DNA from: Verrucomicrobiaceae bacterium
GTDB taxonomy: Bacteria; Verrucomicrobiota; Verrucomicrobiia; Verrucomicrobiales; Verrucomicrobiaceae
DNA: 32,769 bases
Assembly: GCA_021298725.1 (NCBI GenBank)
Contig: JAJTDU010000025.1
Coordinates: 1 to 32,769, forward strand
Direction: 5' to 3'
Positions 1 to 32,769 of the stretch are shown here, piece after piece. A program made the translations under genes and the position numbers. Each line of letters begins with the position of its first letter. Position 1 is the first letter of the stretch. The notes beneath the pieces are model-generated. The model ran no database searches, was not told where the DNA came from, and saw nothing but the letters and a program-made list of their open reading frames with translations.

Positions 1-22
1 GAAGTGCCAGCCTCCGCGCCCA

Positions 23-2269
23 ATGAACGAGCGCTACGAACTCATCGCCCCGATTGCCGAAGGCGGGCTGGGAACAGTCTTCAGGGCCCGCGACCGCCAA
101 CTGGGCCGTGAAGTGGCGGTGAAACGCCTCCGAATGGACAAGGCAAACGACCTCGGAACGGCCATGGACATGCTTATCCGCGAGGCGCAGCAGCAGTCCA
201 CACTCCAGCATCCGAACATCGTCACCGTGTATGACGCGGGTGTGGACGAAGAGGGCGGCTTCATCGTGATGGAGCTGGTGAAGGGCGAGACGCTGGAGGA
301 CATCATCATGCGCGGGGCGCTGACACTGGAGGACTTCGACTCGCTGGTGCGCCAGGTTTTGGAAGGCATGAGCGCTGCCCACGAGCAGGGCATCATCCAT
401 CTGGACCTGAAACCCGGAAACCTCATGGTGCAGAGGCTGAACACCGGGCGCTTTCAGGTGAAGATTCTCGACTTCGGACTGGCAAAAACGGCCCAGCAGC
501 CCGTGCAGCAGGAGACGGGCGAACCGGGCGGCCTGTTTGGCTCCGTCCACTTCATGGCACCGGAGCAGTTTGAGCGCGCCGATGTGGACGTGCGCACGGA
601 CATCTATGCACTAGGCTGCACTTTTTATTACGCGCTGACGCAAAAGCATCCCTTCTCCGGCGACACGAACCCCCAGGTGATGGTGGCGCATTTGTACCAC
701 CGCCTCACGCCACTGGCCGCCCTGCGCCCAGATCTGCCCGCAAACCTCGTGCAGTGGGTGTGCTGGCTTATCAACCGTGACCCGGCCAACCGCCCGGCCT
801 CCATCGCTGATGCACTGCAAGTTTACACAAACACCACGGCACAAACCAGTGCAGGCAAGGGTCTAGGAACCAAAAAACTCATCTCTGGGGCAGTGGGAAC
901 GAGTTCCTCACGTCTGGTCACTGGCAGCACGACCGGCAATTCCTCCTCCAAACTCGTGAGCCGCACCACGCCGCTGCCTACCCTGCCCTCACGCCCTGCC
1001 AAGGCCGTTTTTCCAAAATGGTCGTCCGTGATGCTGCCATTTCTTGTCATTCTTATCGGCGGTTTTGGAATCAAGCGCTTCATCGAGCGCTCACGCGAAG
1101 CCGGACGCCAGCAGCGCTTCGCGGAGATCGCCAACGCTGACAAACCGCAGGTCACAGACCTGGACATGCGCATGCTGTTTGATTACCTGGAAAATCCCAG
1201 GACCAGTGCTGCCGCAGCGCAGGCTCTGCGCCAGGCGGAAGGTGGAGACGTCGTCAATGACATGCTGGTGCGCCACCTCAGCTCCGCCAAAAGTCCCATG
1301 GCGAAGGAGGCTGATTTCGCCGAACAGGCCGCCGTTTCGGCCATCGAGGCGCAAAGTGACCGCAACAACGCCATCGCGCCGGTCATTGCGGCCTATCGTG
1401 GTGGAGACACGAAGGATGCCGTGAGGGCACTGCTGCTGCGTGTGCTTGGCCGTGTGGGCGGTGGAGATTCGCTCGCGGTAATCATGGAGGCCATGGCCGA
1501 TCCCGCCGTTATCGTGCGAAAAGCCGCTCTCAGTGCCATCGCCCAAGGGCCGTCTTCGGATCCCCTGCCCGCGCTCGCCGCACGGCTGCCGCATGAGAGT
1601 GATCCCGCCTGCCGTCTGCTGCTGCTGACGGCCGCCACGCAACTCTGCTCGCAGTCGGGCGAACTGCCACAGTCCGAGCTGTTTGCGCAGGCGCAGCGGC
1701 TCTACGAAGCCTCCAAGGACGTGCGTGAAAAAGACCAGGCGCTCGCCGCCATCAGCCGCCTCACCGAACCGCAGGCCGCTGCGTTTTTTGACGCGCTGTC
1801 TGTGAGTGACCCACAGCGCAAGGCCCAAGCCACAGCCATGAGCAAGGGCATCAACGCCGCACTGACCAAAGTCACTGCAGTGACTGATAACACCACGGTT
1901 TCCGCCGCAAAAGCTGATTACCCGAAGCTGGGGGCCATGGATTTGATGGCAGACATTTTGGTGAATTGGCTCAGCGTGGGCGACTGGGCTTCGTGGCATC
2001 TGCAATTCGACCAACCCGGCAAGTATGAGATCGCCGTGCGCCAGGCCTCCGAATCGCAGCGTGAAGGCGTGTATCAAGTCGTCATCGCAGGCAAAACCCT
2101 GCGCAACAGCGTCGTCCTCACCGGCAGCGCACAAGAGTTTCGCTCCTGCATCGTTGGCGAGGTCGAGATCAAGCGTCCTGGCATCTACCGCCTGCGCCTC
2201 AGTGCGCTGGAGGTGCCGGAGCGGCAGCAGCTTTTCCGGCTGAAGGCCATCGAACTGGTCAAGAAGTGA
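23..2269 (+). CDS. Membrane-anchored Ser/Thr protein kinase with HEAT-like repeats and a sugar-binding-like C-terminal domain
   Basis: PknB-type (Hanks) protein kinase, predicted to phosphorylate Ser/Thr on cytoplasmic targets. Visible motifs are a glycine loop (residues 12-17), ATP lysine K34 in VAVK, helix-C Glu E54, catalytic loop HLDLKPGN (126-133), DFG (150-152) and APE (179-181). The catalytic loop has HLD instead of HRD, so it is a non-RD kinase. A Thr/Ser-rich linker leads to one membrane segment (about 334-352). After it come alpha-helical repeats resembling HEAT repeats (about 370-600) and a beta-rich C-terminus (about 645-748) resembling the DUF5077/CBM6-like modules of Verrucomicrobia and Planctomycetes. 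By topology the C-terminal half should lie outside the cytoplasm, which suggests a sensor. The frame is open to the window edge with no upstream stop, so ATG 23 fits the kinase fold but a longer N-terminus is possible. Confidence 0.9.
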   Translation: MNERYELIAPIAEGGLGTVFRARDRQLGREVAVKRLRMDKANDLGTAMDMLIREAQQQSTLQHPNIVTVYDAGVDEEGGFIVMELVKGETLEDIIMRGALTLEDFDSLVRQVLEGMSAAHEQGIIHLDLKPGNLMVQRLNTGRFQVKILDFGLAKTAQQPVQQETGEPGGLFGSVHFMAPEQFERADVDVRTDIYALGCTFYYALTQKHPFSGDTNPQVMVAHLYHRLTPLAALRPDLPANLVQWVCWLINRDPANRPASIADALQVYTNTTAQTSAGKGLGTKKLISGAVGTSSSRLVTGSTTGNSSSKLVSRTTPLPTLPSRPAKAVFPKWSSVMLPFLVILIGGFGIKRFIERSREAGRQQRFAEIANADKPQVTDLDMRMLFDYLENPRTSAAAAQALRQAEGGDVVNDMLVRHLSSAKSPMAKEADFAEQAAVSAIEAQSDRNNAIAPVIAAYRGGDTKDAVRALLLRVLGRVGGGDSLAVIMEAMADPAVIVRKAALSAIAQGPSSDPLPALAARLPHESDPACRLLLLTAATQLCSQSGELPQSELFAQAQRLYEASKDVREKDQALAAISRLTEPQAAAFFDALSVSDPQRKAQATAMSKGINAALTKVTAVTDNTTVSAAKADYPKLGAMDLMADILVNWLSVGDWASWHLQFDQPGKYEIAVRQASESQREGVYQVVIAGKTLRNSVVLTGSAQEFRSCIVGEVEIKRPGIYRLRLSALEVPERQQLFRLKAIELVKK

Positions 2270-2351
2270 TCCGCTCGACGCAGGGATGGTGAAAGCTCCT
2301 TGCCATCACCCGGTGGGGCTTCCATCATGTCAGTTCAGTTCATCCTATCTC

Positions 2352-3038
2352 ATGATCCGCGCCGTTTTCTCCCTTCTGACCGCCGCATTTGCCATGCTCA
2401 CGCTCAACGCGTGCAGCATGATGCAGACACTCGTACCTGAGTTCAAAATGCCCAAGATTCCGCTGCCTAGCCTGAGAACTGTCACCAATCTGGTCCCCGG
2501 CATGCCGGATAAAGATCAAGTGGATGGAGAAGATCCCACCGTCCCTTTCAACTCACGTGGCACGCTCGGCTACGGCCATACCGTGCGGGTGGAAGCGTAT
2601 GAAGGAGCGCGTGGCACAGCACGCATCTACCGTGACATCTCCATGGTGGATACACAGGGCCTGCTGCCGCTGGGCAGCGTGGGCTCGGCCCGGGTCGGCG
2701 GTTTGACACTACCCAAGGCAGCCGAGGCGATCGCCGCCGCTTTTCGTCTCGCAGGCCGCAGCTCCCGCCCCATCACCATTCACATCATCTCAGTGGAGAA
2801 CACGCCGGTCATCTCGATCAATGGCGACGTGCGTGAGGCCGAGTTTATCCCCGTGTTTGAAGACATCACCGTGGAGCGGGCGGCAACGGTCTCCGGCGGG
2901 CGCAAGGCTGGCTCCACGGCGCACGGCGTTTACATCACCCGCGAAGGCCAACGCCGTTTCTTCACCTCGCTGGAGAACGCCAGCAACGATTGGGAGCCCC
3001 AGGCTGGCGACATCATCACCCTATCTCCAGACATCTAA
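2352..3038 (+). CDS. Polysaccharide export (Wza/SLBB-type) lipoprotein
   Basis: Predicted outer-membrane lipoprotein of 228 residues. The chosen ATG gives a signal peptide MIRAVFSLLTAAFAMLTLNAC with lipobox LNAC. An in-frame start 66 bases upstream would put 22 unrelated residues before the signal peptide and was not used. The body has the poly_export pattern: a GYGHTVRVEAYEG stretch in the position of 'xPGDxLxVxVxG', then a beta-strand plus 'LPLGSVGSARVGGLTLPKA' segment, then an SLBB-like strand 'VISINGDVREAEFIPV'. Family members form the periplasmic/outer-membrane exit path for capsule or exopolysaccharide. No polymerase, flippase or glycosyltransferase gene lies nearby, so the substrate is unknown. 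It starts 82 bases after the kinase and ends 3 bases before the DoxX-like gene. Confidence 0.75.
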   Translation: MIRAVFSLLTAAFAMLTLNACSMMQTLVPEFKMPKIPLPSLRTVTNLVPGMPDKDQVDGEDPTVPFNSRGTLGYGHTVRVEAYEGARGTARIYRDISMVDTQGLLPLGSVGSARVGGLTLPKAAEAIAAAFRLAGRSSRPITIHIISVENTPVISINGDVREAEFIPVFEDITVERAATVSGGRKAGSTAHGVYITREGQRRFFTSLENASNDWEPQAGDIITLSPDI

Positions 3039-3041
3039 TTC

Positions 3042-3518
3042 ATGCTCGAATACACCGGAGGCAATCCCAGCATGCCGCAGAATCCGCTTGGTTCTTTGTT
3101 CAAAACCGTCGCCATCATGCGCATCGGTGCCGGGACACTGCTGTTGGTGCGGCACGGTTGGGGCGGGGCGCTCAGCGCGTATCACTTTTTCTGGAAAGAA
3201 CAGCCCTGGGCATGGGTCACGGCCTTTCACGAGGCCGGACTGCCCTACCCGCACCTGACGGCTCCCATCGCCGCCGTTGTCGTCGTAGGCGTGGCTCTGA
3301 GCTGGGTTATTGGCTTCCTCACCCGCCTATTTGCGTTCATTTTTCTGCCCGTGGTCATCACCGCGCTCGTGATTCTGCAAAAAGCTGGTTCCGTGCAGCT
3401 TGAGGCCGCGTGGCTGTATCTATTCATCGCCGTGACACTGCTCTTGTATGGATCGGGCGCGGTCTCGGTGGATCAATTATTCCGCCTGGGCCAAGGCGGA
3501 TCCAAAAAACGCCGCTGA
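3042..3518 (+). CDS. DoxX-family integral membrane protein
   Basis: Small membrane protein (158 residues) with the DoxX-like arrangement: an N-terminal amphipathic stretch with 'IMRIGAGTLLLVRHG' and then about three more hydrophobic helices (roughly residues 75-95, 95-115 and 120-140), ending in a basic tail. DoxX-like proteins are poorly characterised and have been linked to redox or thiol homeostasis in some bacteria. The start is 3 bases after the previous stop; an internal ATG at 3072 is an equally possible start. The stop TGA shares its A with the ATG of ruvC, so the two are probably translationally coupled. Confidence 0.7.
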   Translation: MLEYTGGNPSMPQNPLGSLFKTVAIMRIGAGTLLLVRHGWGGALSAYHFFWKEQPWAWVTAFHEAGLPYPHLTAPIAAVVVVGVALSWVIGFLTRLFAFIFLPVVITALVILQKAGSVQLEAAWLYLFIAVTLLLYGSGAVSVDQLFRLGQGGSKKRR

Positions 3519-4018
3519 TGGCCCGCATCATCCGCAGCAGCGATCCAACCGCCGTCAACGCGGTCGAGCGCGTGCTCGCCATCGACCCCGCCCTGCGGAA
3601 AACCGGCTGGGCGGTGGTGGAATGCGAAAAAGGCCAGTTGAAGGCCCTGGCTTGGGGCGTCATTCACAACAAGCCCAATCTGCTGCCCTCCGGCTGCCTC
3701 GTCGCCATCCGTGAAGGACTGCTGGAGGTGCAGAGCTTCAAAACAGCCATCGTGCTCGGCACGGCACGCGGTGCGTGCTTGATCGCCGCCGCCGAGCATG
3801 GCCTGCCGATTTATGAATACGCCCCGCGTGAGATTAAACAGGCCGCCGTGGGCCGTGGAGCGGCGCAAAAGGACCAAGTGGCCTTCATGATCCGCGCCCA
3901 GCTCCGCCTGCGGGAAACTCCGTCTCCTGACGCTGCTGACGCCCTAGCCGCCGCGATCACGCATTTCCAAAATAGCGCCGCCGCTCGCGCCACGGAGCGT
4001 GAAACACGGCGCGTTTGA
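3518..4018 (+). CDS. ruvC: Holliday junction endonuclease RuvC, with an internal deletion
   Basis: RuvC resolves Holliday junctions after branch migration by RuvAB. The ATG overlaps the preceding TGA by one base. The RNase-H-like core is clear: AIDPALRKTGWAVVE (catalytic Asp D23), LGTARGACLIAAAE, LPIYEYAPREIKQ and SPDAADALAAAITH (Asp pair D138/D141). Against E. coli RuvC, about 16-17 residues are missing between 'LPSG' (57-60) and 'QSFKTAIVLG' (72-81). This is the helix and strand that precede the catalytic Glu. E66 in 'AIREGLLEV' sits at the right spacing from the following conserved Ala to be that Glu, so the acidic quartet may survive while the preceding secondary structure is lost. The 166-residue length looks normal only because the N-terminus is about 16 residues longer than in E. 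coli. ruvA and ruvB are not adjacent. Confidence 0.85.
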   Translation: MARIIRSSDPTAVNAVERVLAIDPALRKTGWAVVECEKGQLKALAWGVIHNKPNLLPSGCLVAIREGLLEVQSFKTAIVLGTARGACLIAAAEHGLPIYEYAPREIKQAAVGRGAAQKDQVAFMIRAQLRLRETPSPDAADALAAAITHFQNSAAARATERETRRV

Positions 4019-4056
4019 GACGCTGCCGCTCAATTTTGCGAATGGGTGATTGCGCA

Positions 4057-4085
4057 TTGTCTTTCAGGCGGGCATAAGGTTTAAT
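4057..4085 (+). promoter_or_regulatory. Predicted sigma-70 promoter of the ABC-transport operon
   Basis: A -35 box TTGTCT (4057-4062) and a -10 box TTTAAT (4080-4085) are separated by 17 bases. Transcription should start near 4092, leaving a short pyrimidine-rich leader of about 36 nucleotides before ATG 4128. It lies in the 109-base gap after ruvC, where an operon break is expected. Confidence 0.5.
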
Positions 4086-4127
4086 TTCTATTCCTTTCCC
4101 ACCCGCCAACACCTCTCTTCCCGGTCC

Positions 4128-5093
4128 ATGATTGATGTACAGAACCTCACCAAGCAGTACGCTGGGCGGACTGCGGTGAACAACATCTCCTTCCAGGTCG
4201 AGCCGGGGGAAATCGTGGGCTTTCTGGGGCCAAACGGGGCCGGAAAATCGACTACGATGCGGATTTTAAGCGGCTACATGCCCGCCACGTCTGGACGCGC
4301 TCAGGTGGCAGGCTTTGACGTGTTTCAGCAGTCTCTCGATGTGCGGCGCTCCGTCGGCTACATGCCAGAAATGGCCCCGCTCTACACGGACATGAAGGTG
4401 AAGGAGTACCTGCGCTTCCGGGCGGAGCTGAAAGGCCTCGGCGGCCTAGCCATGCGCAAGCGTGTGGGCGAGGTGATGGAACTGACTGGCATCAACGACA
4501 TGCGGCGGCGTTTGATCGGCAATTTGTCCAAAGGTTACCGCCAACGCGTGGCGCTGGCGGACGCCCTCGTCCACCGCCCAAAACTCTTGATTCTCGACGA
4601 GCCAACCAACGGCCTCGACCCGGTGCAAATCCGTCAGGTGCGTGACCTTCTACGCAATTTAAAATCCAAGCACACCGTGCTGCTATCCACGCACATTTTG
4701 CATGAGGTGGAGCAGACCTGCGACCGCGTGGTGATGATCCACCAAGGCCGCATCCGTGCCAACGACACCCCGGAAAACCTGACCAGCCAACTCCGCTCCA
4801 CCACCCTGCTGCACCTCGAACTCGAAGGCGTGGGCAATCTGGCGGAAAAACTGGCGGCCCTCCCCGGCGTGCGCAAAACCAACGAAGAAAAGTTGTTGGT
4901 CCACCCCTGGCGGCGCTTCACCCTTCGTGTGGAGCCAGGCCATGACGTGCGAGATGCGGTGCTGGATCTCGCCTTGAGACAAAAATGGCGCGTCCGCGAG
5001 ATGCACCGCCAGCTCCCGACCTTGGAGGATGTCTTCGTCGAGCTATCCATGAACGCCGGCATTCCTGGCGACATCCCCACTCACGTCCTATGA
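4128..5093 (+). CDS. ABC transporter ATP-binding protein (GldA-like)
   Basis: Cytoplasmic ATPase of an ABC-2 type exporter, 321 residues. Walker A is GPNGAGKS (34-41), the signature is a degenerate LSKGY (133-137) followed by RQRVALADAL, and Walker B is LLILDEPTNGLDP (153-165); the H-loop is in LLSTHILHEVE. A C-terminal domain of about 80 residues follows, as in GldA/DrrA-type ATPases. ATG 4128 begins exactly at the conserved 'MIDVQNLTKQY'; an upstream in-frame ATG at 4050 would overlap the predicted promoter. The stop overlaps the permease start as ATGA. The set ATPase-permease-GldG-like-DUF4340 is a recurrent operon. In Bacteroidetes the GldAFG version supports gliding; elsewhere its substrate is unknown. 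Confidence 0.92.
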   Translation: MIDVQNLTKQYAGRTAVNNISFQVEPGEIVGFLGPNGAGKSTTMRILSGYMPATSGRAQVAGFDVFQQSLDVRRSVGYMPEMAPLYTDMKVKEYLRFRAELKGLGGLAMRKRVGEVMELTGINDMRRRLIGNLSKGYRQRVALADALVHRPKLLILDEPTNGLDPVQIRQVRDLLRNLKSKHTVLLSTHILHEVEQTCDRVVMIHQGRIRANDTPENLTSQLRSTTLLHLELEGVGNLAEKLAALPGVRKTNEEKLLVHPWRRFTLRVEPGHDVRDAVLDLALRQKWRVREMHRQLPTLEDVFVELSMNAGIPGDIPTHVL

Positions 5094-5848
5094 GGATTTT
5101 CTGGATTCTGCTCAAAAAAGAGCTGCACAGCTTTTTCGTCTCGCCCGTGGCCTATGTGGTGCTGGCACTGGTGATGGTCTTGAACGGTTTCGCCTTCCGC
5201 GCCGCACTATCCGTGCTCGAAAGTGCCCCGAGTGAAGGCTCCATCGTGAGCTGGACCTTCCACGCCATGTGGTTCTGGCTGTCGTACTTCTTCATCTTCC
5301 CGCTGCTAACGATGCGCCTCTTCGCGGAGGAGAAAAAGCTCGGCACGCTGGAGACGCTGTTCACCGCACCGGTGCGCGCTTGGCAGGTAGTGGGTTCCAA
5401 ATACTTGGCCTCGGTCATTGTTTACTGCGTGCTGTGGCTACCGAGCCTGTTCAACTTCAAGTTCTCCTCCTGGATCAGCGCCGGGCAGGTGGAGGTGCCT
5501 GCCGGAGCCATGCAGGGGGCCTATCTCATCCTGGTCGTGATGGGCATGTTTAACCTAGCCGTGGGCTGCTTCGCCTCCTCACTCACCTCGAATCAGATCG
5601 TCGCGGCGATCATTTCCTTCACCCTGAGCCTCATGCATTTCCTGCTGGGCATTTTCATCATGGTGGTGGGCCGGAAAATCTCCGACTCCATTGTCGATGT
5701 GGTCAATTACTTCGCCGCCACGGAGCACATCCGCATTTTCACCGCCGGACTCATCGACAGCCGCCCGCTGGCTTACTACCTCAGCATGTCCCTGCTGTTT
5801 CTCACCTTCACGCACCACATCGTGGAGTTCCGCCGCTGGCGCCCGTGA
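5090..5848 (+). CDS. ABC-2 type transporter permease (GldF-like)
   Basis: Integral membrane subunit of 252 residues with about six hydrophobic segments. It has the typical N-terminus 'LLKKELHSFFVSPVAYVVLAL' and the conserved 'LTMRLFAEEKKLGTLETLFTAPV' loop that contacts the ATPase in ABC-2/GldF permeases. The start is fixed by the 4-base ATGA overlap with the ATPase gene, implying coupled translation. The next gene starts 23 bases downstream. Family identity is secure; the substrate cannot be told from sequence. Confidence 0.9.
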   Translation: MRIFWILLKKELHSFFVSPVAYVVLALVMVLNGFAFRAALSVLESAPSEGSIVSWTFHAMWFWLSYFFIFPLLTMRLFAEEKKLGTLETLFTAPVRAWQVVGSKYLASVIVYCVLWLPSLFNFKFSSWISAGQVEVPAGAMQGAYLILVVMGMFNLAVGCFASSLTSNQIVAAIISFTLSLMHFLLGIFIMVVGRKISDSIVDVVNYFAATEHIRIFTAGLIDSRPLAYYLSMSLLFLTFTHHIVEFRRWRP

Positions 5849-5871
5849 TCGCCGTTTGAACTCTTCTTCTC

Positions 5872-7365
5872 ATGCCGGATTCCGAACCGCCTCAAGAAAC
5901 CGCCGCCGCTCCACGCGAGATGCCGAAGCGTTACGGCATCGGCATGAACGTCTTCATTCAGGTCGTTCTGGCCTTGGCCTTATTCGTCGGCATCAATCGC
6001 CTCAGCTACCGCCATTACTGGCGCTGGGATCTCAGCCCCGGCCAGGAGTACACCCTGAGCCAGGACACGCTGAACTACCTGTCCCATCTCTCACGCGATG
6101 TGCAGATCTACATCGTCTTCGGGCGTGACTCGAAGGTGTATGGCGAGGTGCAGTCCCTCTCCGAAGAATACCGCCTGCACGGACGCCAGCGCATCAAGAT
6201 CCGCTCCATCGACCCCGTGCGCGACATTGAGCGTGCCGAACAGCTCAAGGCTGACACGGGCCTCTCTCTCGCGCAAAACGGTGTATTACTGCGCTGTGGG
6301 AACAACAAACGGTTCATCACCGAGGAGGAACTCGTCATCCGCGAATCAGGCACGAGTACCAACCGACAGATCATCGAGTTTCGTGGGGAGGATGCCATCA
6401 GCTCCGCACTCATTTCCGTCGTGGAGGGCCGTGTACGCCGGTTTTATTATGTCGTCGGTAAAGGCAGCCGCTCCGAGACCTCGCTCAGCGACGCCTACAA
6501 TGCCGCCCTGGACCTCGGGAGGCAGCAGAACTTCGAAATCGTGTCCATCAACCTCTCCGAAGTGAGCAAAGTCCCTGCCGATGCCGACGGGCTGCTGCTG
6601 CTCGGTGCGCGGTATGACCTTTCTGAACGCGAGATCGTCATGCTCGATGAATACTGGAAGAGGAAACGTGCCGGACTCTTCATCATGCTCGATCCGGGTG
6701 GCGAGACGGCGCGGCTTTCCGCGTTCCTTGCCCTCAACGGCGTCCGTCCGCGTGGCGACCGCGTCCTAGTGGCTGAGAGCACGAGCACGGGTGCAAAGAA
6801 GGAGTTTTCTGTGCAGGCTGAGTTCATGAAGGAAGTGCCTTTTATCCGTCACCTCACCTCATCCTCGATCACTCTCGTCGGTCAGTCGGAGTCTCTCGAC
6901 CTGCGTTCTGACGATCCCGCGCTCAGAGAGCAATCCATCAACGTCCTGCCACTCCTCCGCGCCTCGCCGCGCTACTGGGGCGAATCGCAGTTCCTTGAAG
7001 AGCTGCCTGTTGTCGATGAGAAGGACACGGTCCCGCCGATCTATCTGTCCGCCAGCATTGAGCGAGGTGCCGTGGAAGATGAAAGCCTGCGGGCCGAAAG
7101 CTCACGCATGGTCGTGGTGTCGAACTCCACCCTGCTCGACAAACAGACGATGCTTGCCGTCGGTCGTGATTTTGTGGCTGCCGGGCTGAACTGGCTGATG
7201 GCGCGTGAAAGTCGCATCGGCATCACCGCAAAGCCGAAGCGCTCCTACCGCATCCAGCTCACCTCGCGCCAGCACGAGCTGATCTTCTGGGTCACCTCGA
7301 TCACCCTGCCGGGCATCGTCCTGGGCTTCGGTTTCATGATCTGGGCTGGGCGGCGGGCCGCATGA
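5872..7365 (+). CDS. GldG-like ABC transporter auxiliary protein
   Basis: 497 residues. A short Pro/Glu-rich cytoplasmic tail precedes one membrane helix (about 25-44, 'MNVFIQVVLALALFVGINRLSY'), then 'WDLSPGQEYTLSQDTLNYLSHL', the hallmark start of the GldG/ABC_transp_aux domain. A large extracytoplasmic domain ends in a second helix (about 467-488, 'FWVTSITLPGIVLGFGFMIW') and a short basic tail. GldG-type proteins are obligate partners of the ATPase and permease encoded just upstream. The gene is 23 bases from the permease and 13 bases from the DUF4340 gene, so all four are probably one transcript. Confidence 0.88.
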   Translation: MPDSEPPQETAAAPREMPKRYGIGMNVFIQVVLALALFVGINRLSYRHYWRWDLSPGQEYTLSQDTLNYLSHLSRDVQIYIVFGRDSKVYGEVQSLSEEYRLHGRQRIKIRSIDPVRDIERAEQLKADTGLSLAQNGVLLRCGNNKRFITEEELVIRESGTSTNRQIIEFRGEDAISSALISVVEGRVRRFYYVVGKGSRSETSLSDAYNAALDLGRQQNFEIVSINLSEVSKVPADADGLLLLGARYDLSEREIVMLDEYWKRKRAGLFIMLDPGGETARLSAFLALNGVRPRGDRVLVAESTSTGAKKEFSVQAEFMKEVPFIRHLTSSSITLVGQSESLDLRSDDPALREQSINVLPLLRASPRYWGESQFLEELPVVDEKDTVPPIYLSASIERGAVEDESLRAESSRMVVVSNSTLLDKQTMLAVGRDFVAAGLNWLMARESRIGITAKPKRSYRIQLTSRQHELIFWVTSITLPGIVLGFGFMIWAGRRAA

Positions 7366-7378
7366 GCTGATTTTTCGC

Positions 7379-9226
7379 ATGAACACGCGCACCACTGTCA
7401 TCCTGTTCCTGATCGTCGCCGGGCTTGGGGCCCTCATTTTGGGTGTCGAGCGTTATTTCCCCTCCGCCCAGGAGCTGCGTGAGATCAAGCGCGGCCCTGC
7501 CCGCTTCGAAAAAGACAAAATCACACGCGTTGAGGTGTTGAACTCAGAAAACACGCCGCTCACCCTCGTACGCGACGGTGCCGCTTGGCGAATGGAAGCT
7601 CCCTTCCCAGATGTCGCGGACCCACAGCATGTCGCCGCTCTCATCCTCACCCTGGATGGGGTGGAGTGGGTGGAGCGCATCCACCGCGAGGAGTTTGACG
7701 ATAGCGAATGGCAGAAGACCGGCCTCGACAAGCCGCGCCACAAAGTTCGGCTATTTGCGGGAGACAACGTGGTTCATGAGTCTTGGTTTGGCTCTCGAGC
7801 CGTCATCGAAAACAACTACTACATGGGGGTTCCTGGAAAGCTCGGCGAGGAACCGGCTTGGTACCTGGCCAAGAGTGAAGCTCCGCTGGTCCTGCAGATT
7901 CCCACCGCGACCTGGCGTGATCCCAAGCTCCTCCGCCTGCCTGCCGAGGTCATCACTGGGATTACTCTCACTCAGGCCTCCGGCCAGATCGTCCTCGCGC
8001 GTGAAAATGAGCATGCCCCTTGGAGTTTGGAAAAACCCCTCAGAACTCGTGGCAGCAAAGAGCGCATCACCGAACTGCTCTCCACCCTTCTGAACATCGA
8101 AGTCACCGAGGCCAAGGACGCCACGGCCTCAAGCAGCAACCCCGCAAAGACCGACGCTGCGGACATGCCTGCGGACGAAATCAAGATCGTCATCACCTCC
8201 AAGCCACGTGACAAAAGCTACGAGATCACCCTGAAAAAGCCTGCCGATGACAAGCAGACCAACACCACCGCCATCGCAGCTTGGCGAAAGCCCGTCTTCA
8301 CCGTCGCCGCGAAGAATCTCGCCAGCCTCTGGGTGCAACCCAACAACCTGCGTGACCACCTCCTGGCCCAGATCGACGGTGAGCGCCTCGAATTCCTCAC
8401 CCTCAACAGCAAGGCGCATCCCGAGGTCAGCCTGCGCAACGAAGGCGGCTCCTGGTACCTGCTGCGCCACGGCAACTGGGACCCTGCCAATGGCGAGCGA
8501 ATCGCCCGCGCTCTCAGCGCCCTCAACACCCACGAGATCCTCCAATTTACCGCCGATACCGCTGCCGATTTGACCCCTTACGGGCTTGATGCTCCCTTCC
8601 AAACCATCACCTGGACTCCCTCACGCGAAAAGCCCGTGAAACTCATGTTTGGCCAAAATGCGCAGAGCACCCAATTCTTTGCCAAATACGAGCATGAACC
8701 CTTCATCTACCGCATTGACGCCTCCCTGCTCCCTTCCCTGCCGACCGATGGCATTAAATGGAAAGGCCTGGGTGCCCTGCGCTTTACCACCTTTGCCCTG
8801 CGTCGGCTCAGCCTCGCACTGGGAGCCAACACGCCCATCATCCTCGAATACAACCCCGTCTCCGCCGAATGGAAAGCCACGCGTGGAGGACGCGATGTCA
8901 GCGACGAGATCGATCGCGTAAAAGCCGACCAACTCGCCGGCAATCTCGCCAAATTCACCGTCCAGGACTGGGCGGTGGACCGCAGTGCCGCCATCGAAGC
9001 GCTCAAAACCCCTTTCCTCACGATCCAGATCGTCCTCGGCGAACCAGGGCGCAGCGACGGCCCGGTGCGCGAGGTTGAAATCCTCTTCTCACCCACGCAG
9101 CCAAACGCCACCACCGCTTTCTATTTCGGCCAAGTCAAAGGTGATCCCGACATCTTCTACATGACCCGCAACGGCCTGCTACAAATCGCTGGCAGCGACA
9201 TATTCAAGCCGAAGCAGGTGAAGTGA
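7379..9226 (+). CDS. DUF4340 domain-containing protein, last gene of the ABC operon
   Basis: 615-residue protein anchored by one N-terminal helix (about 5-24, 'TVILFLIVAGLGALILGVERYF'). DUF4340 segments are recognisable in 'ITRVEVLNSENTPLTLVRDGAAWRM' and 'HKVRLFAGD...ESWFGSRAVIENNYYMGVPGK' and recur in the C-terminal half ('VSLRNEGGSWYLLRHGNWDPANGERIARALSALNTHEIL'), so it probably has two or more repeats of the fold. Its function is unknown. It regularly follows GldG-like genes and is presumably an extracytoplasmic component of the same complex. No terminator is evident in the 150 bases after its stop. Confidence 0.85.
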   Translation: MNTRTTVILFLIVAGLGALILGVERYFPSAQELREIKRGPARFEKDKITRVEVLNSENTPLTLVRDGAAWRMEAPFPDVADPQHVAALILTLDGVEWVERIHREEFDDSEWQKTGLDKPRHKVRLFAGDNVVHESWFGSRAVIENNYYMGVPGKLGEEPAWYLAKSEAPLVLQIPTATWRDPKLLRLPAEVITGITLTQASGQIVLARENEHAPWSLEKPLRTRGSKERITELLSTLLNIEVTEAKDATASSSNPAKTDAADMPADEIKIVITSKPRDKSYEITLKKPADDKQTNTTAIAAWRKPVFTVAAKNLASLWVQPNNLRDHLLAQIDGERLEFLTLNSKAHPEVSLRNEGGSWYLLRHGNWDPANGERIARALSALNTHEILQFTADTAADLTPYGLDAPFQTITWTPSREKPVKLMFGQNAQSTQFFAKYEHEPFIYRIDASLLPSLPTDGIKWKGLGALRFTTFALRRLSLALGANTPIILEYNPVSAEWKATRGGRDVSDEIDRVKADQLAGNLAKFTVQDWAVDRSAAIEALKTPFLTIQIVLGEPGRSDGPVREVEILFSPTQPNATTAFYFGQVKGDPDIFYMTRNGLLQIAGSDIFKPKQVK

Positions 9227-9377
9227 CCTGACAAGCTTTTGAAAACCTCCAGCCCTGAGAAGTCAGCGGTGAAGAGTGAGAGGTGACCTGGATGCCAGCA
9301 CTTCACGAGTTTGTTAACAGCTCGACAGCCAGTTTTCCTTGGTTGAATCCCTGCGTTGTTAAAGAGAAGAGGAGAAC

Positions 9378-9468
9378 TGGCGGTGAGGGAGGGATTCGAA
9401 CCCTCGGTAGCTGTTAAGGCTACGCATCTTTAGCAAAGATGTGCTTTCGACCACTCAGCCACCTCACC
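9378..9468 (-). tRNA. tRNA-Ser (anticodon GCU)
   Basis: Read on the minus strand, the acceptor arms GGTGAGG (9468-9462) and CCTCACC (9388-9382) pair perfectly, followed by discriminator G and an encoded CCA (9380-9378). The anticodon stem CATCT/AGATG encloses the loop TTGCTAA, with anticodon GCT at plus-strand 9432-9434, reading AGC/AGU serine codons. A long variable arm (GTAGC...GCTAC) and a GGTTCGAATCC T-loop region are typical of class II tRNA-Ser. A matching promoter lies upstream (9504-9533). Confidence 0.97.
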
Positions 9469-9503
9469 GTTGCGTTATTCTGCCGGTCGGGGCAGCGCGT
9501 TTC

Positions 9504-9533
9504 TATTTAGCGTGAAGCGTGTGAGATCGTCAA
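9504..9533 (-). promoter_or_regulatory. Predicted sigma-70 promoter of tRNA-Ser
   Basis: On the minus strand, TTGACG (9533-9528) is followed after 18 bases by TAAATA (9509-9504), or after 17 bases by CTAAAT. The predicted start near 9497 lies about 30 bases before the mature tRNA 5' end. The -35 hexamer is identical to those of the sucC and bamD-like promoters in this window. Confidence 0.55.
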
Positions 9534-9564
9534 ACGAAATGTCATGCTCGCTCACATCTCGTTT

Positions 9565-10233
9565 TCACAGCAGGTCGGGCCGGTTCGTCCGCGTGCGCTC
9601 CAAAGCCTGCTGCTCCCGCCATGCGGCAATCTTGGCGTGATTACCGCTTAACAGCATGTCTGGCACCTTCAGGCCGCGATACTCGGCCGGTTTCGTGTAC
9701 TGCGGCGCTTCCAGCAGGCCGCTGGTGCCGAAGCTCTCCTCCACCGCGCTCATCTCATCGCCCAACACACCAGGCAGTAGGCGCACGATGGCATCCATCA
9801 CCACCACGGCGGCGATGGCTCCGTTGGTGAGCACATAGTCGCCCAGACTGATCTCTTCATCCACCCACTGCTCAATGATGCGGTGGTCGATGCCCTCGTA
9901 GTGGCCGGAGAGGAAAATCAGATGCGATTCGGCGGACAAACGGCGTGCGGTGGCCTGATCGAAACGCTTGCCTGCGGGTGAGAGGTAAATGATGCGCGCC
10001 TCCGGTGTATCCAGGCGGTCCAGCGTTTCAAACACCGGCTCCGGCCGAATCACCATCCCCTGCCCGCCACCGTAAGGCGTGTCATCCACATGGCGGTGTT
10101 TACCGAGGCCCTGCTCGCGCAGATCATGCACGCGCAGGTCCAAAAGTCCCTTCTCCTGGGCGCGTCCCATCATGCTCAGGCCCATCGGCACCGAGACCAG
10201 TTCCGGGAAAAGTGTCACCACATCAATCTGCAT
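9565..10233 (-). CDS. trmD: tRNA (guanine-N1-)-methyltransferase TrmD
   Basis: Methylates G37 next to the anticodon of tRNAs using S-adenosylmethionine, preventing +1 frameshifting. The 222-residue protein has the trefoil-knot SPOUT features: N-terminus [12 protein letters not shown], '[12 protein letters not shown]', '[12 protein letters not shown]', '[11 protein letters not shown]' and '[21 protein letters not shown]'. The last two supply the Arg and Asp expected for catalysis at the same 14-residue spacing as in E. coli. The usual 'LTGGE' is LTNGA here. The C-terminal tail after 'RTNRPDLL' is shorter than in E. coli. ATG 10233 was chosen because it begins at the conserved [11 protein letters not shown]; a start 39 bases upstream adds unrelated residues. 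The usual neighbours rpsP, rimM and rplS are absent. It is divergent from sucC. Confidence 0.95.
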
Positions 10234-10302
10234 ACCAGCGCTATGCCGCAGCCTTTTCAGCACGGCAAGCACGGCATTCTTTCCTTCACCGGGGAATGCG
10301 CC

Positions 10303-10330
10303 TTGACGCTTCGGGTCGTGCCCCTACTAT
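10303..10330 (+). promoter_or_regulatory. Predicted sigma-70 promoter of sucC
   Basis: TTGACG (10303-10308), a 16-base spacer and TACTAT (10325-10330) lie in the 122-base divergent gap between trmD and sucC. The predicted start near 10337 gives a C-rich leader of about 19 nucleotides without a Shine-Dalgarno sequence before ATG 10356. Confidence 0.6.
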
Positions 10331-10355
10331 CGCGGCTCGCCCCCCATTTTCCCCC

Positions 10356-11543
10356 ATGAACATCCACGAGTACCAAGCCAAGCAACTGTTTGAAAAATTC
10401 GGCGTCGCCAGCCCCAGAGGGATCGTCGCCAGCACGGCGGAAGAAGCCGGCAAGGCTGCGCGTGAGATCGGTGGCCCGGGCCTCGTGGTGAAAGCCCAAG
10501 TACATGCCGGTGGTCGTGGCAAAGGCACCTTCAAGAACGGTTTCAAAGGCGGTGTGCATGTGGTGGACACACCTGAGCAAGCGGAAGAAATCGCCGGCCA
10601 AATGCTCGGTCAGACTCTCGTCACGCACCAAACCGGCCCCGAGGGCAAACTGGTGAGCAAGGTGCTCATCGCCAAAGCGGTGGACATCACCAAGGAATAC
10701 TACTTCGCCATCCTGTTTGACCGTGTGAGCAGCAACCACGCCATCATCGCTTCCACCGAAGGCGGCATGAACATCGAGGAAGTGGCCGAAAAGACTCCCG
10801 AGAAGATCACCAAGGAGTTCATCAACCCCGCCCTCGGCCTGCAGCCTTACCAATGCCGCAAAGTCGCCGCCTCGCTGGGCCTCCAGGGGCCGCTGGCCAA
10901 TCAGGCGGTGAAACTCTTCTCCGCGCTCTGGAATCTCTACCTCAAGGCCGACTGCTCCCTCGTGGAGATCAATCCCCTCGCCATCACCACCGACGGCCAA
11001 GTCGTGGCACTCGACGCGAAGTTCAATTTCGACGACAACGCTCTATACCGCCAAAAGGACGTCACCGCCATGCGTGACACGACCGAAGAAGACCCGCGCG
11101 AAGTCGCCGCCAGCGAGTTTGGCCTCAACTACATCGGCCTGGACGGCAACATCGCCTGCCTCGTCAACGGCGCAGGCCTCGCCATGTCCACCATGGACAT
11201 CATCAAATTCCACGGTGGCGAACCTGCCAACTTCCTCGACGTCGGCGGCGGTGCAACGAAGGAACAGGTCACTGCGGCCTTCAAAATCATCCTCGGAGAT
11301 CCGAAGGTTGAAGGCATCTTGGTGAACATTTTCGGCGGCATCATGGACTGCGACATCATTGCCAACGGCATCATCGCCGCCGCGAAAGAAGTGTCCCTGA
11401 CGATACCACTCGTCGTCCGCCTCGAAGGCAACAATGTCGAAGCCGGCAAGGCCACCCTAGCCGCAAGCGGCCTGAAGATCACCAGCGCCAGCGACCTGAC
11501 CGACGCCGCGCAAAAGATCGTGGCAGCAGTGAAGGCGGCATAA
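10356..11543 (+). CDS. sucC: Succinyl-CoA synthetase (ADP-forming) beta subunit
   Basis: TCA-cycle enzyme subunit that, with SucD, converts succinyl-CoA plus ADP and phosphate to succinate, CoA and ATP. The 395-residue protein aligns end to end with E. coli SucC: start [19 protein letters not shown]-grasp segment [13 protein letters not shown], '[14 protein letters not shown]', '[10 protein letters not shown]', '[21 protein letters not shown]', '[19 protein letters not shown]', '[10 protein letters not shown]' and '[12 protein letters not shown]'. There is a small insertion after the HAGGRGK loop. ATG 10356 is at the conserved N-terminus. sucD, normally immediately downstream, is absent; instead there are 418 bases without a recognisable gene and then a convergent gene. 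Confidence 0.96.
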
Positions 11544-11900
11544 AAAGGAAAAGTGATGAATGATGTGTTATGGCGGCCGTCAGCGGCCCCATACACTCAT
11601 TTGAAGATTTTCAGTGCTGAATGAAAGCGCGTGAAGTGAGGCTCTTGTTCAACAGCAACGCCGCTGCGCCGCTACCCAGAGCTGAAACTTTGAACTGTCG
11701 AACCAAGTCCGTGCAAGATCAGAATCCCGTGCACATCCAAGACGTCTGGGAGACGAAGATGGTGTCCTGGCAGAGTCGCCTGACAATCTAGCGCCCCTGT
11801 TCCTTGAAGTTGTAGTCGATGAAAAGGAAATGGAAGCGGCGATTGAATCCGCATCTGCGGGCATCACCCTTTTGTTTGGCTGCGCGGTGAGCTTTGGCAT
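11544..11900 (+). other. Intergenic stretch without a recognisable gene
   Basis: Between the sucC stop and the terminator of the convergent DUF1080 gene I recognise no gene. A 14-base hairpin GGCCG-TCAG-CGGCC (11575-11588) lacks a T-tract. A plus-strand frame without ATG (about 11686-11961) reads protein-like in places ('APLFLEVVVDEKEMEAAIESA'), but it has no start and reads through the minus-strand terminator. It may be a gene remnant or chance. Confidence 0.5.
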
Positions 11901-11934
11901 AAAAAAATCTGCCAGACAGCAAGTCTGGCAGATT
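11901..11934 (-). terminator. Intrinsic terminator of the double-DUF1080 gene
   Basis: A perfect 12-base inverted repeat, AATCTGCCAGAC (11906-11917) and its complement (11923-11934), encloses a 5-base loop. On the minus strand it is followed by seven T residues (plus-strand A-run 11901-11907). It lies 28 bases after the stop codon of the minus-strand gene at 11962. Confidence 0.9.
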
Positions 11935-11961
11935 GAGATCACTCGATGTCGAAGCACCTAA

Positions 11962-13398
11962 CTACAGCTTCTTCACCTTAAAGCTGCGGAAGGCTACCGG
12001 ATCGCTGTGACCAGCAAAACCGATGAGTCCTTTCGTGCGATCCAGGCCCTTCGGAGGGTTCTTGATCTGGCTGCGATCGAAGGTGCTGATGTCGGCGTCA
12101 AGGATCTTGGTGCCGTTGAGCGTGACCTTGATCTTCTGCCCTTGAATTTCGATCTCCTGGGAGTTCCACTCGCCCACGGGGCGGAGGTAGCCGTGCTTTG
12201 CACCGACGCAGTGATAGATGCTGCCGTGGTATTGATAGGGCTCTAGGCCTTTCTTGCCAGCAGCGGCCTGCTTTTCGTTGTAGCCGTCGCTGTCGATCAC
12301 CTGGAGTTCCAGGCCGTCCGAGGCGGAGTGACCACCCAGCGGTGTGCGCAGGGCGATGCCGTTGTTGCCGGCCTTGGGCAACTTGAACTCGACGCGAATG
12401 ATGCCGTTCTCGAATTCTTCCTTGGTCAGCAGGTCACCGCCTTTGCCTTGCTTGCAGACGATGGCGCCGTCAACGACCTCGTAGTTCTCCACCGCGCCCT
12501 GCCAGTTGCTGAGGTCTTTGCCGTTGATCAGTTCGGTAAAGCCTTCCTCGGCCCAGTTACCGGCGATCTCTTTGTTCGCCTCTTCGGCGGGGATTTCGCG
12601 AACAAACACATTCTTCCACCGGATTTCGCTACCGTGGGTTTGAAGCTGGATGGGACCTTTCGCATAGACGGGATCAACCATCCAACCATTGGGCTTGGGA
12701 GCGTTGCCGTCCTTCGCCTCAACCTTGCCATAAGCCTGGTAGCCAGCCTTGCGGTTGGCAAAGAAATTTTCGAGCACGGCGTTCTTCACCACGACCTCAC
12801 CATTGAAGGTGATGGTGACGCGCTCACCGATCATCCTGATGTGGAAGGTGTTCCACTCGCCCAAGGGCTTATCCATGAGCTTGAGCGGGTTCTTGCCCTC
12901 GGGGTTCTTGTTGTTCCAAAGACCGCCGGAGCCGAAAGGTTTGCCAAGGGCGATGGCTTTTTCATCCTTTTCGGTGAAGTCCCAGATCTGCACCTGCGGG
13001 ATACCACGCAGGTAGATACCGCTGTCGCCGAGCGGGAGCATCTTGTAATCGACATACATTTCGAAGTCGCCGTAGTCCTTGTCGGTGGTGAGGTACAAGC
13101 CTTTGCCGTCGTTGACGAGTTCACCGTTCTCGACCTTCCAGTGCGCGTTGAGATGGTCGCCCTTATCGTTGCCCTTGGCATCGGTGAGGCCACCGTCGAT
13201 AGATTTCTTTTTATAGGCGTCCCGTTCCTCGGGCGTCATTTTCCAGAGGTCGGCGGGATCCTGCGTGCCCCAGCCATACCAGCCGGAAAGATTGTTGCCG
13301 TTGAACAACGCGGTGAAGCCTTCTGGCGGGGTGTTGTCGGCCGCCGAGGCCAGCGTGACCGCCGCGAACATGCAAGTGAGTGAGAGAGTGTGTTTCAT
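11962..13398 (-). CDS. Secreted protein with two DUF1080 (3-keto-disaccharide hydrolase) domains
   Basis: 478 residues with a signal peptide (MKHTLSLTCMFAAVTLASA, cleavage near residue 19-20), so exported. Two copies of the DUF1080 concanavalin-like beta-sandwich are evident. The first starts at 'PEGFTALFNGNNLSGW' (about 26) and includes a long 'GDFEMYVDYKMLPLGDSGIYLRGIPQVQIWD' stretch. The second starts at 'EEGFTELINGKDLSNWQ' (about 272) and includes 'GIIRVEFKLPKAGNNGIALRTP'. Some family members hydrolyse 3-keto-disaccharides or bind carbohydrate; the substrate here is unknown. ATG 13398 was chosen because it starts a good signal peptide. It is divergent from a TlpA-like gene 86 bases away and ends in a strong intrinsic terminator. 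Confidence 0.9.
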   Translation of the reverse strand: MKHTLSLTCMFAAVTLASAADNTPPEGFTALFNGNNLSGWYGWGTQDPADLWKMTPEERDAYKKKSIDGGLTDAKGNDKGDHLNAHWKVENGELVNDGKGLYLTTDKDYGDFEMYVDYKMLPLGDSGIYLRGIPQVQIWDFTEKDEKAIALGKPFGSGGLWNNKNPEGKNPLKLMDKPLGEWNTFHIRMIGERVTITFNGEVVVKNAVLENFFANRKAGYQAYGKVEAKDGNAPKPNGWMVDPVYAKGPIQLQTHGSEIRWKNVFVREIPAEEANKEIAGNWAEEGFTELINGKDLSNWQGAVENYEVVDGAIVCKQGKGGDLLTKEEFENGIIRVEFKLPKAGNNGIALRTPLGGHSASDGLELQVIDSDGYNEKQAAAGKKGLEPYQYHGSIYHCVGAKHGYLRPVGEWNSQEIEIQGQKIKVTLNGTKILDADISTFDRSQIKNPPKGLDRTKGLIGFAGHSDPVAFRSFKVKKL

Positions 13399-13484
13399 GG
13401 TTGAATCAGGACTCAGGAGTCGCCCGCCGTACCCGTCATCTTTCAGACAACCCAGTGAACCCGACTTTCCGCTCGACACCCGTG

Positions 13485-14441
13485 ATGAAAACGGGACGAT
13501 TCGCTGCCATGAAAGCACTGTTCCGCCTCCTGACTCTCTGCGCCGGATTTTCCTGCACGACGCTCACCGCCCAAACGCCCGAAGAATCCGCCGCTGGGGC
13601 CAAGGCGCTGCTGCAACGCCTTTTTGCGCAGGAAACGAACGCGGAGGAACTGCAAGCGCTCGTCAAAGAAGCGAACAAGGCCGGTATTCCGCGCCAGCAG
13701 ATCATCGAGGCGAAGCTCGTCTGGGGGCTGCGCCACCAGGACACGGCCTTCCTCGTGAAAATCCTGCCAGAAGTCGAAATCCTCGCTGCCAACTTTGACT
13801 CCGCCAATGCCGCATTGCTACCCAGCACTGAGGCCGCTCAAGGCTTTATCGCCTACATCAAGGCGTTGAAAGCGGGTGAGGCCAAGGACGAGGAGGGCTT
13901 CAAAAACAACATCTTGGCGGCCATCTGGCTCAATCCGCAGCAGGCACCGGTGTTTCTTCAGAGCATCGAGAAATTTCGCCGGGAGTCGAAAATGGAGAGC
14001 CTCATGGTCGATCTGAAAATCCCGCTCACGAACTCCATGGGCGAGGCCACCACGCTGCATGACCAACTCGGCGGCAAAAAAGCTCTCTTGCTGGACTTCT
14101 GGGCCTCGTGGTGCGGTCCCTGCATGAATTTGATGCCCGCGCTCAAGAAGAAGGCCGAAAAACTCTCCGCTCACGGCATCGTCGTGGCCGCGATGAACAA
14201 GGACGATGAAAACGCCGAATCCATCGCCGAACGCATCCGCAAGGAGCAGAACGCCACCCTGCCCTGGCTCGTGGAACCCCTGGACCGACCTTACAGCAAG
14301 GTCTTCGAGATCCAGTCCATCCCGCGCATGATTCTGCTCTCCCCGGAAGGCAAAGTGCTCTTCAACGGCCATCCTGAAGACCCGGCACTGTGGGTGGCGC
14401 TGAAAAAGATCGACGCCAGCATCGAAGCCCCCGCTCCTTGA
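13485..14441 (+). CDS. TlpA-like thioredoxin-fold protein, exported
   Basis: 318 residues. A signal peptide lies in the first 30 residues (ends ...TTLTAQ). An alpha-helical N-terminal half (about 31-175) precedes a thioredoxin domain of the TlpA/AhpC-TSA type with active site WASWCGPC (CGPC 210-213) and a conserved cis-Pro in 'IQSIPRMILLSPEGKVLFNG'. It probably acts in the periplasm as a thiol-disulfide oxidoreductase. ATG 13485 and ATG 13509 both leave a workable signal peptide, and neither has a Shine-Dalgarno sequence. The next gene starts 3 bases after its stop. Confidence 0.87.
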   Translation: MKTGRFAAMKALFRLLTLCAGFSCTTLTAQTPEESAAGAKALLQRLFAQETNAEELQALVKEANKAGIPRQQIIEAKLVWGLRHQDTAFLVKILPEVEILAANFDSANAALLPSTEAAQGFIAYIKALKAGEAKDEEGFKNNILAAIWLNPQQAPVFLQSIEKFRRESKMESLMVDLKIPLTNSMGEATTLHDQLGGKKALLLDFWASWCGPCMNLMPALKKKAEKLSAHGIVVAAMNKDDENAESIAERIRKEQNATLPWLVEPLDRPYSKVFEIQSIPRMILLSPEGKVLFNGHPEDPALWVALKKIDASIEAPAP

Positions 14442-14444
14442 GTA

Positions 14445-14681
14445 ATGAACGACTTCTCCACACTCCGCACCCTGCTGCGACGCCGCCTTGATCTCATCGC
14501 CGATCATGCGTTTCGAGATCGTGATGCCGCAGCTCATTTGGAAGCCTTGAAAGCCGTGTCCGAAGAAATCAGCGCGGAGCATCAAACACATCGCGCTCAA
14601 CTGCCACCACGGCTGAATCACTTTCTCACGCAGGCCAGCTTTTCGAAGGCGCTGGAATATCTCGATAGCTCGGAGGACTGA
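14445..14681 (+). CDS. Small conserved-looking hypothetical protein
   Basis: 78 residues, charged and mostly helical ('LRTLLRRRLDLIADHAFRDRDAAAHLEALKAVSEEISAEH'), with no signal peptide or membrane segment. I do not recognise the family. It is kept as real because it starts 3 bases after the TlpA-like stop, ends 18 bases before the sulfatase ATG, fills the gap exactly and has a natural amino-acid composition. It may be co-translated with its neighbours. Confidence 0.65.
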   Translation: MNDFSTLRTLLRRRLDLIADHAFRDRDAAAHLEALKAVSEEISAEHQTHRAQLPPRLNHFLTQASFSKALEYLDSSED

Positions 14682-14699
14682 GCGCGTTGAAGTCGGACC

Positions 14700-16265
14700 A
14701 TGAACCGACCTCTCTTGGCACTGCTGTGTCTCTCACTCGTCTCCGCCGCCGCTTTCGCCGCTGACAAACCGAACATCATTTTCATCCTCTGCGATGATCT
14801 CGGTCATGGCGATGTAAAATGCCTCAATCCTGAAGGCAAGATCGCCACGCCGCACATGGATCGCCTCGCCAAAGAAGGCGTGATCTTCACGGATGCGCAT
14901 TCCGGCTCCAGCGTCTGCACACCGACACGCTATGGCGTCATCACTGGCCGCTATGCCTGGCGCTCGAAGCTGCAAAGCAGCGTGCTCGGCGGTTTGAGTC
15001 CGCGTTTGATTGAGCAGGGTCGCCTAACCGTCGCCAGCATGCTCAAGGAACAAGGCTACTCGACCCACTGCGTCGGCAAATGGCATCTCGGCATGGACTG
15101 GGTGCGCAAAGGCGAGGTCACCGAACTCGGCATCGAATCAGAAGGTCAGGTGAACAACGTCGATTATACCCAGCCGATCACGAACGGGCCCACCAGCGTC
15201 GGCTTTGACACCTACTTCGGCATCAGCGCCTCACTGGACATGGTGCCGTATTGCTTCATCGAAAACGATCATGTGGTCGCGAATCCCACCGAGACGATGA
15301 AGCTCACCATGAACGGCTCGGGCGACAAAATGAGCTTCACTCGCGAAGGTCCAGGCTCCCCCGGCTTCCGTGGTGAAGATGTGCTGCCCACCTTCACGCA
15401 GCGTGCGCTCAAACTCATCCAAGATAAGAGAGGTGCCCCATTCTTCATCTACATGCCGCTGAATTCACCCCACACACCGATCCTGCCGAGCGAAAAGTGG
15501 GTTGGTAAAAGCGGCCTCAGTCTGTATGCCGATTTCGTCATGGAAACCGACGACGCCATAGGTCAGGTCATGCATGCCACGGAAGAAGCGGGAATCGCTA
15601 AAGACACGCTCATCATTGTGACGAGTGACAACGGCTGCTCCCCGCAGGCGAACTTACCCGATCTCATCGCGAAGGGGCACAACCCTAACGGCGTCATGCG
15701 CGGCCACAAGGCGGACATCTTTGATGGCGGGCATCGCGTGCCCTTCCTCGTGCGCTGGCCTGCGAAGGTCAAAGGCGGCCAGACCACGAGCCAATTGACC
15801 TGCCTCACCGATTTCACCGCCACCGTCGCCGAAATCACAGGGGTCAAACTTCCCGACAATGCCGCCGAGGACAGCTTTAGCTTCCTCCCTGCCCTGCTCG
15901 GTGATACGGGCAGTTCCGCGCGCCAGAGCATCATCCATCACTCCATCAATGGCAGCTTCGCCATTCGTGAAGGCGACTGGAAACTCGAACTCTGCGCCGG
16001 TTCCGGCGGCTGGAGCGACCCACGCCCTGGCTCTCCCGGTGAGAAGGAACTTCCCAACACCCAGCTCTACAATCTGGCTTCCGACATCGGCGAGAAAGCG
16101 AACCTTCAGGCCGACAAGCCGGAGATCGTCGCCAAGATGAGTTCACAACTCGAACAACTCGTCGCCAACGGCCGCAGCACACCTGGCGCACCGCAAAAGA
16201 ATGCTGTCGAAGTCGTCCTGCGCAAAGCCCCACCTACGGCGAAGCCTAAGAAGAAGGCGAAATGA
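14700..16265 (+). CDS. Secreted sulfatase (arylsulfatase family, formylglycine-dependent)
   Basis: 521 residues with a signal peptide ([20 protein letters not shown]) followed at once by the sulfatase start '[17 protein letters not shown]' (metal ligands D32/D33). The active-site signature is [12 protein letters not shown], with C73 expected to be converted to formylglycine. A second metal cluster lies in 'IIVTSDNGC'. Members release sulfate from sulfated polysaccharides or other sulfate esters; the specificity cannot be told. A formylglycine-generating enzyme is needed and is not in this window. The C-terminus is a Lys-rich tail. It lies 18 bases after the small gene, in the same direction as the TlpA-like gene and the TIM-barrel gene downstream. 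Confidence 0.93.
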
Positions 16266-16338
16266 TCCAACTTTTTTGGTGCGCATGAAAACGCGCCCGC
16301 TAACCTCGCCGCCTCGCTTCCCAAACCAAGCAACTACC

Positions 16339-17367
<1,029 letters not shown>

Positions 17368-17407
17368 GCTAGCCATCATCGCTCCGCGTGATGAGCCAAA
17401 CGCATTC

Positions 17408-17448
17408 GCAACGCCGCAGAGCTTCACAGCTCTGCGGCGTTGCCTTTT
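17408..17448 (+). terminator. Intrinsic terminator after the TIM-barrel gene
   Basis: A perfect 15-base inverted repeat (17408-17422 and 17429-17443; GCAACGCCGCAGAGC and its complement) has a 6-base loop TTCACA and is followed by CTTTTCC. The stem is very stable, the T-tract short. It separates the TIM-barrel gene from the L,D-transpeptidase gene starting at 17461. Confidence 0.8.
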
Positions 17449-17460
17449 CCCCTTCCCCGC

Positions 17461-18177
17461 ATGCTTCGTCTGCTTGTCATGCTCCTCGCTCTCGCTTCCT
17501 GTGCGCGGATGCCCGTTCCTGCCGCCTTGCCGCCTAACTTCACCTCCATCTTGCCTGTGAGTTGCAAGCAAGTGCTTCACGTCACCGCAGCCGACGATCA
17601 AAGCACCTCCGCACAACTCAGAATGCTGCAATGCGCCTCCACAGGCACTTGGTCTGTCGTTGGTGAAACCATTCCCGTCCGCATCGGCCGCCACGGACTT
17701 GCTTGGGGCGCTGGCGAGCCTGTTTTGCCCGCCGCTGCCGGTGTCCGCATCAAAAAAGAGGGCGATGGCTGTGCGCCCATCGGCATCTTCCGTATCACCC
17801 AGGCCTTCGGCTCAGAAGCTGCCCCCAGCGGGATCAAACTGCCCTACCTTCACTGCACCTCACACCACTTCGGCATCGACGATGTGCGCTCACGCTTCTA
17901 CAACCAGATCGTCGATGACCGTGAGGTCGCCTGCGACTGGACCAACCCGGAAACGATGACTCCGAGTAGCGGCTGCTACAAGCTGGGGGCCGTCATCGCC
18001 CACAATCCGCAGAATCGCCCTGGCCTCGGCTCCTGCATCTTCATGCACCTCTGGCAGGGCGAAACCATCCCCACCTCCGGCTGCACGGCGATGAGCGAGC
18101 CGGATCTGCGGAAAGTTCTCACTTGGCTCGATCCCGCCGCCGATCCGCGGCTGGTGCAGCTTGTGGACCCCCGTTGA
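17461..18177 (+). CDS. L,D-transpeptidase-like (YkuD-fold) lipoprotein
   Basis: 238 residues. The N-terminus MLRLLVMLLALASC carries a lipobox (C14), so it is probably anchored to a membrane facing the periplasm. The C-terminal half shows the L,D-transpeptidase pattern: 'GSCIFMHLW' with the conserved His, then 'TSGCTAMSE' with the putative catalytic Cys. Mid-protein 'GDGCAPIGIFRIT' matches the 'TPxGxF' element of the fold. Family members cross-link peptidoglycan or attach lipoproteins to it. ATG 17461 was used because it begins the signal peptide and lies beyond the upstream terminator. It converges with hemB, leaving 5 bases between the stops. Confidence 0.8.
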   Translation: MLRLLVMLLALASCARMPVPAALPPNFTSILPVSCKQVLHVTAADDQSTSAQLRMLQCASTGTWSVVGETIPVRIGRHGLAWGAGEPVLPAAAGVRIKKEGDGCAPIGIFRITQAFGSEAAPSGIKLPYLHCTSHHFGIDDVRSRFYNQIVDDREVACDWTNPETMTPSSGCYKLGAVIAHNPQNRPGLGSCIFMHLWQGETIPTSGCTAMSEPDLRKVLTWLDPAADPRLVQLVDPR

Positions 18178-18182
18178 AAAAC

Positions 18183-19157
18183 TCAGCGCCACGCCGCCGA
18201 CCACTGCTTCGCGAAGTAGGTCAGAATCATGTCCGCGCCCGCACGGCGGATGCCGATGAGCGATTCGTGAACGATCTTCGCTTCATCGAGCCAGCCAGCC
18301 GCAGAAGCCGATTTGATCATCAAATACTCCCCGCTGACCTGATACGCAGCGATGGGCAAGAACGTGGCAGCGCGAATTTTCGCGATGATGTCGAGATACG
18401 GGCCCGCAGGCTTCACCATGAGGATGTCAGCTCCTTCGGATTCATCCAACGCTGCCTCACGCAGCGCCTCACGTGCGTTCGCCGGGTCCATTTGGTACGT
18501 CTTCTTGTCTCCGGCCTTCGGCGCTGAGTCCAAGGCTCCGCGAAACGGCCCGTAGTAGGCGCTGGCATACTTGGCCGTGTAACTCATGATCGAAACAGCC
18601 TGGAAGCCCGCCGCATCGAGCGCTTCACGCAGCGCGGCCACGCGTCCGTCCATCATGTCGCTCGGCGAGACCATGTCCGCCCCCGCACGCGCATGGCAGA
18701 GCGCCTGCTGCTGCAACACCGCCACGGTTTCGTCATTCAAGACGCGTCCGTCATCGGCCACGAGGCCGTCATGGCCGTCGCTGTTGTAAGGATCGAGCGC
18801 CACATCGGTGATGACCGTCAGCGTCGGATGGGTGGCCTTCAAAGCACGGATGGCACGCGGCACGAGGCCGTCATCGGCAAAGCAGGCGGCGGCGTCACGC
18901 GTTTTCAGCTCATCCGGAATGCGCGGAAACAGCACCACAGCCGGAACGCCCAGCGCGTGTGCCTCTCCCGCTTCTTTCACCAGTCCATCCAGGCTCCAGC
19001 GCGTGCAGCCGGGCATGGAGGCGATGGGCGTGTTCTCGCCGCCTTCCTGAAGAAAGAGCGGATAGATCAGATGGCCGGGATTCAAATCGGTCTCACGCAC
19101 CAGATCGCGCATGGCGGGAGACTGGCGATTGCGGCGTGGGCGGATGGGCAGGTTCAT
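18183..19157 (-). CDS. hemB: Porphobilinogen synthase (delta-aminolevulinic acid dehydratase)
   Basis: Condenses two 5-aminolevulinate molecules to porphobilinogen in haem biosynthesis; cytoplasmic. 324 residues with both Schiff-base lysines: K196 in 'SYTAKYASAYYGPFR' and K249 in 'ILMVKPAGPYLD'. The metal-site region reads DVALDPYNSDGHDG (118-131), with aspartates where zinc enzymes have cysteines, so it is of the Asp-rich, Mg-dependent type known from Pseudomonas. N-terminal 'RPRRNRQSPAMRDLVRE' is the typical start. It is the last gene of a minus-strand run (cysS, DUF1080, hemB), but the 116-base gap before it holds a striking repeat array (19168-19262) that could carry its own promoter or operator. 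Confidence 0.95.
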   Translation of the reverse strand: MNLPIRPRRNRQSPAMRDLVRETDLNPGHLIYPLFLQEGGENTPIASMPGCTRWSLDGLVKEAGEAHALGVPAVVLFPRIPDELKTRDAAACFADDGLVPRAIRALKATHPTLTVITDVALDPYNSDGHDGLVADDGRVLNDETVAVLQQQALCHARAGADMVSPSDMMDGRVAALREALDAAGFQAVSIMSYTAKYASAYYGPFRGALDSAPKAGDKKTYQMDPANAREALREAALDESEGADILMVKPAGPYLDIIAKIRAATFLPIAAYQVSGEYLMIKSASAAGWLDEAKIVHESLIGIRRAGADMILTYFAKQWSAAWR

Positions 19158-19167
19158 GGCGGGGAAA

Positions 19168-19262
19168 GTTTACAGTGGTTGACGGTCGTTGAGGCTGTCG
19201 CGTTGACCATGGCTGGGACAGACCACCGTAAACCATCGTCAACAACGTAAACAACCGTAAAC
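19168..19262. repeat. Helically phased GTTKAC hexamer array, inverted halves, upstream of hemB
   Basis: The intergenic region between the short DUF1080 gene and hemB is made almost wholly of copies of GTTTAC/GTTGAC. On the plus strand they start at 19168, 19178, 19188 (GTTGAG) and 19202. On the minus strand they occupy 19228-19233, 19238-19243, 19247-19252 and 19257-19262. Spacing within each half is 9-10 bases except for the last plus-strand copy, and the two halves are inverted relative to each other. The right half reads as a decamer repeat close to GTAAACAACC. Such phasing suggests a multi-site protein-binding region; a degenerate mobile-element end is an alternative. Confidence 0.7.
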
Positions 19263-19273
19263 TCCGCCTTCGC

Positions 19274-19873
19274 TTACGGCAGCGTCTTGGACTCCACTTC
19301 CTTGATCTGAATGTGCCGGTATTCCATCACACCACGGTCGCCTTCGAGACCGATGGGGCCGGTAGCAGGCAGCACGAGCGCGGCTTCGAGGACTTCGCCG
19401 TTGCAGGTGCAATGAGCCACGCCTTCTTTCACCTCGACCTGCGGCTTGTACTGCTTCAGTTCCTTGTAGGGACCGGCCACGAGGTAGTCGCGGCACTGAA
19501 GCTGCGGCTTGCGGAGAAAGACACCGCTGTCCGCGTTCACGCTGGCGCGGAATTCGAGCTTAAGGGTGAAGTTCTTTGGGAACTCGGCCACGGTGTAAAG
19601 CTGACCAGTGAGCTTGTCCGCCTCGGTGGGAAAAGTGACCGCAATGGCGCCATCCTTGACGATGTAGCGCCCTGCATCCGCCGCCTCGGTCTTGCCGTCG
19701 TGCTTATCCAGGATTTTGCCTGGATTCGGATCGTCCTTCTTCGTTTTTTCGCGGAAACACCAGCCGGTGAGGTCTTTGCCGTTGAAGAGCGAAGTGAAGC
19801 CGGCTTCAGGCTGCCAATCTTCGGCGTGCAGGGTTGAACCGGCTAAGGCGAGGAGGAGTGCGATGTGTTTCAT
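19274..19873 (-). CDS. Secreted single-domain DUF1080 protein
   Basis: 199 residues with a signal peptide (MKHIALLLALAGSTLHA, cleavage near 17). One DUF1080 beta-sandwich begins at 'EAGFTSLFNGKDLTGWCF' and includes 'NFTLKLEFRASVNADSGVFLRKPQLQCRDY'. It lacks the second domain of the larger DUF1080 protein at 11962-13398. It starts 15 bases after the cysS stop, so it is probably co-transcribed with that housekeeping gene, an unexpected partner. The function is probably carbohydrate binding or hydrolysis; the substrate is unknown. Confidence 0.88.
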   Translation of the reverse strand: MKHIALLLALAGSTLHAEDWQPEAGFTSLFNGKDLTGWCFREKTKKDDPNPGKILDKHDGKTEAADAGRYIVKDGAIAVTFPTEADKLTGQLYTVAEFPKNFTLKLEFRASVNADSGVFLRKPQLQCRDYLVAGPYKELKQYKPQVEVKEGVAHCTCNGEVLEAALVLPATGPIGLEGDRGVMEYRHIQIKEVESKTLP

Positions 19874-19888
19874 GGTTGGGGTGGAGTA

Positions 19889-21373
19889 TTACTTGGCGAC
19901 AACAGAGAATCCTTCTTTGCTGTCCTTGATCAGCCAGCCAGCGGCTTCGAGCTGCTTTCTCAAAGTGTCTGCTGTAGCCCAATCTTTCGCCTGTTTCGCG
20001 TCCCAGCGCTGTTGCGCGAGGGCTTGGATGTCTGGCGGAACATCGGCCGCGACTTCTTCGAGCACGGGAGGCAGAACGATGCCGAGCGTCTGGAGCATGA
20101 AATGCAGGCCGTTGCGCGTGGCGGCGGCTTCTTCGGGGTTGAGCGCGGCAGGCTTGAGCTTGTTCAGCGTGCCGAAGATGGAGCCAAGCGCACCGGGGAC
20201 GTTGAGGTCTTTGAGCAGGGTGTCCCAGGCTTCGGAGAAGGGACCTGGAGCGCGGACCTCCGAGTCCGCAGCAGGTGAACGAAGCGTTGAGTCACCGTCT
20301 GAGCTGGAAGGGGGATTGGAGTCGCTGGCGGAGTGCTGCGGGTTCGGAGACCCGCGCTCCAGCGCCTTGTCAGCCTTGGCCATTTTTTGCAGGGCCTGAC
20401 GCGCGGAGTCGAGGCTGTGCATGGTGAAGTTCAACGGGGCGCTGTAATGACCGGAAATCAGGACGTAGCGGACTTCAGCAGCGCTGTAACCGCGTTTGGC
20501 CAAGTCTTCGAGCGTGTAGAGGTTGCCAATGCTCTTGCTCATCTTCCCACCGTCCACCATGAGATGCGCGACGTGCATCCAGTGATGCGCAAACTTCCCG
20601 TGCGTGCTGCAGCAGCTCTGCGCGATCTCGTTTTCGTGATGCGGAAAGATCAGGTCCACGCCTCCGCTATGCAGATCGAAGTCTTCGCCGAGGTATTCGA
20701 GAATCATCGCGCTGCATTCGAGATGCCAGCCGGGCCGGCCCTCGCCCCAAGGGCTGGGCCAGAAATTTTCGCCGTCTTCGGGCTTGCGGGCCTTCCACAG
20801 GGCAAAGTCAGTGAGCGAGTCCTTCGTGTATTCGTCGCTGTCAGTCGCGCTGGCCGCTTCGCTGGCGCCGAGACGCAGTTCGCGGTCTTCCAGGTGACTG
20901 AGCTTGCCGTAGTCTTTGAACGAGGAGACGCGAAAATACACGCTACCATCCGCCGCCGCGTAGGCATGGCCTCCAGCGGCGAGTTTTTCGATCATTGCGA
21001 TCTGCTGCGGAATGTGGGCCACCGCGCTGGGCTCGATGTGTGGGCGCAGCAGGTTCAGGGCATCGCAATCCGTGTGAAACTTGGCCGTCCAGCTCTGGGT
21101 GAAGTCGATGAGGCTCTGACCGGCCTTTTGGGAGTCGCGGATCGTTTTATCGTCCACATCGGTGATGTTGCGGACATGCAGCGTCGGCGTGCCGGAGGCC
21201 TCAACGACGCGGCGCATCACATCCTGGGCCACGAAGGTGCGGAAGTTGCCAATGTGCGCCGGACCATAGACCGTGGGACCGCAGCAGTAGAAACGCAGGG
21301 TTTGGCCGTCGAGCGGCGTCACTTCGCGGTCGGTGCGGGTCAGCGTGTCGTGGAGAGTCAGATGGGCGGGCAT
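19889..21373 (-). CDS. cysS: Cysteinyl-tRNA synthetase carrying an in-frame repeat insertion
   Basis: Class I aminoacyl-tRNA synthetase that charges tRNA-Cys. 494 residues: '[20 protein letters not shown]' (zinc Cys and the HIGH motif as HIGN, 40-43), '[12 protein letters not shown]', '[17 protein letters not shown]' and KMSKS (277-281, in '[10 protein letters not shown]'). Between the anticodon-binding helices (about 339-376) lies a Ser/Pro/Asp-rich stretch encoded by a REP-like palindromic doublet (20247-20360). It is 38 codons and keeps the frame. The C-terminal helical domain resumes normally ('[28 protein letters not shown]'). ATG 21373 was used; no Shine-Dalgarno sequence is seen. Confidence 0.95.
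20247..20360. repeat. REP-like palindromic doublet inside cysS
   Basis: Two 27-base units (20247-20273 and 20334-20360) lie in inverted orientation around a 60-base spacer; pairing extends to 20245-20362 (CTGGAGCG...CGCTCCAG). Each unit is itself a hairpin: GCGGAC-CTCCGA-GTCCGC (20252-20269) and GCGGGT-TCGGAG-ACCCGC (20338-20355). The units differ at four positions, all paired within the stems, so both stems are kept by compensatory changes. This is the architecture of REP/REPIN elements spread by RAYT transposases. The insert length, 114 bases, preserves the cysS frame. Confidence 0.85.
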
Positions 21374-21544
21374 GCGAGCGGGGAAAAGTGAATGACGAAT
21401 GAGTCATCCATGTCGTGAAGTTCAGGAGTTCACAAGTTTTTGTATGCAGAGAGCAGGACCAAGAATCAAAGCCCCTTTCAATGACCTGAGAGGCCGAATT
21501 TTTCCGTGCAGGCTACTGTTTGAGTGCGGGGGCTGTCATGCACT

Positions 21545-22813
21545 TCAAGCCCGCACCTGCCCCGTCCCATCCAACCAATATTTGTAGCTGCATAGTTCAG
21601 CGAGGCCCATGGGACCGCGGGCGTGAAGTTTGTCGGTGGAGATGCCGATCTCGGCTCCAAATCCGAATTCACCGCCGTCGTTGAAACGTGTGCTGGCGTT
21701 GTGGACGACGACGGCGCTGTCCACTTCGTGCTGAAAGCGTTCGGCGACTGTTCTGTCCTTGGTGATGATGCTGTCGGTGTGGTGGGAGCCGTAGCGATTG
21801 ATGTGAAGGATGGCTTCATCGATGCCGGTGACGGTTTTAGCAGCGAGGATGAGGTCGAGATATTCGGTGGTCCAGTCTTCCTCGGTGGCGGCTTTGGCAG
21901 GCACGCCTAGGTGCTGCAAGGCAGCGGCATCCCCCCGGATTTCGACTTTGGCCTCGGCGAGACGCTTGCCAACGAGTGGATAGAAGGAGGTGGCGACGTC
22001 TTGATGAACGAGGATGGTTTCCAGGGCATTGCAGACCCCAGGCTTCTGGCACTTGGAGTTGATGATGATGTCAGCGGCCATCTGCTGGTCGGCATCGGCA
22101 TGCACATAAACGTGGCAGATGCCGTCGTAGTGCTTGATGACAGGCATGCGAGCGGTGGCGACGACTTTTTCGATCAGACCTTTGCCGCCACGCGGAATGA
22201 TGAGATCGAGGTATTGGTCCATCTTCGCCATGTGCTCGACGCTGGAGCGATCCGTGAAGGGGATAAGCTGGATGCTGTCGGGTGGGAGTCCGGCGCGTTC
22301 GCCACCAGCCTGCAAGGCGGCGGCAAGGGCCCGATTGCTGTCGATGGCCTCACTGCCGCCCCGAAGGATGGTGGCGTTGCCAGTCTTGAAGCAGAGCGAG
22401 GCTGCGTCGGTGGTGACGTTGGGGCGTGACTCGAAGATGATGCCGATGACACCGATGGGAACGCGGACTTTGCGGATTCGCAGACCGTTCGGGCGGGTCC
22501 ATTCAGCGAGCTTTTCGCCAACGGGATCGGGCAGCAATGCGACTTCACGCAAAGCCTCCGCGATGGCATTCAAACGCTTTGGATCGAGCGTGAGTCGGTC
22601 GAGCATGGCCTTGCTGAGGCCGTTTACCTCGGCACGGGCGAGATCGAGGGCGTTGGCGGCTAGTATAGCGTCCTGACGCGCCATGATTTCATCGGCCATG
22701 GCGATGAGGATGGCGTTTTTCTGCTCGGTGGTGAGTTTGGCAAGGGCGTAGGAGGCGGCACGGGCAAGGCGGCCCATGTCGAGAATGGCGGACTGGATTT
22801 CGGAATCGGTCAT
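21545..22813 (-). CDS. proA: Gamma-glutamyl phosphate reductase
   Basis: Second step of proline synthesis: NADPH-dependent reduction of gamma-glutamyl phosphate to glutamate semialdehyde. 422 residues, full length for ProA. Recognisable parts are 'RTVRPN'-like 'EWTRPNGLRIRKVRVPIGVIGIIFESRPNVT', 'CFKTGNATILRGGSEAIDSN', 'LIIPRGGKGLIEKV', the catalytic Cys C261 in 'CQKPGVCNALET', 'DAAALQHLG' and C-terminal 'FNDGGEFGFGAEIGISTDKLHARGPMGLAELCSYKY'. ATG 22813 begins the normal N-terminus. proB is not adjacent. It lies 60 bases after the esterase gene and 171 bases before cysS. Confidence 0.95.
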   Translation of the reverse strand: MTDSEIQSAILDMGRLARAASYALAKLTTEQKNAILIAMADEIMARQDAILAANALDLARAEVNGLSKAMLDRLTLDPKRLNAIAEALREVALLPDPVGEKLAEWTRPNGLRIRKVRVPIGVIGIIFESRPNVTTDAASLCFKTGNATILRGGSEAIDSNRALAAALQAGGERAGLPPDSIQLIPFTDRSSVEHMAKMDQYLDLIIPRGGKGLIEKVVATARMPVIKHYDGICHVYVHADADQQMAADIIINSKCQKPGVCNALETILVHQDVATSFYPLVGKRLAEAKVEIRGDAAALQHLGVPAKAATEEDWTTEYLDLILAAKTVTGIDEAILHINRYGSHHTDSIITKDRTVAERFQHEVDSAVVVHNASTRFNDGGEFGFGAEIGISTDKLHARGPMGLAELCSYKYWLDGTGQVRA

Positions 22814-22873
22814 GAAGTTAGGGTTCGCGGTTCTGTTCGCAGTTCCCGGTCTGGCTGCAAACAGAACCATGCT

Positions 22874-23782
22874 CTAGTTGGAAGGCACGGGGCCTTCGAG
22901 GATCTGGACATCTTTGTCGAGGAGATGGCGGTCGAGAAAGAGGCGCATGTGCCCGATGAGTTGTGGGCTGAAAAAAACATGACCGCCATCGGTGCCAGTG
23001 AGCAGGGTGGCAGGAATCCCGGCCTTTTCGAGCGCAGCGTCAAACTCGGTGGCCTGGGAGTAACGTACGATGTTGTCTTTTTCACCGTGGATGATGAGGA
23101 AAGGAGTATCGTCTGGGGTGATGTAGGTGACGGGTGAGGCGCTGCGAGCGATGTCGGGCTTGTTTTTGATGGTGCCGCCGATCAGCTTCGAAAGTCCCGT
23201 CTTGGGATCGTCCACATTGATGATCGTGCCTTCACCAGCAAAGGTCAGAAAGTTTGAAGGGCCGCAGAAGTCGAGCACGCAGGTGACGCGACTGCTTTGC
23301 GTGAGATTTGGCCCGAGATCACCCTCCAACGCCTTCACACCGCCGGTGACGCCCAGCATGCTGACAAGATGCCCACCTGCGGAGATGCCGAAGACGGCGA
23401 TTTTGTCGGGATCGATCTGGTTTTCCGCCGCATGGGCCCGGAGGGCGCGGATGGCGGCCTTGCAGTCATGAAGCTGAGCGGGCCAAATGGCCTCGTCGGT
23501 GAGTCGGTAGTTGATGCTGGCCCCGGCATAGGGCTTGTCTTTGATCAGGCTGAGCAGGATGCCAGCCTGATTCTTGCTACCATCCTCCCAGCCACCACCG
23601 TGGACGAAAACGACGAGCGGACGCGGTTGGGTGGTCTTCGCCTCTGGCAGGTAGAGGTCAAGCTTCTGGCGCGGGTTGTCAGCGCCGACGTAATCGAGAT
23701 CTCGCATGACATGATAGCCAGCCGGGCCCTGACATTGAGCCAGGGCTGGAAAGACTAGAGCGATAAGGCAAGATAGGCGCAT
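22874..23782 (-). CDS. Secreted alpha/beta-hydrolase (esterase/lipase, BD-FAE-like)
   Basis: 302 residues. A signal peptide (MRLSCLIALVFPALAQC, possibly lipidated at C17) is followed by 'DLDYVGADNPRQKLDLYLPE', typical of secreted carbohydrate-esterase-like hydrolases of this phylum. The oxyanion-hole motif is HGGGW (61-65), the nucleophile S134 lies in GISAG, and D236 ('HGEKDNIV') and H268 ('DGGHVFF') complete the triad. It probably removes acyl groups from carbohydrate or other esters; the substrate is unknown. ATG 23782 was chosen for the signal peptide; longer in-frame starts would read through the divergent promoter region. A TATAAG box (23797-23792) is only 9 bases before the ATG. Confidence 0.88.
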   Translation of the reverse strand: MRLSCLIALVFPALAQCQGPAGYHVMRDLDYVGADNPRQKLDLYLPEAKTTQPRPLVVFVHGGGWEDGSKNQAGILLSLIKDKPYAGASINYRLTDEAIWPAQLHDCKAAIRALRAHAAENQIDPDKIAVFGISAGGHLVSMLGVTGGVKALEGDLGPNLTQSSRVTCVLDFCGPSNFLTFAGEGTIINVDDPKTGLSKLIGGTIKNKPDIARSASPVTYITPDDTPFLIIHGEKDNIVRYSQATEFDAALEKAGIPATLLTGTDGGHVFFSPQLIGHMRLFLDRHLLDKDVQILEGPVPSN

Positions 23783-23857
23783 GATTGGCCTCTTATACCC
23801 GGAAAAGCCGCAAAACAAGAGCCGCTCTAACCTTGCAAAACCTGGATGGTTGTCACC

Positions 23858-23886
23858 TTGACGCATGGTTAACCAGAACATACTAT
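23858..23886 (+). promoter_or_regulatory. Predicted sigma-70 promoter, leaderless, of the BamD-like gene
   Basis: TTGACG (23858-23863), a 17-base spacer and TACTAT (23881-23886). The -10 box ends 7 bases before ATG 23894, so the predicted transcription start coincides with the start codon. The hexamers are identical to those of the sucC promoter. An alternative reading, CATACT at 23879-23884, moves the start by only two bases. Confidence 0.6.
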
Positions 23887-23893
23887 CGCAGTG

Positions 23894-25213
23894 ATGAAAG
23901 CCCCCATCCCCGTCCGCTTGCCACTCGTCCTGGCATGTGTTTTTTCGTATCTGTCTCTCCCAACGCCTTCGTTTGCGCTGTTTGAATTCATTTTCGGCAA
24001 GAAGGACGGAAAAGTGGCCCCAATGGCCAGCGAGCGCGAAACCCAAGAAGCAGCCGCCTCCGTCATACTGGCCGAAGCCCGCCTCGCCCAGAACGCAGGC
24101 AAGACAGGCAAGGCGCAAAACCTTTACCAAGCGTTGGTCAAAAAGTATCCCTTCACGCCGAGCGCCGCCGAGGCAGCATTACAAAACGCGCTCATCATCC
24201 GTCACACTGGGCGCATGGACGATGCTTTCGAGGCATTGCAGAGTTTTCTCAACGACTACAGGGACAGCCCGCGCTTCAACGAGGCCATCGAAAAGCAGTT
24301 TGAACTCGCCGAGGAAGCCAAAGGCGGACGTAAACAGCGCGGCCTGCTCCTGGTGGCCATGAAAATGAACAGTTCGGACATCATTGAGTTCTACGACCGC
24401 ATCATCCGCAACGCACCTTTCGGAAAGTACGCCCCGCTGGCACAGTTCAGCATCGCCGAAATCCAGCAGGATCTGAATGAGAAGGACAAGGCCGTGGCCG
24501 CCTACCAGCGGGTGGTGGAAAATTACCCCGGAACCTCCCAAGCCGCCGAGGCACAGTTCCGCATCGGCTCCATTAGCAATATTGCTGCCCAGCGCAGCGA
24601 GGACGCCTCCAACTTGCTCGCAGCGCGTGATGCCCTTCGCACCTACATCGCCTCAAACCCCGGTGGTGAGCGCAAACAGGAGACGGAAATGATTCTGAGC
24701 CAAGTGAACACCGCTGAGGCCAACCAGTCTCTGACCGTGGCTAAATTCTACAAGCGCATGGGAAAAACACGAGCAGCGGCCATTTATCTCAATGAAGCGC
24801 TCAAATATGGCTCTGCCGAGGTGTCTGCGGAAGCGCGCACGCTGCTTGCTGAACTGGCTGCCGAAGATCCAGACGGAGTAGCTGAGGCACAAAAGAATCC
24901 AGGGCAGGATTACACCGCCTTGTCCGCACAAAATTTGAAATCGCGCTCCGATTATGTCGGCCCGCTGGCACCAGATCTGGCACGTCTGAGTCAGAAACCG
25001 AAGATGCGCACAGGAGATGATGGTTTCATGCCCATTCCACTCCAGGAGCCAACTTTGCCGCTGCGTCCGGGTGCCACCACTCCAGGGGCGGGGTCGCTGC
25101 TGCCGCCGGTTCCAGAAACGGAAAAGCCAGCACTGTTGCCAGTGCCGCCCACTCCTGGTGGTGGCACGCTGCCAGTGCCGCAGCCGCCTGCTGCCGTGAA
25201 GCCCGCGTCATAA
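23894..25213 (+). CDS. BamD/YfiO-like TPR outer-membrane assembly protein
   Basis: 439 residues. The N-terminal signal region (1-28, ending PTPSFA; C15 could alternatively be a weak lipobox Cys) precedes a series of tetratricopeptide-like helical pairs (about 45-300): 'AQNLYQALVKKYPFTPSAAEAAL', 'AFEALQSFLNDYRDSPRFNEAIE', 'AVAAYQRVVENYPGTSQAAEAQFRIG'. This is the pattern of BamD, which helps insert outer-membrane proteins. A Pro-rich, low-complexity tail fills about 370-439. An LptE-like lipoprotein follows after 64 bases, which supports an outer-membrane biogenesis role. ATG 23894 was preferred over GTG 23891. Confidence 0.75.
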   Translation: MKAPIPVRLPLVLACVFSYLSLPTPSFALFEFIFGKKDGKVAPMASERETQEAAASVILAEARLAQNAGKTGKAQNLYQALVKKYPFTPSAAEAALQNALIIRHTGRMDDAFEALQSFLNDYRDSPRFNEAIEKQFELAEEAKGGRKQRGLLLVAMKMNSSDIIEFYDRIIRNAPFGKYAPLAQFSIAEIQQDLNEKDKAVAAYQRVVENYPGTSQAAEAQFRIGSISNIAAQRSEDASNLLAARDALRTYIASNPGGERKQETEMILSQVNTAEANQSLTVAKFYKRMGKTRAAAIYLNEALKYGSAEVSAEARTLLAELAAEDPDGVAEAQKNPGQDYTALSAQNLKSRSDYVGPLAPDLARLSQKPKMRTGDDGFMPIPLQEPTLPLRPGATTPGAGSLLPPVPETEKPALLPVPPTPGGGTLPVPQPPAAVKPAS

Positions 25214-25277
25214 TTCTTGCGCTGCTAGGCGACGCAGGCCATAGGCACTCGCGTTCACTTTTCATATCTCATCTTGG

Positions 25278-25784
25278 ATGAAACAGACTCTTTTTCTCCT
25301 GGCATTTTGCCTTCTACTTACCGGCTGTGCCGGCTACTCACTCGGGAATCAGAAGCCCGTGCAATTGCGGCACATCACCAAGCTTGCAGTGCCTGCGTTT
25401 GAAAACCTTACCTTGGAGCCACGTTTGGCGGTTCTCGTTACTAATACCATCATCAAGCAACTTCAGAACCACGGCTCCTACCAGATCGTCGCCAGAAGAG
25501 ATGCCGAGGCCGTCTTGGAAGGCAAAATACAGAACATTCAGCGCGCTCAGTTCCGCTCTGACCGCAACAACATCCTGCGCACCTCGCAGATTCAGGCCAC
25601 TCTGCTTTGCGATTTCACTGTTAAAGAGTCAGGTTCAGGCAAGCTGCTACGCACTGGCACCAGTTCGGCTATCTCTAACATGATCATTGATGCCAACATG
25701 CAGCTTTCAGAAACACAGTTGCTCGAAGATCTTGCTCAGCAGCTTGCTTTCCCGGTTGCCGATGAACTCTCCGAGGGCTGGTAA
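25278..25784 (+). CDS. LptE-like lipopolysaccharide-assembly lipoprotein
   Basis: 168 residues with a clear lipoprotein signal (MKQTLFLLAFCLLLTGC, lipobox LTGC, C17) directly followed by 'AGYSLG'. The LptE-family pattern follows: 'ITKLAVPAFENLTLEPRLAVLVTNTIIKQLQNHGSYQIV', then 'AEAVLEGKIQNIQR'. LptE plugs the LptD translocon that delivers LPS to the outer leaflet, so the host should have a conventional outer membrane. It sits between the BamD-like gene (64 bases) and rsmI (15 bases). Confidence 0.82.
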   Translation: MKQTLFLLAFCLLLTGCAGYSLGNQKPVQLRHITKLAVPAFENLTLEPRLAVLVTNTIIKQLQNHGSYQIVARRDAEAVLEGKIQNIQRAQFRSDRNNILRTSQIQATLLCDFTVKESGSGKLLRTGTSSAISNMIIDANMQLSETQLLEDLAQQLAFPVADELSEGW

Positions 25785-25799
25785 TTCCCACTTCCACCC

Positions 25800-26576
25800 A
25801 TGCAGCCAGGTCTCGATCCAAACGCGGACCAAGTCTTGCAAGACACTCCTGAGCCGGAGCTTGTGACGCCTAGTGCCAGGCTGAATCCCGGCCTTCATCT
25901 CGTCGCCACGCCGATCGGCAACTTGCGGGATATCACCCTGCGGGCGCTCGACACGCTGCGAACGGCTGATATCGTCGCCTGCGAGGACACCCGGCACTCG
26001 GGCATGCTATTGAAGCACCACAACATTCGCGCTCGCTTGATCAGTCTGAACGAGCATAACGAGGCACTGCGAATTCCTCAGTTAATCGAACACATTCGCC
26101 AAGGCGGCAGTGTGGCGTTGATTTCGGACGCCGGCATGCCCACGGTCTCGGATCCAGGCCAGCGACTCGTGGGAGCTACGGTTGGTGCTGGGTTGCACGT
26201 GGAGGGCATTCCCGGCCCCAGTGCCGTGCTCACCGCACTTGCCGCCTCGGGCCTACCGACCACGCCATTTTATTTCGGCGGCTTCCTGCCGCACAAAAAA
26301 GGCGCACGAACCACCGAGCTGACGGCCGCCCTTCAGCGAGACTGCACCAGTGTGTTTTTTGAGAGTCCCTACCGCCTAGCCGACACGCTGGCGATCCTTG
26401 CCGAGGCCGCGCCTGACCGCCGGATCGTCGTGGCGCGTGAACTAACGAAAAAGTTTGAGGAATTCCGGCGTGGTCCGGCAGGCATCCTGCTATCCCACTA
26501 CCAGACGAAGCCACCCAAAGGCGAAATCACACTCCTCATCGCACCTGTCGAGCCGCCTAAATGGCTCACATGGTGA
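25800..26576 (+). CDS. rsmI: 16S rRNA (cytidine1402-2'-O)-methyltransferase RsmI
   Basis: Tetrapyrrole-methylase-fold enzyme that 2'-O-methylates C1402 in the ribosomal decoding centre. 258 residues: a 30-residue N-terminal tail, then 'GLHLVATPIGNLRDITLRAL', 'VACEDTRHSGMLLKHH', 'GGSVALISDAGMPTVSDPGQRLV', 'GIPGPSAVLTALAASGLPT', 'FFESPYRLADTL', 'VARELTKKFEEFRRG' and 'PPKGEITLLI'. It lacks the C-terminal helical extension of the longer E. coli protein, as many orthologues do. It starts 15 bases after lptE-like. Confidence 0.94.
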   Translation: MQPGLDPNADQVLQDTPEPELVTPSARLNPGLHLVATPIGNLRDITLRALDTLRTADIVACEDTRHSGMLLKHHNIRARLISLNEHNEALRIPQLIEHIRQGGSVALISDAGMPTVSDPGQRLVGATVGAGLHVEGIPGPSAVLTALAASGLPTTPFYFGGFLPHKKGARTTELTAALQRDCTSVFFESPYRLADTLAILAEAAPDRRIVVARELTKKFEEFRRGPAGILLSHYQTKPPKGEITLLIAPVEPPKWLTW

Positions 26577-26601
26577 TTCATTGTTTTAATTGCACTACCT
26601 C

Positions 26602-27030
26602 ATGGAAACACTCGCCAACTGCGCCGTCCAGAACACCAGCGACAGCCTGAAACTCTCGATCACCAACCACCTGCGCTTCACGCTGGGAGCCTACGTTGAG
26701 TCCGCCAGTGAGAACGACTGGTTCGTCGCCACCTCCCTGGCCGTTCGTGATCGTGTGATGGAGCGCGCCACAGAGTCCCGCACCAAACACCGCTCCCAGG
26801 GCGTGCGCCGCGTGCATTATCTCTCGCTGGAGTATCTCATGGGCCGTCTGCTGGAAAACAACCTGCGCAACTCCGGCCTCTACGATACCACCAAACAGGC
26901 GCTCATTGAAATGGGCAAGGATCTCGACACGCTGCTGCAAAAGGAACCGGACATGGGCCTCGGCAACGGCGGCCTAGGACGCCCTACGGCATCCATTATG
27001 AGTTCGGTCTCTTCCGCCAGGAGTTCGTGA
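26602..27030 (+). pseudogene. glgP: Glycogen phosphorylase, N-terminal fragment (frameshifted by a deletion)
   Basis: Encodes the N-terminus of a glycogen/maltodextrin phosphorylase: 'DSLKLSITNHLRFTLG', 'VHYLSLEYLMGRLLENNLRNSGLYD' and '[13 protein letters not shown]'. After GLGR (codon 26980-26982) the reading frame continues as 15 non-homologous residues to a TGA at 27028-27030. The homologous continuation ([20 protein letters not shown]) is present immediately downstream in another frame. Relative to E. coli MalP/GlgP the conserved 'LAACFLDSxAT...' segment of about 17-18 residues is missing. The deletion length must be 1 modulo 3, probably near 52 bases. ATG 26602 was chosen (a TTG 12 bases upstream is also in frame). 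Confidence 0.85.
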
Positions 27031-28859
27031 ACGGCAAACAAGTCGAGCATCCTGACGCATGGATGCGCGACGGAAGCCCCTGGAAGATCGCGCGCCCGTC
27101 CTATCGCCAGACCGTGCATCTTTATGGCAAGGTCATTCAAAAATTCGATGCGCTCGGCCATCCTCATCATGAATGGGTCGATACGAAGTGCCTACTCGGT
27201 TTGCCGTGGGACATTCCTATCGTCGGCTACGATAGTAGCACCGTGAATGTGCTGCGCCTTTGGCAGGCGCAGGCTGACGAAGACTTCAATTTCAAGGTCT
27301 TCAACGAAGGCAGCTATGTGGATGCCTTGCGGGAGAAGGCCGTCGCGGAAACGGTCTCGAAGGTGCTCTATCCGAACGATTCCACCGAGTCCGGCAAAGA
27401 ACTTCGCCTTGTGCAGCAATATTTCTTTGTCGCGTGCTCGCTGGCCGACATCGTTCGCCGTTTCAAAAACGGCTACAGTCTGCCATGGAGCGAATTCCCC
27501 TCAAAGGCGGCCGTGCAGCTCAATGACACCCACCCTGCCGTCGCCATTCCAGAGCTCATGCGCATCCTCGTGGATGATGAGAAGCTCGAGTGGAGCCTAG
27601 CTTGGAGCATCTGCCAGAAAACCTTCTCCTACACCAACCACACGCTGCTCCCCGAGGCACTGGAAACCTGGAGCACCGTGCTGTTTGAGCGGGTCCTTCC
27701 ACGCCACCTCCAGATCATCTATGAAATCAACCATCGCTTCCTCACTGGCGAGGTGGAGGCTCGCTGGCCCGGTGATTCGGAGAAAAAGCGTATCCTATCA
27801 CTCATTGAAGAACGTGGCGGCGGCAAGCACGTCCGAATGGCGCATCTCTCCGTCCTCGGCGGTCATGCCACCAACGGCGTCGCCGCATTGCACACCCGCT
27901 TGCTTTGCGAGCGACTCTTCCCCGAGTTTTTTGAGCTGTACCCCGACCGCTTCCTCAATCTCACCAACGGCGTCACTTTTCGCCGTTGGCTCGACGTGTG
28001 CAATCCGCAGCTTTCTGCACTCATCACTGAGTCCATCGGCTCAGGTTGGCTCAAGGACTCGTCCAAGCTGCGCGAACTGGATCGCTTCGCTGACGACTCT
28101 TCCTTCCGTGAGCGCTTCCAGCAGATCAAGCGTGGACACAAGGTCCACCTAGCCAAGATCATCCAGGATACCTGCGGCGTTAGCGTCAGTCCAGACGCCC
28201 TCTTCGACGTGCAGATCAAGCGCCTGCACGAGTACAAGCGCCAGCACCTCAATCTCATCCACATCGTCAGCCTTTACCGCCGTCTCCTAGAAAACCCACA
28301 GCTCGACATCGCGCCGCGAGTCTTCATTTTCGGTGCCAAGGCCGCCCCAGGCTACTACCTCGCCAAAAACATCATTCACGCCATCAACGCACTCGCGGCA
28401 AAGGTGAATCATGACCCCCGTATCGGCGGCAAACTCAAGGTCATCTTCGTGCCAAACTACGGCGTCTCCATCGCCGAGCGCATCATCCCCGCCGCAGATC
28501 TCTCCGAGCAGATCTCCACGGCGGGCAAAGAAGCCTCCGGCACTGGCAACATGAAACTCGCCCTCGAAGATCTGCGCCTCAGCCTGGACTGGTTGGCCTC
28601 TGACTTCTTCACCGGCAACCAGGACGAGTTCAAGCCCCTGCGCGACAGCCTCCTCACTCACGGCGACCCCTTCCTTGTCATGGCCGACTACGAAGCCTAC
28701 GCCGCCAGCCAAGCCGCGGTGGACAAAGCCTACCGCGATCAGCCCCGCTGGCAGAAAATGGCCATCCACAACACGGCCCGCGTCGGCAAATTCAGCAGCG
28801 ACCGCACCATCCTCGAATACGCCGAAAAAGTCTGGAAGCTGCCCCAGGTCGGCATCTGA
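27027..28859 (+). pseudogene. glgP: Glycogen phosphorylase, catalytic C-terminal part with a second internal deletion
   Basis: Continues the phosphorylase. Homology in this frame actually begins at 26985, before the GTG at 27027 that overlaps the upstream TGA. Strong matches to MalP/GlgP: '[30 protein letters not shown]', '[19 protein letters not shown]', '[13 protein letters not shown]', '[16 protein letters not shown]', '[19 protein letters not shown]' and '[21 protein letters not shown]'. The PLP-binding lysine (28554-28556) is present. Right after 'NMKLAL' about 50-55 residues are missing, including the conserved 'NGALTIGTLDGANVEI' motif; the sequence resumes in frame at '[15 protein letters not shown]'. 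With the frameshift upstream the gene is very probably inactive, unless these are assembly errors. Reinitiation at the GTGA overlap could yield this part alone. Confidence 0.85.
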
Positions 28860-28957
28860 TTATCCCGCTCATGCGAAGGTGAACCGGGTGGGGCCACATC
28901 CCCACGCGGTCCTCATAAATGGTGCTCGGAAAGATAACCCACCGAGCCTTAAAGCCT

Positions 28958-28989
28958 GCGGCGATAAATTACCGCCGCTTCTTCTTTTT
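28958..28989 (+). terminator. Possible terminator after glgP
   Basis: GCGGCG (28958-28963) pairs with CGCCGC (28973-28978) around a 9-base AT-rich loop and is followed by TTCTTCTTTTT. It overlaps the 3' end of the convergent helicase gene, where the T-rich tract is also the Lys/Arg codons of its tail, so the match may be partly fortuitous. Confidence 0.3.
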
Positions 28990-30558
28990 CCGACCGGTGA
29001 GGATGGCGCGGGCGCGATCCTCGTCATCGAGAGCGGTGGTGTATTTGTAGCTGAAACCGTCCAGCTTCCGACGCTCAATCTTCTGGCCAATCAGGCGCTC
29101 GATGGAAGCGACGTTCATCAACTCATCGGCGGCAAAGAGGGTGAAGGCATCTCCCTCTTTCTGCGCACGACCGGTGCGGCCAATGCGGTGGACGTAGTCC
29201 TCGGAATGCTCGGGGACCATGTAGTTGATGACGTGGGTCACACCGCTGACGTCAATGCCACGAGCGGCGAGGTCGGTGGCGACGATGATCTCGAAATCGC
29301 CGCTGCGGAAGCCCTGGAGGGCGCGCTCGCGGTCCTTCTGGCCGATGTCGCTGTGCATGACGGCCGCTTTGTATTCGCCGAGGCGGTCGATCGCGGAGAA
29401 GACCTGATCGGCCTGCGCCTTGGTGCGGGTAAAGATCATGACGCTTTCGAAATGGGTTTGCTTTAGGATGGCGAGCAGCAGTTCCTCGCGCTGATCGCTG
29501 GCCACAGGATACATGTAGTGGCTGACGGTCTCGGCGGCGGAGAAGCGGATACCGACTTCGACGCTTTCCGGATCTTTGAGGGCGAAGTCAGCGAGGTTCT
29601 TGATCTGCGGCGGCATGGTAGCCGAGAAAAACAACGTCTGGCGCGTGGCAGGCGTTTTTTCGACAATGCGGCGCACGTCGGGCAGGAAGCCCATATCGAG
29701 CATGCGATCCACTTCGTCCAAGATGAGCACCTCGACATCGCGTAAGTCAGCGATGCCCTCGCCCATGAAGTCGAGCAGACGACCGGGAGTCGCAACGACG
29801 ATGTCCACACCTTCCTGAAGGCCTTTGCGCTGTTTTTCGTAACCGACGCCGCCGTGAACAAGTAAGACGCGCAAGCCGGTATGCTTGCCGTATTTTTCAA
29901 ACTGCTCGACGACCTGGGCAGCAAGCTCGCGCACAGGTTCGAGCACCAGGACGCGGAATTTGCCGGGAGCGCCGAGACGAGTCAGCGTCGGGAGAGCAAA
30001 GGCAGCGGTTTTGCCAGTGCCGGTCTGGGAGGCACCGACAACGTCCTTTCCGGTTAGGATGATCGGAATGGATTTCGCCTGGATCTCAGTGGGCTTTTCG
30101 TAGCCTGTTTCACGCACGGCAGCGAGAATGGCAGGGGAAAGACCGAGAACTTCAAAAGCCTCGGGATACGGGCCTTCTGGCACGGGCGGAGGAGCAGGCG
30201 GGGCGACCGGAGCATGGTTTTCGCGGGTGGGGCGTTCTTCGCGTGGTCCGCGTTCGCGTGGTCCGCGTTCGCGTCCACCACCGCTTGGCCGCTCACCACG
30301 CTCACGACCACGAGGCGGGCGAGCGCCACGCTCCGGGCGCTCACCATGCCCGCCCGTGGGTGCACGGCGAGGGCGGTCGTCACGTTTTTCAAAGCGGGCT
30401 TGGCGTTCCCCCTGTGGCTGGCGCTCTGCGGGGGCATCATGCGGACGTTTGTGGGCATGAATGGTGGGCGCGTGGGGCTTTACTTCCTTGCTCTCAGTTT
30501 TCTTGCCTTGGCCGAGGCCCAGCACTTTCTTCAAGCCGGACTTCAAGCGGCTGAGCAT
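28969..30558 (-). CDS. DEAD-box RNA helicase (RhlE type) with an Arg/Gly/Glu-rich N-terminal extension
   Basis: ATP-dependent RNA helicase, 529 residues. A basic, low-complexity N-terminal region (about 20-128, with RGRERGERP/RERGPRERGP repeats) precedes the two RecA domains. The helicase motifs are: Q motif ('YEKPTEIQ', 153-160), Walker A 'SQTGTGKT' (177-184), 'ATPGRLLD', motif II as DEVD (281-284), 'SAT' (312-314), 'ATDLAARGIDV' and 'HRIGRTGRA'. It ends in a Lys/Arg tail. RhlE-like enzymes act in RNA turnover and ribosome assembly, often in the cold. ATG 30558 was chosen; the frame stays open upstream to a TTG at 30654 (32 extra residues), which cannot be excluded. It follows the GNAT gene on the same strand. 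Confidence 0.93.
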   Translation of the reverse strand: MLSRLKSGLKKVLGLGQGKKTESKEVKPHAPTIHAHKRPHDAPAERQPQGERQARFEKRDDRPRRAPTGGHGERPERGARPPRGRERGERPSGGGRERGPRERGPREERPTRENHAPVAPPAPPPVPEGPYPEAFEVLGLSPAILAAVRETGYEKPTEIQAKSIPIILTGKDVVGASQTGTGKTAAFALPTLTRLGAPGKFRVLVLEPVRELAAQVVEQFEKYGKHTGLRVLLVHGGVGYEKQRKGLQEGVDIVVATPGRLLDFMGEGIADLRDVEVLILDEVDRMLDMGFLPDVRRIVEKTPATRQTLFFSATMPPQIKNLADFALKDPESVEVGIRFSAAETVSHYMYPVASDQREELLLAILKQTHFESVMIFTRTKAQADQVFSAIDRLGEYKAAVMHSDIGQKDRERALQGFRSGDFEIIVATDLAARGIDVSGVTHVINYMVPEHSEDYVHRIGRTGRAQKEGDAFTLFAADELMNVASIERLIGQKIERRKLDGFSYKYTTALDDEDRARAILTGRKKKKRR

Positions 30559-30688
30559 GGAGGTTTTTTTCGGGGCGGAATCGGTGCGGCGGGGGGTGGT
30601 CACAAGTGTGTCTGGAAGGGTAAGTTCGCGTTTATCGGCCAGTTTGACGGACAATGCAAACCCGCAGACAAGCTATGGGCCGGTGCGG

Positions 30689-31171
30689 TTAGAGCTTCAG
30701 GGCGTAATGCACCTGCCTGCCCACTTCCTCAAAACCGCAGCTCGGGTAGAGGTGCTGGCCGATGGCGTTCGAAGCCATGGTTTCGATCTGAGCGATCTTC
30801 ATGCCTTCTTCCCGCATGAAATCGATCGCGTGCATGATCAGCCGACGGCCCAGGCCGAGGCCTCGGGCGGCCTCGACCACGGCCAGATTCGGGATGCGGC
30901 CTTTGCCGTTGAGCCGGTCCAGGCGGATGGTAACGTAGCCCATCAATTCACCCTCGCGCTCGGCCACAAAGCAGCCTTCCGCACAAGCGACCACGTCATC
31001 GTCAATGTGATCAGCCTTACGAGCTTTCCAGTCCCGGGTGTTCCAGACACCAAATTTATGCTCCAGCATCTGCTCCAGAGCCACGCTGCCGAAAGATTCG
31101 ACCGTGATGCGTCGCAACTCGGGCAGGTCAGTAGCACGGTAGGCGCGGATGAGAAGCGGGGCGTCGTTCAT
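30689..31171 (-). CDS. GNAT-family N-acetyltransferase
   Basis: 160 residues, single GNAT domain. 'PLLIRAYRATDLPELRRITVESF' is the N-terminal strand-helix, 'GCFVAEREGELMGYVTIRL' gives the central strands, and 'AVVEAARGLGLGRRLIMHAIDFM' holds the acetyl-CoA pyrophosphate loop (RGLGLGR). 'NAIGQHLYPSCGFEEVGRQVHYAL' is the typical C-terminal 'LYxxxGF' end. It transfers acetyl from acetyl-CoA to an amine; the substrate is unknown. It lies upstream of the helicase on the same strand (about 130 bases) and is divergent from the L,D-transpeptidase gene. Confidence 0.88.
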   Translation of the reverse strand: MNDAPLLIRAYRATDLPELRRITVESFGSVALEQMLEHKFGVWNTRDWKARKADHIDDDVVACAEGCFVAEREGELMGYVTIRLDRLNGKGRIPNLAVVEAARGLGLGRRLIMHAIDFMREEGMKIAQIETMASNAIGQHLYPSCGFEEVGRQVHYALKL

Positions 31172-31341
31172 GGCAGTTTCAGATTGTTAAAGATGGGCAA
31201 AGGGCGTGCAGCGCTACCCAGGGCGAGGCATGAATCACGCAAATGGCACGAGACTTGCGAAATGCATGCTTGTGAACAACGTTTAAGGTCACGTTATTTC
31301 GGAGTTGCTAATAAATTAGTTTCTATCATTCTTCTTAGAAG

Positions 31342-32175
31342 ATGCAGTTTTTTGAACGGAACCCTGAACTTGTCTGCTCAACAGCACGCCTGCTGAGGGC
31401 CGCTGCTTGTGTTTTGATCGGCGGGCTTTTTAGCCACTGCACTTCATCCCCTCCCAAGGGAGCGGTAGTTGTCAGCGTGAAAGATCAAAAACTGGGCATT
31501 TACAGCACGGATGGGAAGCTGGCCAAGAAGTATGACATCTCCACCTCAAAGTTTGGTCTGGGAGATCAAAAAGGCAGCAACCGCACGCCACTGGGTAAAT
31601 GCCAGATCGTGGCCAAAATCGGACATGGTCTGCCTGCCGGAGCCGTTTTGAAGAGCAGACGCTGGAACGGCGAGGTTCTGAAACCGAACGCACCGGGACG
31701 CGACCCCATCGTCTCTCGGATTCTCTGGCTCAAGGGTGTCGAGAACACCAACCGGAACGCCTTCAACCGCTTCATTTACATCCACGGCACGCCTGAGGAA
31801 AAAAACCTCGGTCGCCCAGCCAGCTACGGCTGCGTGCGCATGGGCATGAAGGATGTAGTCGATCTATTCAACACGGTGAACGTCGGTTCGAACGTAGTCA
31901 TCACCAAGAACCGCCTGCCTCGCGGAGCCAAAGTAGCAACCGAAGCCACCGACGACTCCCCTGCCCTGCAAGCGCCTGAAGCACAGGCCCAGCCGATTGA
32001 AATTGCGAAGATCGCTCCAAGCGAAGGAGAAAAGAAACGTGCCGCTGAAAACGAGGCAAAGGCCAAGGCGAAATTGGGACCCGCAACGATCCTCTACAAG
32101 GCTCCCACAGCAGGGTCGCGGCCGGAGGACAAGGTCGTCGGAAAGACTTCGGTTAAAACGAAATCGCGGGCCTAA
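31342..32175 (+). CDS. L,D-transpeptidase (YkuD/ErfK family)
   Basis: 277 residues. A hydrophobic N-terminal segment (about 17-30) ends in 'LFSHC', an imperfect lipobox, so it is exported and perhaps lipidated. The YkuD catalytic domain (about 43-190) contains 'NRTPLGKCQIV', 'FNRFIYIHGTPEE' (conserved His) and 'GRPASYGCVRMGMKDVVDLFN' (catalytic Cys in SYGCVRM). A long Ala/Lys/Glu-rich tail follows. These enzymes make 3-3 peptidoglycan cross-links. It is a much closer match to the family than the lipoprotein at 17461. An AT-rich 170-base region precedes it, where a promoter is expected but no clear pair of boxes stands out. It converges with the nitrilase gene (12 bases between stops). Confidence 0.92.
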   Translation: MQFFERNPELVCSTARLLRAAACVLIGGLFSHCTSSPPKGAVVVSVKDQKLGIYSTDGKLAKKYDISTSKFGLGDQKGSNRTPLGKCQIVAKIGHGLPAGAVLKSRRWNGEVLKPNAPGRDPIVSRILWLKGVENTNRNAFNRFIYIHGTPEEKNLGRPASYGCVRMGMKDVVDLFNTVNVGSNVVITKNRLPRGAKVATEATDDSPALQAPEAQAQPIEIAKIAPSEGEKKRAAENEAKAKAKLGPATILYKAPTAGSRPEDKVVGKTSVKTKSRA

Positions 32176-32187
32176 AAACCCAACGGA

Positions 32188-32769
32188 TCAAGCCTGCACA
32201 ATTTCAAAGCGCGGCAAGTCCGACAGCAACGAAGGGTTCGTCTCCTGCCGCATGCGGCGCATGACTTCCAACGCTCGCGGATCAATCACCACCCGCTGCT
32301 TTTGCACCCCGCTAGTGGCAATATCTCCTTCCACCCAACGTGGTTCCGCACGAAATGCCGCCTGGGAGGGAAAATAAACTGCTGTGCGGCCCACATTCTC
32401 GTCGATCAATTCTGACGCAGCTTTCCCGGTGAGATGACTAACGCCAACGATGCAGCCCAGTTCCACCGCACGCGCCGAAGCACAACGGTCCACACGTTCG
32501 ACACCGAGAATCGTCTCCGTCGCACTCGGCACCAGCATCACATCCACACCCGCGCCACGCAGGCGGACGCTGATTTCTGGAATCTCGATGTCCAGACAGA
32601 TAACCACCGCAAAACGCAGACCCGCAAACTCCCACAGCCGCACTTCCCTCCCTGAGGCAAATGCGCCCTCCCAGGGCGTCAGGTGCAGCTTGTCCTGATG
32701 CAGGACACGGTCTCCGAGAAGAATCGGTGCCCGGTTATGCAGAACCTCACGCTCCGCGTCCCAAAACGG
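32188..32769 (-). CDS. Carbon-nitrogen hydrolase (nitrilase superfamily), 5' end beyond the window
   Basis: The minus-strand frame is open from the window edge to TGA at 32188-32190 (193 codons visible), so the N-terminus with the catalytic Glu is outside. The catalytic Lys is visible in 'QDKLHLTPWE' and the nucleophile Cys in 'FAVVICLDIEIPE'; then 'DVMLVPSATETILGVERVDRCASARAVELGCIVGVSH' matches the C-terminal strands of the fold. Members hydrolyse amides or nitriles. A GTG at 32643 is in frame but would cut off the Lys motif, so it is not the start. Confidence 0.88.
   Translation of the reverse strand, partial: PFWDAEREVLHNRAPILLGDRVLHQDKLHLTPWEGAFASGREVRLWEFAGLRFAVVICLDIEIPEISVRLRGAGVDVMLVPSATETILGVERVDRCASARAVELGCIVGVSHLTGKAASELIDENVGRTAVYFPSQAAFRAEPRWVEGDIATSGVQKQRVVIDPRALEVMRRMRQETNPSLLSDLPRFEIVQA

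Follow-up and report, generated by a model that had tools for sequence, protein, structure and literature searches.

An In-Frame REPIN in the Cysteinyl-tRNA Synthetase Gene of a Verrucomicrobiaceae Bacterium

How does a palindromic repeat come to lie within the reading frame of an essential gene, and does it thereby become a working part of the protein? This question is raised by cysS in the window (the whole stretch of 32,769 nucleotides from contig JAJTDU010000025.1 that was analysed). An initial annotation described a REP-like doublet in this gene and suggested that it might be a domesticated element, a repeat becoming protein. From the evidence below, the block is very probably a REPIN of a RAYT-linked family that sits in a variable loop of CysRS as a tolerated, near-neutral passenger, with its stems kept paired by processes at the DNA level. 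The case offers a phylogenetically framed, RAYT-linked REPIN in an essential gene whose close relatives have empty sites, so that one can test directly how such elements within genes are tolerated, lost and perhaps spread laterally.

The Palindromic Block and the Loop It Encodes

The host gene (19889..21373, minus strand) encodes cysteine--tRNA ligase of 494 aa (TIGR00435, 418 bits against a cut-off of 340), and it is the single match for cysS in the genome to which the window belongs, a MAG of 3.49 Mb in 289 contigs that is 82% complete (G000) and that named relatives put in or close to the Verrucomicrobiaceae. An inverted-repeat search of the gene found two arms of 29 nt each, at 20245-20273 and 20334-20362, which are separated by 60 nt and complementary at 25 of 29 positions (86%). 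The REP unit in each arm closes a 6-bp stem over the loop CTCCGA or its complement; its consensus, 23 nt long, is GGAGCGCGG-NN-CTCCGA-NN-CCGC. The first unit, GGAGCGCGGACCTCCGAGTCCGC (20247..20269, plus strand), has an identical copy at G000:C45:13974 and others elsewhere. The second, GGAGCGCGGGTCTCCGAACCCGC (20338..20360, minus strand), is a compensated stem variant that is present in other genomes of the genus. Between these inverted units lies a spacer of 68 nt (20270..20337), and the whole forms a hairpin, which is the architecture of a REPIN. The four differences between the units amount to two compensated pairs (AC/GT versus GT/AC), just as the initial annotation had proposed. Its statement that the block is exactly 38 codons long holds for the exact REPIN bounds, 20247..20360 (114 nt, CysS residues ~341-377), but not for 20245-20362, since 118 nt is indivisible by three. 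The assignment of this segment as an in-frame REPIN draws on the inverted repeat, on dispersed copies and on absence in most relatives.

A palindrome that arose by chance, or an ordinary low-complexity loop, has virtually no probability as an explanation. It could appeal to the loop of other species, which is variable and repetitive. However, in 40 synonymous-codon shuffles of cysS the best 29-nt inverted repeat had 17-21 matches, always below the 25 observed, and the recurrence of the exact unit described in the next section speaks against it as well. The doublet with its 6-base hairpin loops was thus confirmed by search and shuffles alike. RNA folding of the block gave -58.6 kcal/mol (z -5.5), and none of 200 shuffles was equally good.

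In an AlphaFold model of CysS built with 44 homologues, residues 347-362 have pLDDT below 50. This stretch lies between helices 318-338 and 377-387, in agreement with the earlier placement of the block between CysRS helices, and block means exceed 90 on either side. The best fold match of the model is the E. coli CysRS-tRNA(Cys) complex (1u0b). The insert therefore appears, in the model, as a disordered loop of ~37 residues between intact helices, at a site where the CysS loop varies in length and sequence across the family.

Dispersed Copies and a Cognate RAYT

Of 68 genomes of the family, 23 contain units with the CTCCGA loop, and these 23 belong to a single genus; the reversed pattern, used as a control, had 0 matches in the same 68 genomes. 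Such dispersal refutes a chance palindrome. G048 has 35 units (up to two mismatches allowed), and G021 has 27 exact ones. Copy number in G000 is low, at four doublets in the 82%-complete MAG including that in cysS; the other three with the same loop lie at C45:13974-14135, C110:4115-4261 and C110:5006-5169. The element is repeated in the genome, and its remaining copies are mainly extragenic. Apart from the cysS copies, 35 sampled doublets measure 147-267 bp, some pairings on one G021 contig overlapping. The cysS copy, with 114 bp, is shorter than every one of these and, judged by its length, is not a fresh standard copy.

Among the doublet-spanning frames that were searched against Pfam, cysS gave the only match, and none of the other sampled doublets has a spanning gene supported by frames and Pfam. 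Long ORFs do run across other doublets, but they were rejected as genes: four of the longest have no Pfam match and look antisense or intergenic. Rickettsia palindromic elements are palindromic repeats that lie in frame in many protein genes. The cysS block resembles them, by description only, as a palindromic repeat in frame in a protein gene. In contrast to those elements with their many host genes, cysS stands alone here among the sampled doublets.

The initial annotation had also suggested a search for a RAYT gene, and one is present. It encodes 229 aa at C110:4262-4951 of G000, between two of the CTCCGA doublets, and is identified as a REP_Tyr_transpos protein by profile (NF047646, 87.5 bits against a cut-off of 80) and by structure (TnpA-REP, PDB 4er8, E 1e-5). 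Its orthologues in G023 (85%) and G021 (73%) are likewise flanked by CTCCGA doublets, so that in all three genomes the cognate RAYT is accompanied by the same units. A different RAYT lineage, present in G000, G045 and G052, has ACTCCT-loop doublets around it instead, and short TTTTA-type loops stand on the flanks of a third RAYT of G000. Such pairing of loop sequence with transposase lineage is the signature expected of REPtrons. In G000 these two further REP families, each around its own RAYT, lie on contigs C46 (L055, loops ACTCCT/ACTCTT) and C94 (L056, loops TTTTA/TTGCA).

Both the structure of the doublet and its association with a RAYT agree with the account of REPINs given by Bertels and Rainey (2011; PMC3116915): an inverted REP doublet forms a hairpin with its spacer, the RAYT is flanked by the same units, and remaining copies are mostly extragenic. 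The cysS copy differs from those REPINs in being intragenic, in being shorter than its relatives and in its tag. The 5′ tag of the CTCCGA family is GGAG or GGCG instead of the common GTAG, the tetranucleotide that stands 5′ of the palindrome throughout the GTAG-tagged REP superfamily. Because of this tag, and because a separate GTAG-tagged palindrome is present in the same genome, the CTCCGA family was kept apart from GTAG REPs. That canonical palindrome, GTAGCGCGGAATTCCGATTCCGC, occurs in five copies on contigs C7, C39 (two), C55 and C163 of G000, one of the five with a base change.

Carriers, Empty Sites and the History of the Insertion

Most cysS genes of the same genus lack ~26 residues at the insertion point, and relatives without the block are up to 97% identical to the G000 CysS over residues 1-348. 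The block is thus absent from most same-genus genes rather than conserved without its palindromes, and the unit has further copies in the genome; both results favour a REP insertion. Two other genomes, G021 and G048, carry a 114-bp doublet in cysS at the same site and in the same orientation as G000, that of G048 being offset by one codon. The spacers of G000 and G048 are identical at 57 of 68 positions, far more than with any other REPIN compared, which indicates a common origin for these two inserts. In G021 the middle of the spacer has no recognisable relation to them. Its inversion by template switching was considered and set aside, as the inverted alignment was unconvincing once several tests were allowed for. 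A DNA search of the genus for the spacer returned no second near-identical source, but as it also missed the known G048 copy (84%), that negative carries little weight. Empty cysS loops vary in length and sequence, there is no clean empty site, and target-site details are unreadable.

The three carriers do not group together in cysS trees, whether made from the 5′ part, the 3′ part or the whole gene, or in those of proA. G000 groups with G022 and G052, G021 groups with G042, and G048 falls near G047 or near G027 and G059 depending on the part of cysS. This lack of monophyly leaves two histories: one old insertion with roughly a dozen subsequent losses, or lateral movement of the insert. That an ancestor shared by the two clades acquired the insert once and passed it on vertically, with many later deletions, is a serious possibility, though its probability falls somewhat short of even. 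It would account for the homologous spacers of G000 and G048 at the same site and for the ERG or DRG codons retained at the left edge in some empty alleles. However, these codons also occur in more distant relatives, so they need not be remnants and are indecisive as an excision footprint. The dozen or so losses required (counted by eye on the tree) and the low synonymous divergence of the spacer (pS 0.22 between G000 and G048, against 0.53 for the gene; Fisher p ~0.014, ~18 sites) also weigh against it.

The same divergence hints at lateral spread, but the sites are few, and constraint on the DNA could depress it as well. That one cysS-resident REPIN of 114 bp moved between species to the same site after they had split, whether a short piece of cysS recombined or the element inserted anew, is a real possibility, though less likely than not, and is compatible with the identity of the block as a REPIN passenger. 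The scattered carriers and the agreement of the three inserts in site, orientation and 114-bp length suit this scenario; the mid-spacer of G021, which has no recognisable relation to the other two, does not. No transferred tract was found in the flanking parts of the gene either, trees from before and after the insert both placing G000 among non-carriers. Unlikely, in our estimation, is a REPIN that spreads between species to the same cysS codon as a homing passenger, with its hairpin corrected at the DNA level while its peptide drifts.

Three assemblies deserve mention. The cysS contig of G051 (L084) ends within the same loop at GGACCGCGGACGTGC, which is REP-like, and the assembly break may lie on the repeat. 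In G023 (97% complete) and G033 (93%), the assemblies contain no real cysS match.

Constraint on the Peptide and on the Hairpin

In the preferred reading, a RAYT would have inserted the REPIN where a variable loop joins two helices immediately after the CysRS catalytic domain (for RAYT cleavage chemistry, see PMC8266576). As the units are free of stop codons and the surviving copy spans 38 codon-lengths, a disordered loop would have been added in frame, which CysRS presumably tolerates, and the REPIN would persist as a passenger with little or no effect on fitness. Pairing of the stems may be kept by template switching from arm to arm or by exchange with other REP copies.

A benefit to CysRS, for instance in RNA binding or in regulation by an mRNA hairpin, is very unlikely to be the reason why the 37 residues persist. 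The frame is intact in three species and the mRNA hairpin is strong, but disorder is predicted, most relatives lack the block, and pN/pS is ~0.5-1.0 in the insert against ~0.06-0.3 in the gene flanks, a comparison whose power is weak on so short a sequence. Between G000 and G021 the arms differ at six positions, all in compensated pairs, and most of these changes alter an amino acid. The three stem variants found in cysS are also present elsewhere in the family. Hairpin pairing is retained at the expense of the residues. Loose constraint on the protein, together with paired changes in the arms that alter amino acids, makes functional domestication unlikely as well as unproven; nothing points to a function of the block, and the idea of a repeat becoming protein is unsupported. 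Template switching in inverted repeats is known to produce paired changes in hairpin arms, in coding sequence too (PMC8794818; PMC8604942), and it could account for those in the cysS block, exchange with other REP copies being equally possible. When a coding palindrome shows paired changes, selection on the protein is not necessarily the cause.

The location inside a gene, which the initial annotation had regarded as out of the ordinary, is not new. Intragenic REPs were described by Di Nocera et al. (2013; PMC3733652), who found that dimers or groups coding for 20-30 residues made up over half of the inserts and that the genes hit include tRNA synthetases of X. oryzae, E. litoralis and S. alaskensis. 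Intragenic GTAG repeats were most abundant in a verrucomicrobium, Opitutus terrae, where many genes are concerned. The cysS REPIN is like these REP dimers, which lie in ORFs, tRNA synthetases included, and code for 20-30 or more residues; it is an addition to the in-gene REPs already known. It differs from them in its host, cysS, in the empty sites of many relatives and in being shared by three species.

A different arrangement of REP units was seen in G034, where a series of at least four on one strand (L281, contig C5) lies upstream of a gene whose product seemingly starts with a signal peptide.
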